A DNA stretch of 64,000 bases from Bacteroidales bacterium (lineage in GTDB: Bacteria > Bacteroidota > Bacteroidia > Bacteroidales > UBA932). This document shows, in pieces, positions 1 to 64,000 of the stretch. The notes beneath the pieces are model-generated. The model worked only from the letters and a program-made list of their open reading frames with translations. It had not been told where the DNA came from and did no database searches. Position numbers and translations under genes: made by a program. The stretch's first letter is position 1. Each line of letters begins with the position of its first letter. The stretch is from NCBI GenBank assembly GCA_015060395.1, contig SUYP01000013.1, positions 1 through 64,000 on the forward strand. The letters are read 5' to 3'.

Positions 1-405
1 ACGCGGCATGGCTGGTTCAGTCCTTCGACCATTGACCAATATTCCTCACTGCTGCCTCCCGTAGGAGTCTGGACCGTGTCTCAGTTCCAGTGTGGGGGAC
101 CTTCCTCTCAGAACCCCTAGACATCGTTGCCACGGTGGGCCGTTACCCCGCCGTCTAGCTAATGTCACGCGAGCCTATCCGTTTCCGAAACTCTTTAATC
201 ACATTGAGATGCCTCAATGTGATGCTATGGGGTATTAGTCGGCGTTTCCACCGGTTATCCCCCTGAAACGGGCAAGTTGCTCACGCGTTACGCACCCTTG
301 CGCCGGTCGCCGACAATCGTTATTGCTAACAATCTCGCTGCCCCTCGACTTGCATGTGTTAAGCCTGCCGCTAGCGTTCATCCTGAGCCAGGATCAAACT
401 CTTCA
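1..405 (-). rRNA. rrs: 16S rRNA, 5' portion (truncated by window edge)
   Basis: Contains ACTGCTGCCTCCCGTAGGAGT (338 region, reverse complement) at ~48-68 and CTGAGCCAGGATCAAACTCT (reverse complement of the 27F site) at ~382-401; gene therefore reads leftward. Exact 5' end approximate. Confidence 0.97.
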
Positions 406-577
406 TTGTATAATCTTATATATTTCTCAGCTTGTCCTGACACTTATAATTTCACAAAGAAATTAACGCTTCTCGATAAATTGTATTTTCTCGGTACTTG
501 CTTCTTGTACAGTAAAACAGTCTTTTCAATGAACTTCCTAAATCCCCTTTCGAGGACCCGTTTTTCGAACGGGGATG

Positions 578-608
578 CAAAGGTACGCTTTATTTTTTAA
601 CTTCCAAA
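578..608 (-). promoter_or_regulatory. rRNA operon promoter P1, Bacteroidota type: TTTG-N19-TACCTTTG
   Basis: Reverse complement reads TTTG GAAGTTAAAAAATAAAGCG TACCTTTG, matching the -33/-7 consensus with 19-nt spacing. Confidence 0.85.
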
Positions 609-702
609 CTTTTTCGTAAAAATTTTGAAAATATTTGTTTCAAGCGTCAGTCTTTTAAAGAACTCCCGGCCTCAGCAGCCACCCGTTTTTCATTTGGGAT
701 TG

Positions 703-733
703 CAAAGGTACGCTTTTTTCCTTTACCTCCAAA
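703..733 (-). promoter_or_regulatory. rRNA operon promoter P2, Bacteroidota type: TTTG-N19-TACCTTTG
   Basis: Reverse complement reads TTTG GAGGTAAAGGAAAAAAGCG TACCTTTG; second copy 125 bp upstream of P1. Confidence 0.82.
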
Positions 734-1008
734 TTTTTTCACAACCCGAAACGGCAAACAATGGCAAAAAACGTCGGTATTGAGAGGGCAACAAGCTAGA
801 GTTCAATGCTGTACATAGTTTGTTACAATTTTGTTAAAAGATTCTTCACTGCATTCAGAAAGACAAAATTCAAGACAAAGCGGTCAAAGCGACAAAATCA
901 TCCTTATTATATTATATGGAATAGATGAACCAGACGACATTTTTATTATATTTGCATATTCGCATATATTATATATATAGGTATAATCAGGACGAAGCAA
1001 ATTATAAT

Positions 1009-4000
1009 ATGAAGAAAAAATTGATGACCCTGGCCGCATTCTTATTAGTGGCCGCATCTGCATCAGCACAGGACTCCCCTCTCTGGCTCAGAAAGAATGC
1101 CATATCACCAGATGGCGAACAGATAGCCTTCACCTATAAAGGCAACATCTATGTAGTGGACTCCGACGGAGGACAGGCCAGGCAGATTACAACTAACCCA
1201 TCATACGACACAGATCCTCTGTGGTCTCCCGACGGAAAATCCATAATCTTCGCCTCATACAGGAACAAGAGCAAAGACATCTACAGGATCCCGGCAACAG
1301 GAGGAGCACCTGTCAGACTGACATCGCACCCTGGCAATGAGACTCCGATGACGGTTCTTCTGAATGGAAACATCATTTTCAGTGCAAACATACAGCAGGA
1401 TGCCCGGTACGGAGACTTCCCTGGAGGATCACAGGTATATATGATCGGTCCTGAAGGAGGGCGCCCGGAGATGGTTACATCGATGCAGATATCAAATATG
1501 AGCGTAAGACTGGACAATACCGTGATCTTTGAAGATTATAAAGGATATGAGGATCCTTTGAGAAAGCATCACACTTCATCGGTAACCCGCGATATATGGA
1601 TGTATGTTCCATCAAAAGATCCATCAGAAGGTTTCCGCATCGACGGAAACGGCACATTCACGAAGCTCACGTCATTCAACGGCGAAGACAGGAACCCTGT
1701 ATTTGAGTTGGGCGGTAATGCATATTACTACCTGAGCGAGCAGGACGGTACACTTAATATATATTACACCGACTCACTCGCAGATCAGCTTTTCAAAGGT
1801 GGCAGCATCAAGTCGAAGCAGATCACATTCTACAAAGGCAATCCTGTAAGATACCTGTCAATCTCGCATAACGGCACATTATGCTACTCGTATGACGGAG
1901 AGCTTTATACAATAAAAAGTGGCGGCCAGCCGGAAAAAGTAAACATCCGGATCGTCACTGACCAGATTGAGAAGGAATCGGAAATCCAGACATTGACATC
2001 AGGAGCGACCAGAATGGCCATATCTCCGGAAGGCAAGGAGATCGCCATAACCGCAAGAGGCGATGTGTTCGTGACTTCCATCGACTACAAGACTACTCAG
2101 AGAATCACAAACACTCCGGAGCAGGAGCGTGGCCTCACTTTCTCGAAGGACGGAAGAACACTTTACTATGCAGCTGAAAGAAACGGCCACTGGGGTATAT
2201 GGAAGACATCGCTGACAGAAAAGGACGACAAGATGTTCACATACGCTGTAAAGATGAAGGAGGAAATGGTGACAGCGCCGGGAGAGACCTGTTTCCAGCC
2301 ACAGGTATCACCTGACGGAAAGCACCTCGCCTACCTGAAGGACAGGACAGCTATTGCTGTTATGGACCTCAAGAGCGGAAAGGAAAAGATTGTTCTCGAC
2401 CGTATGGTGAACTATTCATATACTGATGGTGACCAGTCATACAAATGGAGCCCGGACAGCCGTTACATTCTCTGCAACTACCAGGCGAACGGTGGCTGGA
2501 ACAACGAAGATGTGGCTGTGATCGACGTAGAGAGCGGAGAGATCACCAACCTCACCGAAAGCGGATATACTGACGGCGGATTCAGATGGGCTCTCAAGGG
2601 TAAGGCAATGACCTGGACTTCAGACAAGGCCGGATACCGCAGCCACGGAAGCTGGGGCGCAGAGAAAGACGTATATATTATGTTCTTCGACGGCAAGGCA
2701 TATTCAGATTTCCTCAAGGACAAGGAGGACAGGGAGATCGACAAGATGATGAGCGACGAAAAGAAGAACAAGAAGGAAAAGAAAGACAGTGCCAAGGTAG
2801 AGAAGAAGGAAGAAAAGCTTATTCTGGACCTTGACGACAGGAAAGACAGGATCGTCAAGCTCACCAGATTCTCCGGCAGACTGGGAGACCATTATCTCAC
2901 CCAGGACGGTAAGAAACTCTACTATTCTGTACGTCTCGAAAGAAGCACAGACCTTTGTGTCCTTGATCTTGAAGACAACAGCGTTAAAGTATTGATCAAA
3001 GGCCTCACAGGATCCTTCTACCCTAGCGCTGACGACAAATACATTTACCTCCATACCGGAAGCGGAGTTTCAAAGATCAACACAGCTTCAGGAAAGAGAG
3101 AGAGCATAACATTCAGCGGGGAATTCGAATACAAGCCGGCACAGGAACGTGAATACATATTCAACCATATCTGGAAGCAGGTAAGCGAGAAATTCTATGA
3201 TCCTGATATACACGGAATCGACTGGGAGGGATATAGAGATACATACGCGAAGTTCCTCCCTCATATCGACAACAACTTCGATTTCCAGGAGATGCTTTCT
3301 GAAATGCTTGGCGAGCTTAACGGCTCACATACAGGAGCAAGATATTCTTACAGAAGCGGATTGACTAACGGCACACTAGGAGCTTTCTACGACAATGAAT
3401 ACGACGGCGATGGTATGAAGATCAAGGAGATCATCAAGGGCGGTGCACTTTATCTTCAGTATCCTGACATTGAGGCCGGAGCCATCATCACAGCAATCAA
3501 CGGTGAAGAGATCAAGGCCGGTGAGGACTGGAGCCATTTGATGAAAGGAAAAGCCGGCAAGAAGATCCTCATCACCGTAAAGCAGAAAGGAAGGAAAGAG
3601 CAGGATCTTATAATTGAACCGGGATATACGGACTACAGGCAGCTTTACAACAGATGGGTCGAGCAGAGGGCACAGATAGTAAAGGAACTTTCAGGAGGAA
3701 GAGTAGGCTATGTACACGTAGAAGGTATGGACTCTGAGAGTTTCAGAAGAGTATATTCAGATCTTCTCGGCAAGTATAGGAGCTGCGAAGCAGTGATCGT
3801 CGATACCAGGCATAACGGAGGAGGCTGGCTTCACGATGACCTCGCTACCCTGCTTGACGGAGAAGGATATATCCGCTTCGAGCCTAGAGGACAGTACATC
3901 GGTACCGAGCCATATAACAAATGGACAAAGCCATCTTGCGTTCTTATCGGCGAAGACAACTATTCTGACGCCTGCGGATTCCCATACGTTTACAAGACCC

Positions 4001-4263
4001 TGGGTATAGGAAAGCTCATAGGAGCACCGGTTCCGGGAACGATGACAGCCGTATGGTGGGAGAATCAGATCGACCCGAGCATAGTATTCGGTATTCCTCA
4101 GGTCGGCGCCCTCGGAGTCAAGGAAGGAAGATATCTTGAAAATATGCAGATCGAGCCGGACATCCTGGTTTACAATGATCCGGCGTCTGTACTCAGAGGT
4201 GAAGACAGACAGCTTGAAGCGGCTGTAAAAGAAATGCTCAAGACCATTGACAGTAACAAATAA
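1009..4263 (+). CDS. Tricorn protease-like S41 peptidase with N-terminal PD40/TolB-like beta-propeller and PDZ, secreted
   Basis: Signal peptide MKKKLMTLAAFLLVAASASAQ at 1009 (ORF track start 925 is upstream); repeated SPDGK propeller motifs; C-terminal DTRHNGGGWLHDDL and S41-like GEDNYSDACGFPY. Confidence 0.9.
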   Translation: MKKKLMTLAAFLLVAASASAQDSPLWLRKNAISPDGEQIAFTYKGNIYVVDSDGGQARQITTNPSYDTDPLWSPDGKSIIFASYRNKSKDIYRIPATGGAPVRLTSHPGNETPMTVLLNGNIIFSANIQQDARYGDFPGGSQVYMIGPEGGRPEMVTSMQISNMSVRLDNTVIFEDYKGYEDPLRKHHTSSVTRDIWMYVPSKDPSEGFRIDGNGTFTKLTSFNGEDRNPVFELGGNAYYYLSEQDGTLNIYYTDSLADQLFKGGSIKSKQITFYKGNPVRYLSISHNGTLCYSYDGELYTIKSGGQPEKVNIRIVTDQIEKESEIQTLTSGATRMAISPEGKEIAITARGDVFVTSIDYKTTQRITNTPEQERGLTFSKDGRTLYYAAERNGHWGIWKTSLTEKDDKMFTYAVKMKEEMVTAPGETCFQPQVSPDGKHLAYLKDRTAIAVMDLKSGKEKIVLDRMVNYSYTDGDQSYKWSPDSRYILCNYQANGGWNNEDVAVIDVESGEITNLTESGYTDGGFRWALKGKAMTWTSDKAGYRSHGSWGAEKDVYIMFFDGKAYSDFLKDKEDREIDKMMSDEKKNKKEKKDSAKVEKKEEKLILDLDDRKDRIVKLTRFSGRLGDHYLTQDGKKLYYSVRLERSTDLCVLDLEDNSVKVLIKGLTGSFYPSADDKYIYLHTGSGVSKINTASGKRESITFSGEFEYKPAQEREYIFNHIWKQVSEKFYDPDIHGIDWEGYRDTYAKFLPHIDNNFDFQEMLSEMLGELNGSHTGARYSYRSGLTNGTLGAFYDNEYDGDGMKIKEIIKGGALYLQYPDIEAGAIITAINGEEIKAGEDWSHLMKGKAGKKILITVKQKGRKEQDLIIEPGYTDYRQLYNRWVEQRAQIVKELSGGRVGYVHVEGMDSESFRRVYSDLLGKYRSCEAVIVDTRHNGGGWLHDDLATLLDGEGYIRFEPRGQYIGTEPYNKWTKPSCVLIGEDNYSDACGFPYVYKTLGIGKLIGAPVPGTMTAVWWENQIDPSIVFGIPQVGALGVKEGRYLENMQIEPDILVYNDPASVLRGEDRQLEAAVKEMLKTIDSNK

Positions 4264-4273
4264 TCCCTTGGAT

Positions 4274-4996
4274 ATGGATAGGAAAATAGTGATCATTCCG
4301 ACTTACAACGAAAAGGAAAATATCGAAAATATAATCAGAGCGGTATTCGCTCTTGAAGGAGACTACAATATTCTGGTGATAGAAGACGGATCTCCAGACG
4401 GTACGGCAGCTATTGTCAAGAGGCTTCAGGAAGAGTTTTCTGAAAGACTGTTTATGATAGAACGCCAAGGAAAACTGGGGCTCGGCACCGCCTATATAAC
4501 CGGATTCAAATGGTCGGTAGAGCATAAATACGATTATATCTTCGAGATGGATGCGGATTTTTCTCATAACCCGGCTGACCTGCCAAGGCTCTACGAAGCC
4601 TGCAGGGACGGTGCGGATCTTGCGATAGGTTCACGATACTGCAATGGCATCAGCGTGATAAACTGGCCGATCGGCAGAGTGATTATGTCCTACTACGCAT
4701 CTGTCTATGTCAGGACCGTGCTTGGAATGAAAGTATTTGACACGACTGCAGGCTTCAAATGCTACAGACGCAGGGTTCTCGAGACAATCGATCTTGACAA
4801 AGTCAGGATGAAAGGATACGGCTTCCAGATTGAGATGAAGTATTCAACTTATAAGCTGGGCTTCACTATCAAGGAAGTCCCTATCATCTTTGTTGACAGA
4901 AAAGAGGGTACATCCAAGATGAGCAGCGGAATCTTCGGAGAAGCATTCTGGGGAGTGCTGAAACTCAAGATGAGAAAGATCAAACCAAGAGGATAA
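4274..4996 (+). CDS. Family 2 glycosyltransferase, polyprenol monophosphomannose synthase-like
   Basis: MDRKIVIIPTYNEKENI..., VIEDGSPDGTA, EMDADFSHNP motifs typical of DPM1-like GT2. Confidence 0.9.
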   Translation: MDRKIVIIPTYNEKENIENIIRAVFALEGDYNILVIEDGSPDGTAAIVKRLQEEFSERLFMIERQGKLGLGTAYITGFKWSVEHKYDYIFEMDADFSHNPADLPRLYEACRDGADLAIGSRYCNGISVINWPIGRVIMSYYASVYVRTVLGMKVFDTTAGFKCYRRRVLETIDLDKVRMKGYGFQIEMKYSTYKLGFTIKEVPIIFVDRKEGTSKMSSGIFGEAFWGVLKLKMRKIKPRG

Positions 4997-5000
4997 GGCA

Positions 5001-6338
5001 ATGATTATTCTTCATAAAGCATATATAGTCACCGGAGAGAAAGAAGGAACCGGCAGCATCGTCATTGAAGACGGCATCATAAAAGATGTATTATATTCAG
5101 AGTCTGAAGACTACGACTTCAGGATCGGAAGAATAATGGGATCCGATCCGCAGGCTGAAGTTTGGGATCTGGAAGGGAAGCATATAATAGCCGGCGGAAT
5201 CGACGCGCACGTGCATTTCAGGGAGCCTGGACTTACCCACAAGGCTGATATGCAGACCGAATCTCAGGCTGCCGTTGCCGGAGGCGTGACCACGATGTTC
5301 GATATGCCTAACACAAATCCATCAACGACATCTGCCGAGAAATTAAGGGGCAAGATTGACTTGGCAAAAGGAAGAGTTTCAGGCAAATTAGGCTTTCATA
5401 TCGGAGCAACCAACGCCAATTATGATGAAATCTGCTCATTAATCCGCAATGGAGATGTGCAAGCCGACATCAGGCCGGCAGATATTGCAGGTGTGAAAGT
5501 GTTTATGGGCTCATCCACCGGAAATATGCTGGTGGATCAGGGTGGAGCGCTGGAAAAGCTTTTTGCGATAAAAGAGAAGCCGATACTGGTACATTGCGAG
5601 GACGAAGCGACAATAAGGGAGAATCTCGCATCAGCGATCGAGCGATATGGAGAAGATATCCCTTTCGCGGAACACGAAAGAATCCGCAGCAGAAAAGCCT
5701 GTATAAAATCAAGCATAAAGGCCTTGGAGCTTGCTATGAGATATGGGACAAGATTGACGCTGTGCCATATTTCCACCAAAGAAGAAATTGAGATGGTAAG
5801 AGCAGCTAAGGCGATAAATCCTGACATAACGGCAGAAACTTCAGCTAACTACCTTTGGTTCAGCAATGAGGATTACGACCGGCTTGGAAGCCGTCTCAAA
5901 TGCAATCCTTCGGTAAAGACCGCAGAAGACAGGGCGGCACTTCGTCAGGCACTTGCTGATGGCCTCATCGATACAATAGGATCAGATCACGCGCCACATC
6001 TTGTTTCAGAAAAAGAAGGTGGCTATACGAAGGCTCCGTCAGGATTGCCTTCAATTCAGCAGAGTCTGTCCGTACTGCTGACTGTAGCATATCAGGAAGG
6101 CATTCCACTTACAAGAATCGCTTCTGCATTCTCAGAGAAAGCTGCTGATATATATGGACTTAACCGTGGAAAGATTCTACCCGGATATGAAGCCGATCTG
6201 GTAATTTTCGATTATTCGAAGGAATTTACAGTAAAGGGGGAAGACCAGAAGAGCAGATGCGGATGGAGCCCATACGAGGGTGAAACTCTGCGAGGAGTAA
6301 TTGAGAATGTCATTATTGACGGCAAGACAATCATATAA
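5001..6338 (+). CDS. pyrC: Dihydroorotase
   Basis: DAHVHFREPGLTHKADMQTESQAAVAGGVTT and GSDHAPH motifs. Confidence 0.93.
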   Translation: MIILHKAYIVTGEKEGTGSIVIEDGIIKDVLYSESEDYDFRIGRIMGSDPQAEVWDLEGKHIIAGGIDAHVHFREPGLTHKADMQTESQAAVAGGVTTMFDMPNTNPSTTSAEKLRGKIDLAKGRVSGKLGFHIGATNANYDEICSLIRNGDVQADIRPADIAGVKVFMGSSTGNMLVDQGGALEKLFAIKEKPILVHCEDEATIRENLASAIERYGEDIPFAEHERIRSRKACIKSSIKALELAMRYGTRLTLCHISTKEEIEMVRAAKAINPDITAETSANYLWFSNEDYDRLGSRLKCNPSVKTAEDRAALRQALADGLIDTIGSDHAPHLVSEKEGGYTKAPSGLPSIQQSLSVLLTVAYQEGIPLTRIASAFSEKAADIYGLNRGKILPGYEADLVIFDYSKEFTVKGEDQKSRCGWSPYEGETLRGVIENVIIDGKTII

Positions 6339-6393
6339 CACACGCAAACGAACTTAAACATCTCCATAGTCTGACCATCAAGCACTGAAATCT

Positions 6394-7302
6394 ATGGCAC
6401 CTAAAGTACAGCCGAGCAAGGTTCTGGTATATATCGCATCAGTATTTGCGATAACCCTGTGGGGGATGTCCTATATCTGGACAGATAAGCTCATTGCGCA
6501 GGAAATTCCTATCTTTTATTTTGTATTCGTCAGAATTTTCCTGGCCGGAATCATCCTGTTCCTTTTCAACACGGCATACGCCAGAATAAAAAGGATCCAG
6601 AGGAAAGATCTCGGAAAGTTCCTCCTGCTGGCGTTTTTCGAGCCTTTCATCTACTTCATCTGCGAAACTTACGGACTGAAGATGACCGGTTCTCCGACCC
6701 TTAGCGCGATGGTAGTCGCTACTATTCCAATATTTTCCATCGGGGCCGGAATGATATTCTTTAAAGAGAAAGTTAATCTCATCAACATCATAGGAATCAT
6801 CTTCACGCTTTTCGGCATCGTTATGGTCGCGATGGCAAAAGGAGAGCTGGGAGAGAATTTCATCTGGGGAGTAGTCCTGCTGTTGATTGCAGTAATATCC
6901 GAAGTGGGACACGCATCCATTACCAAGAGTCTTTCAGGCAATTACTCAAGTCAGATCATTGTGATGTACCAATTCCTGATCGGTTCGGTCTATCTCCTCC
7001 CTCTTTTCATCTGGAAAGGTCTTGACGGATTCAGCATAGCGACCCATTTCAATGCTGAAGTATGGTATCCGATCATCTGTCTGTCAGTATTGTGCTCGAG
7101 CCTCGCCTTCTCCCTCTGGGTCAGCACGATCAAGAACCTGGGAGTTGCGAAATCAAGCATATTCTCTGCCCTCATTCCTGTTGCAGCAGCATTGATTGCC
7201 TGGATTCTGGGACACGAACTGCTGAACTCCCGACAGTGGGCAGGCATAGCTGTCTCATCTTTCGGAGTGATTCTTTCGCAATATACCAAGAAGAAAAGCT
7301 GA
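6394..7302 (+). CDS. EamA/DMT superfamily transporter
   Basis: Ten-helix hydrophobic profile; WGMSYIWTDKL and duplicated EamA-like halves. Confidence 0.88.
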   Translation: MAPKVQPSKVLVYIASVFAITLWGMSYIWTDKLIAQEIPIFYFVFVRIFLAGIILFLFNTAYARIKRIQRKDLGKFLLLAFFEPFIYFICETYGLKMTGSPTLSAMVVATIPIFSIGAGMIFFKEKVNLINIIGIIFTLFGIVMVAMAKGELGENFIWGVVLLLIAVISEVGHASITKSLSGNYSSQIIVMYQFLIGSVYLLPLFIWKGLDGFSIATHFNAEVWYPIICLSVLCSSLAFSLWVSTIKNLGVAKSSIFSALIPVAAALIAWILGHELLNSRQWAGIAVSSFGVILSQYTKKKS

Positions 7303-7303
7303 T

Positions 7304-9439
7304 CTACTTCATCAGACGCAGGCCTATACGTCCGCGATCGAGATCGACGGAAACCACCGTAACCTTAAGCTGCTGATGGAGCTTGAGAATCTTTGACGGA
7401 TCTGCCATTCCCTTTACACCCATCTGGGAGGCGTGTATCAGACCGTTCTGCTTTATTCCGATGTCAACGAAGGCACCGAATGCTGTGATATTGGTCACGA
7501 TTCCCGGCAATTCCATTCCGGTCCTGAGATCTTCTATCGTCTTGATATCGTGAGCGAACTCGAACTCCTGGGCAGACTCTCGAGGGTCTCGTCCAGGCTT
7601 GCGGAGTTCCTGGATGATATCATTGACCGTAGGAAGTCCGAAACGGTCATCCACATATCTGGAAGCCTCAATACGGGCACATAGTTCCGCATTGCCAACA
7701 AGCTCGCTAGCTGATACCCCAAGGTCACCAGCCATACGATCAACAATATGATAAGCTTCAGGATGTACCGCGGAATTATCCAGAGGATTATCTGCTCCGG
7801 ATATCCTGAGGAAGCCGGCACACTGTTCAAACGCCTTGTCACCCAGTCTCTTGACCTTAAGAAGTTCCTTACGAGATCTGTATGCACCGTGTTCCAAGCG
7901 ATATTCAACAATATTCTCTGCCAATGCCGGGCCTATACCCGACACATAGCTCAGAAGGTAGCTGCTGGCAGTGTTGAGATTTACACCCACATTATTGACA
8001 CAGCTTTCGACAGTATTATCAAGGGTTTCCTTCAGCAGCCCCTGATCGACATCGTGCTGATATTGTCCGACTCCAAGCGACTTCGGATCTATCTTGACAA
8101 GCTCTGCAAGAGGGTCCATAAGACGACGGCCTATGGAAACCGCTCCTCTGACAGTAACATCATAATCAGGGAATTCTTCTCGAGCCACCTCTGAAGCCGA
8201 ATATATCGAAGCACCATCTTCACTTACCGTAAAGACCCGCGTTCCCTTCGGAAGAGGTACGCGCTTGATGAACTCTTCGGTCTCACGGCTGGCGGTTCCG
8301 TTTCCTATGGCAATGACTTCTATGCCATATCTGGCCACCATAGCAGAGACTGCCTGTATGGACTTGACCTTTTCACTTGCCGGCGGATGCGGGAATATGG
8401 CTTCATTATGCAGAAGGTTTCCCTGTTCGTCCAGACACACCACCTTGCATCCCGTCCTGAATCCCGGGTCTATCGCCATAACCCTCTTCTGACCGACAGG
8501 AGGAGCCAGCAGAAGCTGACGCAGATTCTCTCCGAATATCCTTATCGACTCCACATCTGCCTTCTCCTTAGCCTCCTTTATGACTTCATTGGAGATGGAA
8601 GGCTCCAGAAGTCTCTTGAAAGCATCGTCAAAAGCAAGATGCATCTGTTCGGCAAGAGGAGCCGCGGGATAACGCCTTTCCTGGCAGAAATCGTAATAGA
8701 TCTTTTTCCCGCATTTCTCCGGATCAGCGTCGATCCTGACATTAATGAATCCTTCGTCCTCTGCACGGAGTATGGCCAGCAGACGATGAGGGGCAATGCG
8801 CTCCAAAGATTCGGAATAATCAAAATAGGAGCGGTATTTCATAGCTTCCTGACCGGAAGCCTTCTTTGTTGCTTTCGTAACTATACGGCGCGTCTTGAAG
8901 ATCTGGCGGAGAGTCTCACGAACCGAAGCCGTCTCACTCAGGCGTTCTGCAATGATATCACGCGCACCTGCAAGCGCATCTTCCACCGAAGCGACCTTAT
9001 CTCCTACATATTTACGGGCCTCCGGCACAGGATCAGTCAATGAGACATTATACATCTTGTCAGCAAGAGGTTCGAGGCCGGCTTCCTTGGCTGCAGTAGC
9101 ACGGGTGCGACGTTTCGGTCTGAAAGGAAGATAAAGATCTTCGATTTCGCGCGCCTCCACACTGTTCTCTATCCTCATCCGGAGCTCCTCGGTCAATCCC
9201 CCTGCCTGTCCGATAGTCTCAAGAACAGTAGCCTTACGCTTCTCCATTTCGGCATATACATCTGTCAAATGCCTTATCTCAGCGACAGCCACCTCATCCA
9301 GGCCGCCTGTCCTTTCCTTGCGGTAACGGCTCACGAAAGGAATCGTAGCTCCTTCCTCAAAAAGTTTGGCACAATTCTCCACCTGCCACTCCTTCACCTC
9401 AAGGAGCCTAGCAATATGCTTTATATATATATTCTTCAT
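7304..9439 (-). CDS. tex: Tex-like RNA-binding transcriptional accessory protein
   Basis: FVSRYRKERTGGLDEVAVAEIRHL N-terminus, YqgF-like and HhH regions, C-terminal S1 domain GMELPGIVTNITAFGAFVDIGIKQNGLIHASQM. Confidence 0.95.
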   Translation of the reverse strand: MKNIYIKHIARLLEVKEWQVENCAKLFEEGATIPFVSRYRKERTGGLDEVAVAEIRHLTDVYAEMEKRKATVLETIGQAGGLTEELRMRIENSVEAREIEDLYLPFRPKRRTRATAAKEAGLEPLADKMYNVSLTDPVPEARKYVGDKVASVEDALAGARDIIAERLSETASVRETLRQIFKTRRIVTKATKKASGQEAMKYRSYFDYSESLERIAPHRLLAILRAEDEGFINVRIDADPEKCGKKIYYDFCQERRYPAAPLAEQMHLAFDDAFKRLLEPSISNEVIKEAKEKADVESIRIFGENLRQLLLAPPVGQKRVMAIDPGFRTGCKVVCLDEQGNLLHNEAIFPHPPASEKVKSIQAVSAMVARYGIEVIAIGNGTASRETEEFIKRVPLPKGTRVFTVSEDGASIYSASEVAREEFPDYDVTVRGAVSIGRRLMDPLAELVKIDPKSLGVGQYQHDVDQGLLKETLDNTVESCVNNVGVNLNTASSYLLSYVSGIGPALAENIVEYRLEHGAYRSRKELLKVKRLGDKAFEQCAGFLRISGADNPLDNSAVHPEAYHIVDRMAGDLGVSASELVGNAELCARIEASRYVDDRFGLPTVNDIIQELRKPGRDPRESAQEFEFAHDIKTIEDLRTGMELPGIVTNITAFGAFVDIGIKQNGLIHASQMGVKGMADPSKILKLHQQLKVTVVSVDLDRGRIGLRLMK

Positions 9440-9450
9440 CCGGATTATAA

Positions 9451-11238
9451 TCAGTCGTGTGACACCTGTTTCAGCTGATCCCTGTAAGCCGAGAAAATCT
9501 TAGATTTGGACACAAATCCCACATACGTCCTGTCCTTTTCAACAACAGGCAGATTCCAGGCCTCTGTCTGCTCGAATTTTTTCATCACGCTATCCATCTT
9601 CTCATCGACATATACGTATGCCGGAGCTGACTTCATATAGTTATATACGTGGGTAGTATCATACTGTTCCTTCTTGAACATCTCGCGACGTATATCCTCC
9701 AAAGACACAAAGCCCTGGAAATGATGCCTTGAATCCACCACAGGGAATATATTTCTCTTGGATTCGGCAACGACCTCGACCAATTCACCCAATGTAGCAT
9801 CAATCCTTACAGTACAGAAATCGGACTCGATAAGTTCACCGGTCTTGAGTAGGGTAAGGACCGCCTGGTCACTGTCGTGGGTCAGAAGTTCACCTTTCTT
9901 TGCGATTCGCTTGGTGTAGATCGAATACGGCTCTACCATTCTCGTAGCAGCGTATGAAATCGTCGAAGTAATGATAAGAGGAATCAGAAGGTCGTAGCCT
10001 CCGGTCATATCGGCAATAAGGAAGATTGCCGTCATAGGAGCCTGCATAACGCCGGCCATAAGTCCGGCCATACCGACCAGGACGAAATTCTGCTCCGGAA
10101 CAAAGCCCGGCCCTGCTATCAGATTGATGGTCCTGGACAGAACGAATCCTGCAACGGCACCGATGAAAAGAGTTGGTCCGAACGTACCTCCGACTCCGCC
10201 ACCGGCATTGGTAAAGGACATTGAAAACACCTTCAGCAAGAGCACCAGGAGGAAGAATACCGGCACAAGCCAAGCCTTGCGTAAAAAGAATGCCAGGATG
10301 GTCTGTCCCTCCAGATCTATCGTGCCACCGTTCAGAAGTTCGTGGAGATGCTCATAGCCTTCTCCGAAAAGAGGCGGGAAAAGGAAGATGAGAAGACCGA
10401 GGCAGGATGCTGATACGGCCCATCTGGCGAACGGCTTTCTGATGCTCTTTATCTTGTCTTCAAGCCAAAGGGTCATCCTGGTGAAATATACCGAACAGGT
10501 CGCGCTGAAAAGTCCCAGAAGCAGGTAGAACGGTATGTTATGCATCGAGAAAGGCGATATCGTACATTCAAAAGGAGGTTTGTCGCCAAGGAAGATATAT
10601 GAGATCACCGTTGCCGATACCGTTGACAGAAGCAGCGGCAGGATCGATGTCATCGATATATTGAACAGAAGTATTTCCAGCGTGAAAAGAACTCCTGCCA
10701 AAGGAGCCTTGAATATTCCGGCCACCGCACCTGCAGCTCCGCATCCGAGCAATATGGTCATATTCTTATATGACAGTCCCATATATCGGGCTACATTCGA
10801 GCCGATGGCAGCTCCAGTATATACTATAGGGGCCTCGGCACCGACAGATCCTCCGAATCCGATGGTCACTGATGAGGCAAGCATCGAAGACCACATATTA
10901 TGAGGACGGATCTTGGATTCATTCTTGGATACAGCCTGCAGGACCTTCGTCACTCCGTGACCGATATTGTCCTTGACCACATATTTGACAAAGAGCATAG
11001 CTATCAGCATACCTATGCCAGGATAGAGCAGGAATAGGAAGTTATATGCCTCTCCGTCAAACCAGGAGGTCAATGAATGATGAATGAATTCTATGGAAAG
11101 CTTCAACAGGACAGCAGCAAGACCGCAGCATATACCCACAAACAGAGAAAGGATTATCATCACATCCCTCTCCGAAAGCTTATTCAGCAGGCGACGCACC
11201 GGCGCCAGTATATCCTTGACCACAAACCCTGAACGCAT
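9451..11238 (-). CDS. ClC-family chloride channel/transporter with C-terminal CBS domains
   Basis: GSVGAEAPIVYTGAAIGSN, GGVGGTFGPTLFIGA, and two CBS-like segments at the C-terminus. Confidence 0.92.
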   Translation of the reverse strand: MRSGFVVKDILAPVRRLLNKLSERDVMIILSLFVGICCGLAAVLLKLSIEFIHHSLTSWFDGEAYNFLFLLYPGIGMLIAMLFVKYVVKDNIGHGVTKVLQAVSKNESKIRPHNMWSSMLASSVTIGFGGSVGAEAPIVYTGAAIGSNVARYMGLSYKNMTILLGCGAAGAVAGIFKAPLAGVLFTLEILLFNISMTSILPLLLSTVSATVISYIFLGDKPPFECTISPFSMHNIPFYLLLGLFSATCSVYFTRMTLWLEDKIKSIRKPFARWAVSASCLGLLIFLFPPLFGEGYEHLHELLNGGTIDLEGQTILAFFLRKAWLVPVFFLLVLLLKVFSMSFTNAGGGVGGTFGPTLFIGAVAGFVLSRTINLIAGPGFVPEQNFVLVGMAGLMAGVMQAPMTAIFLIADMTGGYDLLIPLIITSTISYAATRMVEPYSIYTKRIAKKGELLTHDSDQAVLTLLKTGELIESDFCTVRIDATLGELVEVVAESKRNIFPVVDSRHHFQGFVSLEDIRREMFKKEQYDTTHVYNYMKSAPAYVYVDEKMDSVMKKFEQTEAWNLPVVEKDRTYVGFVSKSKIFSAYRDQLKQVSHD

Positions 11239-11307
11239 AGCCTTAAAATCCGATCATACAAAGATACAAAATTTAAACAGTTTCTTTGATTTTCAAGCAA
11301 AAAAGAA

Positions 11308-11330
11308 CCGGCCGGAAAAATCCCGGCCGG
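11308..11330 (-). terminator. Rho-independent terminator downstream of 11353..11700
   Basis: CCGGCCGG(11308-11315)/CCGGCCGG(11323-11330) hairpin followed in minus orientation by TTCTTTTTT. Confidence 0.8.
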
Positions 11331-11352
11331 CATATTCTGATATCATCTCAGG

Positions 11353-11700
11353 TTATTCTCCGTCTGCGGCATCATCATCGCCGTTTGAATACTGAGAGAT
11401 GTTGTCATCAGGAAGGCTGTCACCATCGTTTCCATCGGCATCATCATTATCATCGCCATCGAGCCAGCGCTCCAGATCCTCGGCATCATCTGTCTTGACC
11501 TTGATCTTGACAAGATAGATAGCATCAGGAATCTCCACTGTCACGGCATAGAAGTTTGTACCGTCAGGCTTATCATACTTTACGAGATCCGGAAAATAAT
11601 CGCTGTATCCTTTCGGATATTTCTCTGCAAATGCGGCTGCCAGTTCCTCTGACATATTCTCATAGCTACATACCGCTCTCCTCTTGGATGTTGTTGCCAT
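11353..11700 (-). CDS. Small hypothetical protein with Asp-rich acidic C-terminal tail
   Basis: Intact 115-aa ORF in a gene gap with its own terminator; C-terminus DGDDNDDADGNDGDSLPDD...DDDAADGE. Confidence 0.7.
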   Translation of the reverse strand: MATTSKRRAVCSYENMSEELAAAFAEKYPKGYSDYFPDLVKYDKPDGTNFYAVTVEIPDAIYLVKIKVKTDDAEDLERWLDGDDNDDADGNDGDSLPDDNISQYSNGDDDAADGE

Positions 11701-11801
11701 ATCTGTAAAATCTAAATTCCAGTTACTTTAAAAATACGGTGCAATTGTAGGACATTTTTTTTAATTGAGCAACACCATTATCACTTTTTTATAAAAAACA
11801 T

Positions 11802-13532
11802 TTACTTTCCCCTGCGAAAGAAGAATGATTTCTGCTCTTTCTTACGTTCCACATCGCGTTCCACAAACACCTTTTCAAGATTTTTAGGATCCAGACCGGT
11901 GTAGAACATAACCGACGAAGTAGTCATAGGAGTCGGTGTGAAATCCTGGACCTGGTCCATATAAAGTCCCTTCAGAGCCGGATTGCGGGCCAGTCTCTGC
12001 ATCTCACGCATACCGCATCCCGGATGCCCGGATATGAAATAAGGTACCAGTTCGCATTTTCGCCCGCTGCTTCTTACGAGATTGTCGAATTCGATGCGGA
12101 GACGTTCAAAGAGCTTGAAGGACGGCTTGGCCATCAGCTTCAGTACGGAATCCTCCGTATGTTCGGGTGCGACTTTCAGACGTCCGGAAGTATGCTCGAG
12201 GACAAGTTCCTTGAAATATGGATATGATGTCTCGTCAACGAAACCCTTTTCATCAAGAAAAAGGTCATACCTTATGCCGCTGCCTATATATGCGTGACGT
12301 ATGCCCTTGACAGCAGCAATCTTAGCATACAGCTTCAGGAGCCTTTCGTGCGAGCGGTCCATATTCTTGCAAGGACCAGGGAAAAGACAGGATTTCCTCC
12401 TGCATTTCGAGCAAAGTTCAGCATCCTTTCCACGCATACCGTACATATTGGCAGTAGGAGCTCCTACGTCGGATATGTTTCCGGCAAAGCCCGGCAGTCT
12501 GGAAAGAGCAGCTATCTCCCTGATGATGGACTCTTCGCTTCTGGACTGTATGAACTTGCCCTGATGCGCCGCTATCGTACAGAAATTGCAGCCTCCGAAA
12601 CATCCGCGGTGTGTATTGACCGAGAATTTGATCATCTCGAATGCCGGTATATGCTTTCCTTTATAACGCGGATGCGGGAGCTTCGTGAAAGGAAGATCCC
12701 AGAATGAATCCATTTCCTGCTGGGTCGCAGGAGGCCAGGTCGGATTGATCTGGACGTATCCGTTGCCGACAGGTTCGACAAGCACAGGAGGATGCATCAT
12801 ATTCGCGTATGTCTCCACAACGTGGAAATTCTCTGCAAACGCCACCTTGTCCTTGGTGCATCGCTCGTATGAATTCAATATCACGGCATCCTTAGTCCTG
12901 CAGCGTCCGTCCATATAAAAGCCAAGCTGAGGTATCTTCCTGATATCATTGACATTACGCCCGGCTTCTATAGCTTTGGTGAACTCAAGCATAGTCCTCT
13001 CCCCCATTCCATAACACAGCCAGTCGGCCCCGCTTTCCACAAGAACGGATGGTTTCAAGGAGTTCTGCCAGTAATCATAATGGGTGACTCTTCTGAGCGA
13101 AGCCTCGATTCCGCCGATGATCACAGGGACCTCTGGATATATCTCCTTCAGTATCTTCGTATAAACTGTGACGGCATAATCCGGTCTCTGACCAGCCTTT
13201 CCCTCCGGCGTATATGCATCATCCGAGCGCAGACGCTTGGCTGCCGTATAATGATTGACCATCGAGTCCATCGCGCCGCTGTTCACCCCGAAATACAGTC
13301 TCGGCGCACCCAGCTTGCGGAAATCGCGAAGGTCGTCACGCCAGTTCGGCTGAGGCACCACCGCCACCCTGTAGCCATATTTCTGAAGCCAGCGGGCAAT
13401 CACCGCCGTTCCGAATGATGGATGATCGATAAACGCATCACCGGTAAAGAGGATCACATCTATGTAATCCCACCCCAATGCCTTGACCTCCTTGACCGAG
13501 GTCGGAAACATATATGAATTGCTTTCTGTCAT
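11802..13532 (-). CDS. ygiQ: YgiQ family radical SAM protein
   Basis: HRGCFGGCNFCTIAAHQGKFIQSRS (CxxxCxxC) plus conserved N-terminus GWDYIDVILFTGDAFIDHPSFG; start taken at MTESNS. Confidence 0.93.
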   Translation of the reverse strand: MTESNSYMFPTSVKEVKALGWDYIDVILFTGDAFIDHPSFGTAVIARWLQKYGYRVAVVPQPNWRDDLRDFRKLGAPRLYFGVNSGAMDSMVNHYTAAKRLRSDDAYTPEGKAGQRPDYAVTVYTKILKEIYPEVPVIIGGIEASLRRVTHYDYWQNSLKPSVLVESGADWLCYGMGERTMLEFTKAIEAGRNVNDIRKIPQLGFYMDGRCRTKDAVILNSYERCTKDKVAFAENFHVVETYANMMHPPVLVEPVGNGYVQINPTWPPATQQEMDSFWDLPFTKLPHPRYKGKHIPAFEMIKFSVNTHRGCFGGCNFCTIAAHQGKFIQSRSEESIIREIAALSRLPGFAGNISDVGAPTANMYGMRGKDAELCSKCRRKSCLFPGPCKNMDRSHERLLKLYAKIAAVKGIRHAYIGSGIRYDLFLDEKGFVDETSYPYFKELVLEHTSGRLKVAPEHTEDSVLKLMAKPSFKLFERLRIEFDNLVRSSGRKCELVPYFISGHPGCGMREMQRLARNPALKGLYMDQVQDFTPTPMTTSSVMFYTGLDPKNLEKVFVERDVERKKEQKSFFFRRGK

Positions 13533-13615
13533 AAAGGGCAAAAATATAAAAAACAAGGAACAAAACCTAAACGATTCTGTTCCTCATTATGAAATCTGCA
13601 TAAGATGCAGGCAGA

Positions 13616-15406
13616 TTACATCCTTTCAGGAAGGTTGATGCCGAGTATGGACATTGCCTTGCAGAGAACCTTGGCGATGGTCTCGACAAGCACCAGACGG
13701 TACTGGAGAAGAGCCTGATTCTCTTCACGGAGGATAGGAGTATCGTGATAATACTGATTGAATTCCTTTGCCAGCTCGTATGCATAGTTGGCAATGACAG
13801 CCGGTGAATGCGCTGCTCCAGCCTCAGCTACCTTGGCAGGGAATGTATTGAGTATCTTGATGATACGCACCTCCTTAGGGGTAAGCTCAGAATCTGTCTT
13901 TACAGCGTCTGCCTTATGCGCGATACCCTTATCGTCAGCCTTGCGGAGGATAGATTTGATTCGCGCGTGGGTATATTGGATGAACGGACCTGTGTTGCCG
14001 TTGAAGTCAATGGACTCCTTAGGGTCAAAGAGCATAGTCTTCTTAGGATCCACCTTGAGTATGAAGTACTTGAGAGCACCGAGGCTGATCATCTTGAAGA
14101 GAGCATCCTGCTCCTCAGCGCTGAGATTATCTATTTTACCGAGCTCGAGAGATGTCTCCTTTGCAGTGTTGTACATTGCTGCAATCAAGTCGTCAGCATC
14201 AACGACTGTTCCCTCGCGGGACTTCATCTTGCCCTCCGGAAGTTCCACCATTCCGTATGAAAGGTGGTAGATGCTGTCCGCCCAATCGAATCCGAGCTTG
14301 CCGAGAATGAGCTTGAGCACCTGGAAATGGTAGTTCTGCTCGTTGCCTACTACATATATATGCTCGTCGAGGCTGTATTCTGCGAAACGCTGCTCTGCTG
14401 TTCCGAGATCCTGGGTCATATATACAGAAGTTCCGTCGCCACGGAGAAGAAGCTTTCTGTCAAGGCCGTCGGCTGTGAGGTCGCACCATACCGAGCCGTC
14501 CTCCTGCTTCTCGAAGATGCCGGCCTCGAGACCTTTCTGGACAAGAGCTTTTCCGAAAAGATATGTCTGAGACTCGTAGTAAGTCCTGTCAAAGCTGATT
14601 CCGAGGTCAGCATAGGTCTTGTCGAAGCCCTCGTAAACCCAGCCGTTCATTGTCTTCCAGAGCTCTACGATCTCTGCATCGCCGTTCTCCCATTTGAAGA
14701 GCATCTCCTGTGCAGCCTTGAGTGAAGGAGCATTCTTCTCTGCCTCCTCCTTACTCATTCCGCCGGCAACAAGCTCATCAACTTCCTTCTTGTAGAGATT
14801 GTTGAAAGCCACATAATAGTCACCTACGAGGTGGTCGCCCTTCTTGCTGCTTGACTGAGGTGTCTCGCCGTTTCCAAGCACCTTCCAGGCGTACATAGAC
14901 TTGCAGATATGGATACCGCGGTCATTTACAAGGTTGACCTTCATCACATTATGTCCGCATACCTCGAGGAGCTTTGCAACCGACCATCCGAGAAGATTGT
15001 TACGGATATGTCCGAGATGGAGAGGCTTGTTGGTGTTCGGAGATGAATATTCGACCATTATGGTCCTTCCGGTAGGCTCGAGCTGGCCGAAGTCCTCAGC
15101 AGCAGCTATCTCTGCAAAGACATTGTTCCAATAAACTTCTGAGAAGGAGATATTGAGGAATCCTTTTACTGTATTATATGCAGCGACCTCAGCGACATTG
15201 GCCTTAAGCCATTCTCCTATCGCATTTCCTGTATTCTCAGGAGTTGTCTTCGACATTTTCAAAAGAGGGAAAACCACAAGCGTATAGTCTCCCTCGAACT
15301 CTTTACGAGTAACCTGCACCTGAAGCTGAGCCTCAGGTACTTCTACGCCGTAAAGCGCCTGAATTGCTTCAGACGCTTTAGCTATGATGAATTTTTCTGG
15401 AGTCAT
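13616..15406 (-). CDS. argS: Arginyl-tRNA synthetase
   Basis: MVEYSSPNTNKPLHLGHIRNNLLG (HIGH region), YGMVELPEGKMKSREGTVVDADDLI (KMSKS-like region). Confidence 0.96.
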   Translation of the reverse strand: MTPEKFIIAKASEAIQALYGVEVPEAQLQVQVTRKEFEGDYTLVVFPLLKMSKTTPENTGNAIGEWLKANVAEVAAYNTVKGFLNISFSEVYWNNVFAEIAAAEDFGQLEPTGRTIMVEYSSPNTNKPLHLGHIRNNLLGWSVAKLLEVCGHNVMKVNLVNDRGIHICKSMYAWKVLGNGETPQSSSKKGDHLVGDYYVAFNNLYKKEVDELVAGGMSKEEAEKNAPSLKAAQEMLFKWENGDAEIVELWKTMNGWVYEGFDKTYADLGISFDRTYYESQTYLFGKALVQKGLEAGIFEKQEDGSVWCDLTADGLDRKLLLRGDGTSVYMTQDLGTAEQRFAEYSLDEHIYVVGNEQNYHFQVLKLILGKLGFDWADSIYHLSYGMVELPEGKMKSREGTVVDADDLIAAMYNTAKETSLELGKIDNLSAEEQDALFKMISLGALKYFILKVDPKKTMLFDPKESIDFNGNTGPFIQYTHARIKSILRKADDKGIAHKADAVKTDSELTPKEVRIIKILNTFPAKVAEAGAAHSPAVIANYAYELAKEFNQYYHDTPILREENQALLQYRLVLVETIAKVLCKAMSILGINLPERM

Positions 15407-16266
15407 TATCCTAAATAGCTTTTCAAAAGTTTGCTTCTTGAATTGTTCTTGAGTTTGCGGATCGCCTTCTCCTTGATCTGACGCACACGCTCTCTGGTAA
15501 GTCCGAAACGTTCTCCGATCTCCTCGAGGGTCATTTCCTGACAGCCGATTCCGAAGAATGACTTGATGATTTCTCTCTCACGTGTCGCAAGTGTAGAAAG
15601 GGCTCTTTCAATCTCCTTGTTGAGAGACTCGTTCACAAGACCACGGTCGGCGCTTGGAGAATCGTTGTTCACGAGCACATCGAGAAGGCTGTTATCTTCT
15701 CCTTCAACGAAAGGAGCATCCACAGAGACGTGACGGCCTGATACCCTGAGTGTATCTGCGATCTTGTCCTTCGGAACATCGATCATTTCGGAAAGTTCCT
15801 CACTTGAAGGCATTCTCTCGTTCTCCTGCTCGAACTTGGACAATGCCTTGTTGATCTTGTTGAGTGATCCCACCTGGTTGAGCGGAAGTCTCACGATCCT
15901 AGACTGCTCTGCAAGAGCCTGGAGAATCGACTGGCGGATCCACCACACCGCGTATGAGATGAACTTGAAACCTCTTGTCTCGTCGAATTTCTCGGCAGCC
16001 TTGATGAGACCGAGGTTACCCTCGTTGATAAGGTCCGGAAGGCTGAGGCCCTGGTTCTGGTACTGCTTTGCAACTGAAACCACGAACCTGAGGTTTGCCC
16101 TGGTAAGTTTCTCAAGCGCCTGCTGGTCTCCCTTACGGATCCTCTGGGCAAGCTCTACCTCTTCCTCTACCGTGATAAGTTCTTCCCTACCGATCTCCTG
16201 AAGATACTTGTCAAGCGATGCACTCTCACGATTCGTAATCGATTTTGTAATCTTTAACTGTCTCAT
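15406..16266 (-). CDS. rpoD: Primary RNA polymerase sigma factor (RpoD/SigA, Bacteroidota short form)
   Basis: [32 protein letters not shown], sigma2 [29 protein letters not shown], sigma4 [19 protein letters not shown]. Confidence 0.95.
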
Positions 16267-16294
16267 TAAGTATAATTTAAGTTTATTCCTTCTT

Positions 16295-17725
16295 CTATAC
16301 TGCGAAGCCGAAATAACCTGTTCTTCCTGAAGGTGTCACACCCTCGATAAACACAGTCCTCTTCGACTTCTTCACTACGTCTATCACATCCTGAGGAGTC
16401 TTTACCGGATGGTCATTCACATACTGGATTATGAATCCCTCTGCAGCACCTGCCTCCATCAGCTTGCCAGGTCCCAGCTCCACGATCTCAACACCACTCT
16501 TCAAACCGTACTTTGCCAGAGTCTCTTCAGACGCTGCCTTGATCGATGAGCCATAGAATGCTACCGAACCATCATCAGCAACTGTTCCATTATCCTGAGA
16601 TGTACCCTTGAAAATGACATCGAACTTCATAGTCCTGCCGTCACGGATCACGGTAACCACAGCCTTATCGCCTGGAGAATATCTGCTTACTGCCTCCTGG
16701 ACAGCAGAAGTGCTTCTGATATCTGTAGAATCAATAGCGATGAGAACGTCTCCAGCCTTGATTCCCGCCTTGTCTGCAGCTCCGCTTTCTGAAACCTCGC
16801 TAATATATACGCCGTTTCTTGAAGAAAGTTTCAAATCTTCAGCAATTTTATCGTCAATAGGTGCCATCTTGATGCCAAGTACCGCTCTCTTAACGCTTCC
16901 GAAATCCATCAGATCGTAAGCGATCTTCTTGACTATGTTCACTGGCACTGCGAAAGAATAACCCGCATAGGAACCGGTCTGGGAGTATATGGCAGTGTTT
17001 ATTCCCACAAGATTTCCAGCCCTGTCCACAAGAGCTCCGCCGCTGTTGCCAGGATTTACAGCCGCATCTGTCTGAATGAAGGATTCGATCTTGAACTCAC
17101 CTGTGTAGTTAGGCATTGAGCGTCCTTTGGCACTTACGATTCCGGCTGTGATAGTCGAACGGAGGTCGTAAGGAGAACCGATAGCAATGACCCATTCGCC
17201 CAGACGGAGTTTGTCCGAATCACCGAAAGGTATGATGGGAAGTCCTGTCGCTTCAATCTTCAGGAGTGCCACATCAGTTGCGGGATCGGTTCCTACAAGT
17301 GTTGCGGGGTAGGTCTGGTTGCTGTTCAGAGTGACCTCGATCTTTGTCGCTCCTTCTATCACGTGATTGTTTGTAACTATATAACCGTCCTCACGGATGA
17401 TGACGCCTGATCCGCTGCCGACCCTCTCCCTCTGCTGCGGTCCGCTCTGAGGAAAGCCGAAGAAGAAATCAAAGATGGAACTAGGAGCCTGCTGCTGAGT
17501 CTGTGTCGATGTCACCTTGACATATACTACGGCATCAACTGCGGACTCAGCGGCGTATGTGAAGTCTGGCCAGTTCTCGTGTGACAGATTGACAGTCCTG
17601 AACTGAGCCATATCGGTTGCCGGTGCATCCAGGATCTGATTCTTGGTCATTGTGTTCACTATAGCATAAGCTGTGAGCCCTCCGGCAGCTGCGGAAAGCA
17701 AAGCAATTAGAATACCTCTTTTCAT
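16295..17725 (-). CDS. DegP/HtrA (Do) family serine endoprotease with two PDZ domains
   Basis: [26 protein letters not shown] catalytic region, PDZ segments. Confidence 0.94.
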
Positions 17726-17953
17726 ATTTTCTTACGTATATTAATTATTTCTACTTTTTAATTCTCTTATTTATCAGACATCAGGGACCTTTTGCGTGGT
17801 TTTTGCTGACAATACGGCAGAATTAGTTTCAACAGGAGCGAAAAAATCAAAAAATATGCCAATAGCTCGAAAAATAATTCTATATTTGTTCACCTGATAT
17901 GCCGTATTGTACAAGTACGAAAATATTGTAAAATAATATTAACACTATACATT

Positions 17954-19075
17954 ATGAAACTTATCATTTCAAGTTCAGAGCTGCTCAAGGGAGTAATGTC
18001 TGTTGCAAAGGCTATTCCTGCAAAGTCACCGCTCCCGATTCTTGAGAATTTTCTCTTTGACCTTAAGGGCACCACATTGGAAATAACCGCTTCAGATTCG
18101 GAGCTTACCCTCAAGACACAGATAGAGGTAGAAAGCACTGCAGAAGAAGGCAGGATCGCCGTTCCTGCGAAACATATGATGGATCTCCTCAAAGAGCTTC
18201 CTGACCAGCCGCTCACAATCAGCACATCAAGCGACAGTTCATTCGTATGCAGCTGGGCAAGCGGAGAATCGACTCTCCCTTACTTCCCTGCAGAGGACTA
18301 TCCGGAAATAACAGGCACCGACGACTCGGCAGTGACCCTGCAGTTCCCTGCACAGAGCCTCGTGGACGGTATTTCCAGCACAATCTATGCGACTGCTGAC
18401 GACGAGATCCGTCCGGCTATGAACGGTATATTCTTCGACATAGACCTTTCATCCACTACCCTCGTAGCATCAGATTCGCACAAGCTTATATGCTACACTA
18501 CCACAGACGTGAACGCTTCTGAGAAAGCTTCATTCATTCTTCATAAGAAGCCGGCAGCGATCCTGAAGGCTATAATCGGAAAGGATGCTGAGACTGTTGA
18601 TATTTCCTTTGATTCAAAGAATGCCGTATTCAAGTTCGGCAACACTATGGTGATCTGCCGCCTCGTGGTAGGAAAGTATCCGAAATATCGTGACGTGATC
18701 CCTCAGAACAACTCCAACATCCTGAGAATCAACCGCACACAGCTTCTCAATACCGTACGCCGCGTATCCGTATGTTCGAACAAGGCTTCGAACCACATCA
18801 AGTTCGACCTCAAGAGCGGAAGCCTTATGATCTCTGCTCAGGATCTCGGATTCTCGATAGCAGCACACGAGACTATGCAGTGCCAGTATGACGGAGAGGA
18901 CCTTACGATCGGATTCAAGTCTCCTTTCATCATTGAAATTCTGTCGAATATGACTTGCGGTGAACTCGTAATGAAGTTCCTCGACAGCAGACGTGCCGCT
19001 CTCGTAGTACCTGCTGAGGACGAGGAAGAGAGCGAGAAGATATGCGGTATCATAATGCCGATTATGATTTCTTGA
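17954..19075 (+). CDS. dnaN: DNA polymerase III beta subunit (sliding clamp)
   Basis: MKLIISSSELLKGVMSVAKAIPAKSPLPILENFLFDL...; typical length 373 aa and C-terminus IMPIMIS. Confidence 0.96.
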   Translation: MKLIISSSELLKGVMSVAKAIPAKSPLPILENFLFDLKGTTLEITASDSELTLKTQIEVESTAEEGRIAVPAKHMMDLLKELPDQPLTISTSSDSSFVCSWASGESTLPYFPAEDYPEITGTDDSAVTLQFPAQSLVDGISSTIYATADDEIRPAMNGIFFDIDLSSTTLVASDSHKLICYTTTDVNASEKASFILHKKPAAILKAIIGKDAETVDISFDSKNAVFKFGNTMVICRLVVGKYPKYRDVIPQNNSNILRINRTQLLNTVRRVSVCSNKASNHIKFDLKSGSLMISAQDLGFSIAAHETMQCQYDGEDLTIGFKSPFIIEILSNMTCGELVMKFLDSRRAALVVPAEDEEESEKICGIIMPIMIS

Positions 19076-19076
19076 T

Positions 19077-20000
19077 ATGGAACTGAATCTCGAAAGACCG
19101 TTATTGTTTTTTGACATAGAAAGCACAGGGCTCAATATCGCATCAGACTCGATCATTGAGCTCTGCTTTGTCAAGGTTCTCCCGGGCGGAGAGAGATGGG
19201 TAAAGACCTGGAGGGTCAGGCCTTGGGACTATGAAAACCAGTGCCAGAGGCCGATCAATCCATCTGCACAGGCTGTTCACGGCATATCGGCAGAGGATCT
19301 CACAGGATGTCCTACATTCTATCAGATAACTGATGAAGTTGTGGAGTGGCTCACAGGCAGCGACCTTGCCGGATTCAACTCTGCCAAGTTCGATCTTCCG
19401 ATGCTCGCAGAAGAGATCGAGCGTGTCCGCAGATATACCGACAAGCAGCCGGCCATCGACCTGCATTCTATGAAAATGGTGGATGTGCAGAACATCTTCC
19501 ACGCTATGGAACCCCGTACGCTCAAGGCAGCCTACCTTTTCTACTGCGGTCTCGAACTGGAGAACGCCCACGCTGCAGAAGCAGACACACTGGCGACCTA
19601 CGAGGTGCTGAAAGGACAGCTTGACCGTTACGAAGGAGACCCTAGAATAGAGAACAATGTGGAGAAACTGGCTAAGTTCTCCACTAAACAGAGGACTGTG
19701 GATTATGCCGGTAGGCTTACCCTCAACGACAAGGACGAGCCTGTGATCAGCTTCGGCAAGCACAAGGGCAAGACAGCCCGCGAGGTGTATTTCAGCGAGC
19801 CTTCTTACTTCGCCTGGATCGACAACGGCGACTTCACTCTGGACACAAAGCGCCAGTTCGCAAAGCTCAAGAACCAGTACGAAGCAGAAAAGAAAGCTGC
19901 AGCTGCTGAAAAGAAGAAGAGCACGACATTCGTTCCCCGCACAAAGGGATATACCCCGTTCGAAGAACTGGGAAGTCTGTTTTCACAGGAAGAAGACTGA
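19077..20000 (+). CDS. DnaQ-like 3'-5' exonuclease
   Basis: LLFFDIESTGLNIASDSIIELCFVKV (DEDD Exo I), AVHGISAEDL. Confidence 0.9.
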   Translation: MELNLERPLLFFDIESTGLNIASDSIIELCFVKVLPGGERWVKTWRVRPWDYENQCQRPINPSAQAVHGISAEDLTGCPTFYQITDEVVEWLTGSDLAGFNSAKFDLPMLAEEIERVRRYTDKQPAIDLHSMKMVDVQNIFHAMEPRTLKAAYLFYCGLELENAHAAEADTLATYEVLKGQLDRYEGDPRIENNVEKLAKFSTKQRTVDYAGRLTLNDKDEPVISFGKHKGKTAREVYFSEPSYFAWIDNGDFTLDTKRQFAKLKNQYEAEKKAAAAEKKKSTTFVPRTKGYTPFEELGSLFSQEED

Positions 20001-20003
20001 TCA

Positions 20004-20600
20004 ATGAACATAGTAGTAAAACCATACGGCAGCGGACAATGCTACTGCCGTCCCGACACGACCTGGGAGAGAGAGAACAAGGACTTCTACTCTCCCGAGT
20101 GCGTCCAGGAGCTGTACTGGGCTCCGATCCTGTTTGCAAGAATATGCAAGGCAGGCAAATGCATCGGAGAGAAATTCGCATCACGATATTATGATGCGTT
20201 CAACTTCGGAGCATTGCTGTATTGCCACACCGGAGAATCAGATGAAACGGCATTCACATCTTGCGCCGACCACACTTCCCTCCTCCCGGCTCCGTTATAC
20301 AATCCGGTTGTTATGGAGAACGAAGACAACGTATATGAGGTGCGCAGGAACGGAGAAACCATTTTCGGAATTCCGAAGGTAAATTTCGCACGACAGGCAG
20401 CTTACGGAGAAAACACTTTGAAAGAAATCATAGAGGATGCTATCTGCAGCAGTTCCCGCCTCACATCACTACGCATCGGTGATTTCGTAGCGGTCGAACT
20501 GACTCCGAAGTCATTGCTCGCATCACGTGAAGAAGGAGAGGTTTCTCTGAGAGCGACCTATTGCGAAAACGAATTATACGATATCAGGATCATATTCTGA
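20004..20600 (+). CDS. Hypothetical protein, possibly FAH-fold-like at the C-terminus
   Basis: Intact 198-aa ORF spaced 4 nt after the dnaQ-like gene; SLRIGDFVAVELTPKSLLA segment resembles FAH-family ends. Confidence 0.75.
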   Translation: MNIVVKPYGSGQCYCRPDTTWERENKDFYSPECVQELYWAPILFARICKAGKCIGEKFASRYYDAFNFGALLYCHTGESDETAFTSCADHTSLLPAPLYNPVVMENEDNVYEVRRNGETIFGIPKVNFARQAAYGENTLKEIIEDAICSSSRLTSLRIGDFVAVELTPKSLLASREEGEVSLRATYCENELYDIRIIF

Positions 20601-20646
20601 CACATTGGCATTTGATTTGGAAACCATTCAGAAAATCGGATACATT

Positions 20647-21117
20647 ATGAAGACATTTTTCAAGATTGCAGCATTAGCTACATCAGTTATAATGCTTTCC
20701 ACAGCCTGCGGGAACGCCGGTGCACAGAATGACAGCAAAAGAAGCGAGGGAAATAAAGCCGTAAAGGAGCTTAACGCCAAGACCTTCAATGAAAAGGTCT
20801 ATGATATGTCAACAGAAGACCTGGTATTCCTCGGTGACAAGCCGGTGATAGTCGATTTCACTGCAAGCTGGTGCGGACCGTGCCAGAGGATCGCACCGAT
20901 TCTCGAAGAGCTGGCTGTCGAATATGCAGATCAGATCTCCATCTATAAAGTTGACATCGACAAGGAAAGAGGCCTGGCGCAGGCCTTCAACGTCAGTTCG
21001 ATCCCGGCAGTCCTCTATATTCCGGCAGACGGAGACGAACCGGTTATGACGATCGGAGCGAGGGGAAAGGAGAAATTCAAGGAGGAGATAAATAAGCTGC
21101 TGCTAGGTCAGCAATAA
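20647..21117 (+). CDS. Thioredoxin-domain protein with N-terminal signal/lipoprotein region
   Basis: VDFTASWCGPCQRIAPILEELA; signal MKTFFKIAALATSVIMLSTACG. Confidence 0.93.
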   Translation: MKTFFKIAALATSVIMLSTACGNAGAQNDSKRSEGNKAVKELNAKTFNEKVYDMSTEDLVFLGDKPVIVDFTASWCGPCQRIAPILEELAVEYADQISIYKVDIDKERGLAQAFNVSSIPAVLYIPADGDEPVMTIGARGKEKFKEEINKLLLGQQ

Positions 21118-21121
21118 GAAT

Positions 21122-21158
21122 AAAAGAAAAGGATATCGCATTGATATCCTTTTCTTTT
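21122..21158. terminator. Bidirectional intrinsic terminator between thioredoxin gene and tRNA-Thr
   Basis: Perfect 16-bp inverted repeat AAAAGAAAAGGATATC / GATATCCTTTTCTTTT, loop GCATT. Confidence 0.85.
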
Positions 21159-21160
21159 TG

Positions 21161-21233
21161 AGCCACCTATGGGATTCGAACCCACGACCTTCGCGTTACG
21201 AATGCGATGCTCTACCGACTAAGCTAAAGTGGC
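21161..21233 (-). tRNA. tRNA-Thr (anticodon CGU)
   Basis: Reverse complement GCCACTTTAGCTTAGTCGGTAGAGCATCGCATTCGTAACGCGAAGGTCGTGGGTTCGAATCCCATAGGTGGCT: 7-bp acceptor, D arm, anticodon loop TTCGTAA, T arm GGTTCGAATCC. CCA not encoded. Confidence 0.93.
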
Positions 21234-21312
21234 AACCGAAACTCCTTCTGTGAAGGGACTGCAAATATAGATATTTTTATGTAAGTTTGTACCTTGTAAA
21301 TCAAGTTTTGAG

Positions 21313-22653
21313 ATGGGAAATCATTCGGCGGATATAATTATAATAGGTGGCGGGGCCGCTGGCCTTATGGCAGGTGCTGGCGCTGCAGGTCGTTATGCGG
21401 AAAATGGCATTGACGGAAAGGTCATCATTCTTGAAAAGATGCCCAGACCGGGAAGAAAGATAATGATCACAGGCAAAGGCAGATGCAATTTCACTAATGT
21501 CAAGGCCTGGAACGAATTCAGCAGCCATATTCATCCGAAGCCGAATTTTCTGAAGCACTCCTTTTATAATCTGACCTCTGAAGGGATGATTTCCTTTCTG
21601 GAAAGCAACGGTATGGAAAGCGTAGTCGAACGAGGCGACCGTGCCTTTCCGGCATCACATCTTGCTTCGGATGTTGTGGATACCCTGGTACGGGCTGCAG
21701 AGCAGGCAGGTGCAGAACTTTGCTGCAACAAGGAAGTATCCCTCTGCATATCAGAAAGTTCCGATGACACAGAAACACTTTTCCGGATCAGATGTAAAGA
21801 CGGGAGTCAATACTCGTGCAGAAAGCTCATAATATGTACAGGAGGTATGTCATATCCGAAAACAGGCTCTACTGGAGACGGCTACAGATGGGCAGGGGCT
21901 ATGGGACATTCGGTCAGACCTTTATTTCCGTCCCTTACCGCAATCGTCCCTCGGGGATATAAAGAAGATGTGCAGAACGCTCCGGACTCCAAAGGACATA
22001 TTCATCGCAGCACCCCTCTGACAGAAACAGGATCAAGCTTATGCGGAAATCAGCTTAAGAATGTAGGACTCAGCCTGTACATAGACGGCAATATGGTTCA
22101 GGATGAGTTCGGAGACCTTGATTTCACAGACGGAGGAATAGAAGGACCTATAGGATTCAAGGTAAGCAGGAGATGCGTCAATGCTGTCATAAACGGATCA
22201 AAGGCAAGTATCTCTATCGACCTTAAGCCTGCTGTGGAAACCGAAGATCTGACAGTGAGGATCACGACTCTGTGGAACGAAATCTCAAAAGACAAGAAGA
22301 ATGCGGCCAAAGCATATAAGGACAGATTCAGAATCCTACTTGCAAAGGTTCTTCCTATGTCCCTCATTCCGGCATTCCTGAAACTCAATCCGAATATTGA
22401 CCATAAGTCATTAGCTAAGAGTCTGAAGGACTGGAAATTCGAAATAAGCGGATATGTCGGATATGAAAGATCCGTGATCACGGCAGGAGGAGTCAGCCTG
22501 GACGAGATCACCGCCAAGACTATGGAATCCAAGCTGATACCGGGACTGTATTTTGCAGGAGAGGTTCTGGACCTTGACGCCGACACCGGAGGATATAATC
22601 TCCAGACCGCTTTCTCCACCGGATATCTTGCAGGAATATCAGCGGCTAAATGA
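21313..22653 (+). CDS. HI0933-like NAD(P)/FAD-dependent oxidoreductase
   Basis: IIIIGGGAAGLMAG, MPRPGRKIMITGKGRCNFTN, AGGVSLDEITAKTMESKLIPGLYFAGEVLDLDADTGGYNLQ. Confidence 0.93.
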   Translation: MGNHSADIIIIGGGAAGLMAGAGAAGRYAENGIDGKVIILEKMPRPGRKIMITGKGRCNFTNVKAWNEFSSHIHPKPNFLKHSFYNLTSEGMISFLESNGMESVVERGDRAFPASHLASDVVDTLVRAAEQAGAELCCNKEVSLCISESSDDTETLFRIRCKDGSQYSCRKLIICTGGMSYPKTGSTGDGYRWAGAMGHSVRPLFPSLTAIVPRGYKEDVQNAPDSKGHIHRSTPLTETGSSLCGNQLKNVGLSLYIDGNMVQDEFGDLDFTDGGIEGPIGFKVSRRCVNAVINGSKASISIDLKPAVETEDLTVRITTLWNEISKDKKNAAKAYKDRFRILLAKVLPMSLIPAFLKLNPNIDHKSLAKSLKDWKFEISGYVGYERSVITAGGVSLDEITAKTMESKLIPGLYFAGEVLDLDADTGGYNLQTAFSTGYLAGISAAK

Positions 22654-24061
22654 CACCGGAACCGAGCATTTCCTCTCCGTCATACCAGGCTGCGAACTGT
22701 CCCGGAGTGATTCCCCTTTGAGGAGCATCGAACAATATGTACATACCGTTCGCACGCATTATCAGAGTCGCATCCTGGAGCGGCTGGCGATAGCGGATAC
22801 GCACACGATAGCGTCTCATTTCACCCGGAAGCATTTCAAGGTCTTCACGGATCCAGTGGATTTCCGACGGATCTATACGCAGACAGCTGCGTGACAATCC
22901 CTTATGCGTATGGCCCTCACCGACATAGATCAGGTTGCGGGGGATATCTGTCTCAATGACAAATATAGAATCTTTGTGCCCGCCTATGTTGAGGCCTTTT
23001 CTCTGTCCTATAGTATAGAACTGCGCCCCGTCGTGCCTGCCGACGATCCTGCCGTATGGATTCTCCTTATACCTGGTCTTCTTGATGTGCTTGCGCCCGC
23101 TGCGGTATGTTTCGGTCTCGAACCTTATATCGTATGACACCGGATGGGAAAGCTTCATAAGCTGTTCATCTGAAAGAGCCCCTATCTTCTCCGGATCGAA
23201 AGGACAACCCTTGGATACCGAAGGCACAGCCTTGTCTTCTGAAACATAATCGGTAATCATCTTTACCTCTGACTCGCCATCCTTGAGAAGGGATGACAGG
23301 GTCCGGGTCATATACGCATATTGCTCATTATCAGCATAATATGCATCATACACTTCTATTACGTCACCCTCGCAAGGCTTAAGTTTCTGCTGAAGGAAGG
23401 TAGGAAGATCGACCTTGCCTACAAAACAAATACCCTGGGAATCCTTCTTGTCTGCTGATGGAAGGTCGGCCTCACGAGCCAGTCTGCGCACCTCCGGCTT
23501 TACGATATCCCCGATAGGAAACATCGCCCTGGAAAGCTGATCCTGACTGAGCTGGCAGAGGAAATAGCTTTGATCCTTGTTCGGATCGGTTCCTGCAAGA
23601 ATACGGTGAATCGTCCTGCCCTCGGCATCCTGAACAGTCTCCTTCCTGCAGTAATGGCCCGTGGCCACATAATCGGCTCCAAGCTTTCTGGCACATTCGA
23701 GGAATGCATCGAACTTGATTTCCCTATTGCACAGGACATCAGGATTCGGAGTCCTTCCCTTCTCATATTCGTCGAACATATAATCCACCACTCTCTGTCT
23801 GTATTCCTTGCTCAGATCGACAAAATAAAACGGGATACCGATCTTTCGGGCGACCATCTCCGCGACAAACCTGTCCTCCTCCCATTCGCAGTCACCGTGC
23901 AATGTCGTGGAAGCATCGTGCCAGTTCTGCATAAACAAGGCGAACACATCATAGCCCTGCTGCTTGAGAAGAAGAGCTGCGACACTGGAATCAACACCTC
24001 CGGAAAGCCCGATACATACCTTTATCTGTCCGTTATCTGCCATATTATGAGACATTTTCAA
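22646..24061 (-). CDS. mnmA: tRNA-specific 2-thiouridylase MnmA
   Basis: CIGLSGGVDSSVAALLLKQQGYDV, CNREIKFDAFL, DQSYFLC, SQGICFVGK motifs; overlaps the convergent upstream gene by 8 bp. Confidence 0.95.
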   Translation of the reverse strand: MKMSHNMADNGQIKVCIGLSGGVDSSVAALLLKQQGYDVFALFMQNWHDASTTLHGDCEWEEDRFVAEMVARKIGIPFYFVDLSKEYRQRVVDYMFDEYEKGRTPNPDVLCNREIKFDAFLECARKLGADYVATGHYCRKETVQDAEGRTIHRILAGTDPNKDQSYFLCQLSQDQLSRAMFPIGDIVKPEVRRLAREADLPSADKKDSQGICFVGKVDLPTFLQQKLKPCEGDVIEVYDAYYADNEQYAYMTRTLSSLLKDGESEVKMITDYVSEDKAVPSVSKGCPFDPEKIGALSDEQLMKLSHPVSYDIRFETETYRSGRKHIKKTRYKENPYGRIVGRHDGAQFYTIGQRKGLNIGGHKDSIFVIETDIPRNLIYVGEGHTHKGLSRSCLRIDPSEIHWIREDLEMLPGEMRRYRVRIRYRQPLQDATLIMRANGMYILFDAPQRGITPGQFAAWYDGEEMLGSGVI

Positions 24062-24111
24062 AAAATGTATTATATTTGTAAAGTCTGCAAATATAACTTA
24101 ATTGCATTTTT

Positions 24112-24585
24112 ATGACAAGTAAAGAAATAAAAATCGCCTACATCGAATATGAATCTCTCGATCAGCTTGACCCGCAGGACCGCGAGCTCGCAGAAGCTGC
24201 CATAGAGGCGACGAAGGGGTCATACGCCCCATATTCGGGATTCAATGTCGGAGCGGCCGTACGTCTGGACACCGGAGAAATTGTCAAGGGTGCCAATCAG
24301 GAAAACGCGGCATACCCATCCGGATTATGCGCAGAAAGAACAGCAATGTTCTATGCATCAGCCACTTACCCCGACAGTATAATCGAATCGATTGCCGTCA
24401 CAGCAAGCCAGAACGGCATTCTCTGCGACAGCCCTGCAAGTCCTTGCGGAGCCTGCAGACAGGTTATGGCTCAGTATCAGACCAAGGGAGGCAGACCTAT
24501 GTCCATCATTCTTGTAGGTGGGAAAAAGATATGGAAATTCGATAAGGTTGACGATCTCCTGCCGCTGATTTTCGACAGTATATGA
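24112..24585 (+). CDS. cdd: Cytidine deaminase
   Basis: YSGFNVGAAV, CAERTAMFYA, PCGACRQVMAQY. Confidence 0.95.
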   Translation: MTSKEIKIAYIEYESLDQLDPQDRELAEAAIEATKGSYAPYSGFNVGAAVRLDTGEIVKGANQENAAYPSGLCAERTAMFYASATYPDSIIESIAVTASQNGILCDSPASPCGACRQVMAQYQTKGGRPMSIILVGGKKIWKFDKVDDLLPLIFDSI

Positions 24586-24611
24586 TTCCCCATCGTATAT
24601 AGACGAAAAAA

Positions 24612-24708
24612 GGGAAAGCTTGATACATCGCACCGCTACGACCTCCTACCCTTGCTGCGGTCAAGCCCTGGGGGAATTCAGAGGGAGCTGGTCGTGTATG
24701 ACTTTCCC
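24612..24708 (-). ncRNA. ffs: Bacterial small SRP RNA (4.5S-type)
   Basis: Minus strand GGGAAAGTCATACACGACCAGCTCCCTCTGAATTCCCCCAGGGCTTGACCGCAGCAAGGGTAGGAGGTCGTAGCGGTGCGATGTATCAAGCTTTCCC: closing GGGAAAG/CTTTCCC, SRP domain-IV-like CAGG...AGCA internal loop, followed by TTTTTT. Confidence 0.87.
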
Positions 24709-24713
24709 GAATG

Positions 24714-24744
24714 CAAAGGTAGTCATTTTTTCGTGACGTGCAAA
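24714..24744 (-). promoter_or_regulatory. SRP RNA promoter TTTG-N19-TACCTTTG
   Basis: caaaggta at 24714-24721 and caaa at 24741-24744 (minus strand TTTG, 19 nt, TACCTTTG); RNA 5' end lies 6 nt downstream. Confidence 0.82.
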
Positions 24745-24856
24745 AATCTTTTAGCCTTTTTGACAATCCACCGCTACATTGGCATAGTATCTGATGTGAG
24801 CTGTAACAAATCAGACGCACAGGCGTCTATTGTAAAACGACTAAACAAACTGACAA

Positions 24857-27751
24857 ATGAAACGAATTCTGATTCTGCTGTGCCTTACAGCCACGGCACT
24901 GTCTCTTTCTGCGCAAAGGACAATCTCCTACGATATGATCCAGCGCAACCGCAATCTCAACGTCAAGCTCACACTGAAGGATTCCAAGACCTCAGACCCG
25001 ATCAGCTGGGCTTCAGTCTATCTTGTTCCGGATGGCGACACTACAATCACTCATTTCGCCCTTTCTGATGACAAAGGTGATGTCCTGATAGAAGATGTGC
25101 CGACCGGCAAATATGAGCTGAATGCCGAAATGATCGGCTATCTACCTTATAAAAAGACATATACATTCAAAGGATGGGAATTTGATGCCGGCATCATAAA
25201 GCTCGAAGAGAATCCCGAATATCTCGATGCGGCCACGGTTTCGGCTGTAGGCAATGCCATTACGGTCAAGAAAGATACCATAGAATTCAATGCATCCTCT
25301 TTCAAGGTGGGCGAAAATGCTATGCTGGAGGACCTTTTGAAGAAAATGCCGGGAATGGAAGTCAGCGAGGACGGCACCGTCACCCTAAACGGTGAGAAGA
25401 TAGACAAGATCACGGTCGGAGGAAAGACCTTCTTCTTCAATGATCCTAATGCCGCCCTGAAGAATCTTCCGGCAAAGATCGTTGACAAGATCAAGGTGGT
25501 GGACAAGACCAAGGACGACGCCGAGGTAAAAGGAATCGTGACCAAGGATGACAAGGAGAAGGTGATGGACGTAGAGCTGAAGGAAGAATTCACCAAGGGA
25601 TGGTACGGAAATGCCAAGTTCGGAGCCGGTTCTACGCTCACTCCCGAAACCGAAGACAAGCTGATCGACGACCGAGGCCTCCTGTACAACGGCAATGCAA
25701 TGGTGACAGGCTATACAGAAAAAGACCAGGTGGTATTCATCGGAAATGCATATAATGCTATGGAACCAGGAGGAGGAACCATAACCTATTATAGCGGAAA
25801 TGATGATGCAGACAAAGACTTCAACAGTCTGGGTGGCCTTGACCGTAACGCCAAAACCGGCATAAACTACAATACCGAAAGGATAAAAGGTACGGAAAGC
25901 AATCTTTCCGTCACATACGACAACAATGGAAAGGTAGCGAGCCAGAGATCATCACGGACTTCCTATCAGCCCAACAGCCCCGACCTCACGACAGAAAGTG
26001 CATATAATGCGACCGGTACCCAGAACCGGTTCGGCGGGACATTCAACGTGCAGTCCAAGAAGAACGACAAATATCATTTTCATTTCAGGCAAAGCGTTTT
26101 TTACGGAACGGAAAGCATTTCATCCGGAAACACTTCCGCCACGGGTAACGGATCCGACAATCTGAATACCTCCACCTCCGCTTCATCATCCTTTGCCAGA
26201 AAATTCGATGCGGACGGAATGATATACGGAGGATTCAAGAAACTAGGCAAGGAACGCAGGACCCTCTCTGCAAGCTTCTATTACAGCCTCGGCAATACCG
26301 ACAAAGACATCAAGGAAGTTTCCGAGCTGTCCGTCAAAGGCGACCGCACATTGAAGGATCTCACCTACGACGCAGACAGATTGAGATATACCCTCAACGG
26401 TTCGATTTCATACAGTGAGCCGATCGGTGAAAAATGGACGGTGCAGGCCGCTGTCGGCACAGGCTACAATGTATCCGAAAATGCCAAGGACGCATTCAAC
26501 CCGGACGGCACGAAAAACGACTATTATTCTTCTATATCAGATAATTACTACATAGAAAACGCCGGTATGCTGATAGCCCAGTGGAAGAATGACACGACCG
26601 ACATCCAGTTCGGAATAAGAGCCGACCTCAAGAAGAACGAAGTTAAGGCGAAGTCGCTGGGGATCGAGACAATCACGGGAAAGGACGAATGGATATTCAA
26701 CTGGTCTCCTTTCGGCAGCATTGAATATGAAAAGAATACGACCAGCCTTTATGCGGCATATTACGGATATGCCAACCAGCCATCTGCTTCTATGCTCAAC
26801 CCGGTACTGGACATATCCAATCCGATACAGATCACCACAGGCAACATATATCTGAAGCCATCCTACCAGCACGGCCTGTATTCGTCTTTTTCCACCAACA
26901 ACAGAGAAACCTTCTCTTTCATCAACGTCTATCTCAATGCGTCACTGACGACCAGGAACACGGTATATGCGAGCTGGATAGATGAGGCCGGCATCAGATA
27001 CGCCGTGCCTGTGAACTCAATGAAGCCACAGAGTTCTGCATCAATGCATCTTTCCTACAACAGACCGATAGGAAAAGAGCGCAGATTCACTTTCACGGCC
27101 TCAGGAAATGCATCCATTTCCGGCAATACAAGCTACCAGGCAAAAACCAGACTGAGCGGGCTGGACACTCAGAACTTCGACTACTATGCCTTTATGAACG
27201 ACTTCTGGGGAGATTCCGACGGCAACCTTTTTTACAGTGGTGACAGCGGTTTTTCAGAAAGCCGCACAGGATCATTCAACTGGGGACTTTCCCTCAATCT
27301 GAAATACAGCATAGAAAAGCTTGACGTGACTGCAGGAGCCCGCACCAACAACAGCATCTCGAAGTATTCTCTGGATCCCTCAGCCGATATGAACACCTGG
27401 AACAGTACTGCATTCATTAATGCCCTTTATCAGCCTGGGAAAGACTGGGAGATCGGCAGCAACCTCGCGTACCGCTTCTACAACGGCTACAGTGCCGGAT
27501 TCGGAAAGCCGGAATGGATGTGGAATATGAGCGTGAGCAAAAGCATAAAAGGCATAACGCTGAGCCTCAAGGCTGAAGACATCCTCAACCAGACACGAAG
27601 TCTCAGACGCATCACCTCGGCAGAATACAAGGAGGACGTCTATAACAATGTGCTGGGAAGGTTCTTCCTTTTCAGCGTATCATTCAATTTCGGTAAAATG
27701 AATTCGAAAAAGAACAGTAATGTGGAAAACGCTATGTGGAATATGATGTAA
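24857..27751 (+). CDS. TonB-dependent-receptor-like outer membrane beta-barrel protein with N-terminal carboxypeptidase-regulatory-like domain
   Basis: Signal peptide, DPISWASVYLVPDGD...GKYELNAEMIGYLPY CarboxypepD-like domain, plug-like LLKKMPGMEVSEDGTVTLNGEKIDKITVGGKTFF, aromatic-rich barrel. Confidence 0.88.
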   Translation: MKRILILLCLTATALSLSAQRTISYDMIQRNRNLNVKLTLKDSKTSDPISWASVYLVPDGDTTITHFALSDDKGDVLIEDVPTGKYELNAEMIGYLPYKKTYTFKGWEFDAGIIKLEENPEYLDAATVSAVGNAITVKKDTIEFNASSFKVGENAMLEDLLKKMPGMEVSEDGTVTLNGEKIDKITVGGKTFFFNDPNAALKNLPAKIVDKIKVVDKTKDDAEVKGIVTKDDKEKVMDVELKEEFTKGWYGNAKFGAGSTLTPETEDKLIDDRGLLYNGNAMVTGYTEKDQVVFIGNAYNAMEPGGGTITYYSGNDDADKDFNSLGGLDRNAKTGINYNTERIKGTESNLSVTYDNNGKVASQRSSRTSYQPNSPDLTTESAYNATGTQNRFGGTFNVQSKKNDKYHFHFRQSVFYGTESISSGNTSATGNGSDNLNTSTSASSSFARKFDADGMIYGGFKKLGKERRTLSASFYYSLGNTDKDIKEVSELSVKGDRTLKDLTYDADRLRYTLNGSISYSEPIGEKWTVQAAVGTGYNVSENAKDAFNPDGTKNDYYSSISDNYYIENAGMLIAQWKNDTTDIQFGIRADLKKNEVKAKSLGIETITGKDEWIFNWSPFGSIEYEKNTTSLYAAYYGYANQPSASMLNPVLDISNPIQITTGNIYLKPSYQHGLYSSFSTNNRETFSFINVYLNASLTTRNTVYASWIDEAGIRYAVPVNSMKPQSSASMHLSYNRPIGKERRFTFTASGNASISGNTSYQAKTRLSGLDTQNFDYYAFMNDFWGDSDGNLFYSGDSGFSESRTGSFNWGLSLNLKYSIEKLDVTAGARTNNSISKYSLDPSADMNTWNSTAFINALYQPGKDWEIGSNLAYRFYNGYSAGFGKPEWMWNMSVSKSIKGITLSLKAEDILNQTRSLRRITSAEYKEDVYNNVLGRFFLFSVSFNFGKMNSKKNSNVENAMWNMM

Positions 27752-27808
27752 ATAAAATTTCTTGGGTATATTTGCAGAATCATTGATAACCCGTTAAACA
27801 ACTGAAAT

Positions 27809-28516
27809 ATGAAAACACTCTTTAAAGTCATCGTTGCGGCAGCGGCTCTCCTCATTGCAGGACAGAACGCATCTGCACAGCTTGGAATACACGCAGGATA
27901 TTCACGTCCTGATTATGTCCTTCACCTTACAGATTTCCTTGAAAACCAGAGAATAAACTCAAACGGAATGTATGCAGGTGTTGACTATGACATCAACATC
28001 GTCGGCGGACTCTCTGTACAGCCGGGTCTGTTCTGGTCATTCGAATATGCGGAAAGAAGCCTCCTTCAGGTGCTTAAAGTCAGCCTCAACGACCACAGGC
28101 TCACCCTTCCAGTTCATCTGAAGTACAGTTTCGATGTGGCTGAGTCGGTAAAGATATATGCATTCGGCGGCCCGAAGCTTTCTATGGGTCTCGTTTCTCA
28201 GGCCGGCTTAGGCCTCGGCCTTGATCTTTTCGATGCAAAGGTGAAATATGACCTTTATAGCGGAAAGCTGAACGTAAACAGTTCTCAGGTGACTGAAAAG
28301 ATCGAAGATCTGCTCGACTATCAGTTTGAAAACGGAGTGGCGATGAACCGCTTTGACGTCCAGCTAGGCGTAGGACTCGGCATCCAGCTTATGGATCATT
28401 TCGAGCTTAAGGCAGGATATGACTGGGGAATGCTCAATCTGGTCAGAGTAAACCTCACCCAGAGCGACTCCTACAAGAAGGACTTCTTCTATGTGGGCGT
28501 CGGATATAGATTCTAG
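27809..28516 (+). CDS. Outer membrane beta-barrel protein (PorT/OmpA-like barrel)
   Basis: Signal peptide MKTLFKVIVAAAALLIAGQNASAQ and barrel ending GVGYRF. Confidence 0.83.
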   Translation: MKTLFKVIVAAAALLIAGQNASAQLGIHAGYSRPDYVLHLTDFLENQRINSNGMYAGVDYDINIVGGLSVQPGLFWSFEYAERSLLQVLKVSLNDHRLTLPVHLKYSFDVAESVKIYAFGGPKLSMGLVSQAGLGLGLDLFDAKVKYDLYSGKLNVNSSQVTEKIEDLLDYQFENGVAMNRFDVQLGVGLGIQLMDHFELKAGYDWGMLNLVRVNLTQSDSYKKDFFYVGVGYRF

Positions 28517-28718
28517 ACCAATATTCTGGCACAGCCTTTGAATATAAGCAGAATAGGAAAATTCAATTACTTTAACGGATAGACACTATTCTGCTGATGT
28601 CCCCACATCAACATAATAAATCTGAATGGAAGTATGAAGCTATCATACTTCCTTCTGATTTGTTATAGTACTATTTGCATAATGATACGTCATATTGATG
28701 AACCAAACATAAATTTGA

Positions 28719-29105
28719 ATGAAACGGATACTGACAATTATTTTTGCTCTCGCTGCACTTGCAGCCTGCAACCCTGACGACAAACTCCCTGAGTTCAACC
28801 CATCGGACCTGCCGCAGACCAAATGGAAAGGCGAACTTAAATTCTATGAAGCTGACAGACTTAAAAGTTCATCCTCTGTCACATTGAGGTTCGACACATC
28901 CTCTTCCGGTGAATTCTTCCAGAAAAGGACTGGAGCCGGCTCGAAAGAGAACTATGATTTCGGATATTCCGTCCAGGGAAAGACCATCACCTTCGACTGT
29001 CCGGTGATAAGCGGTTCGTGGAGTGTCTCAAACTATAATTCCAACACGATGAAGCTCACCCTCGAGCCTTCGAAAAACGGAGTGATGACTCTGTCAATCA
29101 AATAA
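28719..29105 (+). CDS. Small lipoprotein, hypothetical
   Basis: Lipobox LAALAAC-NPDDK; 128 aa. Confidence 0.75.
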   Translation: MKRILTIIFALAALAACNPDDKLPEFNPSDLPQTKWKGELKFYEADRLKSSSSVTLRFDTSSSGEFFQKRTGAGSKENYDFGYSVQGKTITFDCPVISGSWSVSNYNSNTMKLTLEPSKNGVMTLSIK

Positions 29106-29180
29106 ATACAGTCCAAAGATCAGTTAAGATTGCGGTTATTACGTGAATTTGCTTATTTTTGCGGTTTAAAAGCCAATTAA

Positions 29181-30635
29181 ATGAACTTACGTATAACCGC
29201 AATACTTATATCCATCTGTGTCCTTGCTGGCTCCTGCCGCAGCAAGATTGAGCCTGATCCTATCCTTCCTCCCGAAGAACCTGTCGAGAAGCCAGACATT
29301 CCTGCTCCGAAGCCGGAATGGCCGGAAGGACAATACGGCAAATCATATATCTGGGATGAAGATGCCGTTCCGGAGTTTCATATATCATTCTCTGAAAAGC
29401 AATGGAACAATCTGCTTGCAGGCTATGACAAGAATCCAGATGTCACCGCATACTTCAAGTGCACAGCCGTATTCGACAAGGAGGGCGTAAGAGACACGAT
29501 AGCCGACACAGGCATCAGACTGTTCGACAACGCCGATGCTATGAGACCGGAGGGCACATCCGGCGGCAAGCACAACAAGGATAAAGCTCAATGGAATATG
29601 AGCAACTTCGAGCTGAACTTCACCAGATATTCAGATTCAGAGGACCACACACTGCGCAAAGTCCGTTCGGTCTTTCTCAAATCCTGCTATAACGACCCGT
29701 CATACGCAAGAGAAAGATACTGCTACGACCTGTTCGAAAGATTCGGCATCCGGACTATCGGAAAAAACATATACTGCCGCCTCAACATATATGTAGAAGG
29801 AGATGAAGCTCCGGCATACATAGGCCTTTACCAGATGATCGAGCCTGTTGACTATAGCTATATCGAAGACAGGGCCAGCCTGTTCGGCAGCGCCGAAGGA
29901 AATCTATGGAAATGCAGCGGAGGAGCATCATTGATTCCGACGACTTCACTGGCGACCGGAACTGACAACGGAAACGGCGAGGATTTTCAATACCTGCTTG
30001 TGACTAACAAGGATTCGAAAGCTGCTGCAATCACCCAGCTGAACTCGTTTATGAAGAACATAAAGAGCCTGAAGCAGGATGAATTCTGCAGCTGGATACG
30101 CAAGGTGTGCGATGTGGAACTTCTTCTGAGGACTTATGCAGTGAATGTCGCAGTCGGGATGTGGGACGACTATTGGAATAGAGGAAACAACTACTATCTT
30201 TATTTCAACTCTACATCTGCAGACAGCTACAAAGTCTGGTTCATTCCTTTCGACTATGAAATGTCCCTGGGCAACAGCAGGGCTGGCATTATGTCCGATC
30301 CGGGAAGACAGAATCCCTACGAATGGGGAAAACAAGGCAATCCACTTATCGCCAGGCTGTTGCAGGATCCGGAATTCAGGGATATATATCGCAATGCGCT
30401 TCTTGAGCTGACCCTGCCTGAGGCTTATCTGTTCGAACCGGAAATGAGTACAGCGATTGTAAACGACCTTATGTATCAGGCAAGCTTCCACGCCTCAAAC
30501 GATACAGGCATCGGCAAGGGCACAAAAGACAAGACTGCACCGTGGAGCAACCACCCTGAATACAGGATTTCCGTTCCTGATGCAAACAACTTCTTTACGG
30601 TAAGGTCTGAGGCAATAAGATCCTACTCTGAATAG
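29181..30635 (+). CDS. CotH-like kinase family lipoprotein
   Basis: Lipobox CVLAGSC; RSVFLKSCYNDPSYARERYCYDLFERFGI, YIGLYQMIEPVD, WFIPFDYEMSLG consistent with CotH fold. Confidence 0.85.
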   Translation: MNLRITAILISICVLAGSCRSKIEPDPILPPEEPVEKPDIPAPKPEWPEGQYGKSYIWDEDAVPEFHISFSEKQWNNLLAGYDKNPDVTAYFKCTAVFDKEGVRDTIADTGIRLFDNADAMRPEGTSGGKHNKDKAQWNMSNFELNFTRYSDSEDHTLRKVRSVFLKSCYNDPSYARERYCYDLFERFGIRTIGKNIYCRLNIYVEGDEAPAYIGLYQMIEPVDYSYIEDRASLFGSAEGNLWKCSGGASLIPTTSLATGTDNGNGEDFQYLLVTNKDSKAAAITQLNSFMKNIKSLKQDEFCSWIRKVCDVELLLRTYAVNVAVGMWDDYWNRGNNYYLYFNSTSADSYKVWFIPFDYEMSLGNSRAGIMSDPGRQNPYEWGKQGNPLIARLLQDPEFRDIYRNALLELTLPEAYLFEPEMSTAIVNDLMYQASFHASNDTGIGKGTKDKTAPWSNHPEYRISVPDANNFFTVRSEAIRSYSE

Positions 30636-31903
30636 AACTCGATGATGCGGGCGATGGCTCTCTGGCATACAGGACAGAATCCATCGGCCGCATTGGTCTT
30701 CATACGGCAATCCGGGAATGGACGATAGACTCCTTTCGACTGATAGCCGGCTCCCTCATAGACTCCGATGAAGGAATCAGGAGATTTTCCGGCTCCGATC
30801 TGCTTCCACACGTCTTCCGCCGCATCGGTTGCAGGTATGGATACGAAACGTGGCAGCATATCATCCCACTTCGATCCGAAATCAAAAAGAGTTGTGATGT
30901 TCTGCTCCCAAGGCTCGCAATCCGGATAATAATATTCCACAAACTGGTCATCATAATAATATTCATCGGCAAGTCCTGCGAAGCTGTGACCGAATTCGTG
31001 TACTACCACAGGCTCGAATGACGGATGATGCGCAGTCGTCAATGTATATGAATTGAATATTCCTCCACCACCGTATGTATCCGTATTCGCAAGTATCACT
31101 ATATGCTCGTACGGTATTCCGCATAGGGCATCGTGCATCTGCCTGAGACGAAGAGTGGTCAGATACCGGTCCATATAGAAAGTGTTGAAATGAGAGCCGA
31201 GAGCCGTCTTCTTCCATTCCCCGTTTCCAGGAACACTCACCCCGCTGTCTGATGAAGGCAATGCCACTGCAACGAAATTGAACCTGTCGGCATATTTATC
31301 GAAAGGCTTGTGAGAAAGTATGGCATCGACAGCCTTCTGCGCATCGGCATAGAAAAGTTCAGCCTCATCTGCCGTATATCCCTCAGCCACCACAGCCACA
31401 TCTATCTTTTCTTCAGGACTGCCGTTTTCAAGAATATATATATGCGGAGCAGCAACCGGATCAACCTTTCTGATCAGAATATCGGACGGATCGGCGGTAT
31501 GGCTGATTGAAGCAGATATATTGCCCTTGAAATCATATAGTTCCACCTTGACAACAGCAGGAGCCGAAGGCATCGGAAGCAGGAAGACATTTTCGAAAGC
31601 CCTGCGCAGACGGGTTGCTTCTTCCGTTGTCTGCCACTCCTGGAACAGAGTCGAGAAACTCTGACGGTAAAGAACCTTGCCTGTCGCAGCATCAGTCATC
31701 GATATCTGTCCGTTGCCTCTGACTGCGACGCTGTCGGTATTGCATCTGCGGCCGGCCCATCCGTCGAAGCAGGACATCTCATCCAGAGCAATTTCCTGCG
31801 TCTTGTCTGTTCCGGAAAATATATAGTCCACCCTGAGAGTCTTGTCCTGAGCCATCAGCCCGAATGCCGACAGCATAAAGCATATAATCAAAAACCTTCT
31901 CAT
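30623..31903 (-). CDS. M64 (IgA peptidase-like) metallopeptidase, secreted
   Basis: VVHEFGHSFAGLADEYYY zinc motif, IVILANTDTYGGGGIF; start taken at MRRFLIICFMLSAFGLMAQ. Convergent 13-bp overlap with the CotH-like gene. Confidence 0.9.
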   Translation of the reverse strand: MRRFLIICFMLSAFGLMAQDKTLRVDYIFSGTDKTQEIALDEMSCFDGWAGRRCNTDSVAVRGNGQISMTDAATGKVLYRQSFSTLFQEWQTTEEATRLRRAFENVFLLPMPSAPAVVKVELYDFKGNISASISHTADPSDILIRKVDPVAAPHIYILENGSPEEKIDVAVVAEGYTADEAELFYADAQKAVDAILSHKPFDKYADRFNFVAVALPSSDSGVSVPGNGEWKKTALGSHFNTFYMDRYLTTLRLRQMHDALCGIPYEHIVILANTDTYGGGGIFNSYTLTTAHHPSFEPVVVHEFGHSFAGLADEYYYDDQFVEYYYPDCEPWEQNITTLFDFGSKWDDMLPRFVSIPATDAAEDVWKQIGAGKSPDSFIGVYEGAGYQSKGVYRPFPDCRMKTNAADGFCPVCQRAIARIIEFYSE

Positions 31904-32015
31904 AACTGCAATCGCTAATTTACTATGTATCACCCAATTAACTCACCTGCGTGCTCCCCATAGTGAGGCACGTAATATCCGTAACACACTCACTGCCAGA
32001 GGATTAGACTCTGCA

Positions 32016-33551
32016 CTAAATCCTGGCAGCGCAGTTGATTCCATCAAGAGCCGAGGACACGATTCCACCGGCATATCCTGCCCCCTCACCACAAGGATAA
32101 AGTCCCGGTACCTGAATATGCTCCAGAGTCTCCGGGTCACGAGGTATGCGCACCGGTGATGAGGTACGGGACTCTACTCCAAGAAGAAGAGCATCATTGG
32201 TATAATAACCGTGCATCTTCTTGTTACCGATCTCAGGAAAGGCATATTTGAGCCTGAGCGAGACGTGCTCCGGGAGAAGTTCGTGAAGAGGAGCATTTGC
32301 CGCTCCCGGATGATATGATGTCTGAGGGAGTCCTGTAGAAGGGTTACGTCGGCAGAAGTCCATCATCCTTTGAGCCGGAGCCTTGAGGGAGCCTGTAAAC
32401 TCAAACATCTTCCTTTCGACATCCTTCTGGAACTGAAGAAGGGCAAGCGGACCATATTTGGCATATTCAGGAAAATCTTCCGGTTCGATCTGCACTACGA
32501 CTCCGGAATTCGCCCATTTGGAATTGCGCTGCGAGTTGGACATACCGTTAAGCACCAGCTCTCCTTCTGCAGTCGCTGCCGGAACAAGAATACCTCCCGG
32601 ACACATACAGAACGAAAACACTCCCCTTCCTTCTATCTGAGTCACGAAAGAATACTCCGCCGTCGGCATAAACGGCTGGTACTTACCGTGATACTGTATT
32701 CTGTTGATGAGATGCTGAGGATGTTCCACACGCACACCAAGGGCAAATCCCTTCGCCTGTATCTCCCATCCTTTCCTGTCGAACATCTCATAAATGTCAC
32801 GCGCCGAGTGACCTGTCGCGAGAATGACCTTACGCGAAGAGTATATGGTACCGTCCGATACGGTCACATCGAAACTGCCGTCACCCTTTCTGACTATATC
32901 CGTCACCCTTGAATCGAAATGATATTCTCCTCCGTGCCCGACAATGCATTCTCTGATATTCTCGACAACAAGAGGAAGCTTGTCGCTTCCGATATGCGGA
33001 TGAGCATCGACGAGTATCGAAGGGTCTGCGCCGAATCTCACAAGCTGATGCAGCACTTCCCTGATATCTCCTCTCTTCGAAGAACGCGTATATAGCTTTC
33101 CGTCAGAGAATGTGCCCGCGCCTCCCTCTCCGAAGCAATAATTGGAATCCGGATTCACGACCCCTTCCCTGGAAAGCTTGGCCATATCGAATTTGCGCTG
33201 ATGCACATCCTTGCCTCGCTCGAGAATGACAGGCTTGAATCCTCTCATCAGAAGCCTCAGTGCCGCAAACATTCCCGCCGGCCCGGCGCCTATGATGATT
33301 ACAGGTTCTGAAGCAGACACATCCTTATATTCCTCAAGGACATATTCCTCCATAACCTCATCCGGCTTATATACCTCTATCCTGTATCGGTAGAGAATGT
33401 CATTGCGGGCATCAATCGAGCGTCGCATTATACGATAACGGATCTGCTGCTTCATCTTGGGAGAGACTCCGAGAGCCTTGACAGCAGCTGTCTGGATCTC
33501 TTCTGCAGAAGGTTCCTTTCCCAGCTTGACAATAACTTCTATTTCTTTCAT
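32016..33551 (-). CDS. FAD-dependent oxidoreductase (COG2509-like)
   Basis: PVIIIGAGPAGMFAALRLLMRGFKPVILERGKDV; FSDGKLYTRSSKRG; LYPCGEGAGYAGGIVSSALDGI. Confidence 0.92.
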   Translation of the reverse strand: MKEIEVIVKLGKEPSAEEIQTAAVKALGVSPKMKQQIRYRIMRRSIDARNDILYRYRIEVYKPDEVMEEYVLEEYKDVSASEPVIIIGAGPAGMFAALRLLMRGFKPVILERGKDVHQRKFDMAKLSREGVVNPDSNYCFGEGGAGTFSDGKLYTRSSKRGDIREVLHQLVRFGADPSILVDAHPHIGSDKLPLVVENIRECIVGHGGEYHFDSRVTDIVRKGDGSFDVTVSDGTIYSSRKVILATGHSARDIYEMFDRKGWEIQAKGFALGVRVEHPQHLINRIQYHGKYQPFMPTAEYSFVTQIEGRGVFSFCMCPGGILVPAATAEGELVLNGMSNSQRNSKWANSGVVVQIEPEDFPEYAKYGPLALLQFQKDVERKMFEFTGSLKAPAQRMMDFCRRNPSTGLPQTSYHPGAANAPLHELLPEHVSLRLKYAFPEIGNKKMHGYYTNDALLLGVESRTSSPVRIPRDPETLEHIQVPGLYPCGEGAGYAGGIVSSALDGINCAARI

Positions 33552-33596
33552 TTCGATTCTTTTTTCTTTTCTGACGGGAATCCTTGCAAAGCAGGA

Positions 33597-34619
33597 TCAG
33601 AATTCAGCCAGACGGCTTACCGGAGCGACATCAAGAGATGTCCTTTCGCCGTTCTGATAATGGAACCAGCCGGCTATGGCAATCATCGCCGCGTTGTCCG
33701 TAGTGAACTTGAATTCCGGGAGGAATGTCGTCCATCCCCTCCTGCGTCCTTCTTCCTCTATTCTTGCACGAAGGCCGCTGTTGGCAGAAACGCCTCCGCC
33801 GATGGTTATCTGCTTTATACCGGTATGCTTGGCAGCCTTTATCAGTTTGTCCATCAATATATCAATCAAGGCCTTCTGGAAGCTGGCACATATATCCGCC
33901 TTGTTCTTTTCCATAAAATCAGGGTCCTCAGCCATCCTGTCACGGACGAAATACAGAAGCGAAGTCTTGATTCCGCTGAAGCTGTAGTCGAATCCTGGGA
34001 TATGGGGCTTTGAAAACTTGAATTTCAGAGGGTCGCCCTCCTTTGCGAGCCTGTCAACTATAGGACCGCCGGGGTAGCCCAGGCCCATCATCTTGGAACA
34101 TTTGTCAAATGCTTCACCGACGGCATCATCTATGGTCTGGCCCAGGATCTCATACTCCAGAGGACTGTTCACGCGGACGATCTGGGAATTGCCTCCTGAA
34201 ACAAGAAGGCAGAGATATGGGAATTCCGGATGACGGTTGTCTTTGTCAGGCTGCTTGATGAAGTTGGCCAGAATATGTCCCTGAAGATGATTGACCTCCA
34301 CAAGCGGCTTGTCCAGGGACAAAGCGAGCCCCTTAGCAAAGGATGTACCGACTAGAAGGGAGCCGAGAAGTCCCGGGCCACGGGTAAAGGCAATGGCCGT
34401 AATGTCTTCCGCCTTTATGCCCGCACGGGTTATGGCCTCGCTCACTACCGGCACGATATTGACCTGATGTGCTCTGGAAGCCAGTTCAGGTATGACTCCT
34501 CCGTATGCCTTGTGCACATCCTGGCTTGCAAGGACATTTGAAAGAAGATAGCCGTCCCTGATGACTGCTGCGGATGTATCATCGCAAGAGGATTCTATTC
34601 CTAATATGATGTCTGCCAT
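33597..34619 (-). CDS. tsaD: tRNA N6-adenosine threonylcarbamoyltransferase
   Basis: MADIILGIESSCDDTSAAVIRDG start at 34619 (ORF track extension to 35111 rejected); EVNHLQGHILA, GGVSANSGLRAR. Confidence 0.95.
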   Translation of the reverse strand: MADIILGIESSCDDTSAAVIRDGYLLSNVLASQDVHKAYGGVIPELASRAHQVNIVPVVSEAITRAGIKAEDITAIAFTRGPGLLGSLLVGTSFAKGLALSLDKPLVEVNHLQGHILANFIKQPDKDNRHPEFPYLCLLVSGGNSQIVRVNSPLEYEILGQTIDDAVGEAFDKCSKMMGLGYPGGPIVDRLAKEGDPLKFKFSKPHIPGFDYSFSGIKTSLLYFVRDRMAEDPDFMEKNKADICASFQKALIDILMDKLIKAAKHTGIKQITIGGGVSANSGLRARIEEEGRRRGWTTFLPEFKFTTDNAAMIAIAGWFHYQNGERTSLDVAPVSRLAEF

Positions 34620-34748
34620 ATAGTTACATTTAATCTTGAATATTTGTATGCCCGCCAGCGTATCAATTTTAAAGGAAGGCACACAATATGCTGTTTTCCA
34701 AATGGCAAAAATACGGAATTTATCCGATATTTTTATTAATTTTGCAAG

Positions 34749-37700
34749 TTGGACAATCAAATAATATCGATTATCAGAAAGGCTCTGAAAATATCCTGGC
34801 TCATCTTTGTAGCAATTGCAGCCATCATTTCTGCCGCGGCACTGATCATACAGCTGCCACGGGTCCAGACATTCATTATCGGCAAGGTCGTCGAATCTCT
34901 TGACGACAGGCTTGATGCAGACATCAGCTTCGAAAAGATCCATTTCCAGCCTTTCAAGACCCTGCTGGTCAAGAACGTGATGATCATTGACAGGAATCCC
35001 GCATTCGATGCTGCCGATTCCACAGCAGCCAGAGTCGATACATTCTTCAGAGCCGGGTATATCACAGCAAGATTCAGGCTGGACGGACTCATAAAGCATC
35101 AGGGAATCCATCTAGATGAAGCAGTCATTGAAGATGCACAGATGAACCTTGTCCTTGAAGACAAGCCGGATATGGGAGACGGTGATACATCCACTGACAA
35201 TCTCTCTCGTATATTCCGGATCAAGAAACCGGAGGTACCGAGAAGAAGCGAAAAAGAGATCTTCCACATAAAGTCTGTAACGATCAAGGATATGGGGTTT
35301 TCGATGAAGAATTACGGCATCGACAAGATTCCATACCACGGAGGCATCAACTGGGATGACCTGGATGTCAAGGACATAAACCTTTCTGTATCGGAGCTTC
35401 AGTTCAAGGCCGGAATTATGTCCGGAAAGGCCGAAAGCCTCTCCTTCAGGGAGAAAAGCGGATACAGGACTGAATTTATGAGCGGAATCGCCCGAGTAGG
35501 ACGCGGAAAGACCATAGTAGAGAACCTGAAGCTGGATGATCCGTGGTCCGACCTCGATCTGCCTCTGTATATGATGAGTTATGATAACATCAAGGCTTTC
35601 TCCGACTTCATAAGCAAGGTGAAGATTGACGCTACGATAGCTGATAGCCGCCTGGACTTCAGGACTCTGAAATATTTCGCGCCTCAGCTGGAAGGAAACG
35701 GTCTCAAGGCTGTGATATCCGGAACCGTTTCCGGATACGTAGATGACTTCAATGTCAGGAATGTAAAGATCACCGCTTCCGAGGGTCTGTTCTCCGGTTC
35801 TGTAAGCGGAACGATGAAGGGACTGCCGGATATAGGCAATACAAGCATAGATGCCACTGTCAAGGGGCTGAATTTCGACACAGAAGGGTTGGGCGGTTTC
35901 CTGACAGAATGGAGCCGTGGGAAAGAGGTCGATCTGAGCAGATTTGCGCGAGGAATAATATTTATGACCGAGGCTTCTGCTGAAGGACAGCTGGACAATC
36001 TGGATGTAAATGCAGACATAAGCTCATTCATAGGCCGTCTGAAAGCAGATGCCAACATAGGAGGAGTCATTTCAAAAGACCGTCCGCTAAGCATAAAAGG
36101 AACAGTTTCCACTCAGAATTTCGACATAGGCAAGGCAATAGGGTCTGACATAGTAGGTCCTGTCACCCTTCTGACGAGCATCGACGCCAGAATGCCTGAT
36201 GACATCACCCTGGATTCCCTGGTAGTTTACAGCCTGAATTTCAATGGGTATGATTACCAGGACATCACGGTGACTGGTGTTATGGAAGACAATGAGCTCG
36301 ATGGCAAAATCGCAGCCAGAGATCCGAACCTCAACGCATTGGTTCAGGTTAAATACAGATTGTCATCCAGGACAAAAAAAGAATCGTATGAATTATACGC
36401 CAATGTCCAGGACTCTGACCTGTATGCTATGAATATCGACAAGCGAGGGAAGTCGAAGCTTCGCTTCACCACGTATGCCAAATTCGAAAAAAACGATAAT
36501 GGAGACTCAAAAGGCTTCATAGATATTGCTGATCTTATTTTAACCAACAAGGACAGTACTTCCGTAATCGGGGATCTCAATCTAAAGTCTCAGTTCAGCG
36601 ACCAAACTTACAGAATGAGCCTGAGCTCGCAATTCGCTGACGGAAGCTATGCAGGAACCTCTCCGATAACAAGATTTGCAAAAGATCTGCTATCATTGAC
36701 TGCAGGAAAGGAACTCCCGGCAATGTATGACAATGCCGTCAGCGAATGGAAGGGTGACAGCTACAAGCTCGACATCCAGACTCACGACACAAGAAAGCTC
36801 CTGGCTTTCATATTGCCGGGAGCATATATACATAACGGGACGACACTTCATCTGGACATCGATAAGGAAGGTGCCCTCACCACAACTCTGAACTCACAGA
36901 GAATCGCGATGAAGGCAAACAATTTCCGTGACATCAGGTTCAAGGCTGACAACCTCAACGGCAACTTCAGCGGAGAAATGACCTCTGAGACAGGAGTGCT
37001 CGCAGGTTTTCCCCTTAACGACAATCTGCTCAAATTCCTCGCTGACGACAATCATATCGGCCTCAGCTACTCGTATGACAATCACAGTGATATGGAAAAC
37101 CGTGGAGAGCTGGTTGTGAATGGCGATCTTTCAAGAGAAGACGGTGAGCTTGGAGTCGGCATTTCCCTGCTCCCGTCCACACTGTATTTCAACTCAAGGG
37201 ACTGGAGTATCCTTCCATCATCTATCCGTCTGAAAGGCAAGGAAATAGTGATAGACTCACTGGAAGCGACAAGCGGAGACCAGAGGATATATGCATACGG
37301 AAAGACTTCGCAGACAGCTGCCGACACCTTGACATTGGGACTGGACAGGTTCGATCTGTCGGCATTGGCACCACTGACCGGTCCGGGACTTGACCTTCGC
37401 GGCATAGCTACCGGAAAAGTCAGCCTCACATCCCCTTTAAAGACCAGAGGTCTGCTTGCCGATATTCTGTGCGACTCTACCTTCATAGCCGGGGAACCTT
37501 TAGGTACCCTCACATTGGGCAGCGTATGGAACGAAGAATTCGAAAGATTCGACATATCCGTAAAGAACAGTCATCTCGGGAAAAGCAACCTTAACGCTAC
37601 GGCAAAGTTCACTCCTAAGTCGAAGATGCTTGATGCAACATTGACTCTCGACAGCCTGAACATCAAATACGCAGAGCCTTTCCTCACTGATGTATTCAGT

Positions 37701-39347
37701 GAAATGGAAGGTTATGTTTCAGGAGACATCATAGCCGAAGGCCCTGTCAATCTGCTGGAAATCAAGAGTTCCGGCACAAGGCTGGACAAGGCTATGCTGA
37801 AAGTTGCATTCACCAACGTACCATATTATGCAGACGGTTCATTCCATATCGACGACACTGGAGTATGGTTCGATGACATCAGTATCCGCGACAGATACAA
37901 CGGTACCGGAACTGTGGAAGGAAGCATAAACTGGTCGCAATTCAAGGACATAACATTCGACACCAGGCTTAAAGTCAGAAACATAGAAGGAATAGACCTC
38001 ACGGAAAAGATGAACGAGGACTTTTACGGCAACATCTATGGTACAGGAAACGTATCCATTACCGGACCGGTCAATTCCCTTGTACTCACCGTAGATGCCG
38101 TGACGGCCAAGACAGGACAGCTCCATATCCCTATGAGCGGAGCGGCTACCTCCGGCGGAGCGACAAACCTGCTGAAATTCAAGGAGCCGGTCAAGGAGAC
38201 ATACATAGATCCGTATGAGGCTATGATGGCCAGAATCGACAGAAAGGAGCAGGGAAAGAGCGATTTTCTGGTAAAGCTTAGAGTGGAGGCCTCACCGAAT
38301 GTAATTGCATTCGTGGAAATCGACAAGGCAAGCGGAAATGTTCTGAGCGGTCAGGGCAACGGTCTCATCGAGCTGGAGGCGGGAGATGACATTTTCAATA
38401 TCAATGGAGACTATACCCTCACAGGAGGTAAATACAACTTCTCCGCACTGGGTCTGGTAAACAGGGTCTTTGATATCCAGGACGGCAGTTCCATAAATTT
38501 CAGCGGAGACATAATGCAGAGTACGCTGGACATAGATGCCGTATATAAGACGAAGGCATCTCTGTCATCCCTTCTGTCTGACGAATCTTCTGTAGCAAAC
38601 AGAAGAAACGTGGAATGTGGCATCAGGATCACTGACAAGCTCAGCAATCCGAGGCTGGAATTCTTCATCGATGTTCCTGATCTCAACCCGATGATCAAGT
38701 CAAGGGTAGAAAGTGCTCTCAGTACCGAGGACAAGATACAGAAGCAGTTCCTGTCCCTGCTCCTTTCAAACAGTTTCCTTCCGGATGAGCAGTCGGGAAT
38801 CGTGAACAATTCATCAATGTTCTACTCGAATGTCACGGAAGCTATGGCGAACCAGCTAAGCAACATCCTCCACAAGCTGGACATCCCGCTGGATCTTGGT
38901 CTGAAATATCAGCCTACAGATCAGGGCACCGACATTTTCGATGTGGCTGTTTCTACCCAGCTCTTCAACAACAGAGTCGTGGTCAACGGCAACATCGGCA
39001 ACAAGCAATATGAAGGAGGCGGAGCACAGAACGACGTAGTGGGTGATCTTGACATAGAGATCAAACTCAACAGATCCGGAGCATTCCGTCTGAACATATT
39101 CTCTCACTCGGCCGACCAATATTCCAACTATCTGGACAACTCGCAGAGAAACGGAGTCGGCCTTACCTATCAGACCGAGTTCAACAGCTTCAGGCAGTTC
39201 TTCCGGAACCTGTTCTCAGGAAAGCAGAAGAGGCAGGAGGCCAGACTGGCTGAACAGCAGGAACTTATATCTGGAGAAAGAGTTGAGTTCAGCATTAAAG
39301 AAGAAGACAACAGAAAGAGCGATTTAAAGAAAAATGACAGAAAATAA
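34749..39347 (+). CDS. TamB-like translocation/assembly module protein (DUF490)
   Basis: 1532 aa, N-terminal membrane anchor, repetitive beta-rich body, C-terminal DUF490-like region ending SDLKKNDRK; apparent TTG start. Confidence 0.88.
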   Translation: MDNQIISIIRKALKISWLIFVAIAAIISAAALIIQLPRVQTFIIGKVVESLDDRLDADISFEKIHFQPFKTLLVKNVMIIDRNPAFDAADSTAARVDTFFRAGYITARFRLDGLIKHQGIHLDEAVIEDAQMNLVLEDKPDMGDGDTSTDNLSRIFRIKKPEVPRRSEKEIFHIKSVTIKDMGFSMKNYGIDKIPYHGGINWDDLDVKDINLSVSELQFKAGIMSGKAESLSFREKSGYRTEFMSGIARVGRGKTIVENLKLDDPWSDLDLPLYMMSYDNIKAFSDFISKVKIDATIADSRLDFRTLKYFAPQLEGNGLKAVISGTVSGYVDDFNVRNVKITASEGLFSGSVSGTMKGLPDIGNTSIDATVKGLNFDTEGLGGFLTEWSRGKEVDLSRFARGIIFMTEASAEGQLDNLDVNADISSFIGRLKADANIGGVISKDRPLSIKGTVSTQNFDIGKAIGSDIVGPVTLLTSIDARMPDDITLDSLVVYSLNFNGYDYQDITVTGVMEDNELDGKIAARDPNLNALVQVKYRLSSRTKKESYELYANVQDSDLYAMNIDKRGKSKLRFTTYAKFEKNDNGDSKGFIDIADLILTNKDSTSVIGDLNLKSQFSDQTYRMSLSSQFADGSYAGTSPITRFAKDLLSLTAGKELPAMYDNAVSEWKGDSYKLDIQTHDTRKLLAFILPGAYIHNGTTLHLDIDKEGALTTTLNSQRIAMKANNFRDIRFKADNLNGNFSGEMTSETGVLAGFPLNDNLLKFLADDNHIGLSYSYDNHSDMENRGELVVNGDLSREDGELGVGISLLPSTLYFNSRDWSILPSSIRLKGKEIVIDSLEATSGDQRIYAYGKTSQTAADTLTLGLDRFDLSALAPLTGPGLDLRGIATGKVSLTSPLKTRGLLADILCDSTFIAGEPLGTLTLGSVWNEEFERFDISVKNSHLGKSNLNATAKFTPKSKMLDATLTLDSLNIKYAEPFLTDVFSEMEGYVSGDIIAEGPVNLLEIKSSGTRLDKAMLKVAFTNVPYYADGSFHIDDTGVWFDDISIRDRYNGTGTVEGSINWSQFKDITFDTRLKVRNIEGIDLTEKMNEDFYGNIYGTGNVSITGPVNSLVLTVDAVTAKTGQLHIPMSGAATSGGATNLLKFKEPVKETYIDPYEAMMARIDRKEQGKSDFLVKLRVEASPNVIAFVEIDKASGNVLSGQGNGLIELEAGDDIFNINGDYTLTGGKYNFSALGLVNRVFDIQDGSSINFSGDIMQSTLDIDAVYKTKASLSSLLSDESSVANRRNVECGIRITDKLSNPRLEFFIDVPDLNPMIKSRVESALSTEDKIQKQFLSLLLSNSFLPDEQSGIVNNSSMFYSNVTEAMANQLSNILHKLDIPLDLGLKYQPTDQGTDIFDVAVSTQLFNNRVVVNGNIGNKQYEGGGAQNDVVGDLDIEIKLNRSGAFRLNIFSHSADQYSNYLDNSQRNGVGLTYQTEFNSFRQFFRNLFSGKQKRQEARLAEQQELISGERVEFSIKEEDNRKSDLKKNDRK

Positions 39348-40047
39348 AGGAAAACTATTTCTGATTCCGTCTCCGTTGGGAGACAACGATCCGGCTGAAG
39401 TGATTCCCGGACCTGTCCTGAAATCATTGGAAAGATTCAGGACATTTGTCGTGGAAGAGATAAGGACTGCAAGAAGATATCTTTCCAAGGCAGGTCTGAA
39501 AGGTAAAATAGGCGAACTTCAGTTCTACGAACTCAATGAACATACTGACCAGGCGACAATCGAAGGCTATCTGAGCCTCTTCGATAACGGGAACGATGTC
39601 GCACTCATATCGGAGGCCGGTCTTCCTGCGGTAGCTGATCCCGGAGCACAGCTGGTAGCTCTTGCACACAGACACGGGATTGAAGTGGTGCCGGCAGTCG
39701 GTCCCTCTTCGCTGATGCTCGCTTTGATGGCTTCAGGCCTCAACGGCCAGTCATTCGCTTTCTGCGGATATATTCCGGCAAAGACAGACGAGAGGCGAAG
39801 CAGGCTCCGGACACTTGAAAAAGTATCCGGGCAGCTGAAGCAGACTCAGATCATCATTGAGACTCCCTACAGGAACGATTCGCTGTTTGCTGATATCCTG
39901 GCCGTATGCGGAGCGAACGTCAAAGTATGCGTAGCCGCGAACATAACAATGCCGGATGCATATATAAAGACGAAGAAAGTCAGTGAGTGGAAAAAGGAAG
40001 GCCTTACCATAGGGAAAAGGCCTTGCGTATTTTTGATTTTGGCATAA
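39334..40047 (+). CDS. RsmI-like SAM-dependent methyltransferase
   Basis: LFLIPSPLGDNDPAEVIPGPVLKSLERFRTFVVEEIRTARRYL, SEAGLPAVADPGAQLVALAHRHGIEVVPAVGPSS, FCGYIPAKTDER. Confidence 0.9.
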   Translation: MTENKGKLFLIPSPLGDNDPAEVIPGPVLKSLERFRTFVVEEIRTARRYLSKAGLKGKIGELQFYELNEHTDQATIEGYLSLFDNGNDVALISEAGLPAVADPGAQLVALAHRHGIEVVPAVGPSSLMLALMASGLNGQSFAFCGYIPAKTDERRSRLRTLEKVSGQLKQTQIIIETPYRNDSLFADILAVCGANVKVCVAANITMPDAYIKTKKVSEWKKEGLTIGKRPCVFLILA

Positions 40048-40048
40048 T

Positions 40049-40411
40049 ATGGAGAACATCGGGATCATAGAACTCGAAGGAATGGAGTTCAAGGCATATC
40101 ACGGCTGCCTGGAGCAGGAAAAAGTAAGAGGGAATTCATTTACTGTGGATTTCCGTGGAGAGCTGGATCTATCTGCAGCTGCTGAAAGCGACAATCTTAA
40201 CGACACCGTCAATTACGGGGAAATCTATGAGATAGTTGCAGATGAGATGTCCATCCCGTCTGAACTGCTGGAAAATGTGGCCGGACGCATCGTAAAGGCC
40301 ATAGAGAAGCGATTTCCACAGCTTGTAAGATTCTCTGTGAGAGTATCGAAGAAGAAGCCTCCTGTAGATGGAACGGCACAGTGGTCAAGAGTAACATTGT
40401 TTCACAAATGA
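40049..40411 (+). CDS. folB: Dihydroneopterin aldolase
   Basis: MEFKAYHGCLEQEKVRGNSFTVDF; NDTVNYGEIYEIV; SKKKPPVDG. Confidence 0.92.
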   Translation: MENIGIIELEGMEFKAYHGCLEQEKVRGNSFTVDFRGELDLSAAAESDNLNDTVNYGEIYEIVADEMSIPSELLENVAGRIVKAIEKRFPQLVRFSVRVSKKKPPVDGTAQWSRVTLFHK

Positions 40412-41661
40412 AAGAAAGGATAGCGTTCATTACGTTGGGGTGCAAGCTGAATTATGCCGAGACCTCAACATACGAAAGGAAGCTTCTGAAGGAAGGGTTC
40501 GAGGCAGTTCCCTGGAGCAAGGGAGCTGAAGTATTTCTCGTGAATACCTGCACCGTAACTGAGCATTCAGACAAGAAGAGCCGTAACATAATCCGCAAGC
40601 TGCATAGGCAGAATCCCGATGCAATGATCTTTGTGACAGGTTGTTACGCTCAGCTGAAGAAGGAGGAGATCGAAGCCATCGAGGGTGTGACTGCGGTGTT
40701 CGGAGCCACTGAAAAAAGCAGGATTGTCCCTACGATTCTGGCAAAGGTCCGTGGAGAGGAGTACTGCGGACTCGGTGCTGCGACATTCTTCCCTGCATAT
40801 TCAAGCGGCGAAAGGACACGTTCATTCCTGAAGGTACAGGACGGATGTGATTATAAATGTCATTACTGCACTGTTCCATACGCACGCGGAGAAAGCCGTA
40901 ACATTCCGATATCCGAGATCATTCCGCAGGCCGAAGCCATAGCCGCCGAAGGCATTAAGGAGATAGTCATCACCGGAGTCAATACCGGGGATTTCGGCAA
41001 GTCAACTGGCGAAACATTCTTCGAGCTGATAAAGCAGCTCAATGATGTAGATGGAATTGAAAGATACAGGATATCTTCCATCGAGCCTAACCTTCTTACA
41101 GAAGAAATGATCGACTGGATCACTTCCGGGACAAAATTTCTTCCACACTATCATATTCCTCTGCAGTCCGGATGCGACACCATCCTCAAGGAAATGGGCA
41201 GAAGATATGACACGGCAGCATTCGCGCATAAGATACAATATATCAGAGAAAAAACAGAAATACCGGGAGGACCTAAGGTATTTTTCGGCATAGACGTAAT
41301 AGTCGGATTCCCCGGTGAGACCGACGAGCTGTTCCTCGAGACCTACAGATTCCTCGAAGAAGTCGTACGCCCTGCATTCATTCATATATTCCCATATTCG
41401 CGACGCGCAGGCACTCCTGCAGCAGTCAGGAAGGATCAGGTGCAGGACTGCGTGAAGACCAAGAGAGTGCAGATGCTCGAAGAGCTTTGTGAAAGACTTC
41501 ACAAGGAGTTCGTCGAGGCCAACAAAGGAGTTGCAGAAAAAGTGCTTTTCGAGAGCACGGACAGAAAGGGAATGATGGAAGGATATACAGGGAACTACAT
41601 CAGGGTCTCACGACCATACGATCCGGAAATGATCGGAAAGGTAACGGATGTTACGATATGA
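40408..41661 (+). CDS. mtaB: tRNA t6A37 methylthiotransferase MtaB
   Basis: TLGCKLNYAETSTYERKL, radical SAM CDYKCHYCTVPYARG, HIPLQSGCD; ATGA overlap with folB. Confidence 0.93.
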   Translation: MKERIAFITLGCKLNYAETSTYERKLLKEGFEAVPWSKGAEVFLVNTCTVTEHSDKKSRNIIRKLHRQNPDAMIFVTGCYAQLKKEEIEAIEGVTAVFGATEKSRIVPTILAKVRGEEYCGLGAATFFPAYSSGERTRSFLKVQDGCDYKCHYCTVPYARGESRNIPISEIIPQAEAIAAEGIKEIVITGVNTGDFGKSTGETFFELIKQLNDVDGIERYRISSIEPNLLTEEMIDWITSGTKFLPHYHIPLQSGCDTILKEMGRRYDTAAFAHKIQYIREKTEIPGGPKVFFGIDVIVGFPGETDELFLETYRFLEEVVRPAFIHIFPYSRRAGTPAAVRKDQVQDCVKTKRVQMLEELCERLHKEFVEANKGVAEKVLFESTDRKGMMEGYTGNYIRVSRPYDPEMIGKVTDVTI

Positions 41662-42509
41662 GCAAGGCAAGACTGACATTTTTAGGCACAGGTACATCCC
41701 AGGGCGTGCCTATGATAGGCTGCGGTTGTGATGTATGCCGCAGCAGGGATTCTCGTGACAAGAGGCTGAGAGCCAGCGCTTTTGTCGAATATGAAGGTAT
41801 GCAGATACTGATAGATGCCGGCCCGGATTTCAGACAGCAGATGCTCAGGGCAAGCATTTCCCATCTGGATGCCATCCTCCTTACCCATAATCATAAGGAT
41901 CATACCGGAGGCCTTGACGACATCAGAGCATTCAACTACCTGGAAAAGAGGGCATCAGAGATTTACTGCGAGAAATATGTTGAAGACTCCCTCAGACTGG
42001 AATATTCATATGCATTCGCGGAAAAGAAATATCCAGGAGCACCGGAATGGCACGTTCATAATATAGATGAGAATCCGTTTACCATAGAGAGCGGAGGCCC
42101 GTACGAAATCCTGTCGTGGGAGCCGGGCAAGGGCTACATCCATACGATGGCAGGAGAGAACGACCCTGTCAGGACCGCCCGTATCATCCCGATCCGAGGA
42201 ATGCATTACAAGCTTCCCGTACTGGGATACCGCTTCGGGGATATAGCCTACTGCACTGATATGAACCATATTCCCGAAGAGGAATTCTCCAAGCTGGAAG
42301 GTCTTGAGCATTTCGTCATCAACTGCGTCAAATACGGAAAGCACATATCGCACTATTCGCTGGAAGAAGCAGTAGAAGTGGCTCAACGTATCGGAGCCAG
42401 ACATTCCTGGCTCACTCATCTCTCGCACCAGCTTCCCACCTACAACGAACTGGCCTCTGAACTGCCCGAAGGCATACTCCCCGCTTACGACGGCCTGGTG
42501 ATTGAATAA
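41658..42509 (+). CDS. MBL-fold metallo-hydrolase (PhnP-like)
   Basis: FLGTGTSQGVPMIGCGCDVCRSRDSRDKRLR, ILLTHNHKDHTGGLDDIRAF; ATGA overlap with mtaB. Confidence 0.92.
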   Translation: MSKARLTFLGTGTSQGVPMIGCGCDVCRSRDSRDKRLRASAFVEYEGMQILIDAGPDFRQQMLRASISHLDAILLTHNHKDHTGGLDDIRAFNYLEKRASEIYCEKYVEDSLRLEYSYAFAEKKYPGAPEWHVHNIDENPFTIESGGPYEILSWEPGKGYIHTMAGENDPVRTARIIPIRGMHYKLPVLGYRFGDIAYCTDMNHIPEEEFSKLEGLEHFVINCVKYGKHISHYSLEEAVEVAQRIGARHSWLTHLSHQLPTYNELASELPEGILPAYDGLVIE

Positions 42510-42536
42510 CCTCTCTTATCTCCTAAAATATTTAGT

Positions 42537-42569
42537 AAAACTCCTAAATTTATTAGGAGTTTTGTTTTT
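42537..42569 (+). terminator. Intrinsic terminator-like hairpin after MBL-fold gene
   Basis: AAAACTCCTAA / TTAGGAGTTTT inverted repeat followed by GTTTTTT. Confidence 0.75.
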
Positions 42570-42608
42570 TATTACTATATTTGCATTGTAGAATAAAACT
42601 CAGACGTT

Positions 42609-42968
42609 ATGAAACTTACAATAAAGGAAGAAGAGATAATGAAGATCTTCTGGGAGCACGGAGAGATGTTCATCAGAGATATACTGAAATATATTCCGGA
42701 GCCGAAACCGAACTATAATACTGTGGCTACCCAGGTAAAATTTCTTGAAGAAAAGGGCTTTCTCACCAGAAGGCCAGTCGCAAACACATTCATCTATGTA
42801 CCAGTGATCACAGAAAAGGAATACAGCGGAGATACGATCGGCAATGTAGTACGGCAGTATTACAACAATTCATACGCGAGTGTCGTTTCTCAGTTCGTAG
42901 AAGAGGAAAAGATGGATCTGGACGAGCTGAAGGCGCTGATAGCTGAAATTGAGAAGAGACGTAAATAG
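42609..42968 (+). CDS. BlaI/MecI/CopY family transcriptional repressor
   Basis: LTIKEEEIMKIFWEHGEMFIRDILKYIPEPKPNYNTVATQVKFLEEKGFL winged-helix signature; upstream of M56 sensor. Confidence 0.92.
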   Translation: MKLTIKEEEIMKIFWEHGEMFIRDILKYIPEPKPNYNTVATQVKFLEEKGFLTRRPVANTFIYVPVITEKEYSGDTIGNVVRQYYNNSYASVVSQFVEEEKMDLDELKALIAEIEKRRK

Positions 42969-42975
42969 AGCCATT

Positions 42976-44589
42976 ATGAACGGACTGATATTATATATGA
43001 TAAAGAGCAGCATATATATGACTGTGTTCCTGTCACTGTATATGCTCGTTATGCGGAAGACAACATTCTTCCGTCTGAACCGTATCACTTTTATGACGGG
43101 AACCATTCTATGCCTGATTCTACCGTTATTCAAAATCGAAATGCCCGCTGAAAGCATTTCAATTACCCCTGTGTCATTCATCGAAGAGGCCCTTGCGGCA
43201 GAACCGGAGACATTGAAGGCCGCAGTCATCGGAACGGAAACAGAATGGAAAACACTGCTTATCAGCATCATTTACGCCGTGGGATGTCTGGTCTCAGTGA
43301 TTGCTGCAGCCGTATCATATATAAGGATGAGCAGAATGATACGTTCCGCCAGGCCGGAAAGAATCGGCGATACGACTGTAAGGATCGTAGAGAGTGAGAT
43401 CCCGTCGTTCAGCTGGGGCAGACACATAGTGCTGAGCAAGAACGACATCATTGAAAATCCGGCTATCCTGACTCACGAGAAGATGCACGTGAAATGCAGG
43501 CACTCCATCGATCTGATGATATATACAGTAGCTACTGTATTCCAGTGGTTCAATCCTCTGGTATGGATCGCCCGGACCGAGCTCAAGATGCTTCACGAAT
43601 ATGAAGCTGACGAACTTACAATCAACAAAGGCATCGATGCAACTCAATATCAACTGCTTCTGGTGAAGAAAGCCGTGGGAGCTAAACGCTTCCAACTGGC
43701 CAACGGCTTCAATCACTCGAAACTAAAAAACAGAATCACTATGATGCACAAGAACAAAACGAACAGAATGATGAAGCTGGCATATTTCCTCTGCCTGCCG
43801 GCTCTCATCTTAGCTATGGGCGCCTGCGCACAGAAGACCAATGCAGGCAACATCAGTCCGGTCGGACATAGTATCTCTGCTGACAAAACCGTAACAGACA
43901 CATTGCAGTCAGAAGCACTCGGATTGAATTATGAGGAAACAAGACCAAGCTTCAACGGGGGCGATGCCAACGAATTCAGCAAGTGGGTCAATGAAAATCT
44001 GAACTATCCGGAGAACTGCAGGAAAGAGGGCATCAGCGGAAGGGTAACCATCGCATTCACAGTAACCGAGACCGGCAAGGTCACAGATGTCAAGGTACTC
44101 AGGGGCGTACACGAAGATCTCGACAAGGAAGCACTCAGAGTCGTAAGTTCGTCACCTGACTGGACCCCTGGAACGAAAAACAGAAAGCCCGTTCCTGTAA
44201 CCTTCACCTTCCCTGTAATCTTCCAGACCAGGAAGCCTGACACAGAATCTGTACCATTTCAGCTTGTGGAAACAAAACCGAGTTTTAACGGGGGCGATGC
44301 CAACGAATTCAGCAAATGGGTCAATGAAAATCTGAACTATCCGGAAAACTGCAGGAAAGAGGGCATCAGCGGAAGAGTAACCCTCACATTCACAGTAACC
44401 GAGACCGGCAAGGTCACAGATGCCAAGGTACTCAGGGGCGTCCACGAAGACCTCGACAAGGAAGCACTCAGAGTCGTAAGCTCGTCACCTGACTGGACTC
44501 CTGGAATGAAGGACGGAAAACCTGTCGCTGTAACCTACACATTCCCTGTGATCTTCCAGACCAGAAAGCCAGAGAAAGCTGCGCAGTGA
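42976..44589 (+). CDS. BlaR1-like M56 peptidase with two C-terminal TonB-C-like domains
   Basis: Multi-TM N-terminus, ILTHEKMHVKCRHSID (HExxH), then two near-identical TonB-C-like modules. Confidence 0.9.
   Translation: MNGLILYMIKSSIYMTVFLSLYMLVMRKTTFFRLNRITFMTGTILCLILPLFKIEMPAESISITPVSFIEEALAAEPETLKAAVIGTETEWKTLLISIIYAVGCLVSVIAAAVSYIRMSRMIRSARPERIGDTTVRIVESEIPSFSWGRHIVLSKNDIIENPAILTHEKMHVKCRHSIDLMIYTVATVFQWFNPLVWIARTELKMLHEYEADELTINKGIDATQYQLLLVKKAVGAKRFQLANGFNHSKLKNRITMMHKNKTNRMMKLAYFLCLPALILAMGACAQKTNAGNISPVGHSISADKTVTDTLQSEALGLNYEETRPSFNGGDANEFSKWVNENLNYPENCRKEGISGRVTIAFTVTETGKVTDVKVLRGVHEDLDKEALRVVSSSPDWTPGTKNRKPVPVTFTFPVIFQTRKPDTESVPFQLVETKPSFNGGDANEFSKWVNENLNYPENCRKEGISGRVTLTFTVTETGKVTDAKVLRGVHEDLDKEALRVVSSSPDWTPGMKDGKPVAVTYTFPVIFQTRKPEKAAQ
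43936..44568 (+). repeat. Tandem duplication, 333-bp period, encoding two ~111-aa TonB-C-like modules
   Basis: SFNGGDANEFSKWVNENLNYPENCRKEGISGRVT...VTETGKVTD.KVLRGVHEDLDKEALRVVSSSPDWTPG occurs twice at +333 bp with very few differences. Confidence 0.95.
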
Positions 44590-44591
44590 TT

Positions 44592-45806
44592 ATGAAACGG
44601 ATCATTGTCCTGACAGCATTATCTATGCTGCTATGCATCCCGTCGCAAGCTCAGACGGACACTGCCGGATTCGACGTTCGCCAGTCACTGGAAAACGCAA
44701 GACAGCTGCGGAGGCTCTGCAAGACCGATCAGGCGATAGACACTCTTATGGCCGCACTTCAGCGCAACACCTCTGATATGGAGGTGTTGACTGAACTGGC
44801 CGAATGCCATACTTCGGCAGGCAATACTGAGGAGGCATTCGGATGGTGGGTGATGCTTTCGACTATGCAACCGGAAAATCTATATTTCCAGATCGCCCGG
44901 GCCAAGCTTCTCTACCGCGAAAAAGCATACGAAGAATGCATAACAGTATGCCGTGGCATCACGGCAAGAGATACGATTCCCGATATCCTCGCTATGACCG
45001 CAGATGCTTTCAGACTCGCAGGCAAGGCTGATTCCGCCCTGGTATATTACAATGAATTCCTACGGATAAAACCGCATCACGCCAGGACAATAAGCAAGAA
45101 AGCCGATATCCTTCTGGCCGCTAAGAGATATGACGAAGTGCTGGAAATGACCGGTCCTTTCCTCGAAGCGGAACCTGACAATATGACCGTTCTTCCGATA
45201 CACGGCCTCGCCCTCCATCTTAAGGAATGCTATCCCCTTTCCATCGAAACATTCGAGCATCAGAGGGAGCTGGGTGATGACTCGTATGCCGTTTATTATT
45301 ATCTCGGACTGAACCATTATATGATGAACAACTGGCCGAGAGCCATAAAGGAACTGGAAACTGCTTATCAGATAGATTCTTCAGACGTCACACTTGTTTA
45401 CCAGCTTGCCAATGCGATGAGCCACAGGCCAGTCCGGACGAGGATGGAGGACTACGGTCTGAATCCCGAGTCTGAGAGATTATACGCCAGGGCACTGGAT
45501 ATGCTCAAGCCCTCCCCTTCTATGATGCATAACATTTACGGCAGTATGGCAATGGCAAGACATAGAGTGGAAGAATATGAAGAAGCCATAAAATATTACG
45601 AACTCAGCTATAGATACGATAAAAAGAACATATCAGCCTTATCATCAATAGGTTACTGCTACGAAAGGCTCAGGAGATATGAAGAGGCACTTGAATATTA
45701 TGAACGATATCTGAAGGTGGGCAAGAAAGGCAGTTCAGGCTATAGATTCGTAGAAGAAAGCATAGCCTATCTAAAGCAGGAGAAATTTATGGAAGAGACC
45801 GAGTAA
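44592..45806 (+). CDS. Tetratricopeptide repeat protein, secreted
   Basis: Signal MKRIIVLTALSMLLCIPSQAQ; multiple TPR-like helices (e.g. ALVYYNEFLRIKPHHA, EEALEYYERYLKVG). Confidence 0.88.
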   Translation: MKRIIVLTALSMLLCIPSQAQTDTAGFDVRQSLENARQLRRLCKTDQAIDTLMAALQRNTSDMEVLTELAECHTSAGNTEEAFGWWVMLSTMQPENLYFQIARAKLLYREKAYEECITVCRGITARDTIPDILAMTADAFRLAGKADSALVYYNEFLRIKPHHARTISKKADILLAAKRYDEVLEMTGPFLEAEPDNMTVLPIHGLALHLKECYPLSIETFEHQRELGDDSYAVYYYLGLNHYMMNNWPRAIKELETAYQIDSSDVTLVYQLANAMSHRPVRTRMEDYGLNPESERLYARALDMLKPSPSMMHNIYGSMAMARHRVEEYEEAIKYYELSYRYDKKNISALSSIGYCYERLRRYEEALEYYERYLKVGKKGSSGYRFVEESIAYLKQEKFMEETE

Positions 45807-45811
45807 ACAGG

Positions 45812-47722
45812 TCACTCATCTTCAGGAGGAGGCACTGTACCGTCATCCGTCAGCCGGCGAAGGACCTCGGCATAGTCCACTGATATCGAATCCGTTGCAG
45901 AGCCGAAACGCAAAGCGATATCATCCAATGTATATTTTCCCGACTTCTCACCATTTATGAAAGAAACCAGTCTGGCTGCCGTGTCCTGAGGGCCGGCAGT
46001 CTTTTTTCTGCCAGAACGGCATACATCGCAGCTGCCACAGTCCACGCTCTCCTTCTGACCGAAGTACTCGAGAAGATATGTACTTCGGCACACATCATCC
46101 TCATTGATGTAGTCTATCATCTTCTGCATCCTCTCAAGGCTGGAATTCTTCAGCAGAGCATACCGCTCAGGATCAAGGTTGACATTCTTCGGACGAAGCC
46201 TCTCGTGATGAAGGAACAAGACGGTAGCGTGATCGTTCGGGATATATTTTATGATATGCTCCAGCGAAAGTCTGTAAAGAAGCTGCCGGAAAACAGGCAC
46301 ACTCACCCCGATCCGTGAAGCCACATAGTCTTCATCGACAGGTACCGGATATGAGAACAAGCCTGTATATCTGCGCATCAGCACCTCCAGAAGAGCTCCC
46401 ATCTTCGGATCCGGAAGATCCATATCATAGAGTTCGTTGCGATCCACACGGATCTGCACCTTTGCGGATATGTCCAGATCCTCGGACAAGGTCCAATGGC
46501 CGGTTCTCTCCAGATATACGACAGCATAATAAGCCATCTGCCTCTGGAGCTTGAAATGACGGCAGAAATCGTCCAGATTGAACTTGAGCTGCCTGCCGGC
46601 ACCGGTATCATAAGGTATTTCATAAAATATGTGCACCTTATGGTATATGTCCTCTATATATTCGAGAGACGGGAATGACACTGAGGCTATCTGGCGGAGG
46701 CGTTTTGTATCCGTTGCGTTCCACAGCAGAACTGCGAAGCTCCTCTTCCCGTCACGTCCTCCCCTGCCGGCCTCCTGGAAATAAGCTTCCGGACTGTCCG
46801 GTACATCGAAATGCACGACGAAGCGGACATCCGGCTTGTCTATTCCCATTCCGAAGGCATTGGTACATACCATTACCCTGATCTCGTCTTTCTTCCATCT
46901 TTCCTGACGGTCTGAACGTGAGTCCGGCCCGAGGCCTGCGTGATAGAAGGAAGAGCAGACGCCGTTGGCATTCAGAAAGGCAGCCAGTTCCTCAGTCTTC
47001 TTACGGCTGCGGACATAGACTATTCCCGTTCCTCCTACACTGCCGCATATATTCAGAAGCTGCCCCTGCTTATCATCGCAATTCCGGACGATATAGGAAA
47101 GGTTCGGCCTCTCGAATCCGCTCTTGATCAGGCACTTGTCAGTAAAACGGAGCTTTTCCATTATATCTTCAGCAACTTGCGGAGTGGCCGTCGCCGTCAA
47201 TGCGATGACCGGGGCATCCACAATCTCACGAAGTTTTCCGATCTGAAGATAGTCCGGACGGAAATCATAGCCCCATTGGGAAATGCAATGAGCCTCATCG
47301 ACCACGATGAAGCTGACATTCATCTCCTGCACGTAGTTCTTGAAAAGCTGCGTCCCCAGACGTTCCGGTGATACATACAGAAACTTGAAATCACCATAAG
47401 CGGCATTGTTCAGCGCCAGTTCCACCTCACGGCGTCCCATTCCCGCATTCACACACAATGCCTTTATGCCTCTGTCATTAAGATTCTGTACCTGGTCCTT
47501 CATCAAGGCGATGAGCGGAGTCACGACGATGGCTATGCCTTGGCGCATCATAGACGGTACCTGGAAGCATACGGATTTTCCGCCTCCGGTGGGCAGGATC
47601 GCGAGGACGTCCCGGCCTTCAAGAGCCGCATTGACTATATCTTCCTGCTTCAGACGGAACGAATCATACCCCCAGTATTCACTGAGGATTTCCAAGGATT
47701 TCATATTATCATTTCCGCTCAT
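45812..47722 (-). CDS. recQ: RecQ-family ATP-dependent DNA helicase
   Basis: ILPTGGGKSVCFQVP, VDEAHCISQWGYDFRPDY, QEAGRGGRDG. Confidence 0.95.
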   Translation of the reverse strand: MSGNDNMKSLEILSEYWGYDSFRLKQEDIVNAALEGRDVLAILPTGGGKSVCFQVPSMMRQGIAIVVTPLIALMKDQVQNLNDRGIKALCVNAGMGRREVELALNNAAYGDFKFLYVSPERLGTQLFKNYVQEMNVSFIVVDEAHCISQWGYDFRPDYLQIGKLREIVDAPVIALTATATPQVAEDIMEKLRFTDKCLIKSGFERPNLSYIVRNCDDKQGQLLNICGSVGGTGIVYVRSRKKTEELAAFLNANGVCSSFYHAGLGPDSRSDRQERWKKDEIRVMVCTNAFGMGIDKPDVRFVVHFDVPDSPEAYFQEAGRGGRDGKRSFAVLLWNATDTKRLRQIASVSFPSLEYIEDIYHKVHIFYEIPYDTGAGRQLKFNLDDFCRHFKLQRQMAYYAVVYLERTGHWTLSEDLDISAKVQIRVDRNELYDMDLPDPKMGALLEVLMRRYTGLFSYPVPVDEDYVASRIGVSVPVFRQLLYRLSLEHIIKYIPNDHATVLFLHHERLRPKNVNLDPERYALLKNSSLERMQKMIDYINEDDVCRSTYLLEYFGQKESVDCGSCDVCRSGRKKTAGPQDTAARLVSFINGEKSGKYTLDDIALRFGSATDSISVDYAEVLRRLTDDGTVPPPEDE

Positions 47723-47810
47723 TATTCTTCCGTTTTAGCGCAACTTTCCCGATTGTATGACCAAAGGCACAGATTGTGGAGCAAATGTAGCGAAAATATT
47801 CGCGGCAATG

Positions 47811-47841
47811 TTTGTCGAATGGTAAAAAAATTATATTTTTG
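47811..47841 (+). promoter_or_regulatory. pckA promoter TTTG-N19-TATTTTTG
   Basis: TTTG 47811-47814, 19-nt spacer, TATTTTTG 47834-47841; start codon 49 nt downstream. Confidence 0.75.
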
Positions 47842-47890
47842 CAGAGATATACGGAAATATATTAAAACCTTAAATATTTTATAAGAAATT

Positions 47891-49498
47891 ATGAGCAAAA
47901 TTGATTTGACCAAGTACGGTATTACCGACGTGAAGGAAATTCTTCACAACCCGTCTTATGAGGTTCTCTTCGCTGAGGAGACAGATCCAAGCCTCGAGGG
48001 ATACGAGAAAGGCCAGCTTACAGAGCTTGATACCATCAACGTAATGACAGGTATCTACACAGGACGTTCTCCTAAGGACAAATTCTTCGTAATGAATGAG
48101 GCTAGCAAGGACACTGTATGGTGGACTTCAGAGGAGTACAAGAATGATAACAAGCCTTGCTCTGAGGAAGCTTGGGCTGACCTCCGCGCAAAGGCGATCA
48201 AGCAGCTCAATACAGCTAAGAAGCTTTATGTAGTTGATACATTCTGCGGTACTAACGAGGCTACACGTCTTAAGGTACGTTTCATTATGGAGGTAGCTTG
48301 GCAGGCACATTTCGTAAAGAATATGTTCATCCGTCCTACAGAGGAGGAGCTTGCAAACTACGGTGAGCCTGATTTCGTATCATTCAACGCTGCAAAGGCA
48401 AAGGTTGACAACTACAAGGAGCTCGGACTCAACTCTGAGACTGCAACTGTATTCAACCTCAAGAGCAACGAGCAGGTTATCCTCAACACTTGGTACGGTG
48501 GTGAGATGAAGAAGGGTATCTTCTCTCTTATGAACTACTACAACCCTCTCAAGGGCATCGCTTCTATGCACTGCTCTGCAAACACAAATATGGAGGGTAC
48601 AAGCACAGCTATCTTCTTCGGTCTTTCAGGTACAGGTAAGACTACCCTTTCTACTGACCCTAAGCGTCTGCTTATCGGTGACGACGAGCACGGTTGGGAT
48701 GACGAGGGAGTATTCAACTACGAAGGCGGTTGCTATGCAAAGGTCATCAACCTCGACCCAGAGTCTGAGCCAGATATCTACAACGCAATCAAGAGAAACG
48801 CTCTCCTCGAGAACGTTACAGTTGACGAGAACGGCAAGATCGATTTCGCTGACAAGAGCGTGACTGAGAACACTCGCGTATCTTACCCTATCAACCATAT
48901 CAACAACATCGCTGTTCCTTCAAAGGGTCCTCACGCTCAGCAGGTGATCTTCCTTTCAGCTGATGCATTCGGAGTTCTTCCTCCAGTATCTATCCTTACT
49001 CCTGAGCAGACTCAGTACTACTTCCTTTCAGGATTTACTGCAAAGCTCGCAGGTACAGAGCGCGGTATCACTGAGCCTACTCCTACATTCTCCGCTTGCT
49101 TCGGTGCAGCATTCCTTTCACTCCACCCAACAAAGTACGGTGAGGAGCTCGTAAAGAGAATGGAGAAGGTCGGTGCAAAGGCATACCTCGTGAATACAGG
49201 ATGGAACGGAACAGGCAAGCGTATCTCTATCAAGGATACAAGAGGAATCATCGACGCTATCCTCGACGGTTCTATCGACAAGGCTCCTACCAAGACTATC
49301 CCTTACTTCGACTTCGTGGTTCCTACAGAACTCCCAGGAGTTGATCCAGCTATCCTCGACCCACGTGACACTTACGCTGACGCAGCTCAGTGGGAGGAGA
49401 AGGCTAAGGATCTCGCAGGCCGCTTCATCAAGAACTTCAACAAGTTCACTGGCAACGACCTCGGTAAGGCTCTCGTAGCAGCTGGTCCAAAGCTTTAA
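47891..49498 (+). CDS. pckA: Phosphoenolpyruvate carboxykinase (ATP)
   Basis: [42 protein letters not shown]. Confidence 0.97.
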
Positions 49499-49526
49499 TC
49501 AATCGATAACGATTCGATAAAATATA

Positions 49527-49556
49527 GGGCAGTCACGATGTGGCTGCCCTTTTTTA
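49527..49556 (+). terminator. Intrinsic terminator of pckA
   Basis: GGGCAGTC-acgatgt-GGCTGCCC followed by TTTTTT. Confidence 0.85.
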
Positions 49557-49594
49557 TTGATATATCTGAAGAAGGTGCCGGCCAATGCCGGAGT

Positions 49595-50479
49595 CTATCG
49601 GGTTACGGCGCTATGACAGGTAAGTGCCGCATCAGCATCAGGCAGACATTCAAGATGCCAGCAAGCGACCCTGGATATCACTTTTTCCACAGTCTTATGC
49701 AAAGCGTCAGTCGAGCTTCTGTCCCATCTCATACAGGAGCAGGAAGGCATAAGGGAAGCGTATGCCTGAAGAGGCATATTCCTGACAATCTTGTTATATG
49801 GAGCCTGAGACAGACGTACAACCGCCTTCAACGGCAGGCTTTCATTCTTGTAGCAAGGGGTCTTGCCGCTCCAAGGAGTACCATAAATGACAGCTTCTCC
49901 ATCTGTTACGCGTATCACAGGATTATCATCATTCAGAAGTTCAGTGTCATCTATATTTTCAAGCCACAGGCGGCTGTGGGTACTTTTTCCCGTACCGCTC
50001 CTTCCAAGGAACATATATCCCCCGCCATTATGCTTTATCACCGAAGCGTGTACCATCAATGTATCGAACGGAGTCGTACAGAAGGTATATAGCAGCATCA
50101 GGGCATTGCTTAAAGAAAATTCGGTAAGTCTCTCCTTCCGTGCTGCAGGCACATATACGACATTGTCCCTGAAGTCATCCGAAGGAATGAGGATACAGTC
50201 CGGATGTGAACGTGTGTATGAAAAACCGAAATTGAACTTTCCATCCTTATCGAATATCCAGAAATAAGGTGCCTCGTCATTAAGACACTCTCTGACAGTA
50301 CCCGGAACGGTATTCTTAAGATCAGCGGAATATTCAAGGCGCAATCTGAAGAGGGGTTCATCCTCCCTTCCGGATGAGAAAGGGATATACGGACCGAGAA
50401 AGTCATCAGCTGAAATACCGTCAGGCAGGATCACCTCGAAAAGATGACCGGCCACATCATATTTGAAGGTTTTTTCCAT
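49595..50479 (-). CDS. HPr kinase/PEPCK-like P-loop kinase (HprK-like)
   Basis: MVHASVIKHNGGGYMFLGRSGTGKSTHSRLWL Walker A and LLNDDNPVIRV, GTPWSGK segments. Confidence 0.8.
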   Translation of the reverse strand: MEKTFKYDVAGHLFEVILPDGISADDFLGPYIPFSSGREDEPLFRLRLEYSADLKNTVPGTVRECLNDEAPYFWIFDKDGKFNFGFSYTRSHPDCILIPSDDFRDNVVYVPAARKERLTEFSLSNALMLLYTFCTTPFDTLMVHASVIKHNGGGYMFLGRSGTGKSTHSRLWLENIDDTELLNDDNPVIRVTDGEAVIYGTPWSGKTPCYKNESLPLKAVVRLSQAPYNKIVRNMPLQAYASLMPSCSCMRWDRSSTDALHKTVEKVISRVACWHLECLPDADAALTCHSAVTR

Positions 50480-50521
50480 AATTCTTCAAAGATAGTGATT
50501 TTCTAAGTATTTTTGCAGAAT

Positions 50522-50980
50522 ATGGCTACGATAATAAAAGACAAGGCATTGATGATGGAGGAAATCAGGTCACTGATCTCCGAGGGGCACACGGTCTCGC
50601 TCACTGTAAAGGGCAACAGTATGAATCCATTTTTCGTGAGTCTCAGAGATCAGATGACTCTAGGGCCTTGGAAAGACGAAGATATAAGGAAAGGCTGCGT
50701 CGCCCTGGTCAGAGACACCAAAGGCAACTACCTGATTCACAGAATAATACGCAGACAGGGCGACACCGTCACACTGATAGGTGACGGAAATATAGGCCTG
50801 TATGAAACAGCAAGGCTTGAGGAGATCATCGGAATAATGTACGGTATGACCAGAAAAGGGAAAGTCTGGAGTGCAGACAGCAAGATATGGAAGCTATACT
50901 CCTGGTTCTGGATGCTCATCCTGCCCGTCAGACGCTGGCCTCTCGGTCTGTGGAGGCGTATTTTCCTGAAGAGCCGCTAG
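50522..50980 (+). CDS. S24/S26 family (signal peptidase-like) peptidase
   Basis: VSLTVKGNSMNPFFVSLRDQMTLGPW (catalytic Ser context GNSM), CVALVRDTKGNYLIHRIIRRQGD; C-terminal hydrophobic segment. ATG at 50522 preferred to TTG at 50513. Confidence 0.85.
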   Translation: MATIIKDKALMMEEIRSLISEGHTVSLTVKGNSMNPFFVSLRDQMTLGPWKDEDIRKGCVALVRDTKGNYLIHRIIRRQGDTVTLIGDGNIGLYETARLEEIIGIMYGMTRKGKVWSADSKIWKLYSWFWMLILPVRRWPLGLWRRIFLKSR

Positions 50981-51094
50981 TTTTTTGCGATAGGCATCCA
51001 TCCTTTTTTTCCAGGCAATCTGTCTGGCTCTCTGTTCTTTTGCCTTCCGCGCCTGAAGTTCTTCATATTTCTTTTCAAGATAATTATCTGCCAT
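50894..51094 (-). CDS. Small charged coiled-coil-like protein (MADNYLEKKYEE...)
   Basis: 66-aa ORF whose start is 18 nt from a TATATTTG -7 box on the minus strand (caaatata 51113-51120); Lys/Arg/Glu-rich. 3' end overlaps the S24/S26 gene by 87 bp antisense. Confidence 0.65.
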   Translation of the reverse strand: MADNYLEKKYEELQARKAKEQRARQIAWKKRMDAYRKKLAALQENTPPQTERPASDGQDEHPEPGV

Positions 51095-51129
51095 AGCTTA
51101 TCGATTGTACTGCAAATATAGCAATCTGT

Positions 51130-51160
51130 TTTGTTGAAAAGGAGTTTTTTGATACTTTTG
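51130..51160 (+). promoter_or_regulatory. Promoter of PqqD-like gene: TTTG-N19-TACTTTTG
   Basis: TTTG 51130-51133, 19-nt spacer, TACTTTTG 51153-51160. Confidence 0.75.
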
Positions 51161-51176
51161 CAGAAAATTGAAATAT

Positions 51177-51443
51177 ATGAAGATCAAAGATGGATTCGTA
51201 CTCCGTGAAATGTGCGGAGAAAATATAGTAGCGGCAGAAGGAATAGAAAACATCAATTTCAACAAGCTCATATCCCTGAATGAGAGTGCCGCATACCTCT
51301 GGAGGGAACTTATTGGAAAAGAATTCACTACAGAAGAAATGGCCGAGCTCCTCATAGTCCGTTACGGGATCGACAAGGAGCTGGCGATGACAGACTCCGC
51401 CAATCTTTGCGAAGCCTGGATAAACGCAGGAATAGCAGAATGA
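51177..51443 (+). CDS. PqqD-like peptide-binding protein
   Basis: MKIKDGFVLREMCGENIVAAEGIENINFNKLISLNESAAYLWRELIGKEFTTEEMAELLIVRYGID: PqqD-like pattern (N-terminal strands, LNESAAYLW). ATG at 51177. Confidence 0.82.
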   Translation: MKIKDGFVLREMCGENIVAAEGIENINFNKLISLNESAAYLWRELIGKEFTTEEMAELLIVRYGIDKELAMTDSANLCEAWINAGIAE

Positions 51444-53315
51444 TTATAGGATGAAGTTTCCGTTATAATCCACTTCAAATACTCCGAAAGGATCGAATGC
51501 CGCATCTATCACGACTGCGGCTTCAAGTCTTAGGGCTGTACGTTCCCGGTCAAAATCTTCAAGACCCAGCTTGTTCCACCACTCTTCTTCCGCAGAGTAT
51601 GGAACTGCTCCACCGGCACTCCTTACAAGTTCCAGCATACGCCCGACACTTATTTCCCCTGGTTCGATTCTGATACCCCCATAAATATCCGACACAAAGA
51701 TATCCTCCCCACGCAAAGGGTCACCGGCACGGAACCAGGTCTGATTGGCCCAGCCCACATTCCTGCCTTCGCCACGAAGGATGCCCGTAGCTCCGATTCT
51801 CTGCAAGGCCTTGAAATGTATGTCATCTTTCGGAAGGTCAAGATATGGCATAATGTAGCATCCTGCCTCAAGGAGGGCTTCCTGAAGCTGACGTACACCG
51901 ATTCCCTTCACAGGCTTATTCTCTGTCACCGACAAGGCCGCAAGAGCTCCTGCAGCCTGACCGAGCTGCATAACCACAGGCTGCAGACGTGTAGCTCCAT
52001 TGATCAGATTAGACACAGAGACTGATTTTTCAGCTATAATCAGATCCTCGACATCATTCTGCTTCGGTATGATTACGCCCATAGGAACATTGAAAGACGG
52101 AATAGGATAGAATTCCAGATCAGGAAGTGACTTCCAGTCAGGATGTCTGAAATGATGATGATCGACAGCATAGTCGCCTACTGCTATTCCTGTCCTGTAA
52201 TAAGGCTTGTCGAAAGCGAACGGCTCAGCCGCAGCATCCATAGTGAAGAAAGCCTCGCCCATAATCCTCCTGGACTCCCTGTGATATGGAATGAAAGGCA
52301 TTCCGTCTTCTGTAGGGAATACGTCATCCGCAATGCCGAAATTCTTCATACCGAGCTGAGTCTGAATGAAATACACAAAACATCTGGTGAAATTCTTAGC
52401 CTTCTCGTATGCCTCCTGCCTTTCCTCCCTGCTCATATCGACAGAGTTCACATAGTAGTCGTTGCCATAGATAGGCCAGTTGATCATATAACGTCCCTGA
52501 GGAGTCTTTCCGTATGTTATCATCATCTCCGGAGCCCAGATCGTCTGCCCGGTCTCGGCCACTGTACTCATCGGATTCAAGGCCGAGTTGGCGAAAATTG
52601 ACGGATCATATCCCTCCGGTTCATCTATGGTCATATCCGCATCAGGTCCATAATCCTTGAGAAAGGCCACGAAGGTAAGATCCTGGATCACATCATTGGC
52701 CTCAACAGGAGCGATGGACTCGCCGGTTTCAGATGAGGCCTCCATTCCGATCCTGTAATCAACTCCGCAGGCTTTGGCGATGTCTCCCAATTCTGTTGCA
52801 TCTATAAGCACATCCGCCTTGATGCTATGACGTTTGCATAGAGAATCACGCCAGGATACGAGCCAGTCTCCATCCTCTGCTTTTACATCGGTCACTACAG
52901 CCTCTCTCCTTACATCCAGAAGTCCGCCACAGGCTTCCGTCATATCGGTAAATATCCTCTGACCGATATGCGGGTCGAAATTCACATAGCTTACCCAACC
53001 GCTCTGCAAGGCTTCCGGGCTGCCATATTCGACCACCAGCGAATCGACAAACTCACCGAAGATACCGCTTTGGAGCTGATAGTTTCCATCAACACAACTG
53101 ACCCCGGCAGCCGTAAGCATACCGCCGATCCAAGGAGTTTCCTCAAGGATTACAGTTCCAGCCCCCATCCTGGCCGACTGTATGCCGGCAGAAGTTCCTC
53201 CGGCTCCCCCTCCGATTATAAGGACATCGACAAGTTCCGGCTTAGAGCAGGAAATACAAGCCAGCACAGCCAGCAACAATGAACTTCTGACAAATCTGTT
53301 CATAACGACTTTCAT
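51444..53315 (-). CDS. Secreted FAD-dependent oxidoreductase (FAD_oxidored family)
   Basis: VDVLIIGGGAGGTSAGIQSARMGAGTVILEETPWIGGMLTAAGVSCVDGN; lipobox-like LLAVLACISC. Confidence 0.9.
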   Translation of the reverse strand: MKVVMNRFVRSSLLLAVLACISCSKPELVDVLIIGGGAGGTSAGIQSARMGAGTVILEETPWIGGMLTAAGVSCVDGNYQLQSGIFGEFVDSLVVEYGSPEALQSGWVSYVNFDPHIGQRIFTDMTEACGGLLDVRREAVVTDVKAEDGDWLVSWRDSLCKRHSIKADVLIDATELGDIAKACGVDYRIGMEASSETGESIAPVEANDVIQDLTFVAFLKDYGPDADMTIDEPEGYDPSIFANSALNPMSTVAETGQTIWAPEMMITYGKTPQGRYMINWPIYGNDYYVNSVDMSREERQEAYEKAKNFTRCFVYFIQTQLGMKNFGIADDVFPTEDGMPFIPYHRESRRIMGEAFFTMDAAAEPFAFDKPYYRTGIAVGDYAVDHHHFRHPDWKSLPDLEFYPIPSFNVPMGVIIPKQNDVEDLIIAEKSVSVSNLINGATRLQPVVMQLGQAAGALAALSVTENKPVKGIGVRQLQEALLEAGCYIMPYLDLPKDDIHFKALQRIGATGILRGEGRNVGWANQTWFRAGDPLRGEDIFVSDIYGGIRIEPGEISVGRMLELVRSAGGAVPYSAEEEWWNKLGLEDFDRERTALRLEAAVVIDAAFDPFGVFEVDYNGNFIL

Positions 53316-53316
53316 A

Positions 53317-54411
53317 TTATTCCGATTTACGTAACGCTTTCTTCACTACAGGAAGCAGATGTTCCACATATCTCATCGCTCCCAGATCTGTAAAATGTAT
53401 GCCATCGACCGTGGCTTCCCCATCATCTCCAATCATTCCTTCCGCACCTACATAATATATCCTCTTCTCCCCTGCTTTCCGAAGTCTTGCGAATAGCCTC
53501 TTCTGCGAAGCATTCTTCTCTGCGATTTCTTTCCTGATGGCATTGTCGTATGCGGAATGCGGAAACACAGGGTCTTCCACAAAGATCACAGGCACATCAG
53601 GATGAGCATCTCTGATCACTCTGAAGAACTGCTCGCCTATTTCATCTATAGACTCTGCAGATGCATTCGGCACATAGTCCAGGACATACAGTCCGGGCTC
53701 CTCTACCGAAGCCATAAGCTCTGCTATTTCCATATCCAGCAACGCATTGCCGCTGAATCCGAGATTTATGACCTCGCGTCCGATGCGGCGGCTGAGGATA
53801 TTAGTGTGTGCCATTCCCGGCCTGTTGGCACAGCCACCCTGGAGGATGCTGGAGCCATACATTACCACTGGCCTTTCCGAAGATGGGCTGTCAACAGCCG
53901 GCATATCAAGCGACGCCCCCTCGTCCACACCGATCTCAAGGGAAGAGATTCCGTCATACAGAGAAAGATAGAGCATATATTCCCGTTCTATCGGATCCAT
54001 ATAACGGATGACTGCACGCTCTGATTTCTTTCCCTGAGGCTGCGCGCTGCATACGTGCCTCCATTCTCCATCCTGCAAGGCATAGAGATCCAGCCCTTTC
54101 GTTCCGGTATCAGTCATATGCGTCATAGAGTTGTTGAACATCGATTCCCATCTGAGATGAATGGAAGTCGAATTAGAACGGAAACGTATGTAAAGGCCTG
54201 CAGAATTTCTGCCGAGATACCACACAGGTTCTCTGGAGACAGTCTTAAGATGAGACGGAAGGCGTTCATATCTTCCATCTGTATCCTCCGACACCTTCCC
54301 ATAAAGAGGGAAGGCAGAAGCATCAGCATAAACTATCTGCTGAGCAGAAACTGCTGATTCAGTGAAAAGAAGGAAGACCGCAGCCGAAAAAAACAATATT
54401 AAATGTTTCAT
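53317..54411 (-). CDS. SGNH/GDSL hydrolase with N-terminal beta domain, secreted
   Basis: PVVMYGSSILQGGCANRPGMAHTNILSRRIGREVINLGFSGNALLD and DGIHFTDLG; start taken at MKHLILFF. Confidence 0.9.
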   Translation of the reverse strand: MKHLILFFSAAVFLLFTESAVSAQQIVYADASAFPLYGKVSEDTDGRYERLPSHLKTVSREPVWYLGRNSAGLYIRFRSNSTSIHLRWESMFNNSMTHMTDTGTKGLDLYALQDGEWRHVCSAQPQGKKSERAVIRYMDPIEREYMLYLSLYDGISSLEIGVDEGASLDMPAVDSPSSERPVVMYGSSILQGGCANRPGMAHTNILSRRIGREVINLGFSGNALLDMEIAELMASVEEPGLYVLDYVPNASAESIDEIGEQFFRVIRDAHPDVPVIFVEDPVFPHSAYDNAIRKEIAEKNASQKRLFARLRKAGEKRIYYVGAEGMIGDDGEATVDGIHFTDLGAMRYVEHLLPVVKKALRKSE

Positions 54412-54499
54412 TCTATTTTTTGTCATAATCAGCCACAAAATTAAAATTTTTTAATAATATTGACTAACTTTGTAGAAAATCTTTAACACCTGAAAAATT

Positions 54500-55909
54500 A
54501 TGAGTGCCTCAGCAAAATCCGGACGTATCGCTTCGATTGACATAATCCGCGGTATCGCGATTGTAGGTATGGTATTATGCGCCAACATAGGTTTCCAGTC
54601 TGACCTCCCGGCCTGGATGTTCCACGCGCAGACGCCTCCTCCGACATACGCTTTCAACCCTGATGTACCTGGTATCACCTGGGTGGATCTGGTATTTCCT
54701 TTCTTCCTGTTTTCAATGGGAGCAGCCTTCCCTTTCTCTATGCGTAAAAGACTTGAGAGAGGTCAGAGCAGATGGTCAGTTACAGGAAGTCTTGTCAAAA
54801 GGTGGTTCATACTGACATTATTCGCTATCGTACTGGGAAATGCATACAGCATCTGGAGCACTCCAAGACCAGCCTGGCAGGTGCATATATATATGATAGC
54901 AGTCTGGGCGGCTATGTTTCTTTCGCTCGTAAGAGTACAGAATCCGGCCGGATCAGATGGCTGGAAGAAGCATCTGGGGACAGCTGTCAATCTTTGCGGA
55001 ATCATTATGTTCGTCGCCTTGTCATTCGTATTCACCCGGTGGTTCGGTCTGGCCCTGAGCAAGGACAGATGTGACATCATCATTATGATTCTCGCAGTCA
55101 TCGCCGTTACCGGAGGACTCATCTGGATGTTCACCAAAGACAGCATAAGGCTGAGATGGCTCGTCTTTATGCTCGTTGCAGCGATAAAGGCATTGGATTC
55201 ATACGCTCCTGAGGCACTTTCGTTCGTTCCATCCTGCGCCTGTGTGAGCTGGTTCTTCAGTTGGGACTGGCTCCAGTATCTGCTGATCGTATTGCCGGGA
55301 TCGATTGTCGGCGATATGATCCTGAAGCATTCCAGAAGCGGTGAAAAGCCACAGATAGGACGAAACGGAGCAATTGCCGGCTATGTTGCACTAGCAGCTG
55401 CACTTGTCCAGCTCTGGGGACTGTTCACAAGACACGTGACGGCAGACTTCATCATTTCTGGAGCACTCGCAATTACATTCTTCTGCCTCACCTGGAAAGA
55501 GAGAAACGTTTATACTGGCACTGCCAGAATAGGATTCCTCCTTCTTCTTGCAGGCATCATCTTCGACCCTATCGACGGAGGAATAACCAAAGACCATTGC
55601 AACCTGTCGTACGTACTCACCACAGGAGGAATGGCTGCTCTGACCACTGCCTTCCTGCTTATGCTCGAGATCCGTTCAGACATCAAAGGCAGATTCATCG
55701 CGGGTGTCGGCCAGAATCCTATGCTGGCATATACAGTCACAAACTTCCTCATAGGACCGATCCTGAGCCTTGTCGGCATCCTTCCTCTGATCAACGCTCT
55801 GGCAGAGGGCTCGCAGTTCTGGGGAGTGGCTCAGGGCGTGATGATAACCCTGCTGATGATGTGCGTGACATTCGCTTTCACTAAACTGAAATTATTCTGG
55901 AGAAGTTAA
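54500..55909 (+). CDS. Multi-TM acyltransferase, heparan-alpha-glucosaminide N-acetyltransferase-like (DUF5009/COG4299)
   Basis: RIASIDIIRGIAIVGMVLCANIGF, DLVFPFFLFSMGAAFPFSM; about 10 TM segments. Confidence 0.87.
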   Translation: MSASAKSGRIASIDIIRGIAIVGMVLCANIGFQSDLPAWMFHAQTPPPTYAFNPDVPGITWVDLVFPFFLFSMGAAFPFSMRKRLERGQSRWSVTGSLVKRWFILTLFAIVLGNAYSIWSTPRPAWQVHIYMIAVWAAMFLSLVRVQNPAGSDGWKKHLGTAVNLCGIIMFVALSFVFTRWFGLALSKDRCDIIIMILAVIAVTGGLIWMFTKDSIRLRWLVFMLVAAIKALDSYAPEALSFVPSCACVSWFFSWDWLQYLLIVLPGSIVGDMILKHSRSGEKPQIGRNGAIAGYVALAAALVQLWGLFTRHVTADFIISGALAITFFCLTWKERNVYTGTARIGFLLLLAGIIFDPIDGGITKDHCNLSYVLTTGGMAALTTAFLLMLEIRSDIKGRFIAGVGQNPMLAYTVTNFLIGPILSLVGILPLINALAEGSQFWGVAQGVMITLLMMCVTFAFTKLKLFWRS

Positions 55910-55922
55910 AACATAAACAGAT

Positions 55923-57035
55923 ATGCGTAAATTTATTTTGACATTTATGGCAGGACTCAGTCTTGCTGCAGCTGCCGAGGTATCGGCAAAGAAGGCCAAG
56001 GAGTACATCGAGACTCCTGCATCGGACTCCCGCATAGAATACACAGGAAGAACTCTCACAAACGGTTCGGACGTATCCTACGACTGGAGCGGAGTATATT
56101 TCAGAGTGAGATTCAACGGACCTTATCTGGCAGTAAAGTGCTCAGATTCAAAGAACAGCTGGTTCAACCTTTGGGTTGACAAGGAGATGACTCCACAGGC
56201 GGACAGAAAATTCATCGTAGCGGCAAAAGACACTTTGATCGTGCTTGCTGAAGGACTCGGAAAAGGAGAACACGAAGTCATCCTCCAGAAGAGGACCGAA
56301 GGTGAGCAGGGATGCTTCACAGTACACAGTTTCCTCAGCGAAGGCGAGATTCTTCAGGCTGCCGGCCGAAAGGAGAGGCATATAGAATTCATAGGTGACT
56401 CATACACCTGCGGATATGGTACTGAAAGCGGCCACAGGGACGATCCGTTCCTTGCCGAGACCGAGAACTGCAATCTCACATACGCAGCCATCACCGCAAG
56501 ATATTTCGGAGCGGACTTCAACCTTGTCAGCCATTCAGGACAGGGAATAGCAAGAAACTACGACAATGCAGGTCCAGGCTACAATATGCCTCACCGCTAC
56601 AAGCAGCTGTTCAACACTGCAAAGGAACCGCTTTGGGAGCCGTCTATGGGTGCATATACTCCTGACGTAGTAGTGATATATCTCGGCACAAACGATTTCT
56701 CGACCGGACAGCAGCCGGCTGAGGCTAGCTTCAGGAGCAACTACATTTCTCTCCTCCAGAGCATCAAGGCAAACTACGGAGAGGAGACTCCAGTACTTTG
56801 TATGGGCTCGAATGCCAACCCTTATCTTTACGACTACATCCGCAGCGCAGTCACTGTAAGCGGACTCAAGAACGTCGCTTATATGACCGTATCTGACTTT
56901 GCACACGACTATGAGGGAGATATGGGAGCAAGCTGGCATCCTAACTACAAGGGCCATATCAAGGTCGCAAGCTGTATGATTCCATACATTGCAACACTTA
57001 CAGGATGGGAAATGGAAGAAAAACCATATAAGTAA
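55923..57035 (+). CDS. SGNH hydrolase with CE2-like N-terminal domain
   Basis: IEFIGDSYTCGYGTESGHRD, NLVSHSGQGIARNY, IYLGTNDFS, DFAHDYEGDMGASWHPNYKGH. Confidence 0.9.
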   Translation: MRKFILTFMAGLSLAAAAEVSAKKAKEYIETPASDSRIEYTGRTLTNGSDVSYDWSGVYFRVRFNGPYLAVKCSDSKNSWFNLWVDKEMTPQADRKFIVAAKDTLIVLAEGLGKGEHEVILQKRTEGEQGCFTVHSFLSEGEILQAAGRKERHIEFIGDSYTCGYGTESGHRDDPFLAETENCNLTYAAITARYFGADFNLVSHSGQGIARNYDNAGPGYNMPHRYKQLFNTAKEPLWEPSMGAYTPDVVVIYLGTNDFSTGQQPAEASFRSNYISLLQSIKANYGEETPVLCMGSNANPYLYDYIRSAVTVSGLKNVAYMTVSDFAHDYEGDMGASWHPNYKGHIKVASCMIPYIATLTGWEMEEKPYK

Positions 57036-58450
57036 TGAAAAGGATTATATTGATATTGTCAGCAGCCGCAATGACATTGAACGCATCGGCTGCTATGATC
57101 AAAGGCAGCGTCAAGGATACAGAGGGTAGGCCGGTGGCCGGAGTTGTAGTTACAGACGGCCTCAATACGGTAAAGACCGATGCGAAGGGGCGCTTCAGGA
57201 TGGATGCAGATGATGACAGCAGATTTGTCTATATATCCACACCTTCCGGCTATGTATCAGCAACTTTGGAAGGAAAGACTCTTTTCTATAAGGAGATTTC
57301 AAAAGATATCAGGAAATACGATTTCATCGTAAGAAAGAATGAGAAGGATGACACCAGTCACAACCTCATTGTCATAGCAGACCCGCAGATAAGTGAGAGA
57401 AGCGAGCTCCCTGAGCTGCAGAAGCACGCGGATGACATCACCGCATTCGTCGGGCAATATGACCAGGACTACACCTTCGGCCTCTGCCTCGGAGATATCG
57501 TAGGATGGGACCACAGCATCTATCCCGAATACAACCGCATTATGAACGGTTCAGGCTTCGAGTACAGATATGTCATCGGTAACCACGATATGACCAATTA
57601 CGGACGTTCGTTCGAGACATCGATGAAGAACTATGAAGATATGTACGGTCCTTGCTGGTACTCTTTCAACGTAGGAAACGTCCATTATATAGTCCTCAAC
57701 AACAATTTCTATGTGGGACGCGACTATTTCTACATAGGATATATCGATGAGCGACAGCTCAGATGGCTTGAAAACGACCTTTCATACGTTCCTGAGGGTT
57801 CAAGAGTGATAGTGTCTATGCACATTCCGACCACGATGGACAAGTCCGACCGCGACGCCTTCCAGTATGGTGTCATAGGAGACAATCTCTGCAACAAGCC
57901 TTCGTTCTATCAGATGCTAGAGCCTTATCAGACCCTCATTCTTTCGGGACATATGCATACGGCTGACTTCGAGCAGATCAGTGATAATATCCTCGAAATC
58001 AATATCGCCGGACTCTGCGGTGCCTGGTGGTGCGGAGAGGTATGCATCGACGGTTCTCCTGCGGGCTTCAAGGTATTTGACATTGACGGAGATTCGATGA
58101 AATGGATATACAAGGGCTGCGGACATCCGCTGGACTACCAGATGAAGATATATGCAGATACGGAAGATTATCCAGGCCAGATAATAGCAAACGTATGGGA
58201 CTATGATCCTGAGTGGAAGGTCGAATATTTCGAGGATGGAGTGAAAGTCTGCGATATGGAGAGATTCAAGGCGCAGGATCCTCTTGCCAAGGAACTCTAC
58301 AAGGACCCGTCCAGTCTCAAGAGGACGTGGGTATATGCCGCTCCTACGGAGAATATGTTCAAGGCATCTGTTTCACCGGAAGCCAAGACAATCGAAGTCA
58401 AGGTGACCGACCGCTTCGGAAGGGTCTATAGGAAAGAGATATGCCGATAA
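57035..58450 (+). CDS. Calcineurin-like metallophosphoesterase with N- and C-terminal accessory domains
   Basis: VIADPQISERSE, CLGDIVGWDHS, VIGNHDM, SMHIPTT, LSGHMH; 1-bp overlap with preceding gene. Confidence 0.9.
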   Translation: MKRIILILSAAAMTLNASAAMIKGSVKDTEGRPVAGVVVTDGLNTVKTDAKGRFRMDADDDSRFVYISTPSGYVSATLEGKTLFYKEISKDIRKYDFIVRKNEKDDTSHNLIVIADPQISERSELPELQKHADDITAFVGQYDQDYTFGLCLGDIVGWDHSIYPEYNRIMNGSGFEYRYVIGNHDMTNYGRSFETSMKNYEDMYGPCWYSFNVGNVHYIVLNNNFYVGRDYFYIGYIDERQLRWLENDLSYVPEGSRVIVSMHIPTTMDKSDRDAFQYGVIGDNLCNKPSFYQMLEPYQTLILSGHMHTADFEQISDNILEINIAGLCGAWWCGEVCIDGSPAGFKVFDIDGDSMKWIYKGCGHPLDYQMKIYADTEDYPGQIIANVWDYDPEWKVEYFEDGVKVCDMERFKAQDPLAKELYKDPSSLKRTWVYAAPTENMFKASVSPEAKTIEVKVTDRFGRVYRKEICR

Positions 58451-58485
58451 TATCATAACTGGTAGTAAACAAACTCCATAAAGCT

Positions 58486-59388
58486 ATGAAAAGATATTTT
58501 TCTCTGATCTGTGCAGCTGCCATTCTGGCAGGATGCGCATCTGGTCCGGTAACACCGGAAACAGTCCGGTCCAAGATCGTAGAGGATGGCGGAACAGGAG
58601 CATATAAGGCCATTATGTTCGAAGCACCGGCATTCGAGGCTCACACGGTATTTGCCCCACAGGACCTTTCGGTCTTCGGCAAGAAGAAAAAGCTTCCTGT
58701 CGTTGTATGGGGTAACGGAGCCTGCACAAACTCCCCTTGGGAACATTACAAGTTCCTCAACGAGATTGCCTCACACGGCTTCCTGGTCATAGCCACAGGC
58801 CATATCCCTATGGAGGAAGCACCTTACCACGGTCCTAGATCGACATCCGAGCAGCAGATACAGTCCGTTGACTGGGCTATCGCCCAGAATGCCGACAAGG
58901 AGAGTCCTTTCTATGGAAGGATAGACACGGATGCGATTGCCGCCGCCGGTATGTCCTGCGGAGGTCTGCAGACTCTCGACAACTCGGCAGACCCTAGATT
59001 CAAGACACTGATGATAATGAACAGCGGTCTCTTCGTCAATCCTATGGGAGCGATGCCCGGTATGCCTATGCCGGAAAAAGAGAAGCTTCAGGATATAAAG
59101 GTTCCGGTGATATATATACTTGGAGGTGAGGAAGATATCGCATACGGCAACGGAATGGATGATTTCTTCCGTCTGAAGAATGTGCCCGCTGTAGCAGCAA
59201 ACTATCCGGTAGGTCACGGCGGTACATACCGCGAACCGCACGGAGGAGAGTTCACGGTTCCGGCTCTCGCCTGGCTCCAGTGGCAGCTTCAGGGCGATAC
59301 CGCAGCCGCTGAAATGTTCAAAGGCTCCCCTTGCGGACTTGCACTCAGGGAAGGCTGGACGGTGGAAAAGAATCAGCTTATTGACTGA
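58486..59388 (+). CDS. Secreted alpha/beta-hydrolase lipoprotein
   Basis: Lipobox ILAGC; nucleophile elbow AAGMSCGGLQ; GEEDIAYGNGMDD; YPVGHGGTYREPHGG. Confidence 0.85.
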   Translation: MKRYFSLICAAAILAGCASGPVTPETVRSKIVEDGGTGAYKAIMFEAPAFEAHTVFAPQDLSVFGKKKKLPVVVWGNGACTNSPWEHYKFLNEIASHGFLVIATGHIPMEEAPYHGPRSTSEQQIQSVDWAIAQNADKESPFYGRIDTDAIAAAGMSCGGLQTLDNSADPRFKTLMIMNSGLFVNPMGAMPGMPMPEKEKLQDIKVPVIYILGGEEDIAYGNGMDDFFRLKNVPAVAANYPVGHGGTYREPHGGEFTVPALAWLQWQLQGDTAAAEMFKGSPCGLALREGWTVEKNQLID

Positions 59389-59396
59389 TAAGCAAT

Positions 59397-60587
59397 ATGA
59401 AGAAAGCGCTGTTGACACTGACGGTGCTGGCTGCATCCATAATCACAGAAGCGCAGTCGATCTGGGACAGAGCTCATCTTGAAGATGTCAGGATGTCACT
59501 CGGATCTCCGGAATACCGGATGGCATTCGAGACTCTGATCAGACAGGCCGACTCGCTTCTGGATGCCGTGCCATTGTCCGTGATGCAGAAAGAAAAGACA
59601 CCTGCAAGCGGAGACAAGCACGATTATATGAGTCAGGCACGATATTTCTGGCCGGATCCCGCCAGCCCCGACGGCCTGCCCTACATCAACAGGGACGGAT
59701 ATTCCAACCCCGAGATCTACAGACTTGACAGATATCCTCTGTCAGAAACAGCCGGCAGGGTCACTACCCTGGCTCTCGCCTATTTCTTTACCGGAGATGA
59801 AAAGTATTCCGGCAAGGCTGTCGAATTCCTGAAAGTATGGTTTCTGGATGAAAAGACAAGGATGAATCCATCGTTGGAGTATGCACAGATGGTGCCGGGA
59901 CATAATGGCGGAAAAGGACGTCAGTACGGTATCCTGGACACATATTCATTCGTGGAAATGCTGGATGCAGTATGCCTGCTTGAAGGATCAGCAGCCTTCC
60001 GGAGCGATGATTCTGAGGCATTGAAGAAATGGTTCTCAGAGCTTCTGGAATGGATATGTACCAGTGAGCAGGGAATGGCTGAAGCTGCAACGGCCAACAA
60101 TCACGGGACCGCATACGACGCACAGGTCATTGCATTTGCCCTATACTCTGGAAGAGAGGACATTGCACGCAGAATCATAGAAGAGTTCCCTGAAAAGCGC
60201 ATCTTCACACAGATAGCCCCGGACGGCAGTCAGCCTGCTGAATTAAGCAGAACCAGGTCATATCATTATTCACAATACAACCTGGCTCACTTCATAGATA
60301 TATTCCTGATGTCCGCTAAACTCGGCTATGATATTGACGGCTCAACATCTGATGACGGGCGTAATTTCCACAATGCCCTAGGATTCCTGATTCCATATAT
60401 CTCAGAAGACGGCAGGGAAAGATGGCCGTACGAACAGATCGACGGTTTTGAGGAAGTGTCACAGAATCTGTGCAGGGATCTTTACAAAACTGCTATGTAC
60501 ATATCTCCTGAAAAGGCTGAATACTTAAGCGTATTCAACAGATACGGCAGGGTCGAGCCTTCAGACCGTTTCTTCCTACTGTTCTAA
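59397..60587 (+). CDS. Alginate lyase family protein
   Basis: YMSQARYFWPDPASPDGLPYINRDGYSNPE, TANNHGTAYDAQVIAFALYSG, RTRSYHYSQYNLAHFIDI typical of Pfam Alginate_lyase. Confidence 0.88.
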   Translation: MKKALLTLTVLAASIITEAQSIWDRAHLEDVRMSLGSPEYRMAFETLIRQADSLLDAVPLSVMQKEKTPASGDKHDYMSQARYFWPDPASPDGLPYINRDGYSNPEIYRLDRYPLSETAGRVTTLALAYFFTGDEKYSGKAVEFLKVWFLDEKTRMNPSLEYAQMVPGHNGGKGRQYGILDTYSFVEMLDAVCLLEGSAAFRSDDSEALKKWFSELLEWICTSEQGMAEAATANNHGTAYDAQVIAFALYSGREDIARRIIEEFPEKRIFTQIAPDGSQPAELSRTRSYHYSQYNLAHFIDIFLMSAKLGYDIDGSTSDDGRNFHNALGFLIPYISEDGRERWPYEQIDGFEEVSQNLCRDLYKTAMYISPEKAEYLSVFNRYGRVEPSDRFFLLF

Positions 60588-60605
60588 AGCAAGCGGACCG
60601 GAGCA

Positions 60606-61976
60606 TTACTGTTCCATTCTCCACCAGTCAAGCTGGAAAAGGTTGCGGTCCTGATATCTGCCGGCTTTGAATACGAGGCAGAGGTCGTGAACTCCCTTTG
60701 CTCCCCTTATCTTTGTGGTGAACTCCACGAATTCATTCTTTGTGCATCCGATGTCAACCTTACCGACCAGCTTTCCGTCATAATCGTCAAGTCTGATCTC
60801 AATAGTACCGCCATAAAGGAGAGCGGAAGCTGAAACCGTGAATGATCTGGCTCCGCTGCCGAAATCAACGCCTCTGAGCTTGATGTATTCGCCGTCATCG
60901 ATATTGGTCACGAGCTGATTCCAACGGTCCTTACCCCATTCGTTCTTAGGAATGGTCTTAAGTCCGAAGCCCCAGGCCATTGTCTCTGCCTGCACTTTCT
61001 GATAAGGATTGAACCATTCGATCTGCTCCACCTTGCAGTCAATGAAGTATGGGAGTTCCTGAATGGTGCCGTCCTCATTGTAGTGCATTTCAGCAACAGA
61101 CACAGAACGACGCTCAGCGTGACGGCTTTCCTCAAGACGGAAAATGTCATAATTCTGACCGAAGCAATATGTCTTTCCCTTATAATCGATGATTCCAGGG
61201 TGATTTCCGCGTGTACGGTGAGTATGGTCCATAATATGTCCCTTGTACTCCCAAGGTCCCGTAGGGCTGTCGCTCATAGCATAGCCGATGCCCTCCGGAC
61301 AACAGGTAGATGCAAATGCCAGATAATAGTGACCGTTCCTCTTATAGAACCAAGGCCCCTCCTGATAGTCCTCTATATGCGGCATCTCTACGATATCTCC
61401 CGAATATGAGATCATATCCTCATTGAGCTTGACATAGTACAGCTTGGGATTACCCCAGTACATATAGGCCTGTCCGTCATCATCAATCCATACAGTCGGG
61501 TCTATGTCATACCAATGTTCTCTCTGCCATACAAGAGTGCCTCCAAGCGGATCCACGAACGGTCCGTACGGAGAGTCAGCCATCAGAACGCTGATACCGT
61601 TGCCGTGGATAGGGCAATACATATAGAACTTGCCGTTCCTCTCCACCACCTGCTGGGCCCAGGCACCATTGGTATTCCTGTACCATTTGAAGTTCCTCAG
61701 ACCTGCCACAGCTCCCCTGTCCTGCCAGTTCACCATATCTGTAGTGGTATAGAGAAGCCAGTCCTTCATATGGAAGTTCTCGCCGTCATCCTCATCGTGA
61801 CTGGTATAAAGGAAGAGTGTATCCTTATATATCATAGGAGAAGGGTCGGCAGTGTATTTGGTCTGGATGATAGGCATATTGAGGTCTTCAAGAGACTGCT
61901 TCGGGTCCGTACTGCACCCTGCTGCCACCGCCAGCACTGAAAGAATTGAAACAATAGTCTTGATGTTCATAAGCAA
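60606..61976 (-). CDS. Glycoside hydrolase family 43 lipoprotein with C-terminal CBM6-like domain
   Basis: YTADPSPMIYKDTLFLYTSHDE, WYDIDPTVWIDDDGQAYMYWGN, YQEGPWFYKRNGHYYLAFAS; beta-sandwich-like C-terminus. Confidence 0.9.
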   Translation of the reverse strand: MLMNIKTIVSILSVLAVAAGCSTDPKQSLEDLNMPIIQTKYTADPSPMIYKDTLFLYTSHDEDDGENFHMKDWLLYTTTDMVNWQDRGAVAGLRNFKWYRNTNGAWAQQVVERNGKFYMYCPIHGNGISVLMADSPYGPFVDPLGGTLVWQREHWYDIDPTVWIDDDGQAYMYWGNPKLYYVKLNEDMISYSGDIVEMPHIEDYQEGPWFYKRNGHYYLAFASTCCPEGIGYAMSDSPTGPWEYKGHIMDHTHRTRGNHPGIIDYKGKTYCFGQNYDIFRLEESRHAERRSVSVAEMHYNEDGTIQELPYFIDCKVEQIEWFNPYQKVQAETMAWGFGLKTIPKNEWGKDRWNQLVTNIDDGEYIKLRGVDFGSGARSFTVSASALLYGGTIEIRLDDYDGKLVGKVDIGCTKNEFVEFTTKIRGAKGVHDLCLVFKAGRYQDRNLFQLDWWRMEQ

Positions 61977-62004
61977 GTGTCTGATTATGTATAAACGGTT
62001 CTCA

Positions 62005-63747
62005 TCAGTAATTATTCCTCAAATAAAGTGCGCTTTCGCGGAGACCTTTCAGGATGTTCTGTGTGCTGGCTTCTTCCATTTCCACGATAAAGCCCTTGGT
62101 GCCGGCCTTGTCGAAGTTGCGGAATATGGCATCGAAGCCGACCATTCCGCTCTGTCCGATTTCCTTCTTGTCCTTGATATGAAGAAGTTCGAAGCGGCCT
62201 GGATATTTATGCATATATTCCACTGGAGCTGCGCCACCGACTACCGCCCAATAAACATCCATTTCTATGAACACCTTTGCAGGATCTGTGTTTGCAATGA
62301 AATAATCCATCATTGTAGTATTTCCGACCTTTGCAAATTCGTGTGCGTGGTTATGGTAGCCGAAACGGATTCCGGCTGCATTGCATCTGCTTCCGATGGC
62401 ATTGAGATATTCAGCCATCACCTTGAGTTCGGCCTCTGTATCAAGCTTTGGGGAATACGACATCACGAGTCTCGGGATTCCGGCTTTTTTATGAGCCTCG
62501 ATACACTGGTCCCACCACTTCATAGCAGCTTCATAATTCCCCGAAGACAATTCATCCGAAGAAAGCACCCTTGTAGTATGCGAAGATACCAGTTCAAGAC
62601 CGGCCTTATTCAATGCGGCCTTGAAATCCTCCGGTTCCATACCGGAAAACAGACCGTCTGAATAGCTTGCCGCTTCCGCACCTGTATAGCCCATCTGAGC
62701 GAGTCGTCCGAGGACATATTCGTGATTCTTTGCAAAAAGCTCAGGAGAGCCTATAAGCTGACGGGCAGAATAAAGCTGCACAGCCATCTCTTTTGAAGGA
62801 GCGGTGATTTCCTCTGCCATACGATAGCTTATATAGGCGAATTTCTTGCTGTCAGGACTCCAGGAATTCACATTTATCGATCCCTGTCCGCCGAATAGCT
62901 TGACGAGAACCTTAGGTTCTCCACCCTTGGCCGGAATCATCCTGAGCTGGACATTCTGGTTAGGAGTATGGTCACCCGGAGCCACCTCGTAGTCGTGATA
63001 CGCAATATAGACCACCTTCTCTCCATCCGGTGAAATATGAGGGAACCACGAATTCATATCCTTGTCAAAGGTCATCTGCGTCTGTTCCTTACCGTTGGCA
63101 CGCATACGCCATACCTGCATTCTGCCGCTTCTGACACTGTTGAACCATATATGCCTGCCGTCCATACTGTATTCCGGACCGTCATCAAGGCCAGGAGCAT
63201 CAGTCAATCTCACTTCCTTGCCTCCTTTGACCGGCATTGCATACACATCAGCCTCATTCTCCGGACCACGGAATGCACAATATGCGATCATCTTTCCGTC
63301 AGGGCTGATGCCGTGAAGATAACTTGGTCCGACAGGAGTGATCTTCTTCGGTTCTCCCCCTTCAAACGGGACAGTGAACACATATGATTTCCAGTCCTTG
63401 ACCGACGGATCATTGCTGCTGAGAGCTATCCACTTTCCATCAGCTGAAATCACGTGGTCATTGTTGCACTGGTTTATAGTTCCTGTATTGATCTCCACAA
63501 GATCTCCGGAACCATCCGGAGAAATCTTGTAGAGACGTCCTTCTTTATTGACTACAAGCCATTTGCCGTCCGGTGTCCAGTTCGGAGCCTCAATCAGATA
63601 AGGAAACTCCTTTATCACCTGATGAGTCTCTGTCTCCAGATCATATATCTCCAGATAACTGATTACCTGGGAAGACTGCTGGGCAAAAGCCCCGATAGCA
63701 CCTGCAAAAGCCATAACTGCACTGCATTTGATTGTCTTGAATCTCAT
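62005..63747 (-). CDS. Two-domain fusion: TolB/PD40-like beta-propeller and sugar phosphate isomerase/epimerase-like TIM barrel, secreted
   Basis: N-terminal half has repeated SPDGK/SMDG motifs; C-terminal half from MAVQLYSARQLIGSPELFAKN through GIRFGYHNHAHEF, VFIEMDVYWAVVGG, FELLHIKD resembles the xylose-isomerase-like TIM barrel; one uninterrupted frame. Confidence 0.88.
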   Translation of the reverse strand: MRFKTIKCSAVMAFAGAIGAFAQQSSQVISYLEIYDLETETHQVIKEFPYLIEAPNWTPDGKWLVVNKEGRLYKISPDGSGDLVEINTGTINQCNNDHVISADGKWIALSSNDPSVKDWKSYVFTVPFEGGEPKKITPVGPSYLHGISPDGKMIAYCAFRGPENEADVYAMPVKGGKEVRLTDAPGLDDGPEYSMDGRHIWFNSVRSGRMQVWRMRANGKEQTQMTFDKDMNSWFPHISPDGEKVVYIAYHDYEVAPGDHTPNQNVQLRMIPAKGGEPKVLVKLFGGQGSINVNSWSPDSKKFAYISYRMAEEITAPSKEMAVQLYSARQLIGSPELFAKNHEYVLGRLAQMGYTGAEAASYSDGLFSGMEPEDFKAALNKAGLELVSSHTTRVLSSDELSSGNYEAAMKWWDQCIEAHKKAGIPRLVMSYSPKLDTEAELKVMAEYLNAIGSRCNAAGIRFGYHNHAHEFAKVGNTTMMDYFIANTDPAKVFIEMDVYWAVVGGAAPVEYMHKYPGRFELLHIKDKKEIGQSGMVGFDAIFRNFDKAGTKGFIVEMEEASTQNILKGLRESALYLRNNY

Positions 63748-63779
63748 AACTGTCAGTTTTATAGTTGGGATCTGTCAGC

Positions 63780-63998
63780 TTATTCCATAATCTTGATACG
63801 GATGTTGCGGTACCACACGTCATCACCGTGATCCTGGATGCCTATATATCCCTTATGCTCGGCGCCGCCACAATTATTAAGGAGTTCAAATCCGATAGGC
63901 CAGGCTTCAGCACTGAACTTGCTGTTCTGGAGCATATCGGTCCACTTCGGAGTCCAGAGATGGTACTCGAGGACATTCGCATCATTCTGTCCGTGAAC
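63780..63998 (-). CDS. DUF1080 (3-keto-disaccharide hydrolase-like) protein, C-terminal fragment; 5' part beyond window
   Basis: Manual translation of minus strand: VHGQNDANVLEYHLWTPKWTDMLQNSKFSAEAWPIGFELLNNCGGAEHKGYIGIQDHGDDVWYRNIRIKIME*; absent from the ORF track. Confidence 0.85.
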   Translation of the reverse strand, partial: VHGQNDANVLEYHLWTPKWTDMLQNSKFSAEAWPIGFELLNNCGGAEHKGYIGIQDHGDDVWYRNIRIKIME

Positions 63999-64000
63999 GA

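Follow-up and report, generated by a model that had tools for sequence, protein, structure and literature searches.

A kinase, a leader-peptidase candidate and a PqqD-like protein of a Bacteroidales genome as the probable core of an LPP-like system that serves dispersed precursor peptides in trans

The window, a stretch of 64,000 nucleotides from a Bacteroidales assembly described as gut-type (2.66 Mb in 55 contigs, 89.7% complete), carries between positions 49595 and 51443 all three of the ORFs that an earlier note had read as a cluster of an HprK-like kinase, an S24/S26 peptidase and a PqqD-like protein (Table 1). The kinase gene is divergent from the genes for the peptidase and the PqqD-like protein, with 42 bp separating the start codons of the kinase and the peptidase, and shares no operon with them in the window. 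A putative promoter motif of the Bacteroidales kind, for which TAnnTTTG is the −7 consensus, can be recognized at each of the three genes. The peptidase likely starts at the ATG at 50522, and for the PqqD-like protein the ATG at 51177 is a more likely start than the TTG at 51168.

Table 1. Genes and putative regulatory features of the kinase–peptidase–PqqD-like locus (window coordinates).
Feature	Coordinates	Strand	Basis
KIN, HprK/PEPCK-fold peptide kinase (LppK/PadeK-like), 294 aa	49595..50479	-	weak ScmC/HprK_rel_A matches, motifs, AF2/Foldseek
S24/S26 (SipW/SEC11-like) leader-peptidase candidate, 152 aa	50522..50980	+	PF00717, S33/H73/D88, SEC11 PDB profile matches
PqqD-like discrete RiPP recognition element (lasso B1/LppB type), 88 aa	51177..51443	+	PF05402, TfuB1 6jx3, AF2/Foldseek
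Putative -7 element of kinase gene, TATCTTTG, TAnnTTTG type	50487..50494	-	read from sequence
Putative -7 element of peptidase gene, TATTTTTG	50508..50515	+	read from sequence
Putative PqqD-gene promoter, TTTG-N19-TACTTTTG	51130..51160	+	read from sequence
96-bp PEPCK–KIN gap; ABC exporter gene here in close relatives L148 and L149	49499..49594	.	

The kinase gene is adjoined by an ATP-PEPCK gene (47891–49498), whose product is distantly related to the kinase in fold; this synteny is kept in the clade, and the juxtaposition is probably a coincidence. A charged ORF of 66 aa (50894–51094, minus strand; MADNYLEKKYEELQARKAKEQRARQIAWKKRMDAYRKKL...) overlaps the 3′ end of the peptidase gene and is kept in the window's own clade (L148, L151–L157 and others), at times several kb from the trio. 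We rejected it as a precursor: it lacks a YxxP motif, is charged, occurs in its own clade only and does not always adjoin the trio.

The PqqD-like protein, the single PqqD match in its genome, scores 38.9 bits against PF05402 (cut-off 23.4). Its AF2 model (pLDDT 89.8) displays the winged-helix fold of the recognition elements, with complexes of lasso B1 proteins and their leaders (TbiB1/TfuB1) as the best Foldseek matches in the PDB, and a profile match to TfuB1 (6jx3) was recovered with an E-value of 2 × 10−4. Two residues, N35 and D73, are invariant in the Bacteroidales PqqD-like proteins and also kept in TfuB1; judging by sequence context and spacing, they appear to correspond to N33 and D70 of LppB, which hold the Tyr and Pro of the YxxP leader (PMC13381572). 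The peptidase scores 23.3 bits against PF00717, exactly equal to the cut-off, and its profile recovers signal peptidases from the PDB, SEC11 among them. S33, H73 and D88 are invariant, and a Ser–His pair and GDGN motif like those of SEC11 and SipW are kept.

The kinase reaches no curated family cut-off in Pfam or NCBIfam: it obtains 11.6 bits against Hpr_kinase_C, far from the gathering score of 33.3 for an HPr kinase/phosphorylase, while its best NCBIfam match is to ScmC (E = 8.7 × 10−6; 25.3 bits versus a cut-off of 125), and it matches HprK_rel_A with an E-value of 2 × 10−4 (20.5 bits versus a cut-off of 200). Its diagnostic motifs are nonetheless invariant, namely H144, a Walker A GxSGTGKST and NDD184–185, and Foldseek searches with its AF2 model (pLDDT 95.3) recover the PEPCK and HprK/P folds. 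Searches of PHROGs and PADLOC returned no match. The domain assignments made earlier thus hold, on profile and fold for the PqqD-like protein, on motifs and fold for the kinase, and on PF00717 at its cut-off for the peptidase.

A comparison of 61 relatives found the kinase in 31 genomes, and within the genus the genes for the S24/S26 peptidase and the PqqD-like protein usually come after it. A scan of 84,980 species yielded at least 586 confirmed relatives, and the best 80 of these provided the counts of gene order. Among these 80 Bacteroidales loci, the kinase, peptidase and PqqD-like genes are contiguous in 47, with an ABC exporter gene directly following in 37 of those 47 and a PF14907 nucleotidyltransferase gene nearby in 12; an MsbA-like ABC exporter is linked in 48 of the 80. 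The association noted earlier therefore stands: its domain assignments are sound, and many relatives across the Bacteroidales keep the synteny of the trio. The conserved unit is, however, one of four to five genes rather than the trio alone. In the window's own clade the peptidase gene is divergent from the kinase gene in 14 loci, with the exporter gene after the kinase in 11 of the 14; it is absent between the kinase and PEPCK genes in the window, L151 and L063, the PEPCK itself being 94–99% identical across the clade. An exporter homologue is encoded elsewhere in the same genome (C14:6048-7622), unlinked to the trio, with 45% identity to the query exporter and 43–51% to the linked ones, as against 27% for the next paralogue. 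The sole PF14907 gene of the genome is on contig 9, and linkage of such a gene is seen in a minority of relatives. The earlier observation of a trio with no adjacent maturase, transporter or precursor is accurate for this genome, and the missing parts represent a local, lineage-specific loss. The earlier suggestion of a minimal or orphan system does not hold, given the size of the conserved unit and the presence, elsewhere in the genome, of homologues of the exporter and nucleotidyltransferase missing here. By motif, no radical SAM enzyme or cyclase appears to belong to the unit: across 121 loci, the radical SAM motif is carried only by MiaB-like ORFs and the SGGxDS motif of asparagine-synthetase-like cyclases only by MnmA-like ORFs.

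Comparison of small ORFs around the best 80 of the at least 586 relatives uncovered ORFs of 41–45 aa just upstream of the kinase gene. By a motif scan and a profile, the latter seeded partly from kinase-adjacent ORFs and the window's own genome, we widened these to a family of candidate precursors of 35–67 aa that have the YxxP leader motif of lasso and LPP peptides and, some 20 residues further on, an almost invariant Ser. The 81 unique peptides have the consensus KKxYxxPEMEVVELxxEGVLLxSS. The Pro is invariant by construction because the scan demanded YxxP; Phe or Trp was allowed in place of the Tyr and never occurred. In all but one of the 81 peptides a Ser falls within +18 to +21 (80 of 81; expected, 26%), and this amino-acid motif is conserved in peptides that are otherwise very diverse. 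The peptides tested gave no Pfam or NCBIfam match. Genomes code for up to 17 precursor-like ORFs, mostly unlinked to the machinery. In the window's own genus no conserved precursor lies next to the trio, and its own genome has six YxxP ORFs on contigs 4, 11, 22 (two), 27 and 42, none of them linked to the trio.

The peptides co-occur with the kinase. Among 198 genomes of the order, 29 of which have a strong kinase match, all seven peptide-positive genomes are kinase-positive (p = 7 × 10−7), as are all five when the genus of the window is left out (p = 4 × 10−5), and within the genus peptides occur in 26 of 29 kinase-positive versus 3 of 8 kinase-negative genomes (p = 0.006), none of the three p-values correcting for relatedness, although related genomes are not independent. 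Conversely, 22 of the 27 kinase-positive genomes outside the genus have no peptide by the present model. Of 59 peptides with a gene start within 130 nt downstream, 9 lie, in relatives of the window's genome, directly upstream of the kinase gene or of a nucleotidyltransferase–kinase gene pair. Taken with the six ORFs on other contigs, this co-occurrence and adjacency support the other option raised earlier, a remotely encoded substrate; the earlier interpretation is borne out in part.

The closest known counterpart is the linear polyphosphorylated peptides (LPP) described by Popov et al. 2026 and studied in Paenibacillus (PMC13381572). These are specified by lppA, lppK, lppB, lppS, lppD and lppN, with one to three precursors inside the cluster: LppK adds phosphates to Ser3 of the core, the leader, whose Ser is at +18, is cut by LppS only with LppB, LppS needs S29, H68 and D93, and LppN and LppD complete the set; they are called restricted to the Bacillota, with the Bacteroidetes going unmentioned (PMC13381572). 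Like LPP, the Bacteroidales set combines a SipW-like Ser–His–Asp peptidase, a discrete recognition element, an HprK-like kinase and an MsbA-like exporter, joined by an NTP transferase in a minority of loci and, by motif, by no cyclase in the 121 loci, and its peptides share a YxxP leader with a Ser shortly after it. In contrast to LPP, the Bacteroidales precursors are mostly unlinked and paired with lipoproteins, the nucleotidyltransferase is optional, and the core genes are scattered in the genome of the window. The peptides share with the LPP leader only the YxxP and the Ser, the exact consensus YxxPxVLxHQxIxFETxxS being absent for want of the HQ and FET. To judge from these sequence features, the Bacteroidales system would work like LPP; it is not filed as LPP in the strict sense because its leaders depart from that exact consensus.

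We consider it probable, from the combined comparative analysis, that the trio forms the core of an LPP-like system of Bacteroidota in which scattered precursors are served in trans. From the retention of N35 and D73 in the recognition element, of S33, H73 and D88 in the peptidase, and of Tyr, Pro and Ser in the peptides, we infer a pathway of binding, Ser phosphorylation, cleavage and export. The PqqD-like protein would bind the YxxP of the small precursors; the HprK-like kinase would phosphorylate the conserved Ser roughly 19–20 residues after the Tyr; the SipW/SEC11-like Ser–His protease, guided by the recognition element, would cut just before that Ser; and the MsbA-type ABC exporter, encoded on another contig here, would export the resulting linear phosphopeptide. 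The PF14907 nucleotidyltransferase may, as an optional step, modify the phosphate further. A single machinery would thereby serve several dispersed precursors, whose genes mostly lie immediately before those for fimbrillin-like surface lipoproteins.

This genomic pairing emerges from the same set of 59 peptides: 48 precede proteins fitting one fimbrillin-like lipoprotein profile, a profile that 28 of 111 background lipoproteins fit as well, and an independent automatic lipobox test labels 36 of the 59 downstream genes as lipoproteins versus a background of 9.6%. The paired lipoproteins vary in their C-terminal parts, which may be fimbrillin-like, LRR, M64 peptidase or nuclease. We therefore hypothesize a surface partnership of the peptides. 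More tentatively, and with the chances slightly against it, one trans-acting machinery might modify and export dispersed phosphopeptides that are each made with their own fimbrillin-like lipoprotein, such that LPP-type RiPPs would partner surface proteins. In the window's own genome, a region resembling a surface-protein island (G000:C22:1860-9142) has two YxxP peptides within 7 kb, flanking lipoproteins with GLUG/fimbrillin-like, BACON, LRR and M64 peptidase domains.

Most peptide ORFs end within about 30 bp of the lipoprotein start or overlap it, a geometry typical of translational coupling. It is thus conceivable, though unlikely, that the YxxP ORFs are upstream ORFs whose own translation is coupled to, or regulates, that of the lipoprotein genes, with the trio acting on something else; the peptides of G032, G007 and G018, which occur despite the absence of a kinase, would fit such a role. 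However, a regulatory ORF would need neither a lasso/LPP leader motif nor a near-invariant Ser, would have no need to co-occur with the kinase or to precede its operon, and would not be expected to conserve an amino-acid motif across such diverse peptides. The G032 genome, a relative from the same genus, has 15 YxxP peptides and a PqqD-like gene (C21:144958-145221; locus L082) with no kinase or S24 match, a pattern that may reflect either assembly gaps or a loss in which the peptides outlasted the machinery.

A lasso-peptide pathway with its macrolactam cyclase encoded elsewhere is improbable to a greater degree. The paeninodin and pseudomycoidin clusters do share with the Bacteroidales set a split B1 element, an HprK-like kinase, a PF14907-type nucleotidyltransferase, an ABC exporter and a lasso-like [YW]xxP leader, and in pseudomycoidin, PF14907 enzymes add a sugar to the phosphate (PMC8498205). 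In contrast to those clusters, the B2 transglutaminase-like protease (PF13471) has no match in the window's genome, the SGGxDS-bearing ORFs of the 121 loci are only the MnmA-like ones, the candidate leader protease is SEC11-like, and the precursors lack the conserved leader Thr.

The SynChlorMet cassette includes the kinase ScmC and the PqqD-like ScmD. The kinase studied here falls far under the ScmC cut-off and has no radical SAM partners nearby, which places it outside that cassette. The HprK-related kinase A systems are alike in kinase fold and differ in partners. The GG-leader RiPPs of Bacteroidales (PMC10352776) were rejected as a match, as they have another leader and C39 exporters. Least probable of all is that polysaccharide or lipid metabolites are the substrates of the kinase and the nucleotidyltransferase, the PqqD-like protein being an accessory, for while the window genome's PF14907 gene sits inside an (exo)polysaccharide cluster and the PqqD–nucleotidyltransferase pairs of L087 and L096 have Wzz and glycosyltransferase genes in their vicinity, most operons of kinase, peptidase, PqqD-like and exporter genes are without nucleotidyltransferase and polysaccharide genes, the recognition element keeps its peptide-binding residues and a protease is present.

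If the LPP-like reading is right, what is new is a second phylum, a machinery that serves many scattered precursors in trans, and a pairing with surface lipoproteins; searches of the open-access literature returned no report of the trio, of the YxxP peptides or of a link between RiPPs and fimbrillins. A Bacteroidales branch, common in gut and rumen, would widen the LPP family. As precursors and machinery can be unlinked in the genome, cluster-based mining would miss such systems. The precursor–lipoprotein pairing would offer a first testable clue to the function of such peptides, and small ORFs matching no Pfam or NCBIfam family would gain a candidate function.

Divergent PqqD-like genes paired with PF14907 genes, without a kinase, are also found at L087, L096, L097 and L101, the pairs at L087 and L096 being paralogous. 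These possibly constitute a separate system linked to capsule or exopolysaccharide.
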